The notes beneath the pieces are model-generated. The model saw nothing but the letters and a program-made list of their open reading frames with translations, made no database searches and was not told the origin of the DNA. This document shows positions 1 through 64,000 of a stretch of 64,000 bases of DNA, piece by piece. The stretch is from Streptomyces xanthii (lineage in GTDB: Bacteria; Actinomycetota; Actinomycetes; Streptomycetales; Streptomycetaceae), in contig NZ_CP061283.1 of assembly GCF_014621695.1 (NCBI RefSeq), forward strand, positions 1-64,000, written 5' to 3'. Position numbers and translations under genes: made by a program. The first letter of the stretch is position 1, and each line of letters starts with the position of its first letter.

Positions 1-22
1 GGGGGTGGTCAGTGAGGGACAT
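1..22 (-). CDS. Partial CDS, N-terminus only (MSLTDHP...)
   Basis: A gene starts here on the minus strand and runs out of the window after seven codons (MSLTDHP). The ATG at 22-20 follows a GGAGG-like ribosome binding site and lies just downstream of promoter module A, the same spacing seen for the other module-driven genes. Nothing can be said about function. Confidence 0.5.
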
Positions 23-39
23 CAGGGCCTCCAGCGTTC

Positions 40-120
40 GGGTTTCGAGTGGTGGTGCCGGTCGGGGTGCCACCCCCTTCCAACAAGTACAACATTACCA
101 GCATTAGGCCGGAAACGGAA
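40..120 (-). promoter_or_regulatory. Promoter module A
   Basis: First of nine copies of one promoter module. Read on the minus strand it has -35 TTCCGT (120-115), a 17-bp spacer, -10 TAATGT (97-92), then the conserved leader GTTGGAAGGGGGTGGCACCC with its small GGGGT/ACCCC hairpin, and the tail CTCGAAACCCG. It precedes the partial gene at the window edge. CCCTGGTCA lies 16 nt upstream of the -35, as in copies B and C. Confidence 0.75.
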
Positions 121-175
121 GTGGGAAAGTGGGCCTGACCAGGGTTTTCCGCCCCTGGATGCCGCTACGGCTGCA

Positions 176-220
176 CCACCGCGCGCCCGCCGCCCCCGCC
201 GGGCGGCGGGCGCGCGGTGG
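176..220 (-). terminator. Strong hairpin, 20-bp perfect stem
   Basis: A perfect 20-bp inverted repeat with a 5-nt loop (arms 176-195 and 201-220), immediately after the stop of the gene at 222-905. There is no T-run, as is usual for Streptomyces terminators. Confidence 0.7.
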
Positions 221-221
221 G

Positions 222-905
222 TCAGGTGGCCAGGTCGAACACGGCTCGCAGGTGCTCACGGCGGTGCGCGCGGGACGCCTGCTGTGCCATCGCCCGGACT
301 TCAAAGCGGCCCTCGGCGCGGTATCCGCAGGAGCAGCGGGACAGATACAGGGGCTCTCCGATCTGCCATTCGCCGACGCCGAACGCGTCGACGACCCACT
401 TGTCCGTGCCCATGTAGCCGGTCTCCGCTCGGTGCTCGTGCAGTGTCATCGCCACCCGGCCCGCGTAGGAGACGGACGCGGCGCCGTCCGGCTCGACCGT
501 GAGCCAACCGCGCTCCAGGAGGCGCCTGGTGGCGGTCGCCGGGATGGACACGATCCCGGCCCGGACGCATCCGTTCGTGAGGGCGGCGCCAGGGGTCGCT
601 TCGCGTTCCCGGATCAGCTGTAGGTCCTCGTACTGGCGGGCCGTCAGTCGGCGCGGCGCGTACACCGGTTCCAGTCGGATGGTGCGCCGTAGCGTGACCG
701 GCCAGGTGTCCAGGGCGCTGCGGTGTCCGGTGATCACACGGGTGATGGTGATGCGGCCGGAGCGGTCGGCGTCGGGGCTGACCTGGTCGTCGTCGCAGAG
801 GGCGGCGGCAATCAGGGCGTCGGCCTCGACGGCGCTGTATGTGCGGGTGGAGACGCTGCGGTCGTAGTCGGTGATCTTGGCGGTGTAGGCCGGGGGGTTC
901 TGCAC
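222..905 (-). CDS. Hypothetical plasmid protein, 227 aa
   Basis: Not recognised. The start chosen is GTG at 905 (VQNPPAYTAK...) behind a GAGGA ribosome binding site; longer readings upstream run through a terminator-like hairpin. The C-terminal third carries a CSCG motif followed by a basic, His/Arg-rich tail (AHRREHLR), perhaps a small metal-binding knuckle. It is the second gene of the operon driven by promoter module B, 131 bp after the 1037-1924 gene, with a hairpin between them that may reduce its expression. Confidence 0.6.
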   Translation of the reverse strand: MQNPPAYTAKITDYDRSVSTRTYSAVEADALIAAALCDDDQVSPDADRSGRITITRVITGHRSALDTWPVTLRRTIRLEPVYAPRRLTARQYEDLQLIREREATPGAALTNGCVRAGIVSIPATATRRLLERGWLTVEPDGAASVSYAGRVAMTLHEHRAETGYMGTDKWVVDAFGVGEWQIGEPLYLSRCSCGYRAEGRFEVRAMAQQASRAHRREHLRAVFDLAT

Positions 906-997
906 GGCGGAAGTCCTCAACGGTGTTCGGGTGCGGCGCGGACGCGGCCGGCGCGGTCCTCGGCGCTGCGGCGCGCGCCCGGCAGCGGCGGGCACGG

Positions 998-1026
998 GGC
1001 TGGGCGGCGGTGTCCGCCGCCCAGCC
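998..1026 (-). terminator. Intergenic hairpin
   Basis: A perfect 13-bp stem with a 3-nt loop between the genes at 1037-1924 and 222-905. It is a probable attenuator or terminator on the minus strand. Confidence 0.6.
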
Positions 1027-1036
1027 GGGGAGGGTG

Positions 1037-1924
1037 TTACGCGGGGGCGAGTTCGGCGGCGGCGGACGAGATCGGCCAGCGGCCGGCGTAGTCGACGTGC
1101 ACGCGGCGTGTCCGGTCGGTGATGTGGGTCGCGGTCTCGATGACGCGGCCGGTCTCGGCGTGTCCGTCCTGCTCCGGGAGCGCGAACGTCCGGCGGGCGG
1201 TGTCGCCGACCCGCCACCAGACCGCGCCGTCGTCCTCGGTGGGTGCGGGCAGGTGATCGGCGGGGACGCCGAGGTCGGCGGCGGTGCAGCTGGCGCACCC
1301 GAGCCGTGTGCCGACCTGGTACAGCGGGGCGGCCTGCTCGCACTCCGGGCAGTCGCCGGGGGCGGTGTACCGCGCGGACCGCTCCGGGATCAGGGCTCCG
1401 AGGTCGGCGTGCGCGGGGTCCATGAGGAGCACGTACGGGGAGTGCTCGCCTCGTTCGGCGCCGGACAGAACGACGTAGCCGTTGTGTAGGCGGGTGACCT
1501 GGCGGAGCGTGACCGGCTGGGCGGCGAAGGTGTCGGGGTAGCGCTCGCCCTCGTTGCCGCTGATGTAGGGGGCGCGGTGGACGGGGCGGACCTGCCGGTA
1601 CCCCTCGCGCTCGATCTCGTCCCAGGTAGCGAAGCGCCATCCGGCGGGGGCCTGCGTGCGCCTCGCGCGACGGCGCTCGGTCTCGGTGGCGGCCGAGGTT
1701 CGGGCGTCGACCATGGTCACCAGTCGTTCCGCGGCGAGGTACTTGCGGGTGTGATCGGTCGCGTACTGGCGCTCATCTCCGGTGGCCAGCGCCTTCCAGG
1801 GCGAGGAGCCGCGCGCCGTACGCCATACGTGCCCCGACGGGTCGGCTGCGTCGTCCACGAACACGGGGGTCCGCCCGTTGGCGTCCGGCGTTCCGTAGCG
1901 GTAGCGGGTCTTGATGTCGGTCAC
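1037..1924 (-). CDS. Hypothetical protein with a CxxC zinc-ribbon, 295 aa
   Basis: The start is GTG at 1924 (VTDIKTRYRYG) with GGAGGG 8 nt upstream; an in-frame extension back through promoter module B is possible but unlikely. Two cysteine pairs, CPEC and CASC, about 20 residues apart at roughly positions 200-225 suggest a zinc ribbon. The protein is otherwise Arg- and Tyr-rich and soluble. It is the first gene behind promoter module B. Family unknown; proteins of this type are frequent on actinobacterial plasmids. Confidence 0.65.
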   Translation of the reverse strand: MTDIKTRYRYGTPDANGRTPVFVDDAADPSGHVWRTARGSSPWKALATGDERQYATDHTRKYLAAERLVTMVDARTSAATETERRRARRTQAPAGWRFATWDEIEREGYRQVRPVHRAPYISGNEGERYPDTFAAQPVTLRQVTRLHNGYVVLSGAERGEHSPYVLLMDPAHADLGALIPERSARYTAPGDCPECEQAAPLYQVGTRLGCASCTAADLGVPADHLPAPTEDDGAVWWRVGDTARRTFALPEQDGHAETGRVIETATHITDRTRRVHVDYAGRWPISSAAAELAPA

Positions 1925-1940
1925 GGCTGTGCCCTCCGAG

Positions 1941-2024
1941 GTCGGGTTTCGAGTGGTGGTGTCGGTCGGAGTGCCACCCCCTTCCAACAAGGACAACATT
2001 ACCAGCCTTGAGCCGGAAAGGGAA
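1941..2024 (-). promoter_or_regulatory. Promoter module B
   Basis: -35 TTCCCT (2024-2019), 17-bp spacer, -10 TAATGT (2001-1996), conserved hairpin and TCGAAACCC tail. It drives 1037-1924 and probably 222-905. CCCTGGTCA lies 16 nt upstream of the -35 (2048-2040). Confidence 0.8.
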
Positions 2025-2094
2025 GCGGGAAAGTGGGCCTGACCAGGGTTTTTCTCGGATTTCTCGCGGTGCCGCGCGCACCCTCCGGGCCGGG

Positions 2095-2129
2095 CCACCC
2101 CCCTCCTTGCCAGCCGCCTTTTCGGCACC
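2095..2129 (+). repeat. Dispersed 34-36-bp repeat, copy 1
   Basis: The sequence CCACCCCCCTCC followed by GCCAGCCGCCTTTTCGGCAC recurs at 22573-22608 (same strand) and 23118-23151 (opposite strand). This copy lies between the end of the 2183-2620 gene and promoter module B. Function unknown. Confidence 0.6.
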
Positions 2130-2182
2130 ACGGCGGACCCGCAGACGGCAGACGGCTCGCACTCGACAGAAGGGCGTCCGGC

Positions 2183-2620
2183 TCAGGCTGCGGCCAGGTG
2201 CATAGCGGGGCGGAGGTAGCGGCCGGGCTGGCCGGGGATGGCGACGGGGGGCCAGCCGGGGGTGGCGCGGAGCCGGTGGGGCGGCCGGCGGGCGTGCGCG
2301 GCGTCCCGCTCGGCCTGGGTGCGCATCCGTGCGAGTCGGCCGGCCAGACGTCGGGCTTCCTCGTTCGCTCCGGCGGTCACCTCGGCGTACCAGGCGGCGG
2401 GGTCCTCGTCGGCCAGCCGCTCCAGGCGCTCCTCCTCGGCCTCCTGACGGCGCCACCGTTCGGCGGCCTCGACGACGGCGGCGAACCGGCGGGGGTCATT
2501 GGGCGGGAGCTGGCTCCAGGCCAGCGATCCATACGGCGGGACGTTCCAGTCCCGGGCTCCGTCAGCAAGCGTGGTGACCTGGTGCACGGCCCACGCTTGG
2601 GCAGCATCGGCGGTGTTCAC
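2183..2620 (-). CDS. Hypothetical protein, 145 aa
   Basis: The start is GTG at 2620 (VNTADAAQAW) with GAGGAG 5 nt upstream. The middle of the protein is a long, highly charged helix (about residues 50-105, rich in Glu, Arg and Ala) likely to form a coiled coil; the C-terminus is Pro/Arg-rich. It is the second gene behind promoter module C, separated from the first by a GC-rich hairpin that carries the same TCGAAACCC tail as the promoter modules. Not recognised. Confidence 0.6.
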   Translation of the reverse strand: MNTADAAQAWAVHQVTTLADGARDWNVPPYGSLAWSQLPPNDPRRFAAVVEAAERWRRQEAEEERLERLADEDPAAWYAEVTAGANEEARRLAGRLARMRTQAERDAAHARRPPHRLRATPGWPPVAIPGQPGRYLRPAMHLAAA

Positions 2621-2636
2621 GGGGTTCTCCTCCGGG

Positions 2637-2688
2637 GTCGGGTTTCGAGGGGTCCGGGGGCGGCGGTGCCATCCGCCGCCCCCGGCAG
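2637..2688 (-). repeat. Intercistronic hairpin plus TCGAAACCC tail
   Basis: A 13-bp perfect stem (2654-2666 with 2673-2685) followed on the minus strand by CTCGAAACCCGACC and then the ribosome binding site of 2183-2620. It has the tail of the promoter modules without the promoter. Similar units lie at 11344-11391 and 16124-16171. Confidence 0.6.
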
Positions 2689-2691
2689 GGG

Positions 2692-3117
2692 TCACGCGAT
2701 CTCGTCCTTGTAGTTCTCCTCGGCGTGGTACAGCAGGGCGTCCTCACTCAGTCCGTACGCGTCCGCGAGGCGCAGAAGGTTGCCGACGTAGCAGACAAGG
2801 GCCGCGGCGCGGTCGTCGATCCGCTCAGGGAAGGGCCGTCCGGAGAGGCGGACGAGGTGGAGCTGCTCCAGGTCCTGCGGGCTGAGGGCGTAGGTGCGGG
2901 CGAGGTGGAAGGCGTCGGTGAGCGCGTCGCCGACGGCGATGGCCACCAGCTGCTGCGCGGTGGCGGCGCCTTCGCGGCGTCGGGCTTCGCGGGACAGGGC
3001 GCCCAGGGGGCGAAGGGCCGCGCGGGCGGCCTTCACGGACGGAGCGGGGCGCCGGGTCGCCTGGGGGTGGGCGAGCATCGCGGCGATGGCCGTTCGGGCA
3101 CGGCAGGCAGGGGTCAA
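2692..3117 (-). CDS. Hypothetical protein, 141 aa
   Basis: TTG start at 3117 (MTPACRARTAI) with GGAGGA 5 nt upstream; the longer frame reading back through promoter module C is not needed. The sequence is helical with a Leu-rich segment near residues 85-130 and an acidic C-terminus (HAEENYKDEIA). It is the first gene of the short operon driven by promoter module C. No family recognised. Confidence 0.6.
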   Translation of the reverse strand: MTPACRARTAIAAMLAHPQATRRPAPSVKAARAALRPLGALSREARRREGAATAQQLVAIAVGDALTDAFHLARTYALSPQDLEQLHLVRLSGRPFPERIDDRAAALVCYVGNLLRLADAYGLSEDALLYHAEENYKDEIA

Positions 3118-3131
3118 AGGGTCCTCCGGTG

Positions 3132-3215
3132 GTCGGGTTTCGAGTGGTGGTGTCGGTCGGGGTGCCACCCCCTTCCAACACGAAGAACAATACCAGCTCT
3201 AGACCTGATTCGGAA
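3132..3215 (-). promoter_or_regulatory. Promoter module C
   Basis: -35 TTCCGA (3215-3210), 17-bp spacer, -10 TATTGT (3192-3187), conserved leader hairpin, TCGAAACCC tail. It drives 2692-3117 and 2183-2620. The upstream box CCCTGGTCA lies at 3240-3232. Confidence 0.8.
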
Positions 3216-3311
3216 GGGTGGAAACGGCCTTTGACCAGGGGATTTCTCGGGCCGGCAGCGTTCGGATTCGTGGCGCCGGCCTCCCGCCGCAGAAGGAGGG
3301 ACGAGTACGCA

Positions 3312-3349
3312 GACGGCCCGCGCCTCCACGGGGGAGGGCGCGGGCCGTC
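3312..3349 (-). terminator. Terminator hairpin
   Basis: A 16-bp stem with a one-base bulge, directly downstream of the minus-strand gene 3364-3642 and upstream of promoter module C, so it insulates the two operons. Confidence 0.7.
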
Positions 3350-3363
3350 GGTCCGTTCGGTGG

Positions 3364-3642
3364 TCAGTTGCTGGCGCGTCCCAACAGGGTCAGGGTCTCC
3401 TCGCAGGCCCTGGCGAAGCTCTCGGCGAGCGGAGCGTCGTCGGCAGCGGCCTGCTGGCACTCCCACCACGTGCTGGCCGTGAGGTCGGCGAGCTCCTCGA
3501 CCTGGCGCTCGTCGAGCTGGAGCGGCGCGGCCGCGGTGGCACACCGCGGGATGGCGTCACTCAGCCAGCCGGGCAGGCTTTCGGGGTGGCACATCTCCAA
3601 CGCGGCGTAGAGCGGCGCGGGCACCGGAACCGCGGCGCTCAC
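3364..3642 (-). CDS. Hypothetical protein, 92 aa
   Basis: GTG start at 3642 (VSAAVPVPAPLYAALEM) with GGGAG 7 nt upstream and a 4-nt GTGA overlap with the stop of 3639-4301, so translation is probably coupled. Small, acidic and helical with no motif recognised. It is the last gene of the long operon that ends at the 3312-3349 hairpin. Confidence 0.6.
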   Translation of the reverse strand: MSAAVPVPAPLYAALEMCHPESLPGWLSDAIPRCATAAAPLQLDERQVEELADLTASTWWECQQAAADDAPLAESFARACEETLTLLGRASN

Positions 3643-4301
3643 GCTGTTCTCCCGGCCATGGCCGGTTCGGTCGCGGCGTGTTCGTCGAGCCACCGCGCGG
3701 CCGCCGTCACGGTGGTGAAGAAGCGGTCATCGGCCCGGGGGTGGTGGCGGAATACCGGGGTCGGCCGCTCCCCCGGCTCCGGCGCGGACAGCTCGGTGAG
3801 GCCGTAGCTGACCGTGTAGCCCGGTCCGCCCCGGGGACCGAAGCCGGGTTCGATGGCGCCGACGATGTCCTCGGCGGCGAGCCGCAGCGCGTTGCGGCGT
3901 GCGACGAGGTACCACCGGGGATCGCCGGGCGGGTCGAGCATGATGCCGAGCCGGGGCGGCGGCCCCTGGTAGATCCATACCTGCCCGCAGCGCCGGGGCT
4001 TGGTGCCCATGCCGAGTCGGCCGGTGTCGAACACCTGCGGCGTCCCTGGGAGTTCGGCGTCCAGCTTGGTCGCCGCGCCGCACTTCGGGCAGTAGATCCG
4101 TACGGTGAGGGCCCGGTAGGCGTCGCCGTGACCGCACAGGTTGTCCTCGGCGTCGAGCGGGCAGGAGTGGCCGCTGTAGCTGCTCTCGCGGACGGTGTGG
4201 TGAATCCGGTAGTCGACCTCCCAGCCCTTGGCGGTGCAGCCCTCACGGTGTTCGGGGGTCGTGTAGTCCAGGTGCGCGGCGAGTGCGTCCAGGCCGGTCA
4301 C
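3639..4301 (-). CDS. Hypothetical Cys-rich protein, 220 aa
   Basis: GTG start at 4301, overlapping the stop of 4298-4786 as GTGA. The N-terminal half carries several Cys/His positions (HSCPLD, LCGHGD, YCPKCG) that look like zinc-binding knuckles, followed by a hydrophilic domain. Not assigned to a named family. It sits in a chain of overlapping genes (6109 to 3364), suggesting coordinated translation. Confidence 0.6.
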   Translation of the reverse strand: MTGLDALAAHLDYTTPEHREGCTAKGWEVDYRIHHTVRESSYSGHSCPLDAEDNLCGHGDAYRALTVRIYCPKCGAATKLDAELPGTPQVFDTGRLGMGTKPRRCGQVWIYQGPPPRLGIMLDPPGDPRWYLVARRNALRLAAEDIVGAIEPGFGPRGGPGYTVSYGLTELSAPEPGERPTPVFRHHPRADDRFFTTVTAAARWLDEHAATEPAMAGRTA

Positions 4302-4786
4302 CGCTCGCCCCCGATGCCGAGTTCGGCGTGCAGAGCGTTGAGTTCGTCGAGCCGGGGGCCGCCGGCGGCCGCGGAGAGGAACCCCTCCATGCCCATGCCG
4401 ATGATGTGGGCCTCCAGGACGCTCAGGGCGGTCTGGTGGCCGAAGCCGTTGAGATAGGCGTCGAGGGGGACGGGGCGGCCCTTGGCGTAGCTGAGGGCAA
4501 GGGTCAGCAGCTTCTCGTCGGTGCCGGTGAGGTAGACCCCCTCGTCGGCGTGCAGGGCGGTGAGGTCGAGCTCTGCGGTCAGGGCGCGGCCGGTGTCCGG
4601 GACCTCCGCCCACGTGAGGGTGATGTGGCGGGCGAAGTCGGCCCGGCCGGGCAGACCGGACGAGGTGACCAGGTGGGTCGCGGCGCGCTTCAGCTCGCTG
4701 CCGCTGAGCGTGGCGGCCGCGGTGAGCGCCGCGCACATCTCCTCTGCGGAGAGGGATGCCGGGCTCGGGGTGACGTCGTGTCGCAT
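4298..4786 (-). CDS. Hypothetical protein, 162 aa
   Basis: ATG start at 4786 (MRHDVTPSPASLSAEEM), 10 bp after the stop of 4797-5519. Mostly alpha-helical, with small hydrophobic patches but no convincing membrane helix. Its stop overlaps the next start. No family recognised. Confidence 0.6.
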   Translation of the reverse strand: MRHDVTPSPASLSAEEMCAALTAAATLSGSELKRAATHLVTSSGLPGRADFARHITLTWAEVPDTGRALTAELDLTALHADEGVYLTGTDEKLLTLALSYAKGRPVPLDAYLNGFGHQTALSVLEAHIIGMGMEGFLSAAAGGPRLDELNALHAELGIGGER

Positions 4787-4796
4787 GAGGACCTTC

Positions 4797-5519
4797 TCAG
4801 TCGTTGGCGAAGCGGTGCAGGGCGTAGTCGTGCGCGCTGGTCCCGGCGACCGCGGAGGAGAGCCGGGTGGCGAAGCGCTGGTAGGCGTCTTCCTGGGCCT
4901 GGGTGAGCACGATCCGCTCGGGCGGCTCCTGACCGGGGCCGGCTGCGGCGACGGCGGCGAGCAGCACCTTGGTGTCGGGCTGGCGGTCCAGATGCAGCAC
5001 GGCCAGGCCGCGGGCGAAGTCGTTGACGAGCTTCTCGGGATCGCCGTCGCGGCCGGGCTCGGCCCAGTCGTCAGCCAGCTGCTCCAGGAAGTCGGCGAGC
5101 TGGGTGTCGTCATGGCCCTCGACGGCCCGGCGGAAGTGCGCCAGGACGGCGGCCACGGTGTCGACGTCGCGCGGGTCGATGTCGGCGGGGTACAGCGGGG
5201 TGTGCTCCCAACGTCCGTCGGGGGCGTACAGGGTGTACTGCCCGGGGGGCCGGGCGTCGTTCGGGACAGAGCGGTTGGTGTTCGTGGCAGTGTGCCGCAG
5301 CGGCGCGGGCAGGGCCTGGAAGAGGCGTCCCCACGCGTCGTGGGCAGCGGTGCCGTCCAGGTCCGCGGGCAGCTGCCACACGTCCTCTTCCCCGTCGCGG
5401 ACCGCGCGGGTGTTCAGGGCCAGCTGCTGGAGGAGGGGCTCCTCCATGTTCATGAACAGGGCCAGCCAGTCCTCGTCATCGGGGAGCAGGACACGGCGCC
5501 GGGCCGGGGTCTCGGTCAT
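4797..5519 (-). CDS. Hypothetical protein, 240 aa
   Basis: ATG start at 5519, overlapping the preceding stop as ATGA. Acidic, soluble, with an N-terminal region rich in Asp/Glu and Trp (DDEDWLALFMNMEEP) and a helical C-terminal half. No motif or family recognised. Operon position between 5516-6109 and 4298-4786 suggests a shared role. Confidence 0.6.
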   Translation of the reverse strand: MTETPARRRVLLPDDEDWLALFMNMEEPLLQQLALNTRAVRDGEEDVWQLPADLDGTAAHDAWGRLFQALPAPLRHTATNTNRSVPNDARPPGQYTLYAPDGRWEHTPLYPADIDPRDVDTVAAVLAHFRRAVEGHDDTQLADFLEQLADDWAEPGRDGDPEKLVNDFARGLAVLHLDRQPDTKVLLAAVAAAGPGQEPPERIVLTQAQEDAYQRFATRLSSAVAGTSAHDYALHRFAND

Positions 5520-6109
5520 GCGCTGGGCTCCTTCACGGCCGGGCGGGCGAACGGGTTGGGGGCCTCGCCGCTAAGGATCTTGCGGACGAGTTCGGCGACC
5601 TCGCGGGCGCCCTCCTCGGTGGCGGGGGCTGCGATCCGACGGGGGCGGCCGCTGGCCGGCTCATCGACGCGGATGTCCCACCCCTCCCTGGTGAGCGCGA
5701 GGGAGAGGGGGGCTTCCCGGCCCTGGTAGCCGAAGGACGGCCCGCCGGCCGGAGGGTCGACGGCGATACGCAGGCCGGGCCTGACGGTGATGCCCTTGGC
5801 GCCCAGTTCCTCAATCAGGGCGTCGCGGGCGGCGTGCAGCTCGACGCTGGTGAGCTCGGTGCGGGAGCAGTAGCGGGCGGCCAGGGCGTCCACCACGCCC
5901 GTGGGCAGGCTGGTGACAGTGGCCCAGTCCTCGGGGGCGATGCCGTGGTTCTGGCCCGCCTCGTACATCTTGGCGAGCAGGTCGGCGGCCTCGGCCAGGA
6001 CGCTGGGGACGTACAGGACGGGCGCCCCCTCCTGTACGTGGGCCCCCGGGTTCCGGGTGGCCATGCGGATGCCGATCTTCGCGGCATCGAGAGCGGAGGT
6101 GTCGCTCAT
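5516..6109 (-). CDS. Hypothetical protein, 197 aa
   Basis: ATG start at 6109 (MSDTSALDAAKIGIRMATRN). Probably a globular alpha/beta protein; no catalytic motif seen. It starts the run of overlapping genes 6109-3364, about 180 bp after the lipoprotein gene, with a strong 17-bp hairpin in the gap. Whether it has its own promoter is unclear. Confidence 0.6.
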   Translation of the reverse strand: MSDTSALDAAKIGIRMATRNPGAHVQEGAPVLYVPSVLAEAADLLAKMYEAGQNHGIAPEDWATVTSLPTGVVDALAARYCSRTELTSVELHAARDALIEELGAKGITVRPGLRIAVDPPAGGPSFGYQGREAPLSLALTREGWDIRVDEPASGRPRRIAAPATEEGAREVAELVRKILSGEAPNPFARPAVKEPSA

Positions 6110-6136
6110 GGGCGGTTGCGTCTCCTAGGTTGGACG

Positions 6137-6177
6137 AGTGGGGTCCGGGGCCGATATCCGCGGCCCCGGACCCCACT
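6137..6177 (-). terminator. Hairpin with perfect 17-bp stem
   Basis: Arms 6137-6153 and 6161-6177, 7-nt loop, between the lipoprotein gene and 5516-6109. It would terminate or attenuate minus-strand transcription from module D. Confidence 0.6.
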
Positions 6178-6290
6178 CTGTCGCGCCGCTCGGACATTCC
6201 GGGCGGGTTCATTCGATGACGGCCCGCTGCACGAGGCACGGTGTAACCGTCATTCTCCTCGCGCGGCGGCCGTACTGCTGGGTCAACGGA

Positions 6291-6698
6291 TCAGGGCCGG
6301 GACCGCGGCGGAGCCGCGGCAGGGGCCTTGATGTCCGGGACCTTCACCTTCTCCGGCGCCTTGGCCGGGGGCTTCGGTGCGCTCGGGGACTTCGGAGCGG
6401 CCGGGACCTTCGGAGCGGTCGGCGTCTTCCGCGCCGGGCCGGGCGTCTTCGGGCTGTCCGTCTGCGGGCGGTGGTTGGGGTCCGCAGACGGGGTGCGCGT
6501 GCTGCCGGTCTTCGGGCGCGAGGTGGACAGGAGGCACGGCCGGGCCCCGTCCGGGACCAGGTCGCCGCCTGCCACGTGGACGGGCTTCGGGCACGGCGGC
6601 GGCGGGCTCGCGGGGTCCTGGAGCTGGCCGCATCCGGAGAGCGTGAGTGCCGCGGTCAGGGCGGCCACCGCGAGGGTGACGGCGCGGGTGGTGTTCAT
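6291..6698 (-). CDS. Putative lipoprotein, Pro/Lys-rich, 135 aa
   Basis: ATG start at 6698 gives a classic lipoprotein signal: a short basic start, the hydrophobic run LAVAALTAALTLSGC and the lipobox LSGC with Cys at about residue 23. The mature part is low-complexity Pro/Lys/Ala/Ser sequence, suggesting an extended cell-surface stalk. The leader reads in frame from promoter module D, but a start there would bury the signal peptide, so 6698 is preferred. Confidence 0.75.
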   Translation of the reverse strand: MNTTRAVTLAVAALTAALTLSGCGQLQDPASPPPPCPKPVHVAGGDLVPDGARPCLLSTSRPKTGSTRTPSADPNHRPQTDSPKTPGPARKTPTAPKVPAAPKSPSAPKPPAKAPEKVKVPDIKAPAAAPPRSRP

Positions 6699-6713
6699 CG
6701 GTGCCTTTCGCAG

Positions 6714-6798
6714 GTTCGGGTTTCGAGTGGTGGTGTCGGTCGGGGTGCCACCCCCTTCCAACATTGAGAACAATACTAGCTTTACACCTCCCTTGCAA
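6714..6798 (-). promoter_or_regulatory. Promoter module D
   Basis: -35 TTGCAA (6798-6793), 17-bp spacer, -10 TATTGT (6775-6770), conserved leader hairpin and TCGAAACCC tail. It drives the lipoprotein and possibly the 6109-3364 genes. The -35 is embedded in a palindromic stretch that may also end transcription from 6819-7655. Confidence 0.8.
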
Positions 6799-6818
6799 GG
6801 GGGTGTGCTGCTGAGGGA

Positions 6819-7655
6819 TCAGCAGTCGCAGCGGATGCACTCCGCCTCGTCGGCCGGGGCGTCGCGGTAGGCGTCGGCGAGCTCGGCCACGGAGCGCACC
6901 GGGGTCCAGGCCGGCCCGGGGCATCCGGTGGTCCGGCAGGGAACACGGGCCTCGAACCGCCAGTCGAAGGGGTCGCGGTCGTCCACCCACCGCACGCACA
7001 GGGACTCGTTCCCGGCGGCGAAGGTGCCGGTGCGGAACTGCGGGTCGGAGCTGGCGGCGTCCCAGGCGAACAGCTCGGTCGCGGCTTCGCCGAAGACGCG
7101 GCGGACGTCGGCCAGGTCGGCGGTCCGGTCCTCCTCGGCGGCCAGCCGCTCCAGCGCGGCGCCCAGCACGGGGAGGGTCTCGGCCAGGACGGTCCGGTCG
7201 ATGCCCTCGGCCTTGGGGGACGCCTCACGGAGCTGGGCGAACTGGTCGTCCACGACATGGGCCGGGACGCGGATGGTGCCGGTGCGGGCGGCGTTGCGGG
7301 TGTGGGCGAGGTCCGGCGGCGTGCTCATCGCCAGGGCGTAGGAGAGGACCCCGTGCTCGTCGGCGATTTCGGCGAAGCGGCGGCGCAGCCCCTCCTCGGC
7401 GAAGGTCGCATCCACGACCGTGGTCAATCCCAGGTTGAGCCGTGCGCGGAGCACGGTCTCCAGGGCCTGCCAGGCGGCCCCGCTGACCGACTGGTTCCCG
7501 GGGTCGTCGGCGCACATCCGGCGGAAGTCGTCGGCCCGCAGGACCTGGCTGGGCTGGAACATCCGCGATACGCGGGTCTTGCCGGTGCCGCTCGCGCCGA
7601 CCAGGAGGATCAGCGCGGGCGTCTCGAACGGCAGGGTGATCGAAGCGGTGGGCAT
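6819..7655 (-). CDS. P-loop ATPase / polynucleotide-kinase-like protein, 278 aa
   Basis: A clean Walker A motif GASGTGKT lies at residues 20-27, followed by an RADDFRRM segment typical of small AAA/PNKP- and zeta-toxin-like kinases in which an Asp after the P-loop binds substrate. The C-terminal quarter has Cys residues (PCRTTGCPG, CIRCDC) that may bind zinc. The start ATG overlaps the stop of the GGDEF gene by one base (TGATG), so the two are probably translated together. Substrate (RNA, DNA or small molecule) cannot be told. Confidence 0.7.
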   Translation of the reverse strand: MPTASITLPFETPALILLVGASGTGKTRVSRMFQPSQVLRADDFRRMCADDPGNQSVSGAAWQALETVLRARLNLGLTTVVDATFAEEGLRRRFAEIADEHGVLSYALAMSTPPDLAHTRNAARTGTIRVPAHVVDDQFAQLREASPKAEGIDRTVLAETLPVLGAALERLAAEEDRTADLADVRRVFGEAATELFAWDAASSDPQFRTGTFAAGNESLCVRWVDDRDPFDWRFEARVPCRTTGCPGPAWTPVRSVAELADAYRDAPADEAECIRCDC

Positions 7656-8371
7656 CAGGCGGCCTTTCGGAAGGTGAGGACGTCGGCGAGGCGACGGGTG
7701 GGCAGGGGGAGAAGCCGGGCCAGGCGGCGGCCTCGGCGGCCGCGCCCCTTGGCGCGGTACATCGCGGTGTCGGCGTTCTTCAGCAGCGCGGACAGCAGGG
7801 TGCTGTGGGTGCCGGCGGGCCCGGGGCCGGTGTCGACCGTACGGGCGGTGCCGATCGAGGCCCCGACCTCCAGGCGCAGGCCCTCGTGCCGGACGGGCCG
7901 GGTCAGCGCGGCGTGCAGGCGGGTCACGCGTGCGGGCAGGTCGGGGGTGTCCGGGAGGATGACGGCGAACTCGTCGCCGCCCAGGCGCCCGGCCTCGGCG
8001 CCCTCGGCGGCGGCCCACTCGGCCAGGCGTGAGCCGACGGCCGCGAGGACTGCGTCCCCTACGTCGTGTCCGAACCGGTCGTTGACCGGCTTGAACCCGT
8101 CGAGGTCGAAAAGGAGGGCCGCGGCCGGGCCGGCTGCGACGATTTCGCGGGCCCGTGCGGTCCATGCCGCTCGGGTGGGCAGTCCGGTGACCGGGCAGGT
8201 GCGGGCCTGGGCGAGCTGACCGCTGAGCGTGGAGACCTCGGCCAGCAGCATCTCGACGGCGGGCACGACCTGGGCGAGGGCGCTGCGCAGCTCGTGGGGG
8301 CTGGCGTCGGGCCGGGCGAGGTCGGTGCGGGCACGGTCGAGCAGGGCGCCGGTCTCTATCGCGGACGGCAT
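7655..8371 (-). CDS. GGDEF-domain protein (diguanylate cyclase-like), 238 aa
   Basis: A GGDEF domain occupies about residues 55-225: TGLPTRAAW entry motif, LLFDLDGFKPVNDRFGHDVGD, and an intact GGDEF signature at 131-135. An RxxD inhibitory site is not visible five residues before it. No membrane segment or sensor domain; only about 50 N-terminal residues of helix precede the catalytic domain. The known reaction of the family is 2 GTP to c-di-GMP; activity here is inferred from the intact motif. c-di-GMP controls development in Streptomyces, so a plasmid-borne copy could affect the host. Confidence 0.85.
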   Translation of the reverse strand: MPSAIETGALLDRARTDLARPDASPHELRSALAQVVPAVEMLLAEVSTLSGQLAQARTCPVTGLPTRAAWTARAREIVAAGPAAALLFDLDGFKPVNDRFGHDVGDAVLAAVGSRLAEWAAAEGAEAGRLGGDEFAVILPDTPDLPARVTRLHAALTRPVRHEGLRLEVGASIGTARTVDTGPGPAGTHSTLLSALLKNADTAMYRAKGRGRRGRRLARLLPLPTRRLADVLTFRKAA

Positions 8372-8462
8372 GATGGGGTGGCTTCCTTTCGGTGTTCGCA
8401 TCAAAGGGGAGGGCCCGGGGCGGCGGACGGGGTGACGGCCGTGACGGCCGCCCCGGGGCAGT

Positions 8463-8792
8463 TCAGCGGACGGCGGCCGCCCGCCGCTTGACCAGGGCGT
8501 CCCGCAGGCGGCCCTCGGTCGGGTCGTCCTCGGTGAGGCGGTCAGCGGTGAGCCGCTCGTGCAGGTCCTCGGGGATGTGCACGTAGGGCCGGGCCAGGTC
8601 CACGACGGTGGCGGGGTCGTCGATCTCGTACGGGTGGATGCCCGCGGCGACGAGGTTGCGGATCAGGGCGCCGTCGCGGCGGGGCACCTGCCAGATCTGG
8701 GTGTAGAACGTGGCGAGCTGGGCGTCCCAGCCGACGATGACCCGGGTGTTGGGGGGTACGTGGTCGCGGCGCCGGAGGGTGTAGAGGCTCAT
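8463..8792 (-). CDS. Hypothetical protein, 109 aa
   Basis: ATG start at 8792 overlapping the stop of 8789-9397 (ATGA). Small soluble protein (MSLYTLRRRDHVPPNTRV) with a conserved-looking Trp/Asp segment, VGWDAQLATFYTQIW. The family is widespread on Streptomyces plasmids but I cannot name it. A GC-rich hairpin lies between it and the GGDEF gene. Confidence 0.6.
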   Translation of the reverse strand: MSLYTLRRRDHVPPNTRVIVGWDAQLATFYTQIWQVPRRDGALIRNLVAAGIHPYEIDDPATVVDLARPYVHIPEDLHERLTADRLTEDDPTEGRLRDALVKRRAAAVR

Positions 8793-9397
8793 CCCGCCCC
8801 CTCGGAGTGCATCCGGGCGCGGTCGCATCCGGAGGCCCCGGGGCCCGCACCGTGCAGGTGCACGTTGAGCAGGTCCTCGCGGGTCCACACGGGCGTCCAC
8901 ACCCGGCCCCGGCGGCACTCGTCGCGGCGCGGGCAGGGGCTCGCGGCCTCGAACCGCGTGCCGTACCGGACGCCGAGCGCGTGCCGGCCAAAGACGATCT
9001 CGCCGTACATGTGCGTCTGGTCGATCTCGGTGGTCACCTGGACCAGGTGGTGGGCGAGGTCGTGCCCGAAGCGGATCGACGCCTCTTCCCAGGCCCGGAA
9101 CCACGGGGTTCGGGTGTAGCGCTTCGCGAGGAAGTCCGCCATGGGGTCGGTGGGCGGGAGCCACTGGCCGGTGTGGGTGTCGAGGGTGCCGCAGTGCGGG
9201 CAGGTGCGGCGGCGCGGCGTGCCGGTGCAGCCGTCCGCGAACTGCTCGCCGCAGCACGGGCAGTGGTGGGCCCGGCGTTCCTCCGGGCTGCCCGCGGCGG
9301 CGCCGCAGCCCTTGCACACCAGCCTCGTGCGCTGGGGGCGGTGGGGCATGTCGGGCGTCGGCGGGGCGGCGGTCTGGTGGGTCGGACAGATCGTCAT
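8789..9397 (-). CDS. Zinc-ribbon-rich hypothetical protein, 202 aa
   Basis: ATG start at 9397 (MTICPTHQTA). The first 80 residues contain at least three CxxC pairs (CKGC, CPCC, CPHC), a pattern of tandem zinc ribbons, followed by a domain ending in a Cys/Arg-rich region (CPRRDECRRG). Likely a nucleic-acid or protein binding factor, but this is inference. Coupled to 8463-8792. Confidence 0.65.
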   Translation of the reverse strand: MTICPTHQTAAPPTPDMPHRPQRTRLVCKGCGAAAGSPEERRAHHCPCCGEQFADGCTGTPRRRTCPHCGTLDTHTGQWLPPTDPMADFLAKRYTRTPWFRAWEEASIRFGHDLAHHLVQVTTEIDQTHMYGEIVFGRHALGVRYGTRFEAASPCPRRDECRRGRVWTPVWTREDLLNVHLHGAGPGASGCDRARMHSEGAG

Positions 9398-9477
9398 CTT
9401 CAGCAAGCTCCGTGCGAGGAAGGCCGGGGCGGCGGTCGGCTGAGCGGCCGCCGCCCCGGGAAGTGGCCGGGTGCGGG

Positions 9478-9639
9478 TCAGGTGCGCGGGCCGCGCGGCG
9501 CACCGGCCGCGGCGTTGCCGTTGGTCTGCGCCTGGCCGCGCTGGAGGCGGAAGGCGGCCGCCCTCTCCGGCGTGTTGTGCTTCTCGTAGGCCGCGCGGGC
9601 CTCGGCCTGGAGCTTCTTGACGGTCTCGGACGTGGGCAC
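9478..9639 (-). CDS. Small helical protein, 53 aa
   Basis: GTG start at 9639 (VPTSETVKKLQAEARAAYEK) with GGAGG 5-6 nt upstream, directly behind promoter module E. A single amphipathic helix followed by a Gln/Arg/Gly tail. No family recognised. Confidence 0.55.
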   Translation of the reverse strand: MPTSETVKKLQAEARAAYEKHNTPERAAAFRLQRGQAQTNGNAAAGAPRGPRT

Positions 9640-9655
9640 GAATGCCTCCGGTGGG

Positions 9656-9738
9656 TCGGGTTTCGAGTGGTGGTGCCGGGCGGGGTGCCACCCCCTTCCA
9701 ACACAAAGAACAATACCAGCTTTGGAGCTGATCCGCAA
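9656..9738 (-). promoter_or_regulatory. Promoter module E
   Basis: -35 TTGCGG (9738-9733), 17-bp spacer, -10 TATTGT (9715-9710), leader hairpin, TCGAAACCC tail. It drives 9478-9639 and, through short gaps and overlaps, the zinc-ribbon, GGDEF and P-loop genes down to 6819. Confidence 0.8.
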
Positions 9739-9769
9739 CGGGTCGGGTGCGAATCCGGGGCCGGGCAGG

Positions 9770-10348
9770 TCAGTTCGGCACGGCGGCGAGCAGCCTGACC
9801 AACTCGGGCCACAGCAGGGTGTCGCGCCCCCAGCAGGGATCGACGACGGTGACCTGGTGGGCGTCCTGGGCTGCTCGTACGGCGTCGCGGTGGCATCCGG
9901 CGTACTCGCGCCGGATGGGCGACTTGCGCAGGCGGCCGCCGAAGCCGGTGTGCCCGTTCCCGCCCCAGGTGGTGACGAGGATGTCGCGCACCGGTCCGGG
10001 GCGGTCGGCTCGGTGGGCGGCCAGCAGCAGGCCCGCGCTCTCGGCGGTGCGGGTGAGCTGCTGGAGGCCGGCGGCGCCGGTCAGGCACATGACGGCGGCG
10101 CGCTGCCGCCAGCGGCGGCCGTCGAAGGCGGGCCCGTCGTATCCGGGCTGGGACTGGAGGGTGACGAAGCCGGACCGGTTCAGGGCGGCGAGCACGGGCA
10201 CCAGGGGGCCGGTCTCCTCGTCGGGGCCTCCGCGGTAGGCGCCGCCGGGCAGCGTCGCCAGGGAACCCTCCAGCCACTGGGCGGTGAGCTCGCCGAGGTC
10301 GGACAGGGTCCGAGCGGCGGACCAGGTCCGCGCGGTCGAGCGGGGCAC
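9770..10348 (-). CDS. DUF6919-like protein, 192 aa
   Basis: GTG start at 10348 with GAGGA upstream. The pattern SDLGELTAQWLEGSLATLPG, then GPDEETGPLVPVLAALNRSG and SQPGYDG matches the Streptomyces family I know as DUF6919, whose function is unknown. It is the last gene of the operon from promoter module F. Identification is from memory of the family pattern. Confidence 0.65.
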   Translation of the reverse strand: MPRSTARTWSAARTLSDLGELTAQWLEGSLATLPGGAYRGGPDEETGPLVPVLAALNRSGFVTLQSQPGYDGPAFDGRRWRQRAAVMCLTGAAGLQQLTRTAESAGLLLAAHRADRPGPVRDILVTTWGGNGHTGFGGRLRKSPIRREYAGCHRDAVRAAQDAHQVTVVDPCWGRDTLLWPELVRLLAAVPN

Positions 10349-10404
10349 GTCGGCGTCCTCTCGGAAGGGGGCGGCCGCGGCTGCGGCCGCCCCGGTGGGA
10401 CCGG

Positions 10405-10893
10405 TCAGCGGGCGGGCAGCTCGGGGGCCGGGGCGTCGGGGTCGAAGACGGGGGTGCCGCCCATGTGGATCACGGCGCGGGCCTGGCCGAGGAGGGCGTT
10501 GCAGCGGTTGAGGAGCTGGCGGGCGTCGCGGCCCGTCTGGCGGTCGCCCTGGTACGTCTCGATGTCGCGGATCGCGAACTCCAGCCACATGAAGTCACCC
10601 TTCTGGACCGGGATGCGGACCAGGTCGGGGTCGGGCTGGGTGACGGAGGCGGCGCCGGCGCTCTGGTAGAGGCGGCCGATCAGGTCGGTGGTGTGGCTGC
10701 GGTGACCGAGGTCCGGGCGGGCCCGGCGGACGCACTCGTCGGCGTGCAGCAGGATGCGCTCCAGCGCTTCCATCTCGGCGAGGGTGAGGCCGACGTACTC
10801 CACGCGCGGGCGCTCGGGGCGCGGCGGGAGCGTGCCGTAGACGGTGCCGTGCGGGGTCTGGGTCACGGGGGGCTTGTTCCTGCGGAAGAACAC
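10405..10893 (-). CDS. Hypothetical protein, 162 aa
   Basis: GTG start at 10893 (VFFRRNKPPV) behind GGAGAG. Predominantly helical after about residue 40 (LAEMEALERILLHADECVRRA). No motif recognised. It sits between the RapZ-like gene and the DUF6919 gene. Confidence 0.6.
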   Translation of the reverse strand: MFFRRNKPPVTQTPHGTVYGTLPPRPERPRVEYVGLTLAEMEALERILLHADECVRRARPDLGHRSHTTDLIGRLYQSAGAASVTQPDPDLVRIPVQKGDFMWLEFAIRDIETYQGDRQTGRDARQLLNRCNALLGQARAVIHMGGTPVFDPDAPAPELPAR

Positions 10894-10928
10894 GGTTCTC
10901 TCTCCGTATCTGGCTGCGGTGGGGGTGG

Positions 10929-11324
10929 TCAGGCGTTCCGTGCGCGGTGGGCGCCGGGCGGCAGCAGGGGCTTGTCGACGTCGCGGTGCTCGACGGTGAC
11001 CGGCCGATTGGTGAGCTGGGTGATCTCCCCGACGCGGCGGGCCAGGCCGACCGAGCGGTGCCGGCCGCCGACGCATCCGAAGGCGACGGTGATGTTGGCG
11101 CCGGTGGTCTCGTTGAGCCCGACCGCGAGGTAGGCGGCGGCCTGGGCGAGGGGCTCGGCGCCCGGGGTGTCCATGACGTGCTCGTACACGGCCGGGTCCA
11201 GGCCGGTGAGGTGCTTCAGCTGGGGGTCGTGGAAGGGGTTGCGCAGCAGGTCGCGCAGGTCGTAGGTGGCTTCGGCGGCCGGGGGCTCGCCGTGGCCGTA
11301 GCCGAAGGAGACGATGCGGATCAC
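10929..11324 (-). CDS. RapZ C-terminal-domain protein, 131 aa
   Basis: Stand-alone copy of the C-terminal domain of RapZ: FGYGHGEPP, DLRDLLRNPFHD, LTGLDPAVYEHV and the hallmark GCVGGRHRSVGLARR at about 83-97, ending with VTVEHRDV. In enterobacteria this domain binds a small RNA or glucosamine-6-phosphate; the N-terminal P-loop domain of RapZ is absent here. Stand-alone versions occur in actinobacterial mobile elements with unknown role. A degenerate relative lies at 43165-43569. Confidence 0.85.
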   Translation of the reverse strand: MIRIVSFGYGHGEPPAAEATYDLRDLLRNPFHDPQLKHLTGLDPAVYEHVMDTPGAEPLAQAAAYLAVGLNETTGANITVAFGCVGGRHRSVGLARRVGEITQLTNRPVTVEHRDVDKPLLPPGAHRARNA

Positions 11325-11343
11325 GGGGTGATGCCCTTCTTCG

Positions 11344-11391
11344 TGTCGGGTTTCGAGAGGGCCGGGGCGGCGGCGCCATCCGCCGCCCCGG
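11344..11391 (-). repeat. Intercistronic hairpin plus TCGAAACCC tail
   Basis: An 11-bp stem (11362-11372 with 11381-11391) followed on the minus strand by CTCGAAACCCGAC upstream of the RapZ-like gene. Same architecture as 2637-2688 and 16124-16171. Confidence 0.55.
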
Positions 11392-11406
11392 CGGGGCCGG
11401 GCGCGG

Positions 11407-11580
11407 TCAGTCCAGGGAGCGGACCGTGACCTCCAGGTCGCGCGGGTCGGCGGCGGCGGCCGCCTTGAACTCGCGCAGCTCCTGATCGCTGTAGATCGCC
11501 TTCTGGTCGCTCGGGCCGCCGGTGACGGCGTTGACCTTCTGGCCGGTGCGGGAGGTGGCGGTGACGACGTACTTCGCCAT
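11407..11580 (-). CDS. Small conserved-looking protein, 57 aa
   Basis: ATG at 11580 (MAKYVVTATSRTGQKVNAV) with GAGGAG upstream, ending VTVRSLD. Short beta-strand-rich protein with an acidic/Ala linker. The clean start signal and position in the module F operon support it as a real gene. Confidence 0.6.
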   Translation of the reverse strand: MAKYVVTATSRTGQKVNAVTGGPSDQKAIYSDQELREFKAAAAADPRDLEVTVRSLD

Positions 11581-11676
11581 GGGGCGGTGTCTCCTCGGAT
11601 CGCTGGATGCGGAACCGGACGGGCCTGTCCGGCTCCCCTTGGCCCCGGCGGCGGGCGCCGGGACCGCGGGCAGCCG

Positions 11677-12276
11677 TCAGGACCAGGCGCGTTCCACGTC
11701 GGCGTCCATCTCGCGGGCGGCGGCCGTCAGGGCCTCCGCCATCCGCTCCTGGGCGAGGGCTTCCTGGGTATCACCGGCGGCCTCGGCCGCTCCCTTCTCG
11801 GCCCGGCTGCGCAGCGCGAGCGCGCGCAGGATGCCGATGACCGGGAACACCCCGCCGTACCGGTTGAGCTCGTCGACGGCGGCGGCCCGGTCCTCGCTCG
11901 TGGCCAGCTTCTTCTCGGTCTCGTACAGGGCCTGGGCCGCCTCCTGCCAGGTCGGGCCGGGCGCGATCCATTCGGCCGCGTCGTCCAGGAGGTGCACGGT
12001 GATCTGGGCGAGACCGAAGGCGGCCAGGGCCGGGAGCAGGTCGGCCAGCCCGGCCTCGCCGCCGCGCCGGACGAGGGCGACGGCGGCGAGGCCGATGAAC
12101 GCCGCGCGGCCGATCGTGTCGGCCAGGCCGGCGGCCCGTCGCACGATCCCGGCGGCGCGGGCCTGGAGGCGGGTGACGCCGGGCATCGGCAGCTGGCAGA
12201 CCATGCAGGTCAGGCGGAGTGCGTTGTTGTAGGTGTCGCAGTGCGTGCAGCGGCGGGTCTTGGAGAAGCGGCGCAC
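11677..12276 (-). CDS. Zinc-ribbon membrane-associated protein, 199 aa
   Basis: GTG start at 12276 with GGAGG 5 nt upstream, right after promoter module F. The N-terminus carries CTHC and CMVC pairs (a zinc ribbon at about 10-30); residues 55-105 contain two hydrophobic stretches (FIGLAAVAL; LLPALAAFGLAQITVHLL) that may be weak membrane helices; the rest is a charged coiled-coil region. Not assigned. Position in the plasmid backbone suggests a transfer- or maintenance-related role. Confidence 0.6.
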   Translation of the reverse strand: MRRFSKTRRCTHCDTYNNALRLTCMVCQLPMPGVTRLQARAAGIVRRAAGLADTIGRAAFIGLAAVALVRRGGEAGLADLLPALAAFGLAQITVHLLDDAAEWIAPGPTWQEAAQALYETEKKLATSEDRAAAVDELNRYGGVFPVIGILRALALRSRAEKGAAEAAGDTQEALAQERMAEALTAAAREMDADVERAWS

Positions 12277-12289
12277 GGATGCCTCCGGG

Positions 12290-12373
12290 GTCGGGTTTCG
12301 AGTGGTGGTGTCGGTCGGGGTGCCACCCCCTTCCAACACAAAGAACAATACTAGCTTTGAACCGACTATGCAA
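12290..12373 (-). promoter_or_regulatory. Promoter module F
   Basis: -35 TTGCAT (12373-12368), 17-bp spacer, -10 TATTGT (12350-12345), leader hairpin, TCGAAACCC tail. It drives 11677-12276 and the genes down to 9770. Confidence 0.8.
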
Positions 12374-12422
12374 GAGGGTGGGCCCCGGGGCGCCCCGGTC
12401 GGGCCCCCGGGGGCGACGCCCG

Positions 12423-13082
12423 TCACTCGCCGTCGGCCTGGCCGTCTCCGTCGTCTCCGCCGGAGCTGGCGTTGTCCCGGGCGAAGCGGCGGGCGCCTGC
12501 GCTGTCGACGGCCTTGATGGCGGCCTGTCCGGTGCGGAACCCTTCGCGCCCCATGTCGAACCCCTTGCCGACCGCGTTAGCCCCGGCGCCGACCGCGTTG
12601 GCGGCTGCGGTCGCGGTGCCGGCCACGGCCGTGACGGCGTTGAATGCGGCCGCCAGCGTCCCGCCGCCGCTCCGGCGGGCCGGTGCCGCCTTGCCGCCGC
12701 GGGCGGCCGCCTTCTTCGCGGCGAAGGCCCCGGCGGCGGTCCCGCCCTTGCCCGCCGGGGCGGGCTGGGCGGCCGGGCCGCGCTTGCCCTCGATGACCTT
12801 GCCGCCGGGCAGGGTGACGCGGAAGGACCGGTTGGGCTGGGCCTTGTCGGCGATGAGCCGGACCATGGCGGGGGTGAGCTGCTCGACGGCGAAGAAGCAG
12901 CTGGCCTTGCGCCCTCCGTCCGCGCCCCGGTGCTTCTGGCCGCAGGAGGCCATGACGTCACTGCCGGACACCATGAGGCTCAGCCGGAAGGGGGCCGGAG
13001 CACGGTCCCGGCCGGGGCACCGCAGGGCGGTGCCGTCGATGTTGAGCGGGCCGCGGATGGCGACCGTGAGGGTGGCAGTCAA
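12423..13082 (-). CDS. Hypothetical protein with Ala/Gly-rich linker, 219 aa
   Basis: TTG start at 13082 (LTATLTVAIRGPLN) behind AAGGAG. The N-terminal 100 residues look like a beta-rich domain (RFRVTLPGGKVIEGK pattern later on); the middle is an Ala/Lys/Gly-rich low-complexity linker; the C-terminus is helical and acidic. Adjacent to 13094-13612. Family unknown. Confidence 0.6.
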   Translation of the reverse strand: MTATLTVAIRGPLNIDGTALRCPGRDRAPAPFRLSLMVSGSDVMASCGQKHRGADGGRKASCFFAVEQLTPAMVRLIADKAQPNRSFRVTLPGGKVIEGKRGPAAQPAPAGKGGTAAGAFAAKKAAARGGKAAPARRSGGGTLAAAFNAVTAVAGTATAAANAVGAGANAVGKGFDMGREGFRTGQAAIKAVDSAGARRFARDNASSGGDDGDGQADGE

Positions 13083-13093
13083 GGGTGCTCTCC

Positions 13094-13612
13094 TTACTCG
13101 CTGCGGGCGATGGCGGTTGCGGTGGCGGTGACCTTGCCGCCGAGGACGGTCCGGCCGGTCGCGGTGGCGGTGGCCTCGGCCCGGTTGCCTCCGCCTCCCC
13201 CGCGGCGGCGGAGGCCGGAGAACAGGCCGCGCACCACGAAGGCGACGACGGTCACGGCGGCGGCGAACGCCACCAGGGCCCAGGCCAGGGCCTCCAGCCA
13301 GGGACCGGCCAGCGAGAGGCCCCACCCGGCGAGGGCGGCGCTTCCGGCGGCCGACCACATCAGCAGGGCGGCGGTCTTCGCCCAGGCCGGGACCGGCTGG
13401 CGGGCGGGGCCGGCGGGCACCGGGAGGGGGCCGTGCTGGACGTAGGCCCAGCGCTGTTCACCGCCGGGCAGGGTGACGAGCTCGACGCCCACCGTGGGCG
13501 GCGCGGGCGGTGCGACGGGAGCCGCTCCGTGGGAAACGGCGATCACGTCGGCCGGGCGGTGCTGGGTGATGGTGTAGACGGGCTGGGCGTCGGCGCGGGC
13601 GGGCCGGTTCAT
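13094..13612 (-). CDS. Membrane protein, two TM helices, 173-codon ORF
   Basis: ATG at 13612 (MNRPARADAQPVYTITQHRP) with GAGGAG about 11 nt upstream. After a Pro-rich cytoplasmic N-terminus, two strong hydrophobic helices occupy about 95-115 and 118-142 (LAWALVAFAAAVTVVAFVV), then a Gly/Arg-rich tail. Size and layout resemble the Spd (plasmid spread) membrane proteins of Streptomyces plasmids; this is a resemblance, not a family match. Confidence 0.6.
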   Translation of the reverse strand: MNRPARADAQPVYTITQHRPADVIAVSHGAAPVAPPAPPTVGVELVTLPGGEQRWAYVQHGPLPVPAGPARQPVPAWAKTAALLMWSAAGSAALAGWGLSLAGPWLEALAWALVAFAAAVTVVAFVVRGLFSGLRRRGGGGGNRAEATATATGRTVLGGKVTATATAIARSE

Positions 13613-13640
13613 GATCGGGGGGACTCCTCGGGGGAAGATC

Positions 13641-13668
13641 GTTTTAGGGGGGTTTGAGGCATGGTCAC
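13641..13668 (-). promoter_or_regulatory. Candidate promoter of a different type
   Basis: On the minus strand GTGACC (13668-13663), 16-bp spacer and TAAAAC (13646-13641) lie about 30 bp before the 13094-13612 start. This operon has no copy of the promoter module seen elsewhere. The 13613-13830 gap otherwise holds GC-rich hairpins near 13700-13745. Confidence 0.4.
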
Positions 13669-13830
13669 GGCCTGGGACAGGGCACATAACCGCAGGTGAG
13701 AGGGGTGGACACCCCTGTCCCGGGGCCCGGCGGCCCCGGGACACGTCCCAGGGCCGCCGACGGGTGTCCTACGGTCGGGCCAGGCTCTGACCTGCGGTGA
13801 TGCCCGCTGGGCCAGGACCCGGCCTAGGGG

Positions 13831-16101
13831 TCATTTGCGGATCTTCCGGGCGGCCTCGTAGGCCGCTTCGACGTCCGCCTTGAGGTAGCCGCGGACCCGG
13901 TTTCCGCCGTCGCGCCACCGGGCGGGCTCCAGCGTCACGTCGGTGCCGTCCAGCTCCTCGGCGAGCGCGTCGCCCAGGGCCTTGCCGATCCGCCCGTTGT
14001 AGGCGGCGGCCTCCTCCTCGGGCCGCGGGGCCCACTGCTGATCCCAGTCGCCGAGAGCGGTCCGCACGTCGTCCAGCGGCACCCGGTCGACTCCCGGCGG
14101 GAAGGCGCCCAGCAGCACATCGAGCACGGTCACCTCGGCCGCGGAGACCTCTGGCGGTCCCGGCTTGCCCCGGCCGCCGGGGCCGCCCCCGGAGGAGGAC
14201 AGGCCGGTGGCCTCCAGGAGGAAGTCCTCGATCGGGTCCTCGAACTGCCCCGGGGCCCGGCCGCAGCTCTCCCGCAGCGCCCGGCCCGCGGCGATGACCG
14301 GCGCGGCCCCGTCGTACTCCTCGTCCTCGATGAAGTACGAGCGGATCAGCTCACCCGGAGCCCCGTCGATGTCGACGATGGTCAGGCCCTTGCGCTCGAA
14401 CGGGATCTCGTGCGCCCGCAGGCCGTTGCCGGTCGCGCCCTCCTTGAGGATCGCGTTCGTCTGGGTCGGGGACCCAGTCTTGGTCGCGATCCGCACCGCG
14501 GAGTTGGACTTGAACTTGCGCGGGACGGTGTTCTTGTCGGGGTCCTGGGTGACCAGTACCACCACGATGTTCAGCGCGGCGGCGAACCCGGCCAGACGCT
14601 CGATCTTCGCCACGATCTCGGGCGAGAGCGCACCCGCGTTCTGGGTGTACTCCTGGCCCTCGTCGATGATGAGGAGCTCCAGCGGGAACTGGTCCAGGTC
14701 CTTCTCGCTGAGCTTGGCCCGGCCCTCGTCCTCCAGGAACTCCTCCCGGCGGTACGCCTCGACCAGCAGCGCGTCCAGCAGCAGGTCCAGGCGTCCAGGC
14801 CGGCGGCCGAAGAAGCTGGCGCACACGGGTGCGTAGCCGATGTGCTCACCGGGCTTGGCCCCGGCCGCGAGGCGGATGTTCACCCGCGGGTCCAGGCCGA
14901 GACCGCAGATGATCGACCGCAGCAACATGCCCTTGCCCGTGCGGGACATGCCGCCCAGCAGGGCCATGACGTGCTTGAGCTTGAGGTAGACGACCTCGCC
15001 GCGCCGGTTGAAGCCGATCGGGATGCCCCGGTTCCACACGTCCTGACGCTCCGGTGCCTCCACCAGCGGGGAGACGCGGGCCTCGGCGAACGGGTCGGAG
15101 GTGGCGATCCACAGGGTGATCCGGTTGGGGTGCCCGGCCTGCCGCACGTCCAGCCACGACGCCTCGACGTTGAGGGCCTCCGCGAGGGCGTCCCGGGCGG
15201 CGATCACGCGCGGCGCGGTGACACCGGACGGCAGCTTGAGCGTGGCCTCGCACGCGTTGATGGTCACGGCCCGGATCGGGCCGACCAGTTCGGCCACCTC
15301 GTCCTCGCCGAGGACCTTCACCTTGCGCAGCGCGGCGTTGATGGTGGAGTCCGACACCGGGGCGTCCTCGTCGGCGGCGGCCTGCTCGAAGATGGCGAAC
15401 GGCTCGGCCCGGCGCCGCACCTCACGCAGCCCGCACGCGTACATCACGCCGACCACCGGCAGCAGGGCCGGGGCGGCCATGGCCATGCCCCAGACCTCGG
15501 CGACGGCGACGACGACGGCGATGTAGGAGGTGACGCCGGTGGCGGACAGGACGGTGAGGTTCTCCCGGCGGCGGGCCTGGCCGATGGCGCGGCGCTCGGC
15601 CCGCAGCTGGGCGACGTCGCTGTGGTCGGCGTACCCCTTCGCCTTGGCCTGCGCGCGGGCCTCGGCGATCATCTCGCCGTACTCGGTGACGAACAGGTAG
15701 CTCCACGCGCTGCCCAGCTCGCTCCACACGCCGATGGACGACAGCTTGACCAGGCGGCCGAGGTAGAGGTGGCTGCGGGAGGCGTGGTAGCCGGCGGCGT
15801 GCGTCAGGACGGCGCGGCGGTGCTGCCAGACCTCGCGGCTGACCAGCGCGGCGGGCAGGTGGAGGCGCAGGCGGCGGCGGGCGACGTCGTCGACCTGCTC
15901 GATCACGGGCAGGTCCTGGCCGTCGACCTCGTCCGAGAGCTGGACGGTGCCGGTGCTGGCGTCGGCGATGCCGGAGGCGGTGCTCTGGACCTCGGTGCGG
16001 GCCGCCTTCTCCAGGGCCTCGCGCCGCTGGGGCGGCATCCGGTCCATCAGGTCGATGACCTGGCCGCCGGTGGTGGCGGAGGTGTCGGTGGGCTGGCTCA
16101 T
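13831..16101 (-). CDS. traB: TraB/FtsK-type conjugal DNA translocase, 756 aa
   Basis: Motor of Streptomyces conjugation, which moves double-stranded DNA between mycelial cells. Seen in sequence: two hydrophobic helices at about 185-222, Walker A GGMSRTGK at 383-390 followed by GMLLRS, Walker B LELLIIDE at 474-481, a VLVTQDP sensor-like segment, and a C-terminal region from about 665 that should hold the winged-helix DNA-binding domain recognising clt repeats. Length and order fit the TraB family. ATG at 16101 is preceded by AAGGAG. It is the last gene of the transfer operon. Confidence 0.88.
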   Translation of the reverse strand: MSQPTDTSATTGGQVIDLMDRMPPQRREALEKAARTEVQSTASGIADASTGTVQLSDEVDGQDLPVIEQVDDVARRRLRLHLPAALVSREVWQHRRAVLTHAAGYHASRSHLYLGRLVKLSSIGVWSELGSAWSYLFVTEYGEMIAEARAQAKAKGYADHSDVAQLRAERRAIGQARRRENLTVLSATGVTSYIAVVVAVAEVWGMAMAAPALLPVVGVMYACGLREVRRRAEPFAIFEQAAADEDAPVSDSTINAALRKVKVLGEDEVAELVGPIRAVTINACEATLKLPSGVTAPRVIAARDALAEALNVEASWLDVRQAGHPNRITLWIATSDPFAEARVSPLVEAPERQDVWNRGIPIGFNRRGEVVYLKLKHVMALLGGMSRTGKGMLLRSIICGLGLDPRVNIRLAAGAKPGEHIGYAPVCASFFGRRPGRLDLLLDALLVEAYRREEFLEDEGRAKLSEKDLDQFPLELLIIDEGQEYTQNAGALSPEIVAKIERLAGFAAALNIVVVLVTQDPDKNTVPRKFKSNSAVRIATKTGSPTQTNAILKEGATGNGLRAHEIPFERKGLTIVDIDGAPGELIRSYFIEDEEYDGAAPVIAAGRALRESCGRAPGQFEDPIEDFLLEATGLSSSGGGPGGRGKPGPPEVSAAEVTVLDVLLGAFPPGVDRVPLDDVRTALGDWDQQWAPRPEEEAAAYNGRIGKALGDALAEELDGTDVTLEPARWRDGGNRVRGYLKADVEAAYEAARKIRK

Positions 16102-16123
16102 GGTGCGTACTCCTTGCGTGGTG

Positions 16124-16171
16124 CGGGGGTTTCGAGGGGTGCCGGGGCGGCGGTGCCATCCGCCGCCCCGG
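16124..16171 (-). repeat. Intercistronic hairpin plus TTTCGAG tail
   Basis: A perfect 12-bp stem (16142-16153 with 16160-16171) followed by CTCGAAACCCC just upstream of traB. It is the third unit of this kind and may set traB expression relative to the Spd-like genes. Confidence 0.55.
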
Positions 16172-16183
16172 CTGGGGGTCGGG

Positions 16184-16450
16184 TTACTTCTTCTTGCTGT
16201 CGTCCTTGCCGTCCTTCTTCTTGGCCTTGCGCTTCGTGGCCTTGACCACTCCCTTCGCCGCGCCGGCCAGGACCCCCGGCACCCGGGGCAGGGCCAGGAC
16301 CGCGAGGAAGACGACCGCCGCGGCGATGGCCGTGTCCCGGCCGTCCCACCCGTAGTGCACGGGCATGACCCACAGGGTGGTGATCCCGGCGGGGGCCGCC
16401 AGGATCAGCAGGGGCGGCAGGCTGCCGGACTTCTGGGGCGTTCCGCTCAT
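16184..16450 (-). CDS. Spd-like small membrane protein, 88 aa
   Basis: Two hydrophobic helices (about 12-30 and 38-56) followed by a highly basic tail (KATKRKAKKKDGKDDSKKK). The start overlaps the stop of 16447-18048 (ATGA) and traB follows. Small basic membrane proteins next to traB in Streptomyces plasmids act in intramycelial spread (Spd proteins) and interact with TraB; assignment here rests on context and topology. Confidence 0.65.
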   Translation of the reverse strand: MSGTPQKSGSLPPLLILAAPAGITTLWVMPVHYGWDGRDTAIAAAVVFLAVLALPRVPGVLAGAAKGVVKATKRKAKKKDGKDDSKKK

Positions 16451-18048
16451 GCGCTGATCTCCTCGGTCTTGTCGCTCTGGTTGTCCTGGGCGTTCTCGCG
16501 CTGGGCCTTCTCGATCTCCTCGGCCATCGCCTCGGCGAACCCGGGCTCGGCCTCCAGGAGGGCCACCAGTCCGGGGCCGTCCTTGCGCCGGATGCCGACG
16601 CGTTCCGCGAGCACATACGGGGAGAAGAAGCCGTTCCCGGTCCGCTTGCGCTTGTCCTTCGCGGCGACGTACGCCAGTTCCCGCGCGATCGGGAACGCGT
16701 CCTTCACGTGTTCGCTCAGGTCGCGTTCCGACCCGGCCGCCGATCCGTTCCCGCCGGCCGTCTTGGCCGCGTTCCCGGACGACGCGGAGGCGTTCCGCTC
16801 ACCCCGTTCCGAGCCGTTCCCGGCCGGGGCCGAAGGGGCCGACTCCCCTTTCGGGAACTGAATTTTCGGGCCTTCGGAACGCTTCGCGGCCTCGTCGGAA
16901 CCGGTGGCCGGAACGGTCACGGGAACCCACTCGCCACCGATGAACGGCAGGCTGCGGTACTTCTGGGAACTGAGCCGGGCGGCGGCCTTCTCCTCCTCCT
17001 TGACGGCCCGGCTACGGAACTCCTCGGCCAGGGCGCGGGCCTCGTCGGCGCGGGCCTGGGCGAGCTCGGCGGAACGCTCGGCGGCCTCCGCCTCGACGGC
17101 GATGGCCTGCGCGGAACGCTTCAGCTCACGCACCCGGCGGCGGCTGGCCGTGGTCCGGGCCCGCTCCATGCGGAACTCGGCCCGGCGCTGCCGGCGTACC
17201 CGCGCGGCCGTGGTCCCCGGCGTTCCGCCGTGGTGCGACTCCCACGCCTGATCCCATGCCGCCTGCACCGTGATCTTCTTGCGGTACGGCGCCCGGATGC
17301 GCCAGGCGGTCAGCGACACCAGCGGGTGGGCGATCCACCGGGCGAGCTGCTCGCGCACCTCGGCGGCGGTACGCCCGCTCTGGGTGTGCTGGAGCAGGGA
17401 GACCACGGCCTCGAAGGCGATCACACCGGCGAGCGATGCCAGGGCGTTGACCTGCCCCGCGCTCTCGCTGGGCGAGTGGAACAGGTTGAGGCTGGCCGCG
17501 ATCAGGGCGGACACGGCCGTGCCTGCCCGGTACCGGCCTGCGGGGGCCCCGCGCCGGACGGCCAGGATGGTCAGGGCCGCGAAGGTCCACGTCAGGCCCT
17601 CGACCACGCCCGGGACGATCCAGGACCGCTCTCCCAGGTCCTCACGCATGGCCTCGGCCTGGGCCGGCCACGCGATCCAGACGGACGCCACGATCAGCGC
17701 GGCGACCGCGGCGACGGCCACGACCACGGGCAGGGCCTGAACGACGGCCCGGCCGCGGCCCTTCCACTTCTGCACCGCTTCCTTGCGGATGCGCGCCTTC
17801 TCGGCACGCTCCGCCTGGCGGCGCTGCTGCTTGAGCTTGTCGCGCTTCTGCTCGACGGTGAGGCTGCGCTCCTCGACGTCGAGGCTGGCGAGCTGTTCGG
17901 CCTTGTCGGCCTCGACCTCGGAGACCCTGGCCTCGGCTCCGGCCTTCCGGGCGGTCGCGCGGCCGACCTGCCGCCGCTCGGTGCGGGACATCAGCGGGGT
18001 CTCGTCGGTCTCGGGGTCGGTCTGGGTGCGTGGTGCGGTGATGCTCAT
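16447..18048 (-). CDS. Spd-type membrane protein (DUF2637-like), 533 aa
   Basis: ATG at 18048 (MSITAPRTQTD), overlapping the 58-aa gene as ATGA. N-terminal 100 residues are a highly charged coiled coil (KRDKLKQQRRQAERAEKARI). About 108-250 hold four hydrophobic helices, starting ALPVVVAVAAVAALIVASVW and including IVPGVVEGLTWTFAALTILA. A second long charged helix (about 300-370) and a Ser/Gly-rich linker lead to a C-terminal helical domain (ADKDKRKRTGNGFFSPYVLA region), perhaps DNA-binding. This layout is that of the DUF2637/Spd proteins of Streptomyces transfer operons. Confidence 0.7.
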   Translation of the reverse strand: MSITAPRTQTDPETDETPLMSRTERRQVGRATARKAGAEARVSEVEADKAEQLASLDVEERSLTVEQKRDKLKQQRRQAERAEKARIRKEAVQKWKGRGRAVVQALPVVVAVAAVAALIVASVWIAWPAQAEAMREDLGERSWIVPGVVEGLTWTFAALTILAVRRGAPAGRYRAGTAVSALIAASLNLFHSPSESAGQVNALASLAGVIAFEAVVSLLQHTQSGRTAAEVREQLARWIAHPLVSLTAWRIRAPYRKKITVQAAWDQAWESHHGGTPGTTAARVRRQRRAEFRMERARTTASRRRVRELKRSAQAIAVEAEAAERSAELAQARADEARALAEEFRSRAVKEEEKAAARLSSQKYRSLPFIGGEWVPVTVPATGSDEAAKRSEGPKIQFPKGESAPSAPAGNGSERGERNASASSGNAAKTAGGNGSAAGSERDLSEHVKDAFPIARELAYVAAKDKRKRTGNGFFSPYVLAERVGIRRKDGPGLVALLEAEPGFAEAMAEEIEKAQRENAQDNQSDKTEEISA

Positions 18049-18221
18049 CGGGTGGCGATCTCCTGAGCGCGGGGGGCGTCGGCTCGTACGGGGGTTCTTC
18101 TCGGCTTCTGGGAGGCCAGGACCTGCGTGCACTTGCCCAGCTCGTGGGCCTGGTCGCGGTCGGCCAGGTGATGGGCGTCCAGCGCGGCACGGGTCAGCGG
18201 GAGCGTGCAGCTGGCCCTCAC
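18045..18221 (-). CDS. Small transfer-operon protein, 58 aa
   Basis: GTG at 18221 overlaps the upstream stop (GTGA) and its stop overlaps the next ATG (ATGA), so it is locked into a translational-coupling chain. The product (58 aa, basic, starting VRASCTLPLTRAALDAHHLA) has His, Cys and a basic C-terminal tail. The double overlap is the main evidence that it is real. Confidence 0.6.
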   Translation of the reverse strand: MRASCTLPLTRAALDAHHLADRDQAHELGKCTQVLASQKPRRTPVRADAPRAQEIATR

Positions 18222-18481
18222 GGCGTCACTGGCCTGGGGGTGGTGCTGTAGGCGTGGGCGGCGGCGATCCCGCGGCGGGCCAGGAGGATCACGCCGATCG
18301 CTCCGGCGACCAGGGTGATGGCGGCCGCGACGACGATGACGGCGGCCGCGGCCGCGCCGACGACGATCACGAACAGCGGGACGACCAGGACGAACAGGCC
18401 GGGGTGCAGCTCGTCGACGCGGACGAGGAACAGGCGGATGAAGGCGTTGACGGCCTCGATGGTGCGGGCGTCGATCTTCAC
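18218..18481 (-). CDS. Small two-helix membrane protein, 87 aa
   Basis: GTG at 18481 (VKIDARTIEAVNAFIRLFLV) overlapping the preceding stop as GTGA. Two adjacent hydrophobic helices at about 28-52 and 53-73, very rich in Val/Ala/Ile. Fits the Spd-like small membrane proteins of Streptomyces plasmids. Confidence 0.65.
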   Translation of the reverse strand: MKIDARTIEAVNAFIRLFLVRVDELHPGLFVLVVPLFVIVVGAAAAAVIVVAAAITLVAGAIGVILLARRGIAAAHAYSTTPRPVTP

Positions 18482-18792
18482 GCGGCCCACCCCCCGGCGA
18501 ACTCGTCGTCGTCGGCCAGGCCGGGGCCGGCGGTGACGTTCTCGGCGTGCTCCAGCTCGTCGACGACGGCGAGCAGCTGCGGGCGGGGGGTGGTGCGGCG
18601 GCGGGCGGTGAGGGCGTCGGTGTCGTCCAGGTCCAGCAGCAGCATGGCGACGAACTCCAGGTTCGCGCCGCGGGTGCGGCTGGAGCCGTCCGGGCGGCCG
18701 AGGAAGAAGTGTTCCGGCTGTCCGGTCAGCGTGGACAGCGCGTGCAGCGCGACCCCGTACGAGGGGCGTGCAGGGATTTCGGAAACGGACAC
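18478..18792 (-). CDS. First gene of the transfer operon, 104 aa
   Basis: GTG at 18792 (VSVSEIPARPSYGVALHALS) with GAAAGG upstream. The protein starts with PEHFFLGRPDG and MLLLDLDDTDAL segments reminiscent of small XRE-associated regulators but without a clear HTH. It is the first gene behind promoter module G; its position suggests a regulatory role in transfer. Family not recognised. Confidence 0.6.
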   Translation of the reverse strand: MSVSEIPARPSYGVALHALSTLTGQPEHFFLGRPDGSSRTRGANLEFVAMLLLDLDDTDALTARRRTTPRPQLLAVVDELEHAENVTAGPGLADDDEFAGGWAA

Positions 18793-18812
18793 GGCAGTGC
18801 CGCCTTTCTCTG

Positions 18813-18894
18813 CGGGTTTCGAGTGGTGATGCCGGTCGGGGGGCCAACCCCTTCCAACATGAACAACAATACCAGTCTTGCACCGTTTCGGCAA
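18813..18894 (-). promoter_or_regulatory. Promoter module G (transfer operon)
   Basis: -35 TTGCCG (18894-18889), 17-bp spacer, -10 TATTGT (18871-18866), a variant hairpin GGGG-TTGG-CCCC that keeps pairing despite base changes, TCGAAACCC tail. It drives the six-gene tra operon. It diverges from the GntR regulator gene. Confidence 0.8.
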
Positions 18895-18972
18895 GGGATC
18901 TCCGGCGCCGGCCCGCGTTCGCGGAGCCAGGACGACGATCCACCGCCCCCGCCCGAGACCCGTGCAGGGCTC

Positions 18973-19079
18973 GAACAGTTCCAGCACTCATAGCCTGCCG
19001 ATCATTGCGCCGGATGTCAACAGTTCCGGAACTCATGGCACCTGAAAGGCTCGCCAGAGGGGAACAGTTGCGATATACA
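18973..19079 (+). promoter_or_regulatory. GntR gene promoter with three AACAGTT repeats
   Basis: Three direct repeats, GAACAGTTCC (18973), CAACAGTTCC (19018) and GAACAGTTGC (19062), are spaced 45 and 44 bp apart; the third abuts the likely -10 TATACA (19074-19079). The second includes the perfect palindrome AGTTCCGGAACT. These are likely operators of the GntR regulator, between it and the divergent transfer operon. Confidence 0.6.
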
Positions 19080-19108
19080 TAGGGGGCAGAAGGAAAGGAG
19101 CCGCCGAA

Positions 19109-19906
19109 GTGGCGACCCGCTACGAAGAGATCGCTGATGACCTACGCGAGCGCATCAGCACAGGGGAGTTCCCCGCAGGGAGCACGCTCCCCGGCTATGA
19201 CCAGCTCACCCTCGGATACAAGGCCAGCAGGGCAACGCTCCGCGAGGCCCTGAACCGGCTGCAAGCCGAGGGGCTCGTACGCCCGGTCAAGAAGAAGGGC
19301 CTGGTCGTCCGCGACCCCGGCGAGCGTCGCCAGGTGGCCCGGGGCAGCGTCGTGCGCCGGGACCCCACGCGGGGATACGTCTTCCCCGCAGCCTCCGCGC
19401 CGGATGAACCGTGGGTCACCCACGGCCGACCGGCCGCCTCGACCGTGCCCGCGCCGGCCCCGGTCGCCGAGCGTCTCGGCATCCCGCCGGGCACCCGGAC
19501 CGTGCGCCAGCGGTGGATCACGTCCCCGGCCGGCCAGAGCCCGTTTCAGATCACCGACGCGTGGATTCACCCCGACGTCCTGGCGGAGACACCGAAGCTG
19601 GGCGAGCCGGGCGCCGCCCCGGGGGCCTATCTGGACCGGATCGAGGAAGCCGGTCACGGCCCCCTGGAGTGGGAGGAGCGCACGACGATCCGGCCGTCCT
19701 CCCGCGAGGAGGCCAAGCAGCTGGAGATCCCCGCCGCCATGTGGGTCTTCGAGGTGGTCACCGTCGGTACGTCCCACCGAACCGGCCAGGCCGCCGAGGT
19801 GTCCGTACAGGTCATCCCGGGGGACCGCGTCGAGTTCGTCACCAAGCTGCGCCGCGACCGCACCGCCCGCTGGCCCGTCGCTCCGGCGGCCTCCGCAGGG
19901 GTGTGA
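19109..19906 (+). CDS. GntR-family (HutC/UTRA) regulator, KorSA-like, 265 aa
   Basis: GTG at 19109 with AAAGGAG 8 nt upstream. N-terminal GntR winged helix (YEEIADDLRERISTGEFPAG, then SRATLREALNRLQAEGLV), then a UTRA effector domain to about residue 250. In pSAM2 and related elements such regulators (KorSA) repress transfer and replication genes. Here it is divergent from the transfer operon and has repeated sites upstream, consistent with that role and autoregulation. Confidence 0.85.
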   Translation: MATRYEEIADDLRERISTGEFPAGSTLPGYDQLTLGYKASRATLREALNRLQAEGLVRPVKKKGLVVRDPGERRQVARGSVVRRDPTRGYVFPAASAPDEPWVTHGRPAASTVPAPAPVAERLGIPPGTRTVRQRWITSPAGQSPFQITDAWIHPDVLAETPKLGEPGAAPGAYLDRIEEAGHGPLEWEERTTIRPSSREEAKQLEIPAAMWVFEVVTVGTSHRTGQAAEVSVQVIPGDRVEFVTKLRRDRTARWPVAPAASAGV

Positions 19907-20008
19907 CGCACACCAAATGGCTTCACGCACCCAGCGACACACCCGTTACGGTGCGTGTGGTCGGATAGATCCACGGGGACCGGGATATTCCCATCGTCCC
20001 CAAACGCA

Positions 20009-20030
20009 ACAGGCCCCCGAAGGGGCCTGT
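20009..20030 (+). terminator. Terminator after the GntR gene
   Basis: A 9-bp perfect stem ACAGGCCCC/GGGGCCTGT with a CGAA loop, about 100 bp after the stop. The rest of 20031-20528 shows no gene. Confidence 0.6.
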
Positions 20031-20528
20031 CGGTCCGCGGCCGGGGTGCCTCCCGGCGACGCGGCCGCACCTTTTAGTCACGGGGAGGTGCGCTTTCGTG
20101 AGCGTACGGGTTCGAGCGATACCGCCGCAGCAACCTTCGAGCAGCGCCGCGCTGAACGGCCGGAAACGACCAACCAGTCTCGGCCGCCGCCGTCGCCGTC
20201 CTGCTCCCCCCGTCTGAAAAGCCTGGTGGCCGCCCCGCGAACGGAACGGCCACCAAAGTTCGACTCGCCCAGAGTCTTCGCCCCCGAGGGGGCACGCCCA
20301 CACCCGCCGGGTGGGGCCTCGTGCCGGTGTGTTGCCCACACGCCGGCAGCGCCAGGATAGACGCGGTCGTGCAGCAGCAGCACGTTGATCACGCCGCTTG
20401 CCCACTATCTGGCCAACGAGGCTCCCCTAAAACGCTCCAAGGGAAGCACTCGTGCCACTCCAGCACCACCACCCGCCCGTTCGTCCGGCTTGCCGTCGGC
20501 TCACCGCCCGCCCCCGGGGTGAGGCCCG

Positions 20529-22196
20529 ATGAGCCTGACCCCGATGCTCTGGGCGATGAAGGCCGCCCCGGTCGCCGACACAACCGAAAAGCTGATCTTG
20601 ATCTCGCTCGCCGAGCGCGCCGACGACGACGGATGCGACGCGTTCCCGTCGAAGGCCACCCTCGCCAAGGACGCCCTGTGCGACGAGAAGACGGTGCAGC
20701 GCAAGCTCAAGAAGCTGGTCGAGCGCAAGCTGATCGGCCGAGGCGACCAGCGGGCCGCCCAGTACATCGAGCAGCGCTACCGGCCGACGGTCTACGACCT
20801 GCTCATCCCCTTCAGCTGGTTCCCCGACGCGGACGAGATCAACGAGTCCCGGCGGCGGCGCGGCCGCGGCCCGCTCACCCCCGAGAACCGTCCCGACATC
20901 GCACCCGCGCCGAGCCGCACACAGCGCTCTGACAAGGGAAAACCCCGCCCGAAGAAGGCTGCGGCCGCACAGAGGGGGGACACAGAGTCCCCCCTCGACG
21001 GCACGGTCTCCTCGCCTTCGTCAGGGGGGACTGAGAGTCCCGTCAGGGGGGACTCTCAGTCCCAGCAGGGGGGATTGACAGACCCCCGAACCTCCCCACC
21101 TGAACCTCCCCACTCAAACCTCCCCGGGGCGCCTTCGGCGCGAAGCGCTGGTAACGGCCGTAGGCCCTCTACCGGTAGTAGCGCGCGCGGGACGTCGAGC
21201 GGCTCCGCCGCGGCCAGCGGCGCCGAGGCGCCGAACGGGAAGTCAGCTCGCTCGGGCAGGGAAGTCCTGGTCACCCCGGAGGTCCAGCTGGTCCTGGAGG
21301 CGTTCCCCGACGCTCTGCGGGAGGCTCTGGTCAGCAAGGTCCGCACGGACCGGCCCAAGACCGTGATCAACGCGATCGAGGAGCAGCTGGCCGGGGGCGG
21401 CCTGGCCCAGGCCCGCAGGCTCGGCGCCCGGGTCGCCCGCCGTTGGGTGACGCACAACTACACCAAGCACCATGCGGCAGGCAGGCTGACCAGCCCGGTC
21501 GGTGCGACCGTCGCCATGCTCAAGCCGGGCCCGTGCCCCGATCCTCGGTGCGAGGACGGCGAGCTCGACGACGGCGCCCCGTGCCGGTCCTGCATCGAGC
21601 GGGAGAAGAACTACCGGGCCGACCGGGAGCGCGAGCGGAAGGCGGCAGCCGCGGAGAAGGAGGCCGAAGCTCGCCGCCGGGCCTGCCCGCACTGCCAGCT
21701 CGACCGCGGCACCGCCGGCCAGCCGTGCGAGGACTGCACCCGGGCCATCGCCTCGACCGAGCGCGATGCGGCCGACTTCGTCGAGCAGGCCCTGGCCGAC
21801 CACCGCGCACTGAGCGCCGGTGACGACCAGGCCGCGGCCGCGTTCTTCACGTACGTGACCGAGGGCGTCGAGCAGGCCCGCAAGGCGGCGGCCGCCCAGG
21901 GCGCCGACGTGCTGGGCCAGGCCCTCGCCGCCCGGGTCGCTGCCGACGGCTTCGCCCGCGAGCAGAAGCAGCTCCGCGAACGTGGCGTCGAACAGGTGGC
22001 TCTTGCTGCACCTGCCGACCGCCCCGACCCGGTGCCCGAGGTCGGCATCCCAGCTCAGCCTCACTGGCAGGGTGACCGGTGCCCCGGCCACGACCGCACC
22101 GGCTGCCCCTGGGACCGCCCGGCCGTCGGCTACGACGGGCTGTGCACCCGGTGTAGGACCGTGCTCGTCCAGAAGGAACCCGCCCACACCAGCTGA
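20529..22196 (+). CDS. rep: HTH plasmid replication initiator-like protein with internal iterons, 555 aa
   Basis: N-terminal winged helix-turn-helix of the HTH_36 kind (residues about 18-75: KLILISLAERADDDGCDAFP, then DEKTVQRKLKKLVERKLIGR). A low-complexity Ser/Gly/Pro region at about 145-235 is encoded by a set of palindromic DNA repeats. A helical domain follows, then zinc-knuckle motifs (CPDPRCEDG, CRSC, CPHC, CEDC) and a C-terminal CPGHDRTGCPWD..CTRC region. Streptomyces plasmid Rep proteins of pSLA2 type have an HTH domain and carry iterons inside the gene, which supports this call; direct homology was not tested. Confidence 0.65.
   Translation: MSLTPMLWAMKAAPVADTTEKLILISLAERADDDGCDAFPSKATLAKDALCDEKTVQRKLKKLVERKLIGRGDQRAAQYIEQRYRPTVYDLLIPFSWFPDADEINESRRRRGRGPLTPENRPDIAPAPSRTQRSDKGKPRPKKAAAAQRGDTESPLDGTVSSPSSGGTESPVRGDSQSQQGGLTDPRTSPPEPPHSNLPGAPSARSAGNGRRPSTGSSARGTSSGSAAASGAEAPNGKSARSGREVLVTPEVQLVLEAFPDALREALVSKVRTDRPKTVINAIEEQLAGGGLAQARRLGARVARRWVTHNYTKHHAAGRLTSPVGATVAMLKPGPCPDPRCEDGELDDGAPCRSCIEREKNYRADRERERKAAAAEKEAEARRRACPHCQLDRGTAGQPCEDCTRAIASTERDAADFVEQALADHRALSAGDDQAAAAFFTYVTEGVEQARKAAAAQGADVLGQALAARVAADGFAREQKQLRERGVEQVALAAPADRPDPVPEVGIPAQPHWQGDRCPGHDRTGCPWDRPAVGYDGLCTRCRTVLVQKEPAHTS
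20974..21087 (+). repeat. Four palindromic iterons inside rep (candidate oriV)
   Basis: Four repeats of the form GGGGGGACTNNNAGTCCC start at 20974, 21024, 21046 and 21068. The second and third are perfect palindromes around GAG and CTC; the first and fourth are imperfect. The last three are spaced exactly 22 bp, two helical turns, so a protein would bind them on one face of DNA. Confidence 0.65.
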
Positions 22197-22204
22197 ACCG
22201 CGCC

Positions 22205-22242
22205 ACTCGGCCCCCGGAGGAACCTCCTCACGGGGGCCGAGT
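22205..22242 (+). terminator. Terminator after rep
   Basis: Arms ACTCGGCCCCCG and CGGGGGCCGAGT with an inner GAGGAACCTC hairpin, 9 bp after the rep stop. Confidence 0.65.
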
Positions 22243-22572
22243 CATGTTCCGCATCGGCGCCTTCGGCGCGTTCAGCCCACCCAGGCCCGCCCGGAACCTC
22301 ACCCGATCATGCGGCCGGCCAGGACAGGCGGCTTCGCCGCGATCAACGGCGCACGCGCCGACCAGGTCCATCAGCCTCAGCCGAACGAGCAAACCCACAC
22401 ACCCGCACCGAGCGAAGCGGCTCCACGGCGTCGGCCACACCGCGGCAGCAGCTGCTCCCCCTCCGCCCCGGCCGGGCAGACCGGTCCGCTCACGCTGCCG
22501 CATCCGCGACGGCGGCGGTACGGCGATCAGCCCCACCTTGAGCCTGATGCCGGAGTCCTGCGCCGACACCAC

Positions 22573-22608
22573 CCACCCCCCTCCCGTAGCCAGCCGCTTT
22601 TCGGAACC
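22573..22608 (+). repeat. Dispersed 34-36-bp repeat, copy 2
   Basis: Matches 2095-2129 and the complement of 23118-23151. Similarity to copy 3 extends downstream through CACGTAAACCGC. Confidence 0.6.
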
Positions 22609-23074
22609 CCGCACAACCCGCAGCCGGGTGCCGGGCCGCCACGTAAACCGCCCACCGTTGCCGCAGCGTCCCGACCCTCCGGGCCGGGACCTGGGGGCTC
22701 CTCGCCCCCAGACCCCTCGCCAGCGCCCAGGGCGCGCTGGACCGCCCATCGCCGGGGGGCGCCTCCCCCCGGACCCCCCACCAGCGCCTTTCGGCTGCGC
22801 TGGACCAGCCACTGCCGCCTGCCCTCAAGTGCTCGGCCACTCCGCTTCGCTCCGCGGCCTGCGCGCTTGACCGCTCGGGCCCTGGGGGCCCTCCCTGGGC
22901 AGTTGCCCTTGGAATTGGTGGTCGGCCACCGTCGTGGTGCCGGCATCGGCTGAGGTAGAGCGTTGTCCTCGGCCCGGTCGGGGCGCCGGGCATGGGCTGA
23001 GGTGGACATCGGGGCCGGAGGAACTTCACGTCATCGAGCAGGTGCAAGTAGGACCGGGGCACGGCATCCCTGAG

Positions 23075-23151
23075 CGGTTTACGTGACGGCCCGCCACCCG
23101 TCGAACGCTGGTGCCTTGGTACTGAAAAGTGGCTGGCAGGAAGGGGGGTGG
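23075..23151 (-). repeat. Dispersed repeat, copy 3 (inverted)
   Basis: On the minus strand this repeats 22573-22655 over about 75 bp, including CACGTAAACCGC, forming an imperfect inverted repeat with a 420-bp interior. Confidence 0.6.
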
Positions 23152-23384
23152 ACCGGGATCGCGCTGCTTTTCGGTGCGCGGCGGAGCCGCCTCCTGGCCC
23201 AGGCCCCCGTCAACCGGGATGCTGTCCGCCGGGCCGGTGAGGGTGAACGCGCCGAAGGCGCCTCCGTGCCGCACGTCGCCAGCGGACGTCTACTACGTAG
23301 TTAGAGGCGAAGATCGTTTCCGCAGGTCAGAGCGTTTTGATCTGTACGTTTCCCGACAGACGAATGTAAGTATCTGCACCACCC

Positions 23385-23500
23385 TTCCCGATATCGGGAA
23401 ACGGTCGGGTTGACTTCGACACGCCGGACCCTCCGGGGGGCGTTTCCCGATTCCGGGAAGGGTGTGTAAGGTGGCGCCCACTGGTTCCCGTACATGGGAA
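23385..23500 (+). promoter_or_regulatory. Three TTCCCG..CGGGAA palindromes before the RepL-like gene
   Basis: Palindromes TTCCCGATATCGGGAA (23385-23400), TTCCCGATTCCGGGAA (23444-23459) and TTCCCGTACATGGGAA (23485-23500), plus a half site TTCCCG at 23350. The middle one overlaps the position of the -35 for a likely -10 TAAGGT (23467-23472). They are candidate operators or iterons for the downstream winged-helix proteins. Confidence 0.65.
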
Positions 23501-23518
23501 AACCCGAGGTGGGAGGCT

Positions 23519-24028
23519 ATGGCAAGGCGCACCGGAGTGGTTCGCGAGACTGGCGAGATGATGCACGTCGACATGCTGCCGGGCTTCGAGGACGAGCAAC
23601 CCAAGAAGGCCCCGATCCGGTACAGCTGGCGTGGCCGCCACATGAACGTCTCCAAGGAGATGGGGGCGGCGGTCTGGCGGAAGGACTCCGGATACGACCG
23701 CAACGACCGGGACGTTCTGGGCTACTACATCTTCAACTCGGGCGAGAAGGCTGCGCGGCTGGAGAAGACCTTCGATGAGATCGGCCAGGATCTCGGGATG
23801 AACCCCCGGCAGGTCTCGAAGTCGATCAAGAAGCTCCATGCGGGCGGCTTCCTGCTGGAGGCCGGAACCATGGCCAGGGTGCAGCTCTACCGGCTGAACG
23901 GGCGATTTGGCTACGACGGATCGGCCGAGGACCAGGTGAAGGCGGTGGCGGATATGAGGCATCCTGTAATCCCGGCGCCTATGCCGGAGTCCGCTTCCAA
24001 GTCGCGGCCTTCAAAGGAGGGCAAGTGA
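23519..24028 (+). CDS. Winged-helix RepL/MarR-like protein, 169 aa
   Basis: ATG at 23519 (MARRTGVVRETGEMM) behind GGGAGG. A winged helix spans about 60-130: VLGYYIFNSGEKAARLEKTF, IGQDLGMNPRQVSKSIKKLH and GGFLLEAG, the arrangement of RepL-type replication and MarR-type proteins. The start overlaps a cluster of palindromes it may bind. The stop overlaps the next gene, which has the same kind of fold, so the two may act together in replication or copy control. Confidence 0.65.
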   Translation: MARRTGVVRETGEMMHVDMLPGFEDEQPKKAPIRYSWRGRHMNVSKEMGAAVWRKDSGYDRNDRDVLGYYIFNSGEKAARLEKTFDEIGQDLGMNPRQVSKSIKKLHAGGFLLEAGTMARVQLYRLNGRFGYDGSAEDQVKAVADMRHPVIPAPMPESASKSRPSKEGK

Positions 24029-24426
24029 TGAGCTCGCCGGCTGAGCAGTTCGACGTCGAGCACTGGCTGGACCGCGAGCAGCTCCACGAGCTGCTGTGCA
24101 AGTCGGGTGCCCTGCCTCCTGCCGCGTCCAAGATCCTGATGTATGTCGCCAGCGGGGCACCCCTTGGCCACCGCGTCGAGGAGTCAGCTTCCGCGATCGG
24201 CGGGAGGCTCCAGATGAGCACCTCGGCGACCTCCCGGGCGGTTAACGCGCTCCTCGCGGAGGGGTGGTTGGAGCCTGCGGGCCGGATCGTCGGAGTCCAG
24301 ACCTACCGGGTCGGACCGGCTGTGTACGGGGCCCTCGAAATCGACAAGACCGGCGCTCGGCTGGAGAAGGAAGACCGGCCGCTCGCAACCGTCCGGCATC
24401 TTCCGGTGCCCACACCGATCGACTGA
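24028..24426 (+). CDS. MarR/RepL-like winged-helix protein, 132 aa
   Basis: ATG at 24028 (or GTG at 24025) with GGAGG upstream, overlapping the previous stop. Helix-turn-helix at about 55-95 (IGGRLQMSTSATSRAVNALLAEGWLEPAG pattern) with a beta-wing after it. Probable partner of 23519-24028. A GGCCCGCG/CGCGGGCC hairpin follows the stop at about 24441-24471. Confidence 0.65.
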   Translation: MSSPAEQFDVEHWLDREQLHELLCKSGALPPAASKILMYVASGAPLGHRVEESASAIGGRLQMSTSATSRAVNALLAEGWLEPAGRIVGVQTYRVGPAVYGALEIDKTGARLEKEDRPLATVRHLPVPTPID

Positions 24427-24485
24427 CGTACCTGCGCTCAAGGCCCGCGCCCCGATGGGGGCGCGGGCCTTCGCCATTCCCGTGC

Positions 24486-24543
24486 GTTGGTTGGAGCCAA
24501 CGAGGGTCCCGCATGACCGCGCCCCCTGTTGGTTACAGCCAAC
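24486..24543 (+). repeat. Two GTTGGTT..AGCCAAC near-palindromes
   Basis: GTTGGTTGGAGCCAAC (24486-24501) and GTTGGTTACAGCCAAC (24528-24543), 42 bp apart, about four helical turns. The second ends 8 bp before the -35 of promoter module H, a position suited to an activator or repressor. Confidence 0.55.
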
Positions 24544-24551
24544 GGAACCCC

Positions 24552-24634
24552 TTCCCTGTCGGGCTTAAAGCTGGTATTGTTCTCAACGCTGGAAGGGGGT
24601 GGCTCCCCGACCGGCATTCACTCGGAACCCGAAC
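24552..24634 (+). promoter_or_regulatory. Promoter module H
   Basis: Plus-strand copy: -35 TTCCCT (24552-24557), 17-bp spacer, -10 TATTGT (24575-24580), GGGGG..TCCCC leader hairpin and a degenerate CGGAACCCG tail. It drives the Pycsar-effector-like gene. Confidence 0.75.
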
Positions 24635-24648
24635 CGCAGGAGGATGCG

Positions 24649-25119
24649 ATGCAGGCGAGCGCGAGCCGTACGGGAAGCGCGGGCGATCCGCTGGAGAAGG
24701 CTCAGGCGGCCGCGGCCGCCGAGGTCGCACGCAACGACGGCAAGGCCGGCGCGATGCTCACGGCGTCCAGCGTCATGGCCGCGATCCTGCTGGGGGTGCT
24801 GCCGAACGCGGACCTCTCCGGCCCGGTCGCGGCCCTGGTCGGTCTGGGCGTGACGCTGAACGCGGCGGCGATGGTCACGGTGCTGCTGGTGATCCGCTCC
24901 CGGTTCGGGAAGTCGCCCCGGGGTTCGTTCCTGCACTGGGCGACGCTGACGCCGGAGGCCCTGGTGGAGGAGCTGGCCCACGACCGGCGGGCCGAGCAGA
25001 CGATCGCGCTGTCCAGGATCGCGCGGGACAAGCACCGCCTGGTCCGCGTCGCCGTCGACCTCACGGTGGCGGCGGCCGCCGTCCTGACCGTCGCGCTGTT
25101 CGTGGCGCTGGTGTCATGA
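24649..25119 (+). CDS. Pycsar-effector-like (PycTM/DUF5706) membrane protein, 156 aa
   Basis: ATG at 24649 with AGGAGG. Order of features matches PycTM-type effectors common in Streptomyces: an N-terminal helix with EVARNDGKAGAML, two adjacent membrane helices at about 35-80, a central LTPEALVEELA helix, RIARDKHRLVRVAVDL and a final membrane helix at about 132-155. In Pycsar defence, such proteins open membranes when a neighbouring cyclase makes cCMP or cUMP. No Pycsar cyclase is seen in this window, so the role here is unproven. Confidence 0.75.
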   Translation: MQASASRTGSAGDPLEKAQAAAAAEVARNDGKAGAMLTASSVMAAILLGVLPNADLSGPVAALVGLGVTLNAAAMVTVLLVIRSRFGKSPRGSFLHWATLTPEALVEELAHDRRAEQTIALSRIARDKHRLVRVAVDLTVAAAAVLTVALFVALVS

Positions 25120-25310
25120 GCCGGTACGACCACATGCCGACCGCGCAGATGGAGCTCTCGCTGGTGGCCCTCGCGCGATGGGCCAGGGCGTACGCGGCCA
25201 CCGGGCCGAAGCTCATCGAGGACCAGCTCCACCAGGAGATCGACGAACTGCTCGACGAGCACCGCCGGCGCCATCGCGCGACCGGTTCTCTCAGAAGCCG
25301 TTACCCGTAA
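25116..25310 (+). CDS. Small helical protein, 64 aa
   Basis: ATG overlaps the stop of the PycTM-like gene (ATGA). Helical and charged (LIEDQLHQEIDELLDEHRRR), no membrane segment. The tight coupling suggests it works with the membrane protein, perhaps as a modulator. Confidence 0.6.
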   Translation: MSRYDHMPTAQMELSLVALARWARAYAATGPKLIEDQLHQEIDELLDEHRRRHRATGSLRSRYP

Positions 25311-25329
25311 CCCATCGCAGGAGACGAAC

Positions 25330-25533
25330 GTGAGCACCCGAAGCAGCCAGACCCCCGCACAGTCCCTGACGCGCAACGATCGAGTGGTGATCCACGAGGA
25401 CGAGCTTCCCTACCTCGTGGATACGGTCGCGGACATGCCGCACGGAGGAGTCCGCGTCACGTACTCCTCTGGTGACACCGTCGAGTACGCGGCTGGCGAC
25501 CAGGTCGCGGTCGTCGACGGGGACCTCGACTAG
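25330..25533 (+). CDS. Small protein, 67 aa
   Basis: GTG at 25330 with GGAGA upstream. After about 15 disordered residues it looks like a small beta barrel (DRVVIHEDELPYLVDTVADM). It is the last gene of the module H operon, followed by a terminator. Family not recognised. Confidence 0.6.
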   Translation: MSTRSSQTPAQSLTRNDRVVIHEDELPYLVDTVADMPHGGVRVTYSSGDTVEYAAGDQVAVVDGDLD

Positions 25534-25553
25534 CCCGCCCGCGGCCGCCCCAC

Positions 25554-25594
25554 CGAAGGCCCGTCTCCCCGATCCCGCGGGAGGCGGGCCTTCG
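25554..25594 (+). terminator. Terminator, 16-bp stem
   Basis: CGAAGGCCCGTCTCCC pairs with GGGAGGCGGGCCTTCG (one G-U pair), 20 bp after the stop of 25330-25533. Confidence 0.75.
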
Positions 25595-26367
25595 TCGTGC
25601 CGTACCGCCTCCGCAGAGCCCCATATAAGGTCGCGGGGATAATGAGTCCCCCGCGACCGCTTCTCTCCCTCGGGTCCGTGGGCCCTACTGGGCCCACTCC
25701 CCCTCGGGACACCCGGGCCGACGTGCCGCGACGAGCCCCCGCGACGTAGTAGCGCCGTCGCTGCGCGGAGTGGAGCGGGCAGTACCGATGGGCACCGGGC
25801 CGGGCCCCACGGCCCACGGAGCGGCACCCTCACGCGGAGCGGGCCCCAGGGCGATCCTCAAGAGCGCGAGGACTAATTATCCCCCTGGGGTGAGAGTGCG
25901 CGCCGCGGGCGCGCGAAAGAGGGGCGGATGGGTGGGGCGGGGCCGGGGTTGCGGTCCCCGGGCCCCTCCCGCGCCGTACGGGCCGGGCAGGCCCCGCCCC
26001 ACCCATCCGCTCGGCTTCTCATCCGTGCTCCCCCGACCCGCCGTTGCCGGGTGCGGGTCCGTGGAAGGGGTAGAAAGGACGCGCTTCGCGCGGCGACTGA
26101 AGAAGCAGAGCGCCGCATCGGTGCAGGTGACAGGGCTTCCTCGGCCCGTAGAGCGGCCGAGAAGGGGCCTGACGCGGGCCTCACGGCGCGTTCAGGGCCT
26201 CCGTGGCCGATTCCGCGCCGCACCCGCTGCCGTGCGCTCACGGAGGCGTCTGGGGCTTCCGTGGTCTCGTGGGGTCGTCAATGCGACGTCAAAAGCCGTT
26301 TGCGGAACGGGGGCTGACGGTGGGTACGGTGCCCGGGACCAATCATGATCATGGAACTAGGGGGATC
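25595..26367. other. Non-coding region with hairpins and a large inverted repeat
   Basis: No gene supported. It contains a 10-bp stem (25629-25638 with 25649-25658) whose loop carries ATAATGAGTC, an inverted partial copy of the same motif at 25870-25884, and a perfect 21-bp inverted repeat (25924-25944 with 25990-26010, 45-nt loop). A structured RNA or a site for plasmid maintenance is possible. Confidence 0.45.
25635..25649 (+). repeat. GGGGATAATGAGTCC element, copy 1
   Basis: The same 15-mer occurs in reverse complement at 40653-40667 (exact) and at 25870-25884 (one mismatch). This copy sits in a hairpin loop. Confidence 0.55.
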
Positions 26368-26703
26368 ATGCGTAAAGCACTGCTCACCGCCCTGGCGACG
26401 GCCACGCTGATGGTGCCGGCGCTCGCGGGCACCGCCCAGGCCGCCCCGGTCAAGGCGTCCGTCGTTGGCACCTCCGCCTGCGGCAAGAAGTACCCGGCCG
26501 GCTACTGGTGGACCTACCCGACCACCAACCTCAAGCTCCGTACCGGCCCGGGGACGACCTACTCCTCGCTCGGCCTCCTGCACAAGGGCGACGGCGTCGA
26601 GGTCAAGTGCAAGGCCAAGAAGGCCGGGTGGATGCGCGTCCACGTGCTCAACGGCCCGCTCGACGGCCGTACGGGCTGGGTGGCCAGCAAGTACATCCAC
26701 TAG
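26368..26703 (+). CDS. Secreted SH3-like domain protein, 111 aa
   Basis: ATG at 26368 behind GGGGG. Sec signal peptide (MRKALLTALATATLMVPALA) with likely cleavage after AQA, then a bacterial SH3 domain (TTNLKLRTGPGTTYSSLGLL, GWMRVHVL, GRTGWVASKYIH) with two Cys that may form a disulfide. Streptomyces secrete many such small SH3 proteins; they are thought to bind cell-wall material. Confidence 0.8.
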   Translation: MRKALLTALATATLMVPALAGTAQAAPVKASVVGTSACGKKYPAGYWWTYPTTNLKLRTGPGTTYSSLGLLHKGDGVEVKCKAKKAGWMRVHVLNGPLDGRTGWVASKYIH

Positions 26704-26745
26704 CCACCGAGAGGGATCGGGGGGATCGGGATCACGGCCCGGCGA

Positions 26746-26764
26746 TGTCAACTTTCCGGTGACA
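26746..26764 (+). repeat. 19-bp near-palindrome, site 1
   Basis: TGTCAACTTTCCGGTGACA within longer perfect arms GGCGATGTCA/TGACATCGCC, 73 bp before the membrane protein gene at 26838. First of six dispersed copies. Confidence 0.65.
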
Positions 26765-26837
26765 TCGCCGGGCCGACTGGTGCGATGATGAACGCGGGCC
26801 ACAACTTCCGTACGTGAACAGGCGATTGGAGCGCATC

Positions 26838-27062
26838 GTGCCGCTGGCCGTCCTCTCGGTGCTCGGCGGTCTGGCGGTCATGCTGGGCGGCGCCCTCCAG
26901 CTTGTCCGTGCGCACCGCAGCGAACAGCCCCGGACCGTGGCCTGGGGCGGGATCGCGCTCCTCGGCGCGGGGGCCGCGCTCGCCTACTCCTCGGTGTGGA
27001 CGCTCCTGCTCGCCCTCGCCGTCGTGGCGGTCTCGATCCGCGTGGAGCAGAGCGCCCGCTGA
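26838..27062 (+). CDS. Small two-helix membrane protein, 74 aa
   Basis: GTG at 26838 (VPLAVLSVLGGLAVMLGGAL) has GGAG 6 nt upstream; GTG at 26814 would add eight residues. Two membrane helices (about 1-22 and 34-66). Unknown function. Preceded by site 1 of the 19-bp element. Confidence 0.55.
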   Translation: MPLAVLSVLGGLAVMLGGALQLVRAHRSEQPRTVAWGGIALLGAGAALAYSSVWTLLLALAVVAVSIRVEQSAR

Positions 27063-27283
27063 CGGCCCGCGCGTCCGGGGACCAGCTGCCGGGCGGTACG
27101 CTGCCGGTCAGCGGCAGGACGCGCACGCCGCACGCCACGAGACGCCCGGCTCCCACGCTGCCGGACGGTGGCCAAGGACCCCCGGGTGCTCCCGGCGCGG
27201 GCCCGTGGAGCGCAGTACACCCTTGCCCGCGCTGATGGCGCCCGAGCCCGGCGGGATGCGTGGGGTCCCGTGACGGAGCTGTC

Positions 27284-27967
27284 ATGACCAAGAGCGGAGC
27301 CAACGGCCCCAAGTCCCGCGCCCGCGCCCGCAAGGAGCGCACCGGCAGCAAGTACACCCAGGCACGGCGCGGCGCCTCCGCGGCCGACGGGGACAGGCGC
27401 GAGGTACGCGAGGTGGCCGTGCCGACCGAGGTCACCGTGATGACCTTCCGCAAGGGCGAGCCCCTGCCGCGCACCGCCCCGGTCATCAGCTGGGAGTGCC
27501 ACCGGTGCGGCGCCGCCACCGACATCTGCGCGCTCACGACCGACGCCGGCGAAGGCCACATGCGGCCGTACTGCTCGGTGTGCCTGCCGCCGCCGGACCG
27601 CTTCCCCGCCCTGCGGGCCTTCGCTGACAAGCTCCGCAGTCTCCAGATGTGGGCAGACTGGCCTTCCGTGGAGGACCTCGCGCGGCAGGTCGAGGCGCTG
27701 ACGGGCCACTCGGGCCTGGAGGCCACGGTGGGCAACGTCCTGAGCGGAGCCGTGCTGACCGGCTGGGACACGGTGCGGGCCCTCGTGCACGCCCTGGGCG
27801 GCGGCGAGGACGACGTCCGGGACGTCCTGTCCTTGTGGCAGGCGGCCGAGCAGGAACTGAGCCGGGGCCCGGAGGAGGCGTTGACGGCGCTCGCCCGCCA
27901 GGGGCGAAGCACGGGGCTCCCGGACCGGAGGGATTTCCCGCTCCACCGGCTGAGCGACTTCGACTGA
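27284..27967 (+). CDS. Hypothetical protein with SYT-like N-terminal motif, 227 aa
   Basis: ATG at 27284 with GGAG upstream. The N-terminus is Lys/Arg-rich with TGSKYTQARRG, a motif shared by many actinobacterial plasmid proteins and by 34989-36383 here. CHRCG and CSVC pairs at about 75-105 suggest a zinc ribbon; the C-terminal half is helical. Function unknown. Confidence 0.6.
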   Translation: MTKSGANGPKSRARARKERTGSKYTQARRGASAADGDRREVREVAVPTEVTVMTFRKGEPLPRTAPVISWECHRCGAATDICALTTDAGEGHMRPYCSVCLPPPDRFPALRAFADKLRSLQMWADWPSVEDLARQVEALTGHSGLEATVGNVLSGAVLTGWDTVRALVHALGGGEDDVRDVLSLWQAAEQELSRGPEEALTALARQGRSTGLPDRRDFPLHRLSDFD

Positions 27968-28058
27968 GGCACCGCCCCGGCCCGCGCCGTCACCCGTCCT
28001 GGTGGAGGTGACCGTGTCGGCGCGGCCGCGCCGTGCCGGCTGCGCCACGGTGGGCACC

Positions 28059-28538
28059 ATGCGCCGCCGTCCCGCCCTGCTGATCCCTCTGGTCCTGCTC
28101 GCCGCCACAGCGTGCGTCAGCGTGCGGGACGACGGCCGCCCGGCCCGGCCCTCGGCGGCGGCCACGACCGCCGCGGCGCCCTCCCTCGCGTCCGTCGCTC
28201 CGCCGCCCAGTCAGGCACCCGGGCGCGAGGCGCTGGTGCGCATGGACGACGGCAGGCCCCGCGGCCGCAAGCACGCCGAGCCCGCGCCGGCGGCGCCCGC
28301 CGCGAAGCCCCCGGCGCGCCGGGCCGCTCCCCCTGAAGCGGCCGCGCCGCCGCCCAGGCCCCGGGCGGTCCGTCCAGCTCCTGCCGCGCCCCGCCGCCCG
28401 GCGGCACCGGCGCCCCGGGTGAAGCCGCGCGCCACACGTCCGGCGGCGGGCTACGACATGCGGACGCTGTGCCGGTCCGCGGCCCGCAACGGCGTCGGGC
28501 AGAACATCGTCGACCTGTGCCGCTCGTCGTACGGCTGA
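28059..28538 (+). CDS. Putative lipoprotein, Ala/Pro-rich, 159 aa
   Basis: ATG at 28059 gives MRRRPALLIPLVLLAATAC, a lipoprotein signal with Cys at residue 19. A long Ala/Pro/Arg linker leads to a C-terminal motif (MRTLCRSAARNGVGQ ... LCRSSYG) with two Cys, a pattern I have seen at the ends of Streptomyces surface proteins. A GTG start at 28014 is the alternative. Confidence 0.65.
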   Translation: MRRRPALLIPLVLLAATACVSVRDDGRPARPSAAATTAAAPSLASVAPPPSQAPGREALVRMDDGRPRGRKHAEPAPAAPAAKPPARRAAPPEAAAPPPRPRAVRPAPAAPRRPAAPAPRVKPRATRPAAGYDMRTLCRSAARNGVGQNIVDLCRSSYG

Positions 28539-28644
28539 GCTGCCGCACGACCTGGTCCTGGGCGCCGAACTCGCCAACTCGGTTACGTGCATAACCATCC
28601 GCCGATAGCCTGCGATGACTTTCACCTGACTTCGGAGGTAGGGG

Positions 28645-30228
28645 ATGCACGGCACGTCGCCGGATGCAGCGGGCGGGACCGAGGAACTGTGGAACGCGAA
28701 CCAAGTCGCCAGAGTCCTGGGGATCTCCGCGACGGAGGTCGGCCGGCGGCTGCGCCGGGGCGAGGAGCCCGCGCCGCGCTACCACGCCGGGGAGGCCCGC
28801 AACGCGCTGTGGGTGCCGGGCATGGTGCGGCTGTACGCCGCGCAGCGCGGGCAGGCCCTCGTGGAGCACGCCGGAGGAAGGCGGCAGCTGCCGGTGCCGA
28901 TGTGGGTGAACTGGCCCGCGCTCCCGGAGCCGCTGCCGCGTGTGGTGGACCAGGTGGTCGAGGTGCCGCGCATGTGGACGCAGTCGCCGGGCGACCCGCA
29001 CCTGTTCCACGTCCGCATCTGGCGGGGCCGGGCCGACGGTGCCGAGCGGATCGTGTGCCTGCTGTCCGTCATGGAGAACGCCACGATGTACGCGACCTCT
29101 GCCGGCAACGGCGAGTGGGTGATGGAGTCGGTGGTGGCCGCCGGACTGCTCACCCGGGAAGAGGCGTACCGGACCTTCGTGTTCGCGCTCGGGGTGCGCA
29201 ACCCGAACTATCTGTCCGAGGACGATCCGCAGTCCCTGATGTACGTGTCCTTCCTGCTGCCCGGCTCGCTCCCGCGTCTGCTCGACCGTTGGCGCAAGCC
29301 GCGCGGGGAGCTGTTCGCGGGGTCCAGCGTGATCCCGGCGCGCTTGTCGCACCTGGCCCATCTGGTGGGCGAGGAGGTCGAGATTTACCCGGCCGGGACG
29401 CACACCCCCGAGGTGGTCGCGCGCTACGTCGGCGGGGAGCGGCCGGTGGTCGTCGACTGGGACCCGATGGGCCTGGAGACGCACCTGGAGCACACCGAGG
29501 TGCTCCGGGCCTGGGCCGCTGAGCTCGCCGAGGCCGGGCAGGCCCGGGACGCGGCCACGGTGACTGATGCCGCCACCACGACGGCCAACGCCGTGCTCCT
29601 GGCTCACGACCACTACGGGCGCGTCTACGGCGACGAGGCCCGTGATGTCGTGCAGCGGCGCATTCCGCAGCCGGACCCGGCGACGGTGGAGGAACTTCGT
29701 CTGTTCGCCTTCGAGTCGGGCGGCTCCACGGTGGGGCACTGGCTTCGTCTGCACCGCGCCACCGCACTGCTCGCCGCGCGGGAGGGCCTGCCCGCCGAGC
29801 GGCACGCCGCGCTGCTCGCCGCGGTGGCGGAGAACGACGCGATGCTGCCCGGCCCGGTGCAGACGGTCGGCAACGAGCTGGATGGCTGGCCTCTGCGCCT
29901 GTCGACCTCCGAGCATCCGCAGCTCGACGAGTACGTGCAGACCCTGGCCTGGTACGGCCCCAAGGCGGAGCACCAGGAGGCGGCCCGCCAGCTGCGGGAA
30001 GCGCTGTGGGACGACGAACGCGGCGCGGTCCGCGCGGGATACGACCCCTTCGGCAGGCTGGCGCTGGCCACCGCGGACCGGGCCGCCGTGGCCGTCGCGT
30101 GCCCCGCCGAGGAGGCGGCCGCCTACCGGCTGGACCAGCCGCATCCCGGCTTCCGTCTCCTGGAGGACGGCCGTCTGGACCTGCTCCCGCTCGCGCAGAC
30201 CGGCCCCGTCCGCAGGCGCCTCATCTGA
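28645..30228 (+). CDS. Large hypothetical protein with N-terminal HTH, 527 aa
   Basis: ATG at 28645 with GGAGG 7 nt upstream. Residues 15-45 (WNANQVARVLGISATEVGRR) form a MerR/Xis-like helix-turn-helix; the remaining 480 residues are a mixed domain without a known motif. A GGTTACGTGCATAACC palindrome at about 28580-28595 could be its operator. Ends just before a 19-bp element. Confidence 0.65.
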   Translation: MHGTSPDAAGGTEELWNANQVARVLGISATEVGRRLRRGEEPAPRYHAGEARNALWVPGMVRLYAAQRGQALVEHAGGRRQLPVPMWVNWPALPEPLPRVVDQVVEVPRMWTQSPGDPHLFHVRIWRGRADGAERIVCLLSVMENATMYATSAGNGEWVMESVVAAGLLTREEAYRTFVFALGVRNPNYLSEDDPQSLMYVSFLLPGSLPRLLDRWRKPRGELFAGSSVIPARLSHLAHLVGEEVEIYPAGTHTPEVVARYVGGERPVVVDWDPMGLETHLEHTEVLRAWAAELAEAGQARDAATVTDAATTTANAVLLAHDHYGRVYGDEARDVVQRRIPQPDPATVEELRLFAFESGGSTVGHWLRLHRATALLAAREGLPAERHAALLAAVAENDAMLPGPVQTVGNELDGWPLRLSTSEHPQLDEYVQTLAWYGPKAEHQEAARQLREALWDDERGAVRAGYDPFGRLALATADRAAVAVACPAEEAAAYRLDQPHPGFRLLEDGRLDLLPLAQTGPVRRRLI

Positions 30229-30241
30229 CTCCGGAATCCGG

Positions 30242-30260
30242 TGTCAACTTTTCGGTGACA
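30242..30260 (+). repeat. 19-bp near-palindrome, site 2
   Basis: TGTCAACTTTTCGGTGACA with longer arms CCGGTGTCA/TGACACCGG, in the short convergent gap between 28645-30228 and 30314-30727. The convergent position does not suit a promoter operator. Confidence 0.65.
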
Positions 30261-30313
30261 CCGGGACGGCGGGGGCTCCCTGCTGTCAGCGATAACCCAC
30301 GGGGCCGGGCCCG

Positions 30314-30727
30314 TCAGCCCCGTTCTTCTTCCTCCAGCCGCAGCACGTCGAGGATGTGCAGGAGCTGGCCGTCGGCCGAGCGGGCCATCAGCATCACCTC
30401 GTGCGGCTTGATGTCGTCGCCGTACTCGGCCGAGATGATCTCTTCGCGTAGCACCTGCTCGAAGGCGGCGCACTCGGTGCAGCCCGTCCGGTGCATCAGG
30501 TATCGGGCGGGGGCCCGCACCGTGTTGGTGTCGCTCTCTAGCACGTGGGCGGGCTCGCCGGTGGCGTGACTGCCCATGCGCCCGGTGACCTTGTACGTGA
30601 AGAAGGGGTGCCCCTGGCGGGCTTCGAGCACCGTGGCCATCACGTGTACGACGTCCCCGGGGCTGAAGTGCTCGGCGGTGATGTCCCGTTGGTGGATGGC
30701 GCTGGCGTTCAGTTCGTCCTGCAACAT
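30314..30727 (-). CDS. Hypothetical protein, 137 aa
   Basis: ATG at 30727 (MLQDELNASAIHQRDITAEH). Central CTEC motif; otherwise a mixed alpha/beta protein (DVVHVMATVLEARQGHPFFT). Divergent from 30835-31602 with 19-bp site 3 in the shared intergenic region. Confidence 0.6.
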   Translation of the reverse strand: MLQDELNASAIHQRDITAEHFSPGDVVHVMATVLEARQGHPFFTYKVTGRMGSHATGEPAHVLESDTNTVRAPARYLMHRTGCTECAAFEQVLREEIISAEYGDDIKPHEVMLMARSADGQLLHILDVLRLEEEERG

Positions 30728-30788
30728 GGTGGTGACCCTACGGTCCGAGCGGCCGGCAGCCCGAGGGAGTCCCCTCCTCACAGCAGCC

Positions 30789-30807
30789 TGTCAACGTTTT
30801 GGTGACA
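30789..30807 (+). repeat. 19-bp near-palindrome, site 3
   Basis: TGTCAACGTTTTGGTGACA, 27 bp before the ATG of 30835-31602 and 61 bp before the divergent 30727 start. Confidence 0.65.
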
Positions 30808-30834
30808 TCGCGCCGGGGGTGGGAGGGTGACCCC

Positions 30835-31602
30835 ATGGCGATCGACCACGTGAAGCGGCAGCGGACGCTGGATGCGGCGGAGGAACTGCTCCGCGAGCGA
30901 TACGGGGAGGGCCGCAACTACCTGGACCCGATCACGGTGATGCAGGAAGTGCGGGCGCAGGCGTTCGGGTATTCCGTGCGCGAGGGCGAGGAGGCGCCGG
31001 AGGTGCCGGCGGAGGACCTCCTGGCGGCGCTGACGCAGGTCGAGGAGGCTCGCGCGCGGCTGGACTCGCTGGAGCGGGACCTGATCCGCGGCGCCCGCAA
31101 CCGCAGCGCGTCGTGGCAGAAGATCGCGGACAGCCTGGGCATGGCGAACCGGCAGGCCGCCGAGGCCAGGGCGACCCGGCTGGAGCGGGCGGCCGAGTCC
31201 CACAGCCGCGACCGCGACGTCCCCACCCAGCGGCGCGAACGCGCGCGGCAGCGGGCAGTGGAGGCGTGGTGCGCAGCCCATCAGGCCCGTATCCGGCAGA
31301 CGGTCCAGCGCCTGGTCGACGTCGGCGAAGCGTGGCCGCAGCTGGCCGAGGACTACCTCACTTCCCACTACCTGCGCGCGCTGGAGAACAAGCTGAAGGG
31401 CGACGCCGACGGCGTGAAGCTGCTCGACGATCTGGAGATGCTGCTCCCCAGGCTCACGCCGCAGGGGCAGCCGCCCCTGGAGCCCGCCGGCGAACGCGCC
31501 CCGGAGGCCGCGCAGGCCCGCGACGCAGCCCTGGCCTTGCTCTCCGACCTGGCAACGGTCCGCCTGGAGGTCGACGCGGCCCGCATGTCAACGGTCCGGT
31601 GA
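30835..31602 (+). CDS. HTH-containing helical protein, 255 aa
   Basis: ATG at 30835 behind GGGAGGG. All-helical with SASWQKIADSLGMANRQAAE at about 95-115, a plausible helix-turn-helix, then charged coiled-coil sequence. It is flanked by 19-bp sites 3 (upstream) and 4 (over its stop), so it is a candidate for the protein that binds them. Function otherwise unknown. Confidence 0.6.
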   Translation: MAIDHVKRQRTLDAAEELLRERYGEGRNYLDPITVMQEVRAQAFGYSVREGEEAPEVPAEDLLAALTQVEEARARLDSLERDLIRGARNRSASWQKIADSLGMANRQAAEARATRLERAAESHSRDRDVPTQRRERARQRAVEAWCAAHQARIRQTVQRLVDVGEAWPQLAEDYLTSHYLRALENKLKGDADGVKLLDDLEMLLPRLTPQGQPPLEPAGERAPEAAQARDAALALLSDLATVRLEVDAARMSTVR

Positions 31603-31604
31603 CG
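31586..31604 (+). repeat. 19-bp near-palindrome, site 4
   Basis: TGTCAACGGTCCGGTGACG lies over the overlapping 3' ends of the convergent genes 30835-31602 and 31588-31839, so the element is inside both coding sequences. Confidence 0.65.
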
Positions 31605-31839
31605 GCGGGCCTTCCGGGATGCCGAGCAGGATCGGTGCGACTTCGGGGTGGGCGTGCACGGCCTGCCGCAGGGCGTGCGGGGTGAGCCCGGCCCGCCGGG
31701 CCGTCGGGCCCAGCCCCTGGCCGTGGTGCAGGACCAGGTCCACCGCGGTGACGGTGGCCGCGTCTCTGCACACGTCCAGGGCGCGGCGCTCGCGGTCCAG
31801 TCGCCCCAGCAGTTTCTCGGTCTCGCTGTAGAAGGCCAT
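31588..31839 (-). CDS. Small HTH-like protein, 83 aa
   Basis: ATG at 31839 (MAFYSETEKLLGRLDRERRA). RRAGLTPHALRQAVHAHPEV at about 50-70 is a possible helix-turn-helix. It overlaps 30835-31602 by 15 bp tail to tail; 19-bp site 5 is about 75 bp upstream. Confidence 0.55.
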   Translation of the reverse strand: MAFYSETEKLLGRLDRERRALDVCRDAATVTAVDLVLHHGQGLGPTARRAGLTPHALRQAVHAHPEVAPILLGIPEGPPSPDR

Positions 31840-31911
31840 GCAGCCATCCCAGCGCGGCGAACGGGCTGGTGACAACGAGGCTGGCGGAGTTGCCCGTTTC
31901 CAATTGGCCAC

Positions 31912-31930
31912 CGTCAACGGTCCGGTGACA
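31912..31930 (+). repeat. 19-bp near-palindrome, site 5
   Basis: CGTCAACGGTCCGGTGACA, upstream of 31588-31839 and downstream of 31953-32363. Its core is the same as that of site 4. Confidence 0.6.
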
Positions 31931-31952
31931 GCCGTCGTTCGCCCTGGCGCGG

Positions 31953-32363
31953 TCACGCCCCCGGCACAGTACGGCCCGCGGGGATGCGCAGCCCCTTGTA
32001 CCCGGGGCCGAGGCCACGGCGGGAGCGGCCCCGGGTGATCGGCACCGGGGGTGCGATGGTCTCGCCTTCGCCGTCGCCTTCGAGGGCCGGTTCGGGCCGG
32101 TCGCTCGGCGGCAGGGCAAGGCTCTGGCGGAGCCGGGTCAGGTCCCGGAGAAGGGGGAGCACCGCGGCGGCACCTGCCGGGTGCGCGCTGCCCAGGGCGA
32201 GCGCGGTGACCTCGATCGCCTCGACGGCGTCCTCGGCCGCCGCCGCGCTCCAGCTGCCCGGGGTGCCGGCGATGTCGTGCAGCGTGCACGCGGTGTCCGC
32301 CAGGGCTTCGGCGTTCTCGGCCAGGCCGGGCGCGGCGGTCGTGGGCAGTTCCGTGGTCTCCAT
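31953..32363 (-). CDS. Hypothetical protein, 136 aa
   Basis: ATG at 32363 (METTELPTTAAPGLAENAEA). Helical first 90 residues, then a basic tail (RGRSRRGLGPGYKGLRIPAG). Divergent from 32448-33455 across about 85 bp. No family recognised. Confidence 0.55.
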   Translation of the reverse strand: METTELPTTAAPGLAENAEALADTACTLHDIAGTPGSWSAAAAEDAVEAIEVTALALGSAHPAGAAAVLPLLRDLTRLRQSLALPPSDRPEPALEGDGEGETIAPPVPITRGRSRRGLGPGYKGLRIPAGRTVPGA

Positions 32364-32447
32364 GCCCGTTGAACGACGGTGGGTTCCCTGCGTCGCGGGC
32401 CTGTCGGCCGCGGCGTGTCCGCCGACCGGGCGATTCGTTGTACCGGT

Positions 32448-33455
32448 GTGACGACCACTGATGCCGATCCCTCGTACCTGGCCGACTTCCGTACCGCCAA
32501 CACGACGGTGCTGGGCCTGCTGCGCGGCTACTTCCGGGCGGAACAGGCCCCTGTCCTGCGGGCTCACACAGACCTGATGGCCGACAGCGGCACGCTGGAG
32601 CGGGCGGTGTCGATGGTCGGGCTGCTGCTGCGTCAGGGTGCGGCGGAGCTGAAGGAGAAGGACCCGGGCGCCCGGCTGCCGGAGCTGTTCGGGCCGGTGG
32701 GGGTCGCCCCGGCCGGGATCGAGCGCAACGTCGCCGACGCGCTGCGGGCGCTCAGCGCCGGATCGCTCACCGGCCTGTTCGGCGGGGAGCCCCTGGTCGG
32801 CGAGAAGCTCGCGGCCGTCGTCCACGCTGCCGCGATCCGTTGCCTGCGGCAGCAGGCGGCGCACTTGAGCCGGTCCAACGTGCGCCGCTGGCTGGAGACG
32901 GTGGAGGCCACCGTGGCCGCCGCCGAGCAGGTGACGCAGTCCCAGGCCGATGTCCTCATGACGATGGACGCGCTCGGGTTCTTCGGGAGCCGCCCCGCGG
33001 CCGCGCCTCTCGATCCCCTCCAGGCGGCGAAAGAGGTAGTGGTCCAGCTGGTCGGCGGCTACGGCCTGGGCCAGCCGGAGCAGGTGGCGGAGGCCCAGCG
33101 GCGGATGACGGCGCACGTCTCGGTGGCCACCGAGACCTTCATGGTCGTACGCGGGTTCATGCAGAGCGTGGTACGGATGGCCACGGCTGCCGGGGTCAAG
33201 CTGTCCACGGAGCAGCAGGAGCAGCGGCTGCATGAACTCGCGGCGCTGGCCCCGGAAAAGATGCGGGCGGCGCTGGTCGCGTACCTGGAGGCGACGGCGG
33301 CCGGCCACCCGACCGGGGGCGTGGACGTCGACACCGCGCACGGGCGGCAGGTGTCGGCGCACTACGCCGCGGTGTTCGTCGCGATGTACGGCGTGGCGGC
33401 TATCGGCCGGGAGGGTTTCGCGGGGTTGGTGGACGACATGATCACGAGTGCCTGA
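32448..33455 (+). CDS. Hypothetical helical protein, 335 aa
   Basis: GTG at 32448 (VTTTDADPSYLADFRTANTT); no clear ribosome binding site, so possibly leaderless. Nearly all-helical with amphipathic repeats and no membrane segment. Followed by a strong terminator. Not recognised. Confidence 0.55.
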   Translation: MTTTDADPSYLADFRTANTTVLGLLRGYFRAEQAPVLRAHTDLMADSGTLERAVSMVGLLLRQGAAELKEKDPGARLPELFGPVGVAPAGIERNVADALRALSAGSLTGLFGGEPLVGEKLAAVVHAAAIRCLRQQAAHLSRSNVRRWLETVEATVAAAEQVTQSQADVLMTMDALGFFGSRPAAAPLDPLQAAKEVVVQLVGGYGLGQPEQVAEAQRRMTAHVSVATETFMVVRGFMQSVVRMATAAGVKLSTEQQEQRLHELAALAPEKMRAALVAYLEATAAGHPTGGVDVDTAHGRQVSAHYAAVFVAMYGVAAIGREGFAGLVDDMITSA

Positions 33456-33498
33456 CTGAAAGTCGGGCCCCGGCCGGCGCGGAGCCCGTACGCTGAGC

Positions 33499-33543
33499 AA
33501 AGCCGCTCCGGAAGGCTTCCCCCGTGCCTTCCGGAGCGGCTTT
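33499..33543 (+). terminator. Terminator, perfect 18-bp stem
   Basis: AAAGCCGCTCCGGAAGGC pairs with GCCTTCCGGAGCGGCTTT across a 9-nt loop. Confidence 0.8.
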
Positions 33544-33610
33544 ACTGCCCGTCCGGCCGCTCGGTCACCTATCGGCGGAACCGAGGGTGCCACCCCTCGT
33601 TGAACTGAGC

Positions 33611-34633
33611 ATGGCGACAACACATCTGCGGGCCTGCGACGTTCCCGAGGTCCGCCAGGGCCTGCTCCAGTGGGCCAACGAGAACGTGGTGCGCGGTCAA
33701 CGCGGTTCGGGCGCGGTACAGGTCAACGGCTTCACCGATCCCTTCCTGATGCAGTCGGCCGTGCGCGGCGCGGAGCAGTTCTATGTCAACGACCGCATGA
33801 CGTGGCTGGCGCGGACGACGGGCGACGAACTGCCGGTGTGCGCGTTCGACGCGGACGACCTGCCGGACCCGATCGGGTTCCTGATCTGGTCCGACGACCC
33901 AAGCGCTCACACCCAAACCCTTGGTCGGCCGCGGGCCGTGCTGTGGTGCCGGGCCGGTATGACACTGCGCGTCCTGGTCCTGGATGACGCCGGGCCGTAC
34001 CGGCGGACCCTGGAGGAACTCGGCAGCCGGGCCGATCCGACCTGGGCCAGCCAGGTCAGCGGCTCCCTCGCCGGTGACCTGGCCATCGGCTTCGGCGCAA
34101 CGATCCCGCTGAACACCGAGACCGAATGGGACGAGGTGAAGCACACCTGGGCCGTCGACAGGCACGGCCGCCCGGCGAAGGACCGGTACGGTGTGGGCGC
34201 CGACCGGGTCAACGACATCAACGAGGACCAGCTCCGGGTCATCCGGACCCTGCTGGGCACCCTGCTGCTGATCCGGCAGCCCGCCGACGCACGCCGCGCC
34301 CTGTGGCAGGCCGAGCAGGTCCGGCCCGACGCTGCTGCCCGCAAACGCCTGCGCCGGGCCGGGGCCGAGCACCCCGACGCCCCGGTCCGCTACATCACTC
34401 TCCGCCAGTCCGTCCGGCCCGCCCCCGACGACGACCGGGGCGCCCGTGACACCGCTGGCCGCATCTACCGCCACCAGTGGTTCGTCCGGCCGCACCGCCG
34501 CACCTACCCTGACCAGGACGACCCGACGGGCTACTCCCGCAAGTGGGTCGGCCCCTACCTCGTCACTCCCGAAGGGTGCGAGGATGCCCCGATCCTGGGC
34601 AGGGAGCGCGTCGTCAGCGTCCTGCGCCGCTGA
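33611..34633 (+). CDS. Plasmid protein of unknown function, 340 aa
   Basis: ATG at 33611. The C-terminus (IYRHQWFVRPHRRTYP, then SRKWVGPYLVTPEG, ending VVSVLRR) resembles the C-terminal signature of a family found on many actinobacterial plasmids, in which a Trp/His/Arg-rich segment precedes a short final strand. The rest is a mixed alpha/beta domain. Function unknown; followed by a 355-bp gap. Confidence 0.6.
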   Translation: MATTHLRACDVPEVRQGLLQWANENVVRGQRGSGAVQVNGFTDPFLMQSAVRGAEQFYVNDRMTWLARTTGDELPVCAFDADDLPDPIGFLIWSDDPSAHTQTLGRPRAVLWCRAGMTLRVLVLDDAGPYRRTLEELGSRADPTWASQVSGSLAGDLAIGFGATIPLNTETEWDEVKHTWAVDRHGRPAKDRYGVGADRVNDINEDQLRVIRTLLGTLLLIRQPADARRALWQAEQVRPDAAARKRLRRAGAEHPDAPVRYITLRQSVRPAPDDDRGARDTAGRIYRHQWFVRPHRRTYPDQDDPTGYSRKWVGPYLVTPEGCEDAPILGRERVVSVLRR

Positions 34634-34988
34634 ACGCAGTTCACCAATTCGGTCTGGCTCAGGCACCCTGGCCGAAGGGCCAACGGCTTCGCCTCGACAC
34701 GGGTCGGCCGGAAACATGGCCAACGTGGCCGGTTTCTCCCTGGATTGGCTTCGCGTCGTCGGTACGATGGGTTTGGGCATCGCGTAGGCCCAAGCCCGCC
34801 GTCCGGCCCATGACCGGGGGCACGAAGGGCAAAGGTGCCAGGGTCCCCCGGGACCTGGTCAGCTCGCCGGACACGGCAGCGCGCCAGCGCACGAGTTCCT
34901 TACCGTCGTCTTGGACGACTTCCTCCGTCGTGCGCTGATCTCGTGCGCGCCGGGTCATGGGACCGTGCCGCGCCGAGAAGAGTCAGCT
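34634..34988. other. Intergenic gap, no gene supported
   Basis: A 23-codon ORF (MANVAGFSLDWLRVVGTMGL...) at about 34716 lacks a good ribosome binding site. A TACGAT -10-like sequence occurs at about 34765 without a matching -35. No hairpin of note. Confidence 0.4.
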
Positions 34989-36383
34989 GTGTCGAAGATC
35001 GAGAAGAAGAACCGCCGCCGCAAGAGCCACGCGGAGCGAGAGCGGATCAAGGCCAAGAAGGCCGCCAGCGGAGCCTCGTACACCTCCGCCCAGTCGGGCA
35101 CCGTCCACCGTCACCAGGGGCCCGAGATCGGTCCGGTCGACGGCTCCGGCTTCGGCGCCGACCGGCAGGCCGACATGCAGACGGCTTCCGCGCTGATCGG
35201 GGCCTGCGTGGAGAAGTGCCGACCGTGCCAGGCCAGCCTCGCGGACAAGGTCCTCGCCGGTGACCGGCTCGTCATCGCCAGCCTCGCCGGCACCGTCTAC
35301 TCGCTGCTCCCCTCCCCCGGCGCCGCGTGCTCCCCCGCCACTCAGCGGTTCCACGCCGTCGCCCACGACACCAAGCGTCCCGACTACGGCCCGGCGGTTC
35401 TCGCCGCGGCCGAGGAGCTGAGCCAGGAGGACCTGGAGGCGCTCCTGGAGGACACGCTCGACCTGTGGGCGGGGGCCGCCGGTGCCGGCGCGGCCGCGAA
35501 GTCCGAAGCCGGGTCGACAGGCCCGGACCGCGACACGGGCGAGGACGGCCAGGAGGAGCCGCACCGCTACGCCGCGGCGAGCGGGACCGCCTACCTGATG
35601 AGCGCGGGCATCGACCAGTTGCTGAGTCTGGAGGAGATGCAGGGCCTGGTCGAGCACGCGGAGAAGTCGGCCGTCTCGGGCGATCCCGTGGTGTGCTTCC
35701 TGTGTGACGCGCCGATCGACGTGACGGCGGAGTCGGAGGTCCACGTGGGGGTGAGCACCCGCACCCTGGTCGTCGACGGCCGCGAGCTCGACACGGTGCA
35801 TCCGGTGTGGACGCATCCCGGCTGCGGCCGGACCCGTATCTGGCCGTGGCCGGAGCTGATGGCGGAGCGGCAGCGCCGCGGCCTGTACGTGGCCCCCGAG
35901 GACCGTCAGGCGGTGAAGCCGACTGTGCCGGGCCCGCGGAACGCCGACTACACGCACTTCAGCGTCGCCCGGCAGCCGGGCGGCGGGATGGTGCCGCTGG
36001 TGCTCGTCGAGCCGGGCGAGCCCGACGAGTACGGGATCGAGGGGTACCTGGCGGCCCGCCTGTCCGAGGGGTTCAAGCCCGTCGACCTGAGCGGGGGTCA
36101 GCCCTTCCCGGTTCTGGACGGATGGCACCTGCGGTGCGAGCGCGGCCGGATGGTCTCGGTGATGCGCGCGGGCGGCGGAGCCTGGTACCGGCAGGAAGGC
36201 GGGTACGCGACCCCGGGCAACTGGCGGCAGGCGGCCCGCCAGCGCAAGGCGCTTCTTCTGGTCGTGCCCGCGGGCACCGTGGGCGACCGGCAGGGCGACG
36301 ACTGGCTGGCAGCGGTGAGCCGGGCCGCCGAGGCCGGCCACGTGCTGGGCGGCCTGGTCGCGGTCCGCGGGACGCTGTCGTGA
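34989..36383 (+). CDS. Hypothetical zinc-binding-like protein, 464 aa
   Basis: GTG at 34989 (VSKIEKKNRRRKSHAER). The basic N-terminus with ASGASYTSAQSG matches the motif in 27284-27967. Cys pairs CRPC (about 77) and CFLC (about 237) may bind zinc. The C-terminal half includes a Trp-rich segment (TRIWPWPELMAERQRRG). First gene of an overlapping three-gene operon ending at 38376. Confidence 0.6.
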   Translation: MSKIEKKNRRRKSHAERERIKAKKAASGASYTSAQSGTVHRHQGPEIGPVDGSGFGADRQADMQTASALIGACVEKCRPCQASLADKVLAGDRLVIASLAGTVYSLLPSPGAACSPATQRFHAVAHDTKRPDYGPAVLAAAEELSQEDLEALLEDTLDLWAGAAGAGAAAKSEAGSTGPDRDTGEDGQEEPHRYAAASGTAYLMSAGIDQLLSLEEMQGLVEHAEKSAVSGDPVVCFLCDAPIDVTAESEVHVGVSTRTLVVDGRELDTVHPVWTHPGCGRTRIWPWPELMAERQRRGLYVAPEDRQAVKPTVPGPRNADYTHFSVARQPGGGMVPLVLVEPGEPDEYGIEGYLAARLSEGFKPVDLSGGQPFPVLDGWHLRCERGRMVSVMRAGGGAWYRQEGGYATPGNWRQAARQRKALLLVVPAGTVGDRQGDDWLAAVSRAAEAGHVLGGLVAVRGTLS

Positions 36384-37750
36384 GCGGCCGCAAGACCCTG
36401 CCCGGGGTCGCCCGCGTACGGATCACCGGCGACGACGCGGCGACGCAGGCCCTGCTCGACGCGCTCGCGGAGCACTTCACCGTGACGGACCCCGACCCCT
36501 ACAGCGGCGGCCGCAGCTACCTGGAGGTCGACACCCGGCCCAGCGCGGCGCCGCACGGCACCGACACCGGCATCGAGGACGACGGGCCGGACATGCCCAG
36601 GGCCTCGAAGCACCGACCTGCCGAAGTGCCCTCCACGGTGGCGGTGATGATGGCACGCCAGATCAACGCGGCGCACCTGCACCTGTCCGCGTTCCGAGAC
36701 CTGGTGCAGACGTACGGCGACGGCCTGGTCCCCGAGTGGCCGAAGCTGGGCCAGGCCCCGGACAACCCGGTGGACCAGACGCTCAGCACGGCGTCGCGGC
36801 TGCTGTACGAGCTGCGGGAGTGGAGCAGTCACACCGCCCACGCCTCCGGCGCGGTCTCGGTTCTGCCGGAGATCATCGCGGCGTCCGAGGAGCAGCTGCG
36901 GGCCGAAGCGGTGCTCTACCCGCCGGGCGGGTGGTGCGCGGTGCCGGGCGGCACGATGCCGGAGCCCGGCGAGGAGCGGCAAGAGGAGAGCACGGAGTAC
37001 CCGATCACGACGCAGCTGCTCGGGCCGGTGCCGGAGAAGCGCTACAGCGCGCGGGCCTCGGGGCGGTCGGTGCAGCGGGCGCTCCCCGCGGCCGCCGGCA
37101 CCCCGGCGGCCGCCGTGTGGACGGCGGAGCGGGCCCTGTACGGCTACGTCTGCCAGCACTGGGAGGCGCCCGGCGACACCCCGGCCGATCTCGCGGCCGC
37201 CGTGGACGGCCTGGACGAGCTCGCCGACACCTTCACCAGCGCCTGCACCTCCGTCCTGGGCGAGATCCGGCGCCGCGTGGAGGAGGGTCTCCTCGTCGAC
37301 GTCGACGAAGACGCCTTCACCGAGGCGGCGGCCGCCGTGCGCGTGCAGCTGGGCATCGAGCCGGATCGGGTGCCCAAGCTCGCGTACGCCCTGTCGCGCG
37401 TGCGCCAGGCCGTGGCCGGGGCGCGGGCGGCACTGCCTGCGGCGGTGGACGATGCTCACGCCTTCGACGCACTGGCTCAGGCCAGGGCGCTCGGTGCCCT
37501 CGACGGCAAGACGCTCACCGAGGTACGCCGCGAACTGGGCCGTGAACGGCACTGGCAGCGGCACCGCTCGAAGACCCGGATGCCGGACTACACCGCGGCG
37601 GACTGGCTGCGGCGGGCCATGCACTGGATGCACGCCGCCGGCGTGAACGCGTACGACCACGGGGCGCACCTGGCCGCCGAGCGGCACCCGGAGCGCTCGG
37701 GCCTGCCGATCGGCACCCCGGCCGCCATCGAGGACGGGGGCGAGCGGTGA
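36380..37750 (+). CDS. Hypothetical protein, 456 aa
   Basis: GTG at 36380 overlaps the previous stop (GTGA). Residues 1-60 look like a small alpha/beta domain (VARVRITGDDAATQALLDAL), the rest is helical. Its stop overlaps the next start. No family recognised; the three coupled genes 34989-38376 probably act together. Confidence 0.6.
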   Translation: MSGRKTLPGVARVRITGDDAATQALLDALAEHFTVTDPDPYSGGRSYLEVDTRPSAAPHGTDTGIEDDGPDMPRASKHRPAEVPSTVAVMMARQINAAHLHLSAFRDLVQTYGDGLVPEWPKLGQAPDNPVDQTLSTASRLLYELREWSSHTAHASGAVSVLPEIIAASEEQLRAEAVLYPPGGWCAVPGGTMPEPGEERQEESTEYPITTQLLGPVPEKRYSARASGRSVQRALPAAAGTPAAAVWTAERALYGYVCQHWEAPGDTPADLAAAVDGLDELADTFTSACTSVLGEIRRRVEEGLLVDVDEDAFTEAAAAVRVQLGIEPDRVPKLAYALSRVRQAVAGARAALPAAVDDAHAFDALAQARALGALDGKTLTEVRRELGRERHWQRHRSKTRMPDYTAADWLRRAMHWMHAAGVNAYDHGAHLAAERHPERSGLPIGTPAAIEDGGER

Positions 37751-38376
37751 ACGGGAGCACGGCCCGCGCGGCCGTGGGTCCGCAGCTGGCCGCCCTGACG
37801 TTGGTGCGGTCCCTGATGAGCGGGGTTCTGGAGAGGAAGGGCCTGGAGCAGACCGTGGACCAGGCCCGGGGCGGGGTCCGCGAGGGCCTGCTCTACATGT
37901 CGAAGTGGGCGCGCGGCGCGGACCTGCGGACCGAGATCGTGCCCATCGTGTGCGCGCTGGGGCGTGCGGCGGTCGCCGCGCTGGCCATCACGCAGGACGA
38001 CGACCCGGCGGCGGTGACCGCCTGGCTCGACGTCCAGGCCCGTACGGTGCGCGAGCACCAGGTCAGCCTGACGGTCGAGCATCCGGCGGACTCGGTCGTC
38101 GTCGACGTCGCCGCGCTGTTCGCCGAGGAGCTGCACCGCACAGCAGGCGGTGCGGTCGACGAGGCAGAACTGGAGGCGAGGGAACAGCGGGCCGCCGGGC
38201 TCGTCATCGAGTGGGCGCGGCCTGGGGCAGCCGGGCGGGACCACGTCGAACTGCTGCTGTCGGGCGGTTGGTTCGCCGCAACGATGCTCGCCTACGCCTT
38301 CGGCTTCGACGGGGACCGGATGTATGAGTACGTGGAGAGCCACGCGCGCGCCCTGATCGTGGCGGGCCGCCAGTGA
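37747..38376 (+). CDS. Hypothetical protein, 209 aa
   Basis: GTG at 37747 overlapping the previous stop. All-helical with hydrophobic faces (AALTLVRSLMSGVLERKG; LSGGWFAATMLAYAFGF). Last gene of the operon, followed by a terminator 10 bp later. Confidence 0.6.
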   Translation: MNGSTARAAVGPQLAALTLVRSLMSGVLERKGLEQTVDQARGGVREGLLYMSKWARGADLRTEIVPIVCALGRAAVAALAITQDDDPAAVTAWLDVQARTVREHQVSLTVEHPADSVVVDVAALFAEELHRTAGGAVDEAELEAREQRAAGLVIEWARPGAAGRDHVELLLSGGWFAATMLAYAFGFDGDRMYEYVESHARALIVAGRQ

Positions 38377-38385
38377 TCACACAGT

Positions 38386-38419
38386 GAAGCGGCGCCACCG
38401 TCACCGGTGGCGCCGCTTC
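38386..38419 (+). terminator. Terminator, perfect 15-bp stem
   Basis: GAAGCGGCGCCACCG pairs with CGGTGGCGCCGCTTC, loop TCAC. It serves 37747-38376 and, in the other direction, the convergent 38431-38775. Confidence 0.8.
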
Positions 38420-38430
38420 GGTGTTGTCCG

Positions 38431-38775
38431 TCAGGCCGGCTCCGTATGCTGCCAGGCGCGAACCAGTACGAGGTCACCCCAGCGCCACCACCGACGCTCT
38501 TGAAGCCACATGGTCCGCAGGATGCTGCGGCGCACGTCCTTGGGCAGGTCCCGGAGTCGGGGGAAGTCCACGGTCATCGCACCGACGAGGCGGGCGCCTT
38601 GCTCGGCGGCGTACTCCTCCAGCCCGGTAGCGAACTCCGCCAGGATGGCGGGCCGGTTCTCCCGTCCTTCGTCGCGCGGCACCCACCGGTAGGCGACAGC
38701 GGTGTCGGACAGGTCGTTGTAGTCGGGCCCGCTCGCCGTCGGGTCGGCCACGGCGCTCCCTCGCTCGTTCCCCAT
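38431..38775 (-). CDS. Hypothetical protein, 114 aa
   Basis: ATG at 38775 (MGNERGSAVADPTASGPDYN). Trp/Arg-rich C-terminal part (RTMWLQERRWWRWGDLVLV). Convergent with 37747-38376. No family recognised. Confidence 0.55.
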   Translation of the reverse strand: MGNERGSAVADPTASGPDYNDLSDTAVAYRWVPRDEGRENRPAILAEFATGLEEYAAEQGARLVGAMTVDFPRLRDLPKDVRRSILRTMWLQERRWWRWGDLVLVRAWQHTEPA

Positions 38776-38845
38776 GTCGGCTTTCCTGTCGTTGTCCTCG
38801 GCGGCCGTGCATCGGCGCAGGCGCGGCCCAGTATGGCCAAACGGC

Positions 38846-38885
38846 GCTGGGGAGGAATGAGTACGCGTACCCATTCCTCCCCAGC
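38846..38885 (-). terminator. Hairpin, 18-19-bp stem
   Basis: CTGGGGAGGAATGAGTAC against GTACCCATTCCTCCCCAG with one mismatch, after the stop of 38918-39208. Confidence 0.7.
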
Positions 38886-38917
38886 AAGTGCGAGCGGCCG
38901 CCCCCTGCGTCACGGGC

Positions 38918-39208
38918 TCACTGCGAGTTCCCCGCCGCACGGGCACGGGCGTCCTGCTGGAACTTTCGGTACCACCGCGGGGAGTAGACGTGCTCCCCGC
39001 GAGCGCGCGCCATCATCAGGAGGAAGGCGCCCACGCACAGCGCGGCCGCCGCCACGGCGGCGAGACCGAGGGAGAGCCACGCACGGCCGCCGAGGATCGC
39101 CACGGTCTGGCCGGCCACGAACGCGCCGATGGTGAGCGTGCCGCACACCACCAGCCGCTGCCACAGCGGCGACCCTGTCGCCCACCAGCGTCTCAGTCGT
39201 GCGTACAT
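38918..39208 (-). CDS. Small membrane protein, 96 aa
   Basis: ATG at 39208 (MYARLRRWWATGSPLW). Two membrane helices at about 17-40 and 44-68, then a basic tail (YSPRWYRKFQQDARARAAG). Unknown function. Confidence 0.6.
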   Translation of the reverse strand: MYARLRRWWATGSPLWQRLVVCGTLTIGAFVAGQTVAILGGRAWLSLGLAAVAAAALCVGAFLLMMARARGEHVYSPRWYRKFQQDARARAAGNSQ

Positions 39209-39347
39209 CCGCTTCTCCTCCTTGGAGTTCTCGGCGAGGACGTCGTCAACCACGTGTCCGCGTTCCTGCCCGGTTCCGGGGCCGCCGAGGCGTCCCCCTT
39301 TCGGGGAACCTGTGACGGCCTGCACGGTACTCCGGCGCGCGGCGCCC

Positions 39348-40625
39348 TTATGAGCGCTCCAGCGCGTCCAGCAGCAGCTCGTTGTAGCCCGCGGCCGCGA
39401 GGTCGTCGTCAGACAGGCCGGCCTGCCGCAGGAGCTTGAGCGTGGTGGCATGGCCGGACCGCGCCCACGCCAACCGAGTCGTCTCCCGCAGCGTGCGCCG
39501 GGCCTTCAGGACCTGCGGGTCGGTCTCGTCACCCCCGGCGGCTTCGCGGGCCTGGTGGAAGGCCGTCACCGCCTGGGCCGCCTTGGCGAACGCCGTCGCC
39601 GTCTTCTTCTTCTCCTCCTCTTCGGGCAGCAGCGGGTTCAGTACGACGGCCGGGTCCCACTGCGCAGTTCTGGCCCCGGCCCGCCGGTCGCTGTCGTACG
39701 TGCTGCGGCGCTCCTCGACTCCTCGCCGCAGCTGCTCCAGCCCCTGGGGAAGCTCCCAGCCCGATTCGCCGCGGTTGGTCACCTCGGCTTTCAGCTCCTG
39801 GACGTGCGCCCGGTAGCTGTCGATCAGGCCGCGGACCTTGAGCGGCATCCCCTTCTTGTAGGCGCCCGCGCGGTGAAAGGCACGGTTGCCGTGGAGGACG
39901 ACGAGCAGGGCGCTGGCGCCCCCTTCCAGGTCCTCGATCAGGCGGCCTCGGATCGGGAGCCAGTTCACGAGGGCGGCCTGCGTGATGGGCGACAGGGGCC
40001 AGACCTCGGTGATGTGAAGGGGGGAGCCGATGGCCTGCGGGTTTCGGATGATCTTGACCCAGGACAGATCGGGTGCGAGGTCGACGATGCCGATCGTGCA
40101 CAGCTCGCCGGACCGGGCGGCGGTGTCCAGGACTACGCCGAGGACGACCAGGAGGCGCGCCCGGCCGGGGGCCGACGGCTTGCGGTCGACCTCGTCCTGG
40201 AGACGGTTGTGGAGCTCACTGCGGGCCCAGCCCGGCATCGTCGGCTTCGGGGTCGGCTTCGGGTAGGAGAGCGCGCCGCTGGGGACGCCCGCCGCGGCGG
40301 CGAAGCGGCGCAGGATGCTCGCCCGGCGCCGCTGAGAGGCGGTCACGCCCTTGGGCGGGGTCTTGAGCTCCTTGGCGCGCAGCTCGCCGTTGTCGGTCAT
40401 CTCGCACAGCGCGGTGGCGCCGGGCCCGAGCAGGTCCCGCATCGACTTCCCGTACCGGTTCCGGAAGTCCTCGCGCTCCAGCGCCCGCCTCAGCGTGCCC
40501 TCCACCCAGCGGACATGACCGGCCACGCTCTCGGTCATGTCCGGGGCGGCCAGCACCTTCTGGATCAGCGCGGGCAGTTCCTCGACCGCAGGAAAACGGT
40601 CTTCGTCAACGGCGTTCGTGGACAA
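39348..40625 (-). CDS. Tyrosine-recombinase-like protein, degenerate, 425 aa
   Basis: The segment VVLDTAARSGELCTIGIVDL at about 165 matches the first catalytic Arg region of tyrosine recombinases (T-ARxGEL..L...D). The usual HxxR and HxxxxTxxxY boxes near the C-terminus are not clear; WARSGHATTLKLLRQAGLSD is a partial match. It may be a divergent or inactive integrase, or a relative that only binds DNA. A GGGGATAATGAGTCC element lies about 28 bp upstream of its start. Confidence 0.4.
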   Translation of the reverse strand: MSTNAVDEDRFPAVEELPALIQKVLAAPDMTESVAGHVRWVEGTLRRALEREDFRNRYGKSMRDLLGPGATALCEMTDNGELRAKELKTPPKGVTASQRRRASILRRFAAAAGVPSGALSYPKPTPKPTMPGWARSELHNRLQDEVDRKPSAPGRARLLVVLGVVLDTAARSGELCTIGIVDLAPDLSWVKIIRNPQAIGSPLHITEVWPLSPITQAALVNWLPIRGRLIEDLEGGASALLVVLHGNRAFHRAGAYKKGMPLKVRGLIDSYRAHVQELKAEVTNRGESGWELPQGLEQLRRGVEERRSTYDSDRRAGARTAQWDPAVVLNPLLPEEEEKKKTATAFAKAAQAVTAFHQAREAAGGDETDPQVLKARRTLRETTRLAWARSGHATTLKLLRQAGLSDDDLAAAGYNELLLDALERS

Positions 40626-40652
40626 GCGGCTTTCCCCTTCGATCCTCGATTA

Positions 40653-40667
40653 GGACTCATTATCCCC
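40653..40667 (-). repeat. GGGGATAATGAGTCC element, copy 3
   Basis: Exact reverse-complement copy of 25635-25649. GATAAT could act as a -10 for 39348-40625, or the element may be a binding site for that protein. Confidence 0.5.
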
Positions 40668-40795
40668 CGGCCGGCTGTTCATTGTGCCGTACCGGGCGGA
40701 CTGCGGCATCACCCCTGTTCGGGCTGTCCGCTTCCCCTGAAGGTGGGATGCTGTCGACGGCGTCAGCCGAGTCCACGAAGAGGGGAGCAAGGCAC

Positions 40796-40915
40796 GTGAC
40801 CCACCTCCGTACACGCAGGGGCGACGGGCCGCTGATGAACACGGTCAACCTGCTCGGGATCTTCTCGCCGGTCATCGTCGGCGCCGTGCTCCTCGGCCGG
40901 TGGCTGGCCTCCTGA
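40796..40915 (+). CDS. Small single-helix membrane peptide, 39 aa
   Basis: GTG at 40796 with GGAG about 9 nt upstream. One membrane helix (NLLGIFSPVIVGAVLLGRWL) at the C-terminus after a basic N-terminus. Evidence is start signal plus composition only. Confidence 0.4.
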   Translation: MTHLRTRRGDGPLMNTVNLLGIFSPVIVGAVLLGRWLAS

Positions 40916-41039
40916 CCGCCTCTCGGCACGTTCGCGCGTCCCGATTGATCTCGGCCGCTTCCTGGGCATCCTCACCGGAAGGGAGCCGCAGCGGCATACG
41001 CTCGGGGCGGAACTTGGACGTACGCAAGGGGGCGTTTCC

Positions 41040-41465
41040 GTGGCGATGCAGCTGCCTGACATCTTCGAGACGCGGCAGGTGAAGGCGTTCCGTGACGCCC
41101 TCATGGCCGGTGACCTGGAACAGGCCAAGAAGATCGAGGACCACCTGCTGGCCGAGGCGGCCACCAGCCCCGAGGACCGGGAAGTCCTCGCGGACCAGCT
41201 GCGCGCGGCGATGCTGTTCCGTGCGTACACCGACGCTTCCGGGGCCGGCGATGAGGCGACGGCCCTGGTATTCCGGGGGCTGCTGGAGACGATGTGTTCG
41301 CCGAAGACGGTCGAGACGACCCTGATGAGCGGTCTGCTCTACGCCGGTCTTCAGCAAGGGTCCCTGCCCGCGGAGCACCACGACCGCCTGACCGAGTGGA
41401 TGGGTAGGGCCGACGTAGGCGACGCGATGAGGGAGCACCTTCAGGGCATCACGCGGGTGCCATAA
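41040..41465 (+). CDS. Hypothetical helical protein, 141 aa
   Basis: GTG at 41040 (or ATG at 41046) behind AAGGGGG. All-helical, amphipathic, acidic (FETRQVKAFRDALMAGDLEQ); resembles TPR-like helical hairpins but no repeat is clear. Unknown. Confidence 0.55.
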   Translation: MAMQLPDIFETRQVKAFRDALMAGDLEQAKKIEDHLLAEAATSPEDREVLADQLRAAMLFRAYTDASGAGDEATALVFRGLLETMCSPKTVETTLMSGLLYAGLQQGSLPAEHHDRLTEWMGRADVGDAMREHLQGITRVP

Positions 41466-41568
41466 GACAACGGCCCCGGGCTGGACCTCTCGTTTACCTC
41501 AAGCCGGGGCTGAGGGGCTGTGGCGTGCGGGTACCGTCACCGTCACGTCCAGCAGGGAGGGAGCCACG

Positions 41569-41898
41569 ATGACCAACTACATCGGCAGATGGTTCGCGCG
41601 CCGCCGGGCCGGCCGCGTCGCCGTCGCCGTACTGCTCGCCAACGAGCTCGAACAGGGCGACCTTCGGGACAGGATCATGAGGTGCTTGGCCGACCGCGAC
41701 GCCGATCCGGTGATCCGCGCCGCGGTGGAACGAGAGCTCGACCGGTTCCGCCGCACCGCCGACCGGGGCATGAAACTGGCGCAGCTCAGCGACCTGGTCG
41801 ATCTTGAGAAGCACAACACGCCACCCTTCTTCGAGTCGATCGAGCTGGCGGACAAGCGCGCCGAGCGTCTCCTTCCGAGTGGCCGAAGCGTCGGATGA
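41569..41898 (+). CDS. Hypothetical helical protein, 109 aa
   Basis: ATG at 41569 (MTNYIGRWFARRRAGRVAVA) behind GGAGGGAG. Helical and charged, similar in style to 41040-41465. Its stop overlaps the next start (ATGA), so it is coupled to the membrane protein that follows. Confidence 0.6.
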   Translation: MTNYIGRWFARRRAGRVAVAVLLANELEQGDLRDRIMRCLADRDADPVIRAAVERELDRFRRTADRGMKLAQLSDLVDLEKHNTPPFFESIELADKRAERLLPSGRSVG

Positions 41899-42470
41899 CG
41901 GCTCCTTCATGGTTCGGTGACTCCAGGGACGGCAGTGTGCCGTTCCTGGCGATGCTCTGCGGCTTCGGCTTCTTCGCGGCGGCCATGGTGGTCACCGCGG
42001 ACGCCAACCTCCTGGGCAGGGGAAAACTGCTGTCCGCAGGAATCTGGATGGCTGCGGCCCTCATCGGCGCGGTGGCGGGCTTCGGCCTGTTTCGCCTGCT
42101 GGGCTTTCGGCGGCGCCCGCTGACTCCCCGGCTCGCCCTGGTCGCCGTAGTGCTGACGTTCGTCGGGGTGTGGGGCGTCCAACGCGCTTCCTCGCACGTC
42201 TTCATGTCCGCCTGGGACCGGTACACCGCCGAGCTGGGCGGCGACGGGGCGTGCCTGAGCGGCACTCCGTACAGCGACAAGCAGGCGATGGTGGTCATGA
42301 AGGCCGCACCGGGGAACGACCGGATGGAGGTCTGGCCGGGCGGACCCGCACCCAAGGGGCGTACGTACCCGGTCCTCAAGCTCAAGCACGCGGTCAATGG
42401 CGGTACCCAGCCGCTCGCCCCCGCGGATGAGAAGTCGCAGGACCTTCTTCGCTCCTACGGCTGCCACTGA
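41895..42470 (+). CDS. Membrane protein, three TM helices, 191 aa
   Basis: Overlaps the previous gene. Membrane helices at about 16-36, 45-68 and 77-97, then an extracellular C-terminal domain with Cys residues (DGACLSGTPYSDKQ; SYGCH). Unknown function. Confidence 0.6.
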   Translation: MTAPSWFGDSRDGSVPFLAMLCGFGFFAAAMVVTADANLLGRGKLLSAGIWMAAALIGAVAGFGLFRLLGFRRRPLTPRLALVAVVLTFVGVWGVQRASSHVFMSAWDRYTAELGGDGACLSGTPYSDKQAMVVMKAAPGNDRMEVWPGGPAPKGRTYPVLKLKHAVNGGTQPLAPADEKSQDLLRSYGCH

Positions 42471-42507
42471 CTGCCAGCAGGTGCCGGCCCGGGGCCCGCT
42501 TCAGCAC

Positions 42508-42526
42508 TGTCACCAGAACGTTGACA
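42508..42526 (-). repeat. 19-bp near-palindrome, site 6
   Basis: On the minus strand TGTCAACGTTCTGGTGACA. It is enclosed by a larger inverted repeat, GGGCCCGCTTC (from about 42492) and GAAGCGGGCCC (to about 42541), and lies 71 bp before 42597-43154. Confidence 0.6.
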
Positions 42527-42596
42527 TCGCGAAGCGGGCCCGCTCCGTCAGTGGCCCGTGCGATGCTGCGGACCCGGTGTATCGAGAAAGGCGATC

Positions 42597-43154
42597 ATGA
42601 ACTTCCTGCATCGGTGGGTCACCAAGCGGTCCGACGACGACTTGCCCCCCGCGGCATCGACGCCGGGGGATCGGACGTTTGACACCGCCAGAGCGCTCCA
42701 GGACGTGCGGTATGCCCTCGCCGAGACGATGGCGCAGGACTACCGGGCGGGGCTGAGCGAGGAGGAGATCGTCAAGAAGGTCCTCTTCACCGCCTCCAAG
42801 GACGATGCCCTCGCGCTGCTGCACTCGGGGCGGCTGACGCATGACGCCCTGCGGGCCCTGTACCCGTGGATGCAGGAGCCGGACGGTCCGATGGTCCTGT
42901 TCCCGCACGGCACGCGGGCTCCCACCGTGCTGGCCTCGTGGGAGGACACGGAGACCGCCGACGACCGGCGACTCCGGCTCAGGGGACTCGATGAGGCCCT
43001 GCGGGCTGCCGGTATCGGGTATCGAGACCCCGCGACGAAGCAACCGCGGACCGAGGAGGACCTGGTACGCGGAGGTCAGGCCCCGGAACTCTTCTTCCTC
43101 GCCACCCCGGACCTGGTGGAGTCCGTGCACACGTCCTCCCGGCCGGAGAGCTGA
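42597..43154 (+). CDS. Hypothetical protein, 185 aa
   Basis: ATG at 42597 (MNFLHRWVTKRSDDDLPPAA) behind GAAAGG. Soluble, mixed alpha/beta, no motif recognised. Preceded by 19-bp site 6 and its surrounding hairpin. Confidence 0.6.
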   Translation: MNFLHRWVTKRSDDDLPPAASTPGDRTFDTARALQDVRYALAETMAQDYRAGLSEEEIVKKVLFTASKDDALALLHSGRLTHDALRALYPWMQEPDGPMVLFPHGTRAPTVLASWEDTETADDRRLRLRGLDEALRAAGIGYRDPATKQPRTEEDLVRGGQAPELFFLATPDLVESVHTSSRPES

Positions 43155-43164
43155 CCCGCACTCC

Positions 43165-43569
43165 TCACGGCCGTACGACGCTCCCGGCGATGTGCCGGTG
43201 GACGACTTCGACCGCGGGGCCGGCGGGGCCGAGCCGGTAGCGCAGTAGTTCCCCGGCCCATTCGGCCACGGCAACGCTTCCGCGCACGCCGTCCAGGCCG
43301 CCGACCAGGACGTGCACGCGGCGGCCGCGGGGCTGGGCGTAGGCGAGGAGCGCGGCGGTCTCCCCCACGATGCGCTCGACCAGTTCCTCGGCGCACTCGC
43401 TCTGCCTGATCTGCTGGCGTACCCGGGGATCGAGCCCGGTGTCGCGCGGGAGCCCGGTCTCGGTGGCGGGGAGCAGACCGCGGACGTCGAACAGGAGGGC
43501 GTGGCCCACGGGCTGGTCGTCCCGGTGGCGGAAGCCGAAGGACTCGATCGTGACCGGTAACGGGTTCAT
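43165..43569 (-). CDS. Degenerate RapZ C-terminal-like protein, 134 aa
   Basis: Follows the RapZ-C pattern along its length: IESFGFRHRDDQPVGHALLF, DVRGLL, TGLDPRVRQQI, AYAQPRGRRVHVLVGG, SVAVAEWAGELL and VEVVHRHI. The signature GCxGGxHRSV is replaced by VGGLDGVRGSVAVAE, so the Cys and His are lost. It may bind a partner without the usual ligand chemistry. ATG at 43569 overlaps the preceding stop. Confidence 0.6.
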   Translation of the reverse strand: MNPLPVTIESFGFRHRDDQPVGHALLFDVRGLLPATETGLPRDTGLDPRVRQQIRQSECAEELVERIVGETAALLAYAQPRGRRVHVLVGGLDGVRGSVAVAEWAGELLRYRLGPAGPAVEVVHRHIAGSVVRP

Positions 43570-43991
43570 GGCTCCAGGCTGCTGGCGGTGAGGCTGGACG
43601 GGAAGGGGTTTCCTGTTTCCACTTGGGGCGTGTCGTGGCTGGCAGGAGCACTTGCGCGCGGGAGCGGCGAGTGGGCGGCGTTGGCGCTTTCACCTGAAGG
43701 GGGGACCGCTGCGGGCGGTGCGGCCTCGACGGCGCGTACGACGTAGTCGAGCGAGGTGGCCCAGAGCCAGCCCGCGCGCGACTCGTCGACGGCGGCCGTG
43801 GCGCACGCCGCATTGCCTGCCGCACGGCCCCACAGATCCCGCTGGTAGCCGCCGTGTTCGGCCTCGGCGGCCCGTAGCGCGGCCACGATCGCGGCGGCCG
43901 GCGGCGGCTCGTCGGTGTCCTTGTCCAGCCAGGGACGAACTGCCTCGGCGACGGCCACCGCGGTCTCGCAGGAGTAGGAGCGCTCGCTCAT
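43566..43991 (-). CDS. Hypothetical protein, 141 aa
   Basis: ATG at 43991 (MSERSYSCETAVAVAEAVRP). Helical first 90 residues, then a Ser/Pro/Ala-rich tail. Its stop overlaps the degenerate RapZ-like gene (ATGA), suggesting a joint role. Confidence 0.55.
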   Translation of the reverse strand: MSERSYSCETAVAVAEAVRPWLDKDTDEPPPAAAIVAALRAAEAEHGGYQRDLWGRAAGNAACATAAVDESRAGWLWATSLDYVVRAVEAAPPAAVPPSGESANAAHSPLPRASAPASHDTPQVETGNPFPSSLTASSLEP

Positions 43992-44052
43992 GGCGTCACC
44001 ATGCCCGAGAACAGGCACCGGGTCGCCGCTGCTCGGGCCGGATGGGTGCGCG

Positions 44053-45150
44053 TCATGCGGCCAGGGCGAGCCATCGCCCGAGCTGTGCGCTGAACTTGTC
44101 GACGCCGTCAGCCGCGTGCCGGGCCCGGCGGGCCTGGTCGCCGCGGCGCCGGATATAGGTGAGCGTCGTCGCTGGATCGTCGTGTCCGGCGAACTCCTGG
44201 ATCTCCTCCAGAGGGACCCCGTCGTCGTGCATGTGGGTCAGGCGGGAGGCGCGCAGAACGTGCGGGGTCAGGTCACGGCCGGGCAGGACCCCAGCCCGTT
44301 TCCCCAGGCGGGTCAGGATGCGGTCGACGTCGTGGCGGTCCAGCCGCCGCCCTTCGGAGTCCAGGAGGAGCGGCCCGTCAGTCCGGCCGTTGATTAGCAG
44401 GACCAAGAGCTCGGCGAGCTGGTGCGGGAGGGACCACTGCCTGCCCTTGTCGCCCTTGCGGGTCAGGTCGATCACGGGGTTGCGGCCGTCGCGGAAGTCG
44501 GTGACGTCAGCCTCGCACCACTCGCTGACGCGCCCGGCGAAGGTGTAGACGAGGCTGGTCACAACGACGTCGCGCAGGCACTCCGCCCAGTCGAAGAGGG
44601 CGGCGAACTCGTCGACCTCCAGCACGGGGGTCGCGGTGGTCTCGTCGTGGCGGTCGATCTTGGGCCGGTTGTGGCGGGTGACCGGGTTGGGGATGTAGGT
44701 CTGAGACTCCTCGGCGGCGAAGACGGTCAGGGAGGACAGGGCGGACAGGCGGCGCGCGATGCTGCGTTTGGCCTGCTCACGCTTCTCCTCGCTCAGCCGC
44801 CAGGTGGTGACGTCACCGCGGGTGATGCAGCCGATGAAGAAGCGTTCGTGCCCGAGCTCCTGCGCGAACTGGTGCCAGAACCGGATGTCGTCGGCGTAGT
44901 TCCGCTTCGAGTTGATGCTGGGGATCGTGGAGGACGCCAGCCAGGCCATGACGGTGGTGAACGCCTCGGCGGTGCAGATGTCGCGCAGGATGTCCATGCG
45001 GTAGCGGCGCGGGCCCAGCGTGCGCTTCACCGGATCGCGCGGGGCGACCTGCCCCAGGTCCTCACGGATCTTGGCGAAGGCGTCTTCCGCTCGGGTGGTG
45101 GGTCGTGCGATCTCGCCGGCGGGGCGCTCCGCCAGCTCCGGGCGGGGCAT
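44053..45150 (-). CDS. Tyrosine recombinase/integrase, 365 aa
   Basis: Complete catalytic set: Arg in FAGRVSEW (about 209), Lys in TRKGDKGRQW, HVLRASRLTHM with HxxR (about 302-305), and FAGHDDPATTLTYI with the second His and the nucleophilic Tyr (about 326-335). N-terminal SAM-like core-binding domain at about 60-160. It could integrate the element, resolve multimers or move a cassette; no att site is evident next to it. ATG at 45150 or GTG at 45153 overlaps the DUF6221-like gene. Confidence 0.85.
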   Translation of the reverse strand: MPRPELAERPAGEIARPTTRAEDAFAKIREDLGQVAPRDPVKRTLGPRRYRMDILRDICTAEAFTTVMAWLASSTIPSINSKRNYADDIRFWHQFAQELGHERFFIGCITRGDVTTWRLSEEKREQAKRSIARRLSALSSLTVFAAEESQTYIPNPVTRHNRPKIDRHDETTATPVLEVDEFAALFDWAECLRDVVVTSLVYTFAGRVSEWCEADVTDFRDGRNPVIDLTRKGDKGRQWSLPHQLAELLVLLINGRTDGPLLLDSEGRRLDRHDVDRILTRLGKRAGVLPGRDLTPHVLRASRLTHMHDDGVPLEEIQEFAGHDDPATTLTYIRRRGDQARRARHAADGVDKFSAQLGRWLALAA

Positions 45151-45464
45151 CACGGCTTGAAGTCCATCTGAAAGTCGGGGTGCTCGGAGAAGGCCGCGAA
45201 GGCCGTGCAGCGCAGCGACCAGCCGAGGGCATCGATCTGCCCGGGGAAGTAGTCCGTGTGCTCGACCTTGGCGGCGCGCTCGAAGTTGGCGGCGAACTCG
45301 TCGAGGACCCTCTGTGTGCCGGCCAGCAGCTGCCTCTCCCGTTCGTCGGCGGCCGGCGCGCGTTCAGTGATGCGTGCCCGCAGGAAGGCCACCAGTGCAC
45401 GGTCGCGGTCCAGCTTGGCCTCGTTCTGCACGATCATCTGGAACTTCACGCCTTGGTCGTCCAC
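45150..45464 (-). CDS. DUF6221-like protein, 104 aa
   Basis: ATG at 45464 (MDDQGVKFQMIVQNEAKLDR). ALVAFLRARITERA near the start and the ending AFSEHPDFQMDFKP fit the pattern I associate with DUF6221 (AFLRARLDED... HPDYREEWRP). Function unknown. Coupled to the integrase gene. Confidence 0.55.
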   Translation of the reverse strand: MDDQGVKFQMIVQNEAKLDRDRALVAFLRARITERAPAADERERQLLAGTQRVLDEFAANFERAAKVEHTDYFPGQIDALGWSLRCTAFAAFSEHPDFQMDFKP

Positions 45465-45578
45465 GCGTCCTCTCCTTGCTCTGGATCACCAAAGCTACCG
45501 GTGGGGTCGGACAGGACCCACGGTTCGGCCCGCGCCGGGGGTCCATGGGCGAGGGCCACCCTTGGAATACTGGCGGGC

Positions 45579-47129
45579 ATGTCCGGCATCACCGACCGCC
45601 CGAGTTCCGCGCCGACCGCGCAGGACATCGCCCTCGCCGAGCGCCTCGCCACCCTCGCCGGAGAGGCCCTGTCCAGGCCGACCACGGAGGTGGCCGACCA
45701 GCTCCGGGCCCACAGCGTGCACATCGCCCTGCTCGAACGGCAGGCGCCCGTCGTCGCGGAGCTGCTGAGCATGTGCCGGGCGGCGGCCGAACGCTGGCAG
45801 GCAGGCGGATACGGGCACTTCAGCGTCGCGCGGAACCTGCCCGCCGCGCCCCCGGCCATCGCCAGCCTGCTCCAGTCCGCGATCGACGGCGAAGACGATT
45901 CCCAGCTTCACGAGCTGATCGCACGCGCCTGTGCAGCCTCCACCGAGAACGCGCAGAAGCTGATCGCGATCGGCGCCGGGGTGCACGCGCTGCTCGAAGC
46001 CGGGCCCCGCCGCTTCCCGGCTATGGCCGCCACCGAGCCGATCGACCCCCGGCGCCTGCCCGACCTGCGCGCCCGTCTGATCAGCGCGCAGCAGGGCAAG
46101 CCCGCCGTGAACCGGCTCGCCCTCGCGCTGTTCGAGAACACCGGCACCCTCGTGCCGTACCTGGACGCCGCCGACGACGCGGCCCGGGTACTGCTGGCGC
46201 AGGAGAACGACCGGCTCGCCAAGGCCCGGCTGTACCACGTGGACGAGGAGATGACCGAAGCGGCCATCCGCAAGGCGGAGCGCGGCCGCAAGGGGGCGCT
46301 AGCCCCGCACCGCGTGCCCGCGCGCCGCGGGTTCATCGCCTTCGGCAAGCCGCTCGTGCGGACCGTCCCGGAGGGCGAGGAACGGCCGGCGGACGTGGTC
46401 GCGGTGTCCTGGGGGCCGTGGGCCGCCGACTTCGCGCACGCCCCCGGGCACCTGCAACCGACCCCGGTCGCGGGGCCGCGTCAGCCGTTCTGGCGCTGGT
46501 TCGGGCCGGACGGCGTACGACACATCGAGGCTTTCGACGGCCGGGAGCACCCGACGTGGTGGCTAACCTTCTGGACACGCCCCACCCACGCCGTGCCCGG
46601 GACTCCGCCGCTGATGGCCGACAACGAGACCACGATCGGGGCCACCGAGACGCCGGGCCCGATGCAGCTCGGCACCACCGACGAGGTCAGTCACGTCGTC
46701 TTCGCGTGCTGGGACTTCATCACCCAGGAGCAGGTCACCAAGCGGCCGATCACCCAGCAGCGCGTACAGCCGCGCAAGCCGACCGACCTGCGCCGCGACC
46801 GGCGTAAGGGTGTGGTGGACGACTCCGCCGTTCACCTCGTCACGCTGCGGGGCCGCCGTCCTCGCCCCACCGAGTCGTCCCCGGCCGCGCCCGTGCCGAT
46901 CGGGCGGAAGCTGGACTACCGCCAGGTGATCGCGGAGTACGACCGTTCCCACTGCATGAATCCGCACCTGCACCGGGACGACCCCAACAAGGAGCGGCAC
47001 CACCACGAGGAGATCACCGTGATCGAGCACGTGCGCGGTCCTGACGGGGCCCCGCTGCGCCCGACGAGGGAGTCCCGCACCGTGCACCAGCTCACGGCGG
47101 AAACGGCGGCGCCCGCAGACCCGAAGTAG
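45579..47129 (+). CDS. Large hypothetical protein, 516 aa
   Basis: ATG at 45579 (MSGITDRPSSAPTAQDIALA) without an obvious ribosome binding site; may be leaderless. Helical first half, then a Trp-rich central region (PFWRWFGPDGVRHIEAFDGR; HPTWWLTFWTRPTH) and a basic C-terminus. No family recognised. Convergent with the XRE regulator, so probably not part of the biosynthetic cluster. Confidence 0.6.
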   Translation: MSGITDRPSSAPTAQDIALAERLATLAGEALSRPTTEVADQLRAHSVHIALLERQAPVVAELLSMCRAAAERWQAGGYGHFSVARNLPAAPPAIASLLQSAIDGEDDSQLHELIARACAASTENAQKLIAIGAGVHALLEAGPRRFPAMAATEPIDPRRLPDLRARLISAQQGKPAVNRLALALFENTGTLVPYLDAADDAARVLLAQENDRLAKARLYHVDEEMTEAAIRKAERGRKGALAPHRVPARRGFIAFGKPLVRTVPEGEERPADVVAVSWGPWAADFAHAPGHLQPTPVAGPRQPFWRWFGPDGVRHIEAFDGREHPTWWLTFWTRPTHAVPGTPPLMADNETTIGATETPGPMQLGTTDEVSHVVFACWDFITQEQVTKRPITQQRVQPRKPTDLRRDRRKGVVDDSAVHLVTLRGRRPRPTESSPAAPVPIGRKLDYRQVIAEYDRSHCMNPHLHRDDPNKERHHHEEITVIEHVRGPDGAPLRPTRESRTVHQLTAETAAPADPK

Positions 47130-47168
47130 GTCGACGGCCGCGGCCAGGGAGGACCGGGGTGTGGCCCG

Positions 47169-48488
47169 TCAGGCCGTAGCACGGAGTCGTTCCAGGAGTT
47201 CAGCGACGGGGGTCGTCTGTGCGTAGGGCGACAATTCCGGCTCCAAGTCCTGAATCATCGTCACGCACCGGGGGGCGTTGATCTGGGTGGCTAGGTCCAG
47301 GGATTGCATCGCGGTCGCTGCGGCGATGTCCGGTTCGCCGTCCTGGAGATAGGTCTCGGCCTGGTAGGTCAGGAAGACTGCGCGCGTCTTGGAGCGGCTA
47401 TCGGGCAGTAGGGCAATGCCCTCGTCCATGAGCCGGTGAGCTTGGTGGCGCTGGCCGAGTTCTGCGAGGCAACGCCCGCTGTCAGCGGCAAGGTCAGCGT
47501 GTGACATCCACGAGCACCAGGCGGGCGGTGGGTCGTACGACGGGGCGCCCAGCGCTTTCTCCGCGGCGGTGAGCGCCTGTCGGCACCGGCCACTCTCGTC
47601 AAGTGCGGCCAGGGCGCGGGCCTGGCGGAGGTGGAGAAGGGACCGGGCGGCGGGGTGCTGGGTGCGGGGGATGGCGTGTTCGAGGATCGCGGCCGCAGTA
47701 CGCGCGTCCTTGAGCCACAGCATCTGATAGGCGAGATCGGAAAGGATGCCCGCGCCGAGGTCGCGCTGCCCGGCGGTGTGGGCGTTGTGCAGGGCGGCGT
47801 GCCAGAAGCGGCCGGCGGAGGCGTGGCGGCGTTCGTCGAACTTCTGCCAGGCGATGGCCTGGGAGAGGGAGGCGGCCAGGGTGTGGAGCCGTCGTTCAAC
47901 GGAGCGGGTGTAGCGGCCTTCGCTGATGATGTCGGTGACCGTGGTCAGGTGCTCGCCCAGCAGGCGGCGGGTGCGTTTGCGGCGCTGGGTCGCCAGGTGG
48001 ATCAGCTCGGCGCCGGTGGTCTCCAGCCAGTCGAGCAGTTCGGTGTCGACCGCGAGCCGGGTACCCCAGCGGGGCGACGGCCCGGATTCGGTGACAGCCC
48101 ACTGGTAGGCGAAGGCGGCGAGGGCGCCGCTGGTGTAGGCGATGAACGACCGGCGGTCCAGGGAGGTCATCAGGGCCTCTCGCAAGGAGGGGACGGCGTT
48201 GTGCGGGCCGAGGGGCAGCGGCTTGTCCTGGCCCGGGAGCCAGTTGGGCCAGCCGAGATGGGCGACGGCCGCGTAGTCGATGCCGAAGACCTCGGCGATG
48301 AGCGGCTGGGACTCTTCCTCGTCGGGGGTGACCCGGCCGGTCTCCCACTTGGAAACCCGCGAGCCTCTGGTTCCCGAGCGCAGGCCGCGGCGTGCGGCGG
48401 CCTGCCGGATGCGGCGGGCCAGTTCCTCCTGTGACCATCCGCGCTCGTTCCTGGCGTACGCGAGGGGGTGGCGGATCTCGTCGTCCAC
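47169..48488 (-). CDS. XRE-family regulator with TPR-like C-terminal region, 439 aa
   Basis: N-terminal XRE helix-turn-helix (HPLAYARNERGWSQEELARR ... SRVSKWETGRVTPDEEESQP, about 8-62), then a hydrophobic segment and helical TPR-like repeats to the end (ARSLLHLRQARALAALDESG; YQAETYLQDGEPDIAAATAM). This architecture is common among Streptomyces pathway regulators. It diverges from the pentapeptide/P450 operon across 265 bp and is the likely regulator of it. Confidence 0.8.
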   Translation of the reverse strand: MDDEIRHPLAYARNERGWSQEELARRIRQAAARRGLRSGTRGSRVSKWETGRVTPDEEESQPLIAEVFGIDYAAVAHLGWPNWLPGQDKPLPLGPHNAVPSLREALMTSLDRRSFIAYTSGALAAFAYQWAVTESGPSPRWGTRLAVDTELLDWLETTGAELIHLATQRRKRTRRLLGEHLTTVTDIISEGRYTRSVERRLHTLAASLSQAIAWQKFDERRHASAGRFWHAALHNAHTAGQRDLGAGILSDLAYQMLWLKDARTAAAILEHAIPRTQHPAARSLLHLRQARALAALDESGRCRQALTAAEKALGAPSYDPPPAWCSWMSHADLAADSGRCLAELGQRHQAHRLMDEGIALLPDSRSKTRAVFLTYQAETYLQDGEPDIAAATAMQSLDLATQINAPRCVTMIQDLEPELSPYAQTTPVAELLERLRATA

Positions 48489-48539
48489 CAGCCCATTGCA
48501 CCACCGGCGTCAGCTGCGGGAGAGCCGTTCCGGCAAACC

Positions 48540-48561
48540 GGGGATAGGGCGGGGATAGGGC
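48540..48561 (+). repeat. Two tandem copies of GGGGATAGGGC
   Basis: Perfect 11-bp tandem repeat, one helical turn apart, in the region between the XRE regulator and the pentapeptide gene. It is a candidate binding site for the regulator. The rest of 48489-48753 has no supported gene. Confidence 0.5.
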
Positions 48562-48753
48562 GTCGCTCTAGGCGCGGCGGCCTGCGGGCGCTGTACTCGT
48601 CGTGGTCTCGCCCGGCGCCCCCGTGCGACCGGACGGACCGGGTGAAGACCTGTGTCCTCACCGTCTTCGTGCCCGCCGGCGAGGGGGCCGCGCAAGCTCC
48701 TCGTTCTGGGCGGGACGTCTCCGCCGCCGTCGATGCACAGGGAGGGGGCTGCC

Positions 48754-48771
48754 ATGTCGTACGACCACTGA
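48754..48771 (+). CDS. bytA: bytA-type pentapeptide precursor gene, MSYDH
   Basis: An 18-bp gene: ATG TCG TAC GAC CAC TGA. GGAGG ends 8 nt before the ATG, an ideal ribosome binding site, and a P450 gene follows 71 bp later. The product MSYDH fits the MxYxH pattern of biarylitide precursors (known member MRYYH), in which the P450 joins the Tyr ring to the His imidazole and the two N-terminal residues are later removed. The Asp between Tyr and His is notable because an Asp/Asn hydroxylase-type enzyme is encoded downstream. Far too short for standard gene finding. The symbol is used as a class name. Confidence 0.8.
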   Translation: MSYDH

Positions 48772-48784
48772 GCCCGAGGTGCCG

Positions 48785-48813
48785 GGGGCGGGCCCGCGCG
48801 GCGGGTCCGCCCC
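48785..48813 (+). terminator. Hairpin between pentapeptide gene and P450 gene
   Basis: 13 bp can pair in RNA (one G-U) with a 3-nt GCG loop. Likely an attenuator or 3' stabiliser giving more precursor than enzyme transcript. Confidence 0.6.
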
Positions 48814-48842
48814 TGTCCGTCCGTTTCCGGAAGGGATGAGCG

Positions 48843-50009
48843 ATGCCGTCAGCCACCGACCTCTATGACCCACTGGACGCCCGGGTCCTGCGTGACCCGT
48901 ACCCGGTGCTGGCCGAACTGCGGCGCACGACGCCGGTGTTCTGGCACGAGGGGATGGGCTCGTGGGCGCTGACCCGGCACGCCGACTGTGTGCGAGTGCT
49001 GAGGGACCACGCCCTGTTCGCCCGCGATCCGCGCCGCACCGGGGGGACGGTCCCGGAGCCGTCCTTGAGCGTGCAGACCCTCGACCCGCCGCAGCAGAGC
49101 CGCGTGCGCTCGCTGTTCATGACGGCGCTGCGGGCTCAGGACCTCGGGGCCGTTGAGGAACGCGCCCGCCGCCTGGTGACCGGCCGGCTCGATGTCCTGG
49201 CGGCAGGCGGTCAGTTCGATGTGGTCGCGGAGCTCGCGGTACCGCTGTCCGTGGCCGTCGTCGCGGATCTGCTCGGGGTGGAACCCCCGCCGTACGCCGA
49301 GTTCGCCGAGGTCTCGGACGCCATCATGCGGAGCATGGACGGCGGGCTGGACCCCTCGCTCGTGGAGCCGGGGCGAATCGCCCGGCAGCGGCTGAGCGAG
49401 CTGGTCGACGGCTGGTTCGCCGCCTCGTCCCGGCCGGGCCTGCTCGATCACGTCCGCCGGGCCGGACCCGGTGCCGATCCGCGGGCCCGGCTGTACGTGA
49501 AGAACACCGCGCGGGTCATGTTCCAGGGCGGCTACAGCACGATGGCGGCCGCCGTCGGCAACGCGGTGGCTGTCCTCCTCGACCGTCCCGAGGCCCTGGA
49601 GCAGATGCGTGATGCGGCGCTGCTGGCCACCGGCGTGGACGAACTGGTGCGCTTCGACGGGCCGGTGCAGGGCACCACCCGCGTGGCGGTGCGCGCGTGC
49701 CGGATCGGCGGGGTCGACGTCGCTGCGGGGCAGAAGGTGGTGGCGCTGTTCGCCGCCGCCAACCGCGATCCGGATGCCTTCCTCGGAGCGGACCGGCTGG
49801 TGCTGGATCGCGCACCGAACCCGCACCTCGGCTACGGGTGGGGTCCGCACTCCTGCATCGGTACGACCGTCGCCCAAGCGGGCCTGCGCGCCCTGGTCGC
49901 GGCTCTCGCCTCCTACCCGGCCCAACTGGTCGCGGCCGGCGAGGGTGTGCGGCGCCGTACGGCGACCATGCGGGCGTATCAGACGCTGCCCGCGCGCCTT
50001 CACCGCTGA
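48843..50009 (+). CDS. bytO: Cytochrome P450, predicted Tyr-His cross-linking (bytO-type), 388 aa
   Basis: Class I bacterial P450: ELVR (ExxR) at about 267-270 and heme-binding GYGWGPHSCIG with Cys at about 338. The I-helix reads FQGGYSTM where AGxETT is usual, so the acid of the acid-alcohol pair is absent while Thr is kept. It starts 71 bp after the MSYDH gene with GGAAGGG upstream, so the predicted reaction is C-N cross-linking of Tyr3 to His5. P450 identity is firm; substrate is inferred from context. Confidence 0.85.
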   Translation: MPSATDLYDPLDARVLRDPYPVLAELRRTTPVFWHEGMGSWALTRHADCVRVLRDHALFARDPRRTGGTVPEPSLSVQTLDPPQQSRVRSLFMTALRAQDLGAVEERARRLVTGRLDVLAAGGQFDVVAELAVPLSVAVVADLLGVEPPPYAEFAEVSDAIMRSMDGGLDPSLVEPGRIARQRLSELVDGWFAASSRPGLLDHVRRAGPGADPRARLYVKNTARVMFQGGYSTMAAAVGNAVAVLLDRPEALEQMRDAALLATGVDELVRFDGPVQGTTRVAVRACRIGGVDVAAGQKVVALFAAANRDPDAFLGADRLVLDRAPNPHLGYGWGPHSCIGTTVAQAGLRALVAALASYPAQLVAAGEGVRRRTATMRAYQTLPARLHR

Positions 50010-50086
50010 CCCGTCCTCGGCGGCGCCGCCCGCTCGGCACCGCCGCCGGGGCCTGCCCCTCTTCCCTCTGCGTCAGGAGATCCGCC

Positions 50087-51496
50087 GTGCGCATCCTCGT
50101 CGGCAACCACATCGACCCGTCCATTCGGGCCCGCGGCGACATGCGGGCCTGGACACAGCGCCTGCTGTGGTTCGCCCGCCCCGGTGACCTGCTCGTCCTG
50201 TGCTGCGAGCCCGACGACGCGTTCCTCGACTACGCGCTGGCCCACACCGGTGTGAAGCGGAGCGAGCTGGCCGTTTTGGTGGCGCCCGCCGGAGCGTGGG
50301 GCGACCAGCTCCTCGACCCGGCCGCGCTCACCGCCCCAGTCTTCGTGAAGGCGGTGCGGGCCGCGCTCGACACTGCGGGCGGACCGGGGGCCGTGACGGA
50401 GGTGTTCGCGCTATGGCCGTCCGCGTCCGTCGCCCGTTTCGCCGCCGCCCTCGGCATCGAGGACCGGTTCCCCGGCGCCGCGTTCTTCGCCCAGGGCGGC
50501 GGGGAGATCGGCAACAACAAGGCGAACTTCCGGGCCCTGGCGGCGGCCGCAGGAGTGCCGATCCTGCCCGGCCGTGTCTGCCGCAGCCGCGCCGAGGCCA
50601 TCGCCGCGACCGGGGAACTGCTGGAGTTGTCCGGCGGCGGGGCGGTCGTGGTCAAGCAGGCCCACAACGGTGCCGGGGTCGGCAACCAGCTCCTCGTGCG
50701 CGACCTGGAGCTGGCGGTGGACCACGTCGGGGCCCGCCACCTGCACCACCTGGCGCCCGGCGAGGACGGCATCGCCGCGTACTGGGATCAGCGCTGGCCG
50801 TGGGCGAGCGAGGATGGCCGGTGGCCGGTCGTCATCGAGACCTTCGCGGCCGGCGCGGACGCGGTGTACTCCGAGCACTACGCCGCCGACACCGGCAGCG
50901 AGCCGACCGAGATGGGCCGCCTGCTCTACGTCGGCCGGCGCCTGAGCCACCAGGTCGTCCCCCTCGACGGCGTGAGCGACCCGGTCCGGGCGGCGCTGCT
51001 GGAGGGGGGCACCCGGCTGGCCGAGGCATACCGGGCCTTCGGCTACCGCGGACACCTGAGCGCGGACGCCCTCGTGCTGCCCGATGGGTCCGTGGTGTTC
51101 ACGGAGGTCAACGCGCAGGTCTCCGGGTCGCTGCACATCTACCAGCAGATCGCCCGCCACGTCGTGGACGTCGCCGCCGCCCCGCGCCGTCAGGTGGTCG
51201 AGTACCACGTCCCGCCCACCTGGACCGTGCCCGACTTCGACACGTTCCTGGCCGCGCTGGACGAGACGGGCCTGACCTACGCCCCGGCCACCCGGACCGG
51301 AGTGATCGTGTCGATGCCCGCCATCCCCCTCGCGGCGGGGGCGCCGGTCCAGTTCGTGTTCTGCATCGCCTACGACCCCGCCACCGGCTACGACGACGCG
51401 TTCGCCCGGCTCGGCGAGCGCTTCCAGACCCTGCCCGCCGGCGCCGTCGACGCCAGCGAGCACGTCGGCCACACGGCCGTGTCCTTCTCCTCCTGA
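50087..51496 (+). CDS. PGM1-like ATP-grasp peptide ligase, 469 aa
   Basis: GTG at 50087 with AGGAG 7 nt upstream. ATP-grasp features: GNNKANFRALAAAAGVPILP, GGAVVVKQAHNGAGVGNQLL (nucleotide and Mg binding) and DGSVVFTEVNAQVSGSLHIY. A pre-ATP-grasp domain and an extra C-terminal domain match the PGM1-related ligases. PGM1 of the pheganomycin pathway joins a guanidino amino acid to a ribosomally made peptide; the presence of an amidinotransferase two genes on supports a similar reaction on the MSYDH-derived product. Confidence 0.75.
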   Translation: MRILVGNHIDPSIRARGDMRAWTQRLLWFARPGDLLVLCCEPDDAFLDYALAHTGVKRSELAVLVAPAGAWGDQLLDPAALTAPVFVKAVRAALDTAGGPGAVTEVFALWPSASVARFAAALGIEDRFPGAAFFAQGGGEIGNNKANFRALAAAAGVPILPGRVCRSRAEAIAATGELLELSGGGAVVVKQAHNGAGVGNQLLVRDLELAVDHVGARHLHHLAPGEDGIAAYWDQRWPWASEDGRWPVVIETFAAGADAVYSEHYAADTGSEPTEMGRLLYVGRRLSHQVVPLDGVSDPVRAALLEGGTRLAEAYRAFGYRGHLSADALVLPDGSVVFTEVNAQVSGSLHIYQQIARHVVDVAAAPRRQVVEYHVPPTWTVPDFDTFLAALDETGLTYAPATRTGVIVSMPAIPLAAGAPVQFVFCIAYDPATGYDDAFARLGERFQTLPAGAVDASEHVGHTAVSFSS

Positions 51497-51510
51497 CCGG
51501 GAGCCCCACC

Positions 51511-52488
51511 ATGACCACCACCACGGCGGCCGCCGAGGCGGCCCAGCTCACCCCGGCCTTCGACCTCGACGCGGACCGGCTCGCCGACGAGCTCGCGGCC
51601 GTCACCTCCCACACCTGGAACGTGCAGCGCACCCACACCTTCGGCGGACAGGTCGGCCATCCCGCCCCGATCGACTGGCGCGTCCTGCCGCTGCGCAGTC
51701 TCGGCGGCGACGCGGACCGCACCGACCCGGGCGGTCCCGGTCCGCAGCCGTTCGCGCCGACCCGCTGGCTTGAGCACCTGCCCTACCTCGCCCGCCTCCT
51801 GGACCAGGTCCCGGCCCCGCTGAACGCGGTCAGGCTGATGGCGCTCGGGCCCGGCGCCGTCTCCGCAGCGCACTGCGATCCCAAGTACCGGCTCGACCGC
51901 GGCCTCACCCGCCTGCACATCCCCATCGTGACCACGCCGGACGCGGTGCTCGTCCTGGACGGCGTCGAACACTGCTGGCAGCCGGGCACCCTGTGGTACG
52001 GGGACTTCTCCCGCGAGCACCTGGTCCGCAACACCAGCGACGCGGTGACCCGCGTCCACGTCGTCATCGATGCCCTCCTCACCGCCGAACTCGCAGGCTG
52101 GTTCCCCGCCTCCTGGCAAGAGCTGTTCGCGCGCGGGGAGGTCCTGTTCAACCGCCCCGCCCCGGCCGCCGCGTCCGCATGGTCCGCCGCGTTGCCGTAC
52201 GACGCCCTCTTGCCCAGCGGGTTCGCGGACTTCGACGCGGCCGCCCCGCTGGACGGCTCCCTCCTGCCCGCCCGCCTCGACCGCGCCGACGGCGACGGCC
52301 TGGCCCTGACCGTCGCCGGACGCTCCTTCGCGCTCGTCGCGGCCGGCGACGGCGGCGAGTGGCGGTTCTCCGGCTGGAGCGAACAGCGCACCCTGGCGCC
52401 CAGTCCCGACGGCGGCCTGCTGCTGCGGGTCCGTCGCGGCCGCGCGCTCGCCGACCGGCACGTGCCCGCCGAGCCCCGTACCCCCTGA
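51511..52488 (+). CDS. Aspartyl/asparaginyl beta-hydroxylase-type dioxygenase, 325 aa
   Basis: Residues about 105-190 match the Asp/Asn hydroxylase fold: RLMALGPGAVSAAHCDPKYR with H121 and D123, RLHIPIVT, GTLWYGDF, and RVHVVID with H183, giving the 2-His-1-Asp iron site. The C-terminal 130 residues are an unassigned beta-rich domain. Family reaction: Fe(II)/2-oxoglutarate-dependent hydroxylation, classically of Asp side chains. The Asp of the YDH core is the obvious candidate substrate; this is inference. Confidence 0.75.
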   Translation: MTTTTAAAEAAQLTPAFDLDADRLADELAAVTSHTWNVQRTHTFGGQVGHPAPIDWRVLPLRSLGGDADRTDPGGPGPQPFAPTRWLEHLPYLARLLDQVPAPLNAVRLMALGPGAVSAAHCDPKYRLDRGLTRLHIPIVTTPDAVLVLDGVEHCWQPGTLWYGDFSREHLVRNTSDAVTRVHVVIDALLTAELAGWFPASWQELFARGEVLFNRPAPAAASAWSAALPYDALLPSGFADFDAAAPLDGSLLPARLDRADGDGLALTVAGRSFALVAAGDGGEWRFSGWSEQRTLAPSPDGGLLLRVRRGRALADRHVPAEPRTP

Positions 52489-52528
52489 CCCCTGATCCCG
52501 GCCTCACCTGGAAGGAACCGATCCCGCC

Positions 52529-53677
52529 ATGCGCCTGCACAGCCACGACGACTTCACCCCGCTCAAGGAGATCATCGTCGGGTCCGCGGAGAACTACCTC
52601 GGCCACGACCGCGACCTCTCCTTCGAGCTGTTCCACCACGAGAACCTGACCGGCTTCCGCTCGGACTGGGCCTACCCCCGGCTCGCACAGACCGGCACCG
52701 GCACCCGCGGACAGAACTGGGCCGTCAAGCAGCGCTACGCCGAGGAACTGCACGAGGACGTCGAGAACCTGGCCGCGACCCTCACCGGCCTCGGGGTCAC
52801 CGTGCACCGACCGCTTCCGCTGCCGCCCGACGCGGCCCGCATCGCGGGCCTGGGCTGGGAGGCGGCACCCACCCCCGCGCTGAACATCCGCGACAACACC
52901 CTCATCCTCGGGGACCACATCATCGAGACGCCGCCGGCGATCCGCTCGCGGTACCTGGAGACCCAGCTCCTGCACCGCGTCTTCCGCGCGTACGAGAAAG
53001 CCGGGGCCCGGTGGACGGTGATGCCGCGCCCCACCCTCACCGATGGCTCGTTCGATCTGTCCTACGCCCGCGACGCCGCCACCACCCTGGGCGGGCCGAC
53101 CGAGCCGATCGCCGACCCGCAGCCCAGCCCGTACGACGTCGGTCTGGAGATGATGCTCGACGGCGCCCAGGTGCTGCGGCTGGGCCGGGACCTCGTCGTC
53201 AACGTCGCCCAGAACAACCACGAACAGGGCCTCAACTGGCTTCAGCGGCACCTCGGCCACGACTACCGCGTCCACCGGGTGTGGCGGATGGCGGACAACC
53301 ACATCGACTCGATGGTCCTCGCCCTGCGCCCCGGGGTGTTCCTCGCCCGGCACGACGGCATCCGCGACCTGATGCCCGAACCGCTGCGCTCCTGGCGGTA
53401 CATCGTGCCGCCCGAGCCCGATGCGGGCGCCTTCCCCGTCTACGGCGACGACGACCTGGTCCTCACCAGCCCGTACATCGACCTCAACGTCCTCTCCGTC
53501 GATGAGCACACCGTGCTGGTCAACGAGGATTGCACCGGCCTGGCCAAGACGCTGGAGACCGAGGGCTTCGACGTGGTGCCCGTCCGGCACCGGCACAGGA
53601 GGTTGTTCGGCGGCGGGTTCCACTGCTTCACCCTGGACACCTGCCGGGACGGCGGCCTCGTGGACTACCTGTCATGA
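52529..53677 (+). CDS. Amidinotransferase (glycine amidinotransferase / StrB-like), 382 aa
   Basis: Full-length family member. Catalytic Cys at about 366 in GGGFHCFTLD, His at about 258 in ADNHIDSM, and an active-site Asp probably in FDLSYARDA. Start motif FTPLKEIIVG is typical of the family. Known members move an amidino group from arginine to an amine (glycine, scyllo-inosamine). In this cluster it would make a guanidino group, either on a building block used by an ATP-grasp ligase or on the free amine of the peptide. Confidence 0.88.
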   Translation: MRLHSHDDFTPLKEIIVGSAENYLGHDRDLSFELFHHENLTGFRSDWAYPRLAQTGTGTRGQNWAVKQRYAEELHEDVENLAATLTGLGVTVHRPLPLPPDAARIAGLGWEAAPTPALNIRDNTLILGDHIIETPPAIRSRYLETQLLHRVFRAYEKAGARWTVMPRPTLTDGSFDLSYARDAATTLGGPTEPIADPQPSPYDVGLEMMLDGAQVLRLGRDLVVNVAQNNHEQGLNWLQRHLGHDYRVHRVWRMADNHIDSMVLALRPGVFLARHDGIRDLMPEPLRSWRYIVPPEPDAGAFPVYGDDDLVLTSPYIDLNVLSVDEHTVLVNEDCTGLAKTLETEGFDVVPVRHRHRRLFGGGFHCFTLDTCRDGGLVDYLS

Positions 53678-54960
53678 CCGGCGCCGCCGTGCTGCTGCTG
53701 GACGCGGCGGGCCCGGAGTCCGCCGCGCTCGCCCGCGCGGCGGCAGGCCGCGGCCACCAGGTCCACGCCGCCACCGCGACGGCGGACGTGCCGGCCCCGG
53801 CGCCGGAGCTGGCCGGGCAGGTCGTCACCGACTTCGCCCGGCCCGACCGGGCCGTGGAAGAGATCACCGCGTACGCCCGCCGCCGCGGCGTCGGCGCCGT
53901 CCTCACCGCCAACGAGTACCTGACCGAACTCGCCGCGCTCGTGTGCACCGAACTCGGCCTTCCCGGCAACGATCCGCACCTCGCGTACGCCGCCCGCGAC
54001 AAGGCGGCGATGGCGCGCGTGCTCGCCGCGGCCGGTGTACGCGTCCCCTACACCCGTCTCGTCCACGACGGCACCGACCTGACCGACGCGCTCGCAGACG
54101 TGAGGGTCGGCTTCCCGTGCGTCATCAAGCCGGTCGGCGGGGCAGGCTCCGCCGGGGTCACCGTGGCGACCTCACCGGCCGAAGCTGCCACGGCCGCCGC
54201 CACCGCCCGCATGGCGCGCGGGCGGTACGGCGACGACGCGGCGGACATCCTGGTCCAGGCGTACGCCGTCGGCGACGAGTACAGCGTCGAGTCCGTCACC
54301 CAGGACGCCCACACCACGCACCTCGCCATCACGCGCAAGGCGGTGACCGGCGGTGCCCGCCGCGTCGAGACCGGGCACAGCCTCCCCGTGCACCTGCCCC
54401 CGGTGACCGAGGCGGCCGTGCACCGGGAGGTGGCGGCGGCGATCCGCTCGGTCGGCATCCGCCACGGCGCCTCGCACACCGAGGTCGTCATCGACCCCGA
54501 CGGCCGGTGCACGGTCATCGAGATCGCCGCCCGGCTCGGCGCCGGGCACATCGGCGTCCTGCTCCAGCACGCCCTGGGCATCGACGTCTTCGCGGCCCTG
54601 CTCGACGTCGCGCTGGGCCGTCCGGCCGCGCTCTCCCCCACTGCCCGCGGCCATGCCACCGTCCGCTTCGTCACCGCCCCGTGCGCCGGGCGCCTCACCT
54701 CCCTGATCGGGTTCCCGAAGCCGGGGCCGGGGGTGCCGTTCGTGCGCTGGCGGGCGGCGATCGGCGGCGTGGTGAATGCCGCCGGCGTCAACGCCGACCG
54801 GCTGGGCGCCTTCGTCGTCACCGGCCCGGACGCGGCCGAGGTGGAACAGCGGGCCGACCTGCTCGCGCGGCAGATCCGCGTCCGGGTCGCTCCCACACCG
54901 CCCGCACCAGGCGGACCTGATCAGCTCAGCTCGGCGAGCAGGTCGGCCATCGCCCCGTAG
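53674..54960 (+). CDS. ATP-grasp carboxylate-amine ligase, 428 aa
   Basis: ATG overlaps the amidinotransferase stop (ATGA). N-terminal Rossmann-like domain, then ATP-grasp core: DKAAMARVLAAAGVRVPYTR, FPCVIKPVGGAGSAGVTVAT, and HTEVVIDPDGRCTVIEIAAR with the Mg-binding Glu residues. Similar to dipeptide and amino-acid ligases of natural-product clusters. A second ligase suggests two successive bond formations. The 3' end overlaps the convergent kinase gene by 40 bp. Confidence 0.85.
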   Translation: MTGAAVLLLDAAGPESAALARAAAGRGHQVHAATATADVPAPAPELAGQVVTDFARPDRAVEEITAYARRRGVGAVLTANEYLTELAALVCTELGLPGNDPHLAYAARDKAAMARVLAAAGVRVPYTRLVHDGTDLTDALADVRVGFPCVIKPVGGAGSAGVTVATSPAEAATAAATARMARGRYGDDAADILVQAYAVGDEYSVESVTQDAHTTHLAITRKAVTGGARRVETGHSLPVHLPPVTEAAVHREVAAAIRSVGIRHGASHTEVVIDPDGRCTVIEIAARLGAGHIGVLLQHALGIDVFAALLDVALGRPAALSPTARGHATVRFVTAPCAGRLTSLIGFPKPGPGVPFVRWRAAIGGVVNAAGVNADRLGAFVVTGPDAAEVEQRADLLARQIRVRVAPTPPAPGGPDQLSSASRSAIAP

Positions 54961-55907
54961 CTCTCGCGGACCGCGTCCGCCTTCCCCAGCCTGTGCCGCT
55001 CCAGCCGGATCGCGCCCAGGTGCCTCGCCTCGTAGATCCGCGCCCGCCACACCGCACCCTCCGACCGGTCCAGCGGCCCGTAGGACTCCCAGAACGCGGT
55101 CCGCTCGTCGTCCTTGGCCGTCGCCATCCGGATCGTCCAATCCGCCTCCGGTGCCCCGAAGGTGCAGCGGTCGAAGTCCAGCACGCCGCTGATGGTCGGC
55201 ACCTCGGCGTCCCGGTCGAGCAGAGCGTTCACCGTCCACAGGTCGCCGGTCAGAAGGCGGGGTTCGGTGACCTCGTCCAGCACTGCCCGGTCGTGGCCGG
55301 CTACGGCGGCGATCTTGCGCACGTCCGCCGAGTCCAGGCCCGCACCGTCCAGGTCCGCGGCGATGTCCTCCAGCGACGCGATCACGGCCTCGCTCCACGT
55401 GGCGTATCCCGGCCCGGCCACCGGACCGAAGTGCGGTCCCCGCACATCGTGCACGGCACGGGTGACCGCACCCATCTGCCGGAAGAACGTCGGCCACGTG
55501 CTGCGCGGGTACGACCCCAGATGCTCCGGAGCCGGGACACCGTCCAGGTGGGTCTGGATCATCCAGTCCCGGCCGATCACCTGCCCCGTCCAGTCCGCGG
55601 CGATCACCTGCGGCATCAGGTGCGCGATCGGAGCCAGCCACGGCAAGCTGGCGTGCTCGTTCCTCATCAGGTGCAGCTCGCTGCGGAACTGCCGCTCCTC
55701 CGCCGGCGCCGCCCGAAGAATCACCGGACGGTCCCGCCCGGCCAGGGCCACGCGGTAGACGTTGTTGTACATGCCCGTGCCCAGCTCGACCACGGACACA
55801 GGTGCGGCATCATTGCCGAACGCTCGGCGACACACCGCCAGGATTTCCTGCGCGGTCAAGGACTGCTGGAACGCGTCCGCGGTCCGTTCAACTGGCCGGA
55901 AGTCCAT
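54921..55907 (-). CDS. APH/choline-kinase-type phosphotransferase, 328 aa
   Basis: Aminoglycoside-phosphotransferase fold: VVELGTGMYNNVYRVAL (nucleotide loop), LLTGDLWTVNALLD (catalytic loop, usual His replaced by Thr, Asp and Asn kept) and GVLDFDRCTFG (metal-binding DFD-like). Start taken as ATG at 55907 (MDFRPVERTADAF); in-frame starts up to 56006 are possible. Convergent with the cluster and overlapping it by 40 bp, so it could be a self-resistance or modifying enzyme, but the link is only positional. Confidence 0.75.
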   Translation of the reverse strand: MDFRPVERTADAFQQSLTAQEILAVCRRAFGNDAAPVSVVELGTGMYNNVYRVALAGRDRPVILRAAPAEERQFRSELHLMRNEHASLPWLAPIAHLMPQVIAADWTGQVIGRDWMIQTHLDGVPAPEHLGSYPRSTWPTFFRQMGAVTRAVHDVRGPHFGPVAGPGYATWSEAVIASLEDIAADLDGAGLDSADVRKIAAVAGHDRAVLDEVTEPRLLTGDLWTVNALLDRDAEVPTISGVLDFDRCTFGAPEADWTIRMATAKDDERTAFWESYGPLDRSEGAVWRARIYEARHLGAIRLERHRLGKADAVRESYGAMADLLAELS

Positions 55908-56065
55908 TCCGCTCACTGCGTGCACCGCCCCGGATACGTCTCTTCTTCCACCGAGAAACCTACGCTCCCTCATCGTTCGTGTACCGCCCTCACACGAAGC
56001 TCCCAACCACGCGCACCCTCACCTCCCCCTAGAGCTTTCCATGACTGGATAGCTTGCTTTCCACG

Positions 56066-57259
56066 ATGCGGCAGCTTACCTTTCCGATCATGGATAAGGC
56101 AGAGTTGAACCGCCGGTTGACGAACGTCCGCATGAGCCATCGACAGGCACAGGTCCTCAAGCGGGAGTTGCAGGCAGTCGAGCGCCAACGCGACCGGGAC
56201 GTAGCCGAACTCGACGAGTTCGCCCAGGCACACAAGGAGGCCAGGGCCGACGCCAGCCGCAGGTCCCTCGCCCGGGAGCTGGGGGTCACCCACCCCGTGA
56301 TCACCGCCATGATCGAGCGGGCGAAGAAGGACGCGTACCCCACCGACTCGACCCCGCTCGTCCCGGTCCTGTCCGCCTACCAGGCGACGGAGTACGTCAG
56401 GAGCGGGGCCTTCGGTCAGGTCACCGGTGCGCTGGTGGCGATGAGCGAGACGGACATCCTGCTGGAGTCCGGGCGCCACCCCAAGGTGTTCGCGGACGGT
56501 ACGAGGATCGCGGCGCCGAACACGCTGCTGCGTAACGCCGAGGGCGAGCTGCTGGGGGTGGAGGAGTGTCTGGCCGGCTATGGCGGCACGGGTCCGAGTA
56601 ACAGCCTTCGCCTCCTGCGTGACCTCGGCTGGGACGAGGAGGTTGCCCGCGAGGTGTTCCGCCACCGGTTCGTCGAGTTCGACATGGAGCGGGGCGTCAT
56701 CAGGTCGAGCCCGGACACCCTGCACCACTGCGGCGGGAACCTGGAGTTCACCGGCGGGCACCTTGTCGCACGACTGCGCCGCGGCCGGGCCTGGGACCCT
56801 TACGACCGCACCCCGGCCAACGACCCGCTCAGGCTCCGCACCTGGGTGGAGGAGATCCTGAGCCAGCCGGAGAAGCACCCGTGGGCGGCAGGCCCGCGAG
56901 TTGCCCGGGTCTACCTCAATCGGGATACCGCCGTCGGCTTGCAGGACCGCATCCGCTTCCGTCCGGGCGTGCGCAACTCACCGTTCAGCGTGGTGATCGA
57001 GCAGGGCGAGCTTCAGCTCTGGTGCAGCGCCATCTACCCGTCGGACTGGGCCGAACTCCTTTCACAGGAGCAGCTCGACGTCCTGGCGGCGGCGGACATG
57101 TACCCGGCCGAGGTCGAGCCGCGCGGCTGGCTGGACCGATTCCTGCCTCGCCGCCGCGAACGTCCCGACTACATCGACATCTCGACAGACGGCACGGGCG
57201 CGCTCCGGCACGAGCCGGACGGCACGGAGCTCGACGGCGAGACGTTCGAGGGAGCCTGA
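56066..57259 (+). CDS. Hypothetical protein with HTH-like N-terminal region, 397 aa
   Basis: ATG at 56066 (or 56090, MDKAELNRRLTN); no clear ribosome binding site, so perhaps leaderless. A long charged helix (about 15-70) ends in SRRSLARELGVTHPVITAMI, a helix-turn-helix-like segment. The rest is a large mixed domain with no motif known to me. Followed directly by promoter module I. Confidence 0.55.
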   Translation: MRQLTFPIMDKAELNRRLTNVRMSHRQAQVLKRELQAVERQRDRDVAELDEFAQAHKEARADASRRSLARELGVTHPVITAMIERAKKDAYPTDSTPLVPVLSAYQATEYVRSGAFGQVTGALVAMSETDILLESGRHPKVFADGTRIAAPNTLLRNAEGELLGVEECLAGYGGTGPSNSLRLLRDLGWDEEVAREVFRHRFVEFDMERGVIRSSPDTLHHCGGNLEFTGGHLVARLRRGRAWDPYDRTPANDPLRLRTWVEEILSQPEKHPWAAGPRVARVYLNRDTAVGLQDRIRFRPGVRNSPFSVVIEQGELQLWCSAIYPSDWAELLSQEQLDVLAAADMYPAEVEPRGWLDRFLPRRRERPDYIDISTDGTGALRHEPDGTELDGETFEGA

Positions 57260-57269
57260 CCCCCTCCCC

Positions 57270-57353
57270 TCCCGCATCGCCGCAAAAGGTGGTATTGTTG
57301 TCACTGCTGGGAGGGGGTGGCACCTCGACCAGCGTCATCACTCGAAATCTCGC
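57270..57353 (+). promoter_or_regulatory. Promoter module I
   Basis: Most divergent copy: weak -35 TCCCGC (57270-57275), 17-bp spacer, -10 TATTGT (57293-57298), GGGGGTGGCACC leader and ACTCGAAAT tail. It drives 57385-58086. Confidence 0.65.
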
Positions 57354-57384
57354 ACAGGGGCTTGCTTCCCCGTTTGGAGCGGAC

Positions 57385-58086
57385 TTGCTGAACAACAACG
57401 ACACGTCGTACGAGACCGCCGCCGAGGCCGATACCGCCCACCTCATGGCGGGGCGTCAGATCACGCTCGACGAGATCGCGGTCGAACTGGCGGCGATCGA
57501 GCTGAGGCTGCGGCAGATCGCTCGCGCGGCGGAGACGCCCGCCACGCCGGTCGAGCTGGAGCCGATGATCGACAGTCTGCGCTCGAAGGCCGGACAGCTG
57601 CGGGAGATTGGCGAGGAGGCCGGCAAGCTCGCCCGGATCGTCGAGGGCGATGTCCCGCTCGCCACGAAGTTCTCCGGCTCCGGCGACCCCTGGGGAACCG
57701 CGGCGCGCGGCACCGATCGCGAGGACTTCGGCGGGCCTGCCGTCGTACCCACGGCGCGGCAGCTGATTCACCTCGCCCACGGGGCCCGGATGCCGGGCGC
57801 GGAGACGACCACGTACCCGCAGGCCATGGCAGGGGTGCGGGTCATCTGGGAATCGAAGGCGGCCCAGGCCAGGCGCCGCAAGGAGCGGGACGCGGCGGTC
57901 GAGGTCGAGGTCCTGGAGCTGGAGTGCGAGACCTGCCACGTCAGCTCGGGCGAGCGCTGCGTAACCAAGAACGGGCGGGTGTCCGAGAGGCCGCACACCA
58001 AGCGGCTCCGGGAGGCTGAGGCGAACGTGGACGCTCGGCTCGGCTACCTCGGCGACAACCCCGTGGCCGTGCCCGGCGTCGACTGA
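57385..58086 (+). CDS. Zinc-finger hypothetical protein, 233 aa
   Basis: TTG at 57385 (LLNNNDTSYETAAEADTAHL) with GGAG 7 nt upstream. Helical N-terminal two thirds (IAVELAAIELRLRQIARAAE), then CETCHVSSGERCVTKNGRVS and PHTKR, the CxxC..C..H zinc-binding tail found in many actinobacterial phage and plasmid proteins. Followed by two tandem terminators. Confidence 0.65.
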   Translation: MLNNNDTSYETAAEADTAHLMAGRQITLDEIAVELAAIELRLRQIARAAETPATPVELEPMIDSLRSKAGQLREIGEEAGKLARIVEGDVPLATKFSGSGDPWGTAARGTDREDFGGPAVVPTARQLIHLAHGARMPGAETTTYPQAMAGVRVIWESKAAQARRRKERDAAVEVEVLELECETCHVSSGERCVTKNGRVSERPHTKRLREAEANVDARLGYLGDNPVAVPGVD

Positions 58087-58100
58087 CACGCACAGGGAAG

Positions 58101-58138
58101 GGGCCTCACACCGGGACAACCGGCGTGAGGCCCCCTTT
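58101..58138 (+). terminator. Terminator with T-rich tail
   Basis: GGCCTCACACCGG against CCGGCGTGAGGCC (one mismatch), followed by CCCCCTTTCT, 15 bp after the 57385-58086 stop. Confidence 0.75.
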
Positions 58139-58163
58139 CTCGTTCTGGGCTCGTACAGTTTGA

Positions 58164-58203
58164 GGGGGTCCGGAGGCAGCGCGAATGCCTCCGGACCCCC
58201 TTT
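58164..58203. terminator. Second, bidirectional terminator
   Basis: GGGGGTCCGGAGGCA pairs perfectly with TGCCTCCGGACCCCC, followed by TTT on the plus strand. It sits between the convergent genes 57385-58086 and 58217-58828. Confidence 0.75.
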
Positions 58204-58216
58204 GTCGTTCCGCCGC

Positions 58217-58828
58217 CTATCCGGCGGGTACGGGTGCCGTGTCGTGGTTGATGGGGGTGACGGTGGTCCACTCCCCCGGCCCGGTCTCGTACTCCATCGC
58301 GTATGTCACGTGGCAGCGCACAGGCCGGGGCTCGTCGTTAAGGCGGACGAGGAGGTACCGGCCGGCGGTGTCGACGACGGTCCCGGGGCGGCCGTCGTGC
58401 CGTACGCGGGTGGCCAGGCCGAGGTGGACGCCGTGGCGCTCCTGAAGGCCGTAGTACGCCCTCATGTGCTCCAGGTCGTCGTGCTGCCGGTCGGCCGCCT
58501 CGAACAGCGTGCGGCAACCGGGGCGGCGGCAGCGGGACTTGGGGAGTTCGTGAGCCCCGAAGAACAGGCCCTCGTCCAGGAGGATGCGCACGGGGTCGCA
58601 CGCCGCGGCGATTCCGACCATGCCGCTCCCGACGGCGTACTGCTGCGTGAAGACGGCGACGTGCAGCTGGGTGTCGCCGCCCGTGCTGGGGCTGCGGAGG
58701 AAACTGGCATCCCTGGGCGCCATGGCGAGTTCACCGCGGCGTGCGACCGGTGCGCCGTGCTCCGCGTGCGCAGGGTCGGTGCCGAGGGGTCGCGGCGCCG
58801 GACGACGCAGCATGGGGGCTGTGCTCAC
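58217..58828 (-). CDS. Hypothetical protein, 203 aa
   Basis: GTG at 58828 (VSTAPMLRRPAPRPLGTDPA) overlaps the preceding stop (GTGA). Contains CRRPGCRTLFEAADRQHDDL, perhaps a short zinc site, and a C-terminal beta-rich region (HVTYAMEYETGPGEWTTVTP). Last gene of the DUF262 cluster. Not recognised. Confidence 0.55.
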   Translation of the reverse strand: MSTAPMLRRPAPRPLGTDPAHAEHGAPVARRGELAMAPRDASFLRSPSTGGDTQLHVAVFTQQYAVGSGMVGIAAACDPVRILLDEGLFFGAHELPKSRCRRPGCRTLFEAADRQHDDLEHMRAYYGLQERHGVHLGLATRVRHDGRPGTVVDTAGRYLLVRLNDEPRPVRCHVTYAMEYETGPGEWTTVTPINHDTAPVPAG

Positions 58829-59184
58829 TTGTCTCCTTCGATGTTGCTGCCGGAGACCGTGCTGGTGACGGCTTCCGGGTGGGCCTGGGCAAGGTGTTCG
58901 TCTGAGTAGGCACGGGCCTCGGCCTCGGTCTTTCCGGCCCCGTATCCGTCGTCGCACAGGTTGCACGACCATGACCAGGGCCATTTCCGGGCCAGCCTCC
59001 GCTCCCGCTCGCTGCGGCACAGCAGGACGCTGGTCCGATTGACACTGACCGGACCTGTGACTGCCGGGTAGAGCGCTTCCGTCACCACCGCTCGCACGTG
59101 CGCGACGGCAGCCGCTGTTTCCGCCGTGTCGGGTGGGGGGCGTTCACCCCTCCTGGGGGTCTGTGTGCCGGGGGGTGCGGTCAC
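58825..59184 (-). CDS. Hypothetical protein with CNLC motif, 119 aa
   Basis: GTG at 59184 (VTAPPGTQTPRRGERPPPDT) with GGAG close upstream; it overlaps the next upstream gene by 41 bp. Residues about 65-100 (KWPWSWSCNLCDDGYGAGKT ... SDEHLAQAHPE) look like a C2H2-type zinc site. Unknown function. Confidence 0.5.
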   Translation of the reverse strand: MTAPPGTQTPRRGERPPPDTAETAAAVAHVRAVVTEALYPAVTGPVSVNRTSVLLCRSERERRLARKWPWSWSCNLCDDGYGAGKTEAEARAYSDEHLAQAHPEAVTSTVSGSNIEGDK

Positions 59185-59425
59185 TGGTCTCCTTCGTGTA
59201 GCTGCCGAGTGCAGTGATGACGATGAGGTCGAGCTGGTCCGCCAGGGCGGCGAGCCCTTCCGCGGGGTCCATCTCCGGGTGCTCGCGGAAGACTCCGGCG
59301 AGATTTCGCAGGAGTTCCGACACCTGGTGCGCGGGGAACAGAGGGCTGCCGTCCTCCAGGCTCCGCAGGACGACCAGGTTGGTAGGGATCGGGATGTGGG
59401 CCGGTGCCGACTCAGGGCCGGTCAT
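59144..59425 (-). CDS. Hypothetical helical protein, 93 aa
   Basis: ATG at 59425 (MTGPESAPAHIPIPTNLVVL) overlaps the DUF262 gene stop (ATGA). Helical (SELLRNLAGVFREHPEMDPA). Probably works with the DUF262 protein; no family recognised. Confidence 0.55.
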   Translation of the reverse strand: MTGPESAPAHIPIPTNLVVLRSLEDGSPLFPAHQVSELLRNLAGVFREHPEMDPAEGLAALADQLDLIVITALGSYTKETSDRTPRHTDPQEG

Positions 59426-60096
59426 GGAGATCCCTCGCCGTCGGCAACGCGCCTGGCGTTCTCCAGATCCGCCGCGGTCTGGGCGGTTCCTGCGCTGTTG
59501 ATCAGCAGGTAGGTGCGGGCTTCGTCGGCGATGCCCGCACAGGTCCGGTCCTCGGCGACCTGGAAACTGGCGATGTTGTCGAAGCGGCGTTGCCCGACCT
59601 GCGTGAGCCCGGTGTAGCGGACGTACGGCCCGTCGTCCGTCTCTTCCGTCGTCTCGATCAGGTCCTTCTCGAACCAGGAGGCCGGGACGGCGAACTTGCC
59701 GTCGAACCACGCCTTCGCCGTGGTGATGCGCTGCTGCCCGTCGGCGCAGCCCCACATGGCGACGTCGACCTCGTCGTACAGCGGCCTGCGGCCGTCCGGG
59801 GAGGTCCAGGTCCCGTTGCAGCGGTCGACTAGGACGATCGGGCCGGTCGGAACGCCGAGGAGCCACGATTCGATGAGGGCGATCCGCTGGGCTTCGTTCC
59901 ACACGCTCTTGCGCTGGTACGGCGGCTGAAGGTCCAGGTTCCCCTTCTCGACGTCCTTCACGATCTCTGTGGCTCGGCGGAATGTGGGCTGGAAGTTGGT
60001 GTGCTGAAGCGGCTTCTCGGCCTGCCGGGTGGCCCGCGGGGCGCTCAACGTCCCTCTCCTTCTCTCGGGGTCGTGGTGGTGAAGACGGTCCTTCAC
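59422..60096 (-). CDS. Stand-alone DUF262-domain protein, 224 aa
   Basis: DUF262 signatures: LDLQPPYQRKSVWNEAQRIA, LIESWLLGVPTGPIVLVD and CADGQQRITTAKAWFDGK, matching the PxYQRxxVW ... DGxQR pattern. DUF262 is the nucleotide-sensing N-terminal half of GmrSD-type restriction systems and of several defence proteins; the nuclease half (DUF1524) is absent here. GTG at 60096 overlaps the upstream stop (GTGA). It is the second gene of a five-gene overlapping cluster. Confidence 0.8.
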   Translation of the reverse strand: MKDRLHHHDPERRRGTLSAPRATRQAEKPLQHTNFQPTFRRATEIVKDVEKGNLDLQPPYQRKSVWNEAQRIALIESWLLGVPTGPIVLVDRCNGTWTSPDGRRPLYDEVDVAMWGCADGQQRITTAKAWFDGKFAVPASWFEKDLIETTEETDDGPYVRYTGLTQVGQRRFDNIASFQVAEDRTCAGIADEARTYLLINSAGTAQTAADLENARRVADGEGSP

Positions 60097-60743
60097 GTCA
60101 GACTCCCTGCGGGCGGGGTCCAACGGAGGGCTGGGTCGGTGGCATCGAAGTCGCCAGGGCTGAGGACCCACGCCCGGGGGTCGGCACTGGCGCCGTCGAT
60201 GGGGACGTACTCGCGCAGCAGGCCGCGCCGCATCGGGCGATGGTCTCCGAGGCTGATGCCGAGCGTCGGGTAGCGGGCGTCCAGCTCTTGCTGGGTCAGC
60301 GGGCGCTCGCCGAGCGGGAGGGCGACCTTGCCGTCCGCCCCCTCTTCCCAGGTGCCGGTCTCCTTCACCGGCCAGATGCGGCGGACCTGGCCCCGGTCGA
60401 CGACGACCAGGAGACGGATCTTGGGGCGGCTGGCCTTGGCCACGCGCCACCATCGGCCGTCCGCCAGTCGCTGGGCGGCGTCGTCCTGGCCGGTCTCGCC
60501 GTAGACCCGGCCGTCGTCGTCGGTGCCGGTGCCGGCCCCGCGGTAGATGACCATGGCCAGGTCCTCCAGGCGCTGACGCTGGACCACGATGCGGGGGTCC
60601 AGCTCCAGGAGTCCGGCCGCCTCGGTGAGGCCGCCCGCTTCCTTCACGAAGGCGCGGAGCACCTGCGCGCGGCGCTGGTGCAGCTCCTCCTCCGTGCGGT
60701 CGAGCTCGTTCAGCTGCTGGTGCAGCTCGTCGAGCAGGGTCAA
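60093..60743 (-). CDS. Putative regulator, first gene of the DUF262 cluster, 216 aa
   Basis: TTG at 60743 with GAGAGGGG upstream. N-terminal coiled coil (LLDELHQQLNELDRTEEELH) then EAGGLTEAAGLLELDPRIVV, a helix-turn-helix-like segment at about 45-65; the C-terminal 130 residues are a separate mixed domain (IRLLVVVDRGQVRRIWPVKE). The promoter upstream is flanked by a perfect inverted repeat, so this protein may control its own operon. Confidence 0.55.
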   Translation of the reverse strand: MTLLDELHQQLNELDRTEEELHQRRAQVLRAFVKEAGGLTEAAGLLELDPRIVVQRQRLEDLAMVIYRGAGTGTDDDGRVYGETGQDDAAQRLADGRWWRVAKASRPKIRLLVVVDRGQVRRIWPVKETGTWEEGADGKVALPLGERPLTQQELDARYPTLGISLGDHRPMRRGLLREYVPIDGASADPRAWVLSPGDFDATDPALRWTPPAGSLT

Positions 60744-60760
60744 GACAATCCCCTCTCGGA

Positions 60761-60836
60761 TGGTGTGCAGTTTGCGTGTTCCATATTTCCGACCCACCCC
60801 GAGGGCGGTCAAGTGGTATTCGCAAACTGCACACCA
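60761..60836 (-). promoter_or_regulatory. Promoter flanked by a perfect 16-bp inverted repeat
   Basis: TGGTGTGCAGTTTGCG (60761-60776) and CGCAAACTGCACACCA (60821-60836) face each other across 44 bp. Between them, on the minus strand, lies TTGACC with an AAATAT/TATGGA -10 region about 17-18 bp on. Likely paired operators. Confidence 0.65.
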
Positions 60837-61165
60837 CCGGAGGGCCCGTTTTCAAGATCGTCAAGCCCGCGCATAATTCCGGTTATGCGCGGCCTATGTG
60901 ACGTGCGCATGTCACTGTCTGGGCGTACTCCGAACGTGTTTCACTAGTAGTGAAAGCGTGCGGACAGCCTGGGATTTGCGAAGATCGCCCGATTTCCGAA
61001 CTTGGGGGTCGCGGCTGCGGAGGCCCCTGCCGAGTGGGCGGCCCGCCGAGGGACAGGCGACAGAAAACGCCTGGTCAGCCCCCATGAACGGGGTCGCCCG
61101 TGCAGGTCGACGGTCCAGTTCCGCCGCGCCGGGCCTCCTCGTCGAGCAAGCGACCCAGTGTCGCG

Positions 61166-61720
61166 TCAGGCAGCGTCGGTGAGCGGGGTCAGCTGCACGC
61201 CGAGGTGATGCTCCGGCTCGGCGTGCGGGACGCCGTCCGCGCCCAGAAACAGGTAGAAGAACTGCGTCGTGAGCGGCTTCGAGGTCGAGGAACCGCCCTT
61301 GGTGACGCCGGTCAGGGCGCCGGCAGAGTAGACGTGCGGCAGCCACTCGGGGCCCACGATCGCCTCCACCCAGGCCCGCGCCTCCGCCGGGTTCACGGGC
61401 TGACGGGTGCCGAGCTGCTTGTGCTTCGCGGCGACCGACAGCGTCAGCAGACTGCCCTCCCGGCCCGGCTGCTCCAAGAGCGCGGCCTGGTCGCTGATGT
61501 CCCCGACGAAGCTGAGGGTGGCGTGCCGATCGGTCACCGAGCGCACCGGGCCGAAAGAGTGCGGCACCGCCAAGCCCCCCGCCCGGTACTGCTCCAGCAC
61601 CGACGAGGGCAACACGGAGGCCAACTCACTGTCAGCCGGGTCCGTGGAGAACAGGCCCCGGCGAAAGCGCCGCAGCTCCTCCTCGTGCTTGCGCAGAACA
61701 GTACGAATGTCGACATGCAT
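61166..61720 (-). CDS. Hypothetical protein, 184 aa
   Basis: ATG at 61720 (MHVDIRTVLRKHEEELRRFR). Mixed alpha/beta protein with an FFYLFLGADG segment near the C-terminus. No family recognised. The preceding region 60844-61165 has no supported gene. Confidence 0.55.
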   Translation of the reverse strand: MHVDIRTVLRKHEEELRRFRRGLFSTDPADSELASVLPSSVLEQYRAGGLAVPHSFGPVRSVTDRHATLSFVGDISDQAALLEQPGREGSLLTLSVAAKHKQLGTRQPVNPAEARAWVEAIVGPEWLPHVYSAGALTGVTKGGSSTSKPLTTQFFYLFLGADGVPHAEPEHHLGVQLTPLTDAA

Positions 61721-61777
61721 GTCACCCACGCTACAAGCCGCCACTGCTCCTCTGACCTGCGCTGACCATGAGCGCTG

Positions 61778-61987
61778 TCACATGCGGGCGGGCGCGTCCT
61801 TGGGATAGACCACCGTCACGACCGACACATCGAACCGGCTCTCCGGGTCGCGGTCCGGGTCCTCGACGTACACCTCGATGTCCTCCAGCGCGTCGGTGAG
61901 CGCCTGGAGGACATCGTCCGCGGGCACAGCCGGCCCGTCCTGCCGCTCCAGGATGGCCGTGATGGTGAAGGTGACGCGCTTGGGCAT
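61778..61987 (-). CDS. Small protein, 69 aa
   Basis: ATG at 61987 (MPKRVTFTITAILERQDGPA) with GGAG upstream. Ferredoxin-like beta-alpha-beta pattern (VTFTITAILE, helix VLQALTDALEDIEVYVEDPD, RFDVSVVTVVY). Unknown function. Confidence 0.6.
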   Translation of the reverse strand: MPKRVTFTITAILERQDGPAVPADDVLQALTDALEDIEVYVEDPDRDPESRFDVSVVTVVYPKDAPARM

Positions 61988-62360
61988 GACGGGGCTCCTC
62001 AACGTGCGATCGGGATGCGGCAAAGAGGGGTTGGCCAACCCGCCACAAGCAGCGTAGGAACCCTTCTGAACTGCGCCAACCGAGGCCAGGGAACCTTGAG
62101 AAACCCCGTCGGGCCCTGCGGGCGCCCCGTTCATGCCCAACGGCCGCCTTCGCGCCGCCCGCGATCCCGATCTGGTGGCTCGGGGGCATGATTCCGGCGG
62201 GAGCAGCCACCGATGCACACTCGGTCTCGGTTCCATAACGACCGCCCGAGCGGTGCGTGATCGAGCGTCCACGCCTGGCACGGGCCACCCTGTGCCGCGC
62301 TGGTCGCCGCCACGGCTGCCCGCTCTCGGTACGGTGGCGGCGGCAGGAACGAGGGGGGTC
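61988..62360. other. Intergenic gap, no gene supported
   Basis: Upstream region of the divergent genes 61778-61987 and 62361-63206. No hairpin or repeat of note was seen. Confidence 0.4.
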
Positions 62361-63206
62361 ATGGGCCGCAGGGCAACGAAGAAGGCGGCGCCGCCGGCGA
62401 CGCGGGAACGCCGCCCGGCACGACGACTGCAAGGGGTCGATCCCCGGGTGCTCGCCGGGAAGCTGTACGAGCTGCACGCCCGCGCGGAGCGCCAAGGCGA
62501 CCAGGGGTATCTGGAGCGGTGGCCCGGTGATGGCGAGACGCACGGCGTCCTGCACTTCGCCCAGGTGCACGCGGACCGCCTGGACGGCGAGGCGTACCAG
62601 CAGGCGGCGCTCCTGCGGATCACGCTGGCCGAGTGGCTGCGGCAGCAGGCCGATCCGCTCCAGCTCCGGGCGCTCGACGACGCCCGCGGCGCCGGGGTGC
62701 AGTGGGATCAGGTGGCGCTCGCCCTCCAATACACCAACGTGGACGGCGAGCCGAACCCGTCCAGCGCCTTCAACCGGCACGCGAGCCTGAAGGTGGCGGT
62801 GCTCGGCCGGCCCGAGGACCGGCGTCAGCCGCACGTGGCCCGGATCATCGAGGCTCGCGCCGTCCAGGAGGAGCTGGAGCGGCGGGACCGCGAGCGAGCG
62901 GAGGACGCCCGGTATCCGGCGATGGATGCCGCCGCGCGGGCCCTGCTGGAGCACTTCGAGTCCGGCGAGATCCTGAGCGACCCGGATGACGATTTCTGGT
63001 GGAGCGAGCTGGCCGACGTCGTCGACGACCGGCGGGACGCCTCCGAGCGGGCCAACCTCGTGGTGTACGTGCGCGGCGTCGTACGGGAGACCTATGCGCA
63101 CGCGAAGCGGACCGGCGAGTCGCCTACGACAACCGAACGGGCCAGGCAGGTCCTGGAGGAAGCGGCCGCACTGGTGGACCCTTCTGCCAGCGAGCGCGAC
63201 TGGTAG
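62361..63206 (+). CDS. Hypothetical protein, 281 aa
   Basis: ATG at 62361 (MGRRATKKAAPPATRERRPA) behind GAGGGGGG. Basic N-terminus, then an all-helical protein (LAGKLYELHARAERQGDQGY; ARAVQEELERRDRERAEDAR). A VQWDQVALALQYTNVDGEPN segment may be part of a helix-turn-helix. No family recognised. Confidence 0.6.
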   Translation: MGRRATKKAAPPATRERRPARRLQGVDPRVLAGKLYELHARAERQGDQGYLERWPGDGETHGVLHFAQVHADRLDGEAYQQAALLRITLAEWLRQQADPLQLRALDDARGAGVQWDQVALALQYTNVDGEPNPSSAFNRHASLKVAVLGRPEDRRQPHVARIIEARAVQEELERRDRERAEDARYPAMDAAARALLEHFESGEILSDPDDDFWWSELADVVDDRRDASERANLVVYVRGVVRETYAHAKRTGESPTTTERARQVLEEAAALVDPSASERDW

Positions 63207-63223
63207 GGCGCATACCCTCACGG

Positions 63224-63258
63224 CCGGAGGCCCGGACCAACGCGGTCCGGGCCTCCGG
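63224..63258. terminator. Terminator, perfect 15-bp stem
   Basis: CCGGAGGCCCGGACC pairs with GGTCCGGGCCTCCGG between convergent genes 62361-63206 and 63273-63482. Confidence 0.75.
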
Positions 63259-63272
63259 TTCGTGCACCGTCT

Positions 63273-63482
63273 CTACACCGAAGCCGGTTGGGGTGGTGCC
63301 GGGCAGCAGCGCGCGACGGGCTTGAAGCCCATGATCGGGGCATCCCCTGACAGGGGGCGGTGAGTGGGGCAGTCGTCGAGCATCTTGACCAGTCCGCCGC
63401 AGGCCGCCCGCGGGCAGACACACGTCGCCGGGTCGGGCTGACCGTTGATGAGGAAGAGATGCACCTCGAAGGGCTTGGTCAT
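63273..63482 (-). CDS. Small Cys-rich protein, 69 aa
   Basis: ATG at 63482 (MTKPFEVHLFLINGQPDPAT) overlaps the preceding stop (ATGA). Five Cys (CVCPRAACGG, DDC, ARCC) suggest metal binding. Unknown. Confidence 0.5.
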   Translation of the reverse strand: MTKPFEVHLFLINGQPDPATCVCPRAACGGLVKMLDDCPTHRPLSGDAPIMGFKPVARCCPAPPQPASV

Positions 63483-63631
63483 GCGTACGTCACCAGCCAG
63501 ATGAAGAAGAGGAACATGGCAGCCATGATGGCCAGGCCCGCCAGCAGAGAGCGAGCGTTCCCCTCGGCCCGACGCTGTTCATGCTCGTGCAGTCCGCGGG
63601 CCACCCCCCGCGCGATGTCGTCCTCGTTCAT
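63479..63631 (-). CDS. Small single-helix membrane protein, 50 aa
   Basis: ATG at 63631 (MNEDDIARGVARGLHEHEQR) overlapping the preceding stop. One C-terminal membrane helix (LLAGLAIMAAMFLFFIWLVT). Coupled at both ends to its neighbours. Confidence 0.6.
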   Translation of the reverse strand: MNEDDIARGVARGLHEHEQRRAEGNARSLLAGLAIMAAMFLFFIWLVTYA

Positions 63632-64000
63632 ACGCCCACCTCTTCCCTCGTGTCCCCCGCCGCACTGTCCAGAGGCGCCTCGGTCTGCGCCACGGTGCGC
63701 CCGTTGTGCACGCCTCGCCGTTTCGCCGGCCACGCGAGCGCGGCCCCGTGGGTGTGCTGCCGGTATGCCACATCCCGGCTCAAGCCGGCGGCGGCGCCGA
63801 TCTGCTCGTACGTCGCGGGCTCGTTGCCCGGCCGGTTGTCTCCCCGCCTGGCCGCGCCCGCAGCCTGGTGCGCGGCGCGCCCCGCAGCGTCCGCGACCTG
63901 CATGAGCAGCTGGATGCGACGCAGGGGGTCTATCGCGAGATTGGCCGCGCGGGCCAGGAGCTCGACGCGCTCGGCACCTTCGGCCCGGTCGGCCTGCTGG
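63628..64000 (-). CDS. Partial CDS, HTH-like protein, enters from the right edge
   Basis: The frame is open to the window end (QADRAEGAERVELLARAANL...), so the true start is outside. TYEQIGAAAGLSRDVAYRQH is a helix-turn-helix-like segment. First of a coupled three-gene set with the membrane and Cys-rich small proteins. Confidence 0.55.
   Translation of the reverse strand, partial: QQADRAEGAERVELLARAANLAIDPLRRIQLLMQVADAAGRAAHQAAGAARRGDNRPGNEPATYEQIGAAAGLSRDVAYRQHTHGAALAWPAKRRGVHNGRTVAQTEAPLDSAAGDTREEVGV

Follow-up and report, generated by a model that had tools for sequence, protein, structure and literature searches.

Anatomy of the locus

At the centre of the locus, in the 64-kb window (the whole stretch of DNA that was analysed), lies the 18-bp gene ATGTCGTACGACCACTGA, which encodes the pentapeptide MSYDH and carries a GGAGG 8 nt before its start (Table 1). 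The earlier note had named this gene, its GGAGG and the five enzymes downstream in the order given here, and the sequence and the family matches bear this out. Its gene list was correct for these six genes but too short, as the locus also includes an APH-type kinase and a divergent regulator of the NsdA family. A methyltransferase gene is additionally carried by the clusters of some strains. The contig, NZ_CP061283.1, is 125,386 bp long and its backbone matches PLSDB plasmids, in agreement with the plasmid location proposed earlier.

Table 1. Features of the locus and its immediate context (positions in the window)
Feature	Position	Strand	Evidence or remark
Tyrosine recombinase beside cargo junction (plasmid context, not pathway)	44053..45153	-	PF00589
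Divergent HTH + TPR-like regulator, NsdA family	47169..48488	-	NCBIfam NF053720, 333 bits (cut-off 75)
18-bp precursor gene, MSYDH	48754..48771	+	YDH kept in 25/25 loci
Intercistronic hairpin, 15-bp stem, no T-tract	48783..48815	+	Between 18-bp gene and P450 gene
Cytochrome P450, pentapeptide-modifying group	48843..50009	+	PF00067; GPHSCIG heme-ligand motif; I-helix VMFQGGYST
PGM1-type ATP-grasp peptide ligase, GTG start	50087..51496	+	PF18604 + PF18105 (PreAtp-grasp/PGM1_C); PGM1 3wvq, 3.6e-72; alignment
PF05118 (Asp_Arg_Hydrox) oxygenase family	51511..52488	+	Pfam; invariant residues in alignment
Arginine-type amidinotransferase	52529..53677	+	StrB1 1bwd, 1e-46; HID and GGGFHC motifs kept
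Second ATP-grasp ligase, L-amino-acid-ligase (LAL) type	53674..54960	+	LAL_C2
APH-family phosphotransferase	54921..55907 (about)	-	PF01636, 57 bits; start by homology to relatives' starts (mechanical ORF extends to 56006)

Could so short a gene have arisen by chance? We reject this explanation: the 8.35-Mb genome has no second exact copy of the gene; no 18-bp ORF of the form Mx[YWF]x[HYW]-stop with an ATG start occurred in 6 Mb simulated with the dinucleotide frequencies of the window and scanned on one strand; and the pentapeptide is conserved across loci (see below). In the window itself, such an ORF occurs once (both strands; ATG, GTG or TTG start). No Rfam match was obtained between 44 and 58.5 kb, and a scan of positions 48480-48860 for sigma-70 promoters and T-tract terminators found none. 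Within the cluster no peptidase for leader residues 1-2 was recognised; the gene for such an enzyme may lie at another genomic site (PMC12951456).

The PGM1-type ligase aligns with PGM1 over residues 1-409. The amidinotransferase has no match in Pfam, and its best match in the PDB is an inosamine-phosphate amidinotransferase. In the hydroxylase, H121, D123 and H170 are invariant in 18 aligned rows. At a threshold of 1e-3, neither the hydroxylase nor the kinase has a PDB relative, so that structures give no guide to the assignment of the latter.

Conservation of the pentapeptide and the P450 group

Is the pentapeptide a constant part of this gene set? The YDH core is kept in all 25 distinct loci, drawn from five actinobacterial families, and in each an MxYDH gene, preceded by a ribosome-binding site, lies 79-136 nt ahead of the P450 gene; the variation comprises synonymous changes, a changed stop and a GTG start. 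The set consists of 20 loci with YDH among 23 examined, the window, and L028, L086, L088 and L089; the ligase is present by construction in 21 of them, because those 20 and L028 were found through it. Left out were L059/L032 (contig end), L087 (internal deletion), L055 and L057 (no P450), L033/L034 (MRYDHCL) and repeat copies of genomes already counted (L026, L027, L029-L031, L061-L067, L069, L071). L090, whose P450 is identical to that of L056, remained in the tree and in the I-helix count, which therefore hold 26 rows. In an independent, P450-based search of 290 genomes of the genus, seven matches of at least 59% were found (own genome included), and all seven have MSYDH and the ligase.

Every YDH locus (25/25) has matches to the amidinotransferase, LAL and the kinase, the kinase match in L045 covering 28% of its length, while the hydroxylase gene is absent from two clusters (L053, L060); the L053 genome encodes a 42% relative on another contig. 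Outside the YDH loci, the amidinotransferase shares 69-71% identity with its counterparts in L055 and L057, which lack a P450, and 63% with one adjoining a PGM1 homologue in L107; the MRYDHCL loci have a PGM1 homologue, and their amidinotransferase is just 27% identical. Hydroxylase relatives adjoin, or are fused to, ATP-grasp-like genes in L112 and L113, where the stretch fetched contained no match to the P450, the PGM1 homologue or the amidinotransferase. A general link between hydroxylase and ATP-grasp enzymes is counted against by L117 and L118, near-copies from one genus in which the hydroxylase occurs without a match to either ATP-grasp enzyme.

In the tree, the 26 YDH P450 rows form one starred clade inside the pentapeptide P450s, among them P450Blt and RufO. 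In the PDB list, RufO (286 bits) and P450Blt (242 bits) score well above the first clearly different family (146 bits); these two names among the top ten chains are taken from PMC12186263. The earlier note had proposed a biarylitide-type system with further enzymes and suggested checking the P450 phylogeny and the conservation of the pentapeptide. Both results favour the proposal: the P450 groups with the pentapeptide P450s, and MxYDH is kept along with the gene order.

Judging from this sequence evidence, the P450 very probably cross-links Tyr3 and His5 of MSYDH, and a C-C bond is somewhat favoured. The residues A231, H234, E238 and also S239 of P450Blt have been named as important (PMC10929621, PMC12186263); the corresponding positions of the window P450 hold V, Q, S and T, so that even a Tyr-His cross-link is an extrapolation. 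Of the enzymes studied experimentally, the closest may be those for MRYAY, SlyP among them, that form C-C bonds between two Tyr residues and failed to join Tyr to His (PMC13417212). We infer that the MRYAY loci of our set are SlyP-like; the fork joining their rows to the YDH clade has a support of 91/88 and is not starred. A covariation of Asp4 with the loss of P450Blt Glu238 proved too weak, with Ser present in the 26 YDH and two MRYDHCL rows and also in MRYAY and MRYYH rows. Gln or Asn at P450Blt position 234 goes with YDH and YDHCL, and occurs also in L068 and L091, in which a precursor was looked for and not found.

That RufO structures are among the best-scoring PDB matches would also suit a P450 that nitrates or hydroxylates Tyr3 without any cross-link, YDH merely supplying a modified tyrosine as in rufomycin. 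We regard this as very improbable. Asp169 of RufO, which has been tied to nitration (PMC12186263), is Met in all 26 YDH rows (mapped along the printed chain), RufO falls outside the YDH clade, and His5 is invariant in the 25 loci. Moreover, no NO-synthase or NRPS was recognised among the neighbours examined (the ORF at 45105-47129 lay outside the scan, and that at 56054-57259 has no family match).

Proposed pathway and alternative readings

Based on these observations, we propose that the 18-bp gene is translated to MSYDH, with the hairpin behind it possibly yielding more precursor than enzyme message, and that the P450 links Tyr3 and His5 with loss of two hydrogens. A host peptidase would cut off Met-Ser and leave a free Tyr amine. 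The amidinotransferase would transfer an amidino group from arginine to the alpha-amine of an amino acid, and the PGM1 homologue would couple this N-amidino acid to the Tyr amine, an N-terminal capping that we consider likely from the homology of the ligase. The second ATP-grasp enzyme could add a further amino acid or make a dipeptide unit, the PF05118 enzyme would hydroxylate one residue, either Asp4 or an added unit, and the APH-type kinase would phosphorylate the product and thereby protect the producer.

The amidinotransferase could instead act directly on the Tyr amine of cross-linked YDH, with no N-terminal amino acid, the hydroxylase on Asp4, and both ATP-grasp enzymes in extending the C-terminal His. 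The sav cluster lends this some plausibility, as it encodes MRYVH together with an amidinotransferase and a hydroxylase of this family, the sole tailoring enzymes named there (PMC13417212). We nevertheless hold this reading to be unlikely: the ligase is a PGM1 homologue, and PGM1 joins a guanidino acid to a small peptide (PMC8939145). The persistence of YDH in L053 and L060 without a cluster hydroxylase also speaks against this reading, even if the relative elsewhere in the L053 genome could act, and for the same reason we doubt a strict tie of Asp4 to hydroxylation. Against the capping pathway that we favour stand the merely 27% identity of the amidinotransferase in the MRYDHCL loci, the sav product, on which amidinotransferase and hydroxylase left no trace, and thiovarsolin, whose production was unaffected by deletion of the ATP-grasp and amidinotransferase genes (PMC6511847).

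Within the capping pathway, the role of the kinase is less certain, and we lean only slightly toward self-protection. APH-type enzymes are commonly resistance enzymes, and the gene follows the operon in the opposite orientation. A biosynthetic step through a phosphorylated intermediate, comparable to the inosamine phosphate of StrB1, is possible but rather doubtful; it would fit the nature of the best PDB match of the amidinotransferase and a kinase as constant as the biosynthetic genes. We find it quite unlikely that the product is a signal for the divergent HTH-TPR regulator rather than an antibiotic, a resistance function being a better fit to the kinase. In favour of a signal, an NsdA-family or related HTH/TPR gene adjoins 19 of 24 YDH loci, but it was not found in the other five, and we know of no peptide binding in the NsdA family. 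Cross-linked YVH was not antibacterial, antifungal or cytotoxic, and PMC13417212 terms the function of biarylitides unknown, which would be in keeping with a signal.

Plasmid cargo and relation to known systems

The locus is swappable plasmid cargo. We tentatively consider that the amidinotransferase, the PGM1 ligase and the APH kinase may be a transferable warhead cassette: together they would make a toxic N-amidino peptide unit and confer immunity to it, and they would have been combined with the YDH biaryl scaffold as well as with a framework that has no P450 (L055, L057); LAL joins this set in L055, not in L057. If so, YDH clusters would make biarylitides with an antibiotic-type activity missing from the plain tripeptides, and the kinase would mark the acting part of the molecule. 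The conserved amidino-capping set and the conserved kinase are concrete grounds for expecting an active product and self-protection, and they single out the enzymes of interest. Its small size and plasmid location allow the complete locus to be transferred to a laboratory Streptomyces for expression. The gene table of the 25 loci, the P450 residue pattern and the hairpin may aid in finding 18-bp genes missed by gene callers.

How does the locus relate to known systems? It shares with biarylitide clusters an 18-bp pentapeptide gene that encodes aromatic residues at positions 3 and 5 and lies near a P450 of the pentapeptide group, and with pheganomycin a PGM1-type ligase, an amidinotransferase and a ribosomal peptide as one partner. 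It is likely to unite, on a plasmid, a biarylitide pathway with capping of the pheganomycin type. It differs from pheganomycin in its pentapeptide precursor and biarylitide-type P450; neither a type III polyketide synthase nor phenylglycine genes were found among the genes scanned at 44-57 kb (with the ORF at 45105-47129 outside) or among the gene annotations of the syntenic plasmid region. Ketomemicin (ktm) likewise combines an ATP-grasp peptide ligase with an amidinotransferase, but its pseudopeptide is made without ribosome or NRPS, from six genes without a P450 (PMC11943689). RufO (rufomycin) and P450Blt also act on a pentapeptide from an 18-bp gene; they differ in their place outside the YDH clade, in the reaction (nitration or a C-N link) and in their I-helix residues.

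The sav cluster of Saccharothrix variisporea resembles the locus in its pentapeptide, P450, amidinotransferase and Asp/Asn hydroxylase, and differs in its MRYVH precursor and in having two tailoring enzymes described; plain C-C cross-linked YVH was the sole product found, so that amidinotransferase and hydroxylase left no trace (PMC13417212). A search of the literature under the names MSYDH, MxYDH, MFYDH and MRYDHCL returned nothing relevant. The earlier note had called the pathway apparently undescribed, which no longer holds for the class: besides sav, 47 of 277 biarylitide clusters have been reported to encode a homologue of the Pgm1 ligase and a precursor whose fourth residue is Asp (PMC13417212; JACS Au, July 2026). 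No product is given for these clusters in the portions covered. A word search of the main text of that source gave no phosphotransferase, methyltransferase or hairpin, and 'plasmid' just as a cloning tool. The locus shares with these clusters the 18-bp precursor with Asp4, the P450 and the Pgm1 homologue, and probably belongs to this Pgm1/Asp4 class of biarylitides.

Conservation of the pentapeptide locus

The earlier note described an 18-bp gene for the pentapeptide MSYDH, followed by genes for a P450, a PGM1-like ligase, an Asp/Asn hydroxylase-type enzyme, an amidinotransferase and a second ATP-grasp ligase. Sequence inspection placed a GGAGG 8 nt before the ATG, and translation with family assignment returned the same gene order, the first ligase being of PGM1 type, the hydroxylase-type enzyme a PF05118 oxygenase and the last ligase of LAL type. 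The 18-bp sequence occurs once in its own genome, and 6 Mb of simulated sequence contained no ATG-started ORF of this kind. Two more genes are tied to the locus through conservation: an APH-family kinase gene, which lies on the opposite strand and overlaps the LAL-type ligase gene at the 3' ends of both, and a divergently oriented regulator of the NsdA family.

Is the precursor conserved in related loci, as the biarylitide-type reading of the earlier note implied? A scan of genome contigs with a ligase alignment returned 23 loci (L numbers denote loci fetched from other genomes or plasmids): 20 carry MxYDH upstream of a P450, two lack the P450 (L055, L057) and one (L059) is interrupted by a contig end. 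To these 20 come the window, L028 and three loci on plasmids, for 25 distinct YDH loci in all. Tyr, Asp and His are unchanged in all 25; position 2 varies (20 loci with Ser, four with Phe, one with Thr), and so do the codons, with a TAA stop in L039 and a GTG start in L060. Because most YDH loci were found via the ligase, a search from the P450 side provides an independent check: among 290 genomes of the genus, seven P450 matches (that of the own genome counted) reached at least 59% identity, and MSYDH and the ligase accompany all seven.

By tblastn, the ligase, amidinotransferase, LAL and kinase are each matched in 25/25 YDH loci; in L056 the ligase gene is disrupted and in L045 an internal stop divides it, while only 28% of the kinase is matched in L045 and its match in L051 runs across two frames. 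Hydroxylase matches number 23: the gene is absent from L053 and L060, its match in L051 is divided between two frames, and in L056 about half of it is matched. Upstream sequence sufficed to look for the regulator in 24 loci, all but L046, and it is adjacent in 19. Tblastn accounts for 16 of these, of which two show 26-27% identity and two match across two frames; the other three (L051, L052, L089) are counted via a common gene, whose L089 copy NCBIfam puts in the NsdA family. Between LAL and kinase, at least six loci (L028, L043, L045, L056, L058, L088) have a methyltransferase-type gene, so assigned by a family scan of L043, and four others (L049, L053, L054, L060) have a gene in common, whose L054 reading frame has no Pfam or NCBIfam match. 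Named YDH hosts span Streptomycetaceae, Kineosporiaceae, Pseudonocardiaceae, Frankiaceae and Micromonosporaceae. Of 295 sampled genomes of the genus, 22 yielded a PGM1 homologue at 1e-30, eight of these being at least 66% identical (own genome and one partial match counted).

A P450-free cluster type was found in Amycolatopsis and Nocardia. It carries amidinotransferase, PGM1 homologue and kinase, with LAL in L055 only, together with a TPP enzyme, MenD-like by a family scan of L057, and a gene that by eye resembles a transporter. The two loci with an MRYDHCL heptapeptide have PGM1 and amidinotransferase relatives; L033 additionally has cysE-like and cysK-like genes and a methyltransferase.

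Coordinates of features in the window and in comparison loci
Feature	Locus	Positions
MSYDH gene (18 bp)	window	48754-48771
Interval replaced by other cargo in the NBC_00586 plasmid	window	45515-57279
1.6-kb stretch also present, at 81-90% identity, on four or more other Streptomyces plasmids	window	45523-47141
Cluster copy with deletion (KN37 plasmid)	L087	4914-9218
Related P450 with MRYDHCL heptapeptide gene upstream	L033	13818-14978
Related P450 with MRYDHCL heptapeptide gene upstream	L034	14668-15828
314-aa ORF in the LAL-kinase interval	L054	12856-13797
P450 after ATP-grasp-like gene	L068	230-2646
Hydroxylase relative	L112	6132-8429
Hydroxylase relative	L113	7604-9810

Spacer hairpin and plasmid setting

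In each of 36 loci (25 YDH, 11 others), the spacer that separates the stop of the short gene from the start of the P450 folded with a stem of at least 8 pairs. For 20 representatives, the longest perfect stem was compared with dinucleotide shuffles at a threshold of 0.05; it exceeded chance in 15 (YDH 10/13, others 5/7; mean 12.3 versus 6.5) and was not significant in L054, L058, L060, L070 and L094, against 13 of 149 control upstream stretches (mean 6.4 versus 6.1). The folding-energy signal was weaker than that of stem length, with z-scores of -0.6 to -4.5 across 14 spacers; the window's own spacer scored -1.56, and 11 of 200 shuffles were equally good. We suggest that the hairpin would set the balance between precursor and enzyme message. 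A predicted structure of the bytA-bytO spacer is listed in the myxarylin paper (PMC8708641), and the feature had therefore already been seen in one case.

The earlier note had suggested that the locus may be mobile. The Streptomyces griseorubiginosus NBC_00586 plasmid (L096) aligns with the window in stretches of 92-96% identity that end at 45514 and resume at 57280, apart from a short gapped piece of 83.5%; in between it has a different, unrelated 7.2-kb cargo, and a tyrosine recombinase common to both plasmids lies near the left cargo junction. On the NBC_01241 plasmid, typed as conjugative in PLSDB, the cluster is present at about 80% identity; the window's 1.6-kb repeated stretch did not align at the corresponding place there. 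On the KN37 plasmid a deletion, with 12 nt shared at its junction, has taken out the precursor and the genes for P450, PGM1 homologue and hydroxylase as well as the first part of the amidinotransferase gene; LAL and kinase remain in this decayed copy.

Enzymes and the predicted cross-link

The PGM1 homologue aligns to PGM1 across residues 1-409, including the metal-binding FTExN stretch. In the amidinotransferase HID and GGGFHC are retained, motifs that hold catalytic residues in the arginine:glycine enzyme. The amidinotransferase is 69-71% identical to the copies of the P450-free loci, 63% to that of L107, which adjoins a PGM1 homologue among genes that, judging by their motifs, resemble a type III PKS set, and only 27% to the relative in the MRYDHCL loci. 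A 67-68% relative in L105 adjoins an oxygenase-like gene (by eye), and no other pathway enzyme was matched in that locus. The hydroxylase relatives of L112 and L113 are fused to an ATP-grasp-like region or adjoin an LAL relative, and no P450 was matched in the stretch covered of either locus; those in L117 and L118 are neither fused nor adjacent to ATP-grasp-like genes. PGM1 couples a guanidinoacetic acid unit onto a small core peptide (PMC8939145), and the sav cluster has the same hydroxylase family, yet Val rather than Asp at precursor position 4 (PMC13417212).

Ten distinct PDB sequences match the window P450 at 225 bits or more, the next at 146; they include RufO (8SPP, 9DUJ, 9EBY; 286 bits) and P450Blt (8U2M; 242), as named in PMC12186263. 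Placed by phylogeny, as the earlier note had suggested, the 26 YDH rows (L090 added, its P450 identical to that of L056) form one starred clade in a 57-row tree built with IQ-TREE, for which the program issued a long-branch warning, chiefly concerning L094. Its neighbours are, nearest outward, the MRYDHCL enzymes with L068, then L091, then the MRYAY enzymes, these last through an unstarred fork (91/88); RufO and P450Blt are on a different branch. The I-helix reads VMFQGGYST in all 26 rows, with V, Q, S and T in place of P450Blt A231, H234, E238 and S239, and Met stands at the position of RufO Asp169, residue positions being assigned by hand along the printed chains. We conclude that the window P450 would act on the pentapeptide and that nitration of the peptide is unlikely. 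For the pentapeptide reaction, a C-C type cross-link is weakly favoured by analogy with the MRYAY enzymes, described as making Tyr-Tyr C-C links and not linking Tyr-His, and with SavB, which makes a C-C Tyr-His link (PMC13417212). The L068 P450 is 50% identical to the window's and immediately follows a gene resembling, by eye, the ATP-grasp of L033; no pentapeptide ORF was found upstream of it.

Relation to described systems

The description of the pathway as apparently undescribed fails in part. In PMC13417212 (JACS Au, July 2026), 277 biarylitide clusters are reported, of which 47 combine a Pgm1 homologue with a position-4 Asp and are termed hybrids with pheganomycin machinery. The words 'phosphotransferase', 'methyltransferase' and 'hairpin' are absent from its main text. 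In literature that mostly leaves out subscription papers, we found no relevant paper on the precursor strings and, judging by titles and passages, none linking pheganomycin with a P450 or amidinotransferase that characterises a product of this hybrid kind. The hybrid pathway is real and conserved widely, and its class is already in print. New to that class, as far as searched, are the association of kinase and regulator with the locus, the relatives without a P450 or with MRYDHCL, the occurrence of the hairpin across loci in general and the plasmid cargo swap.
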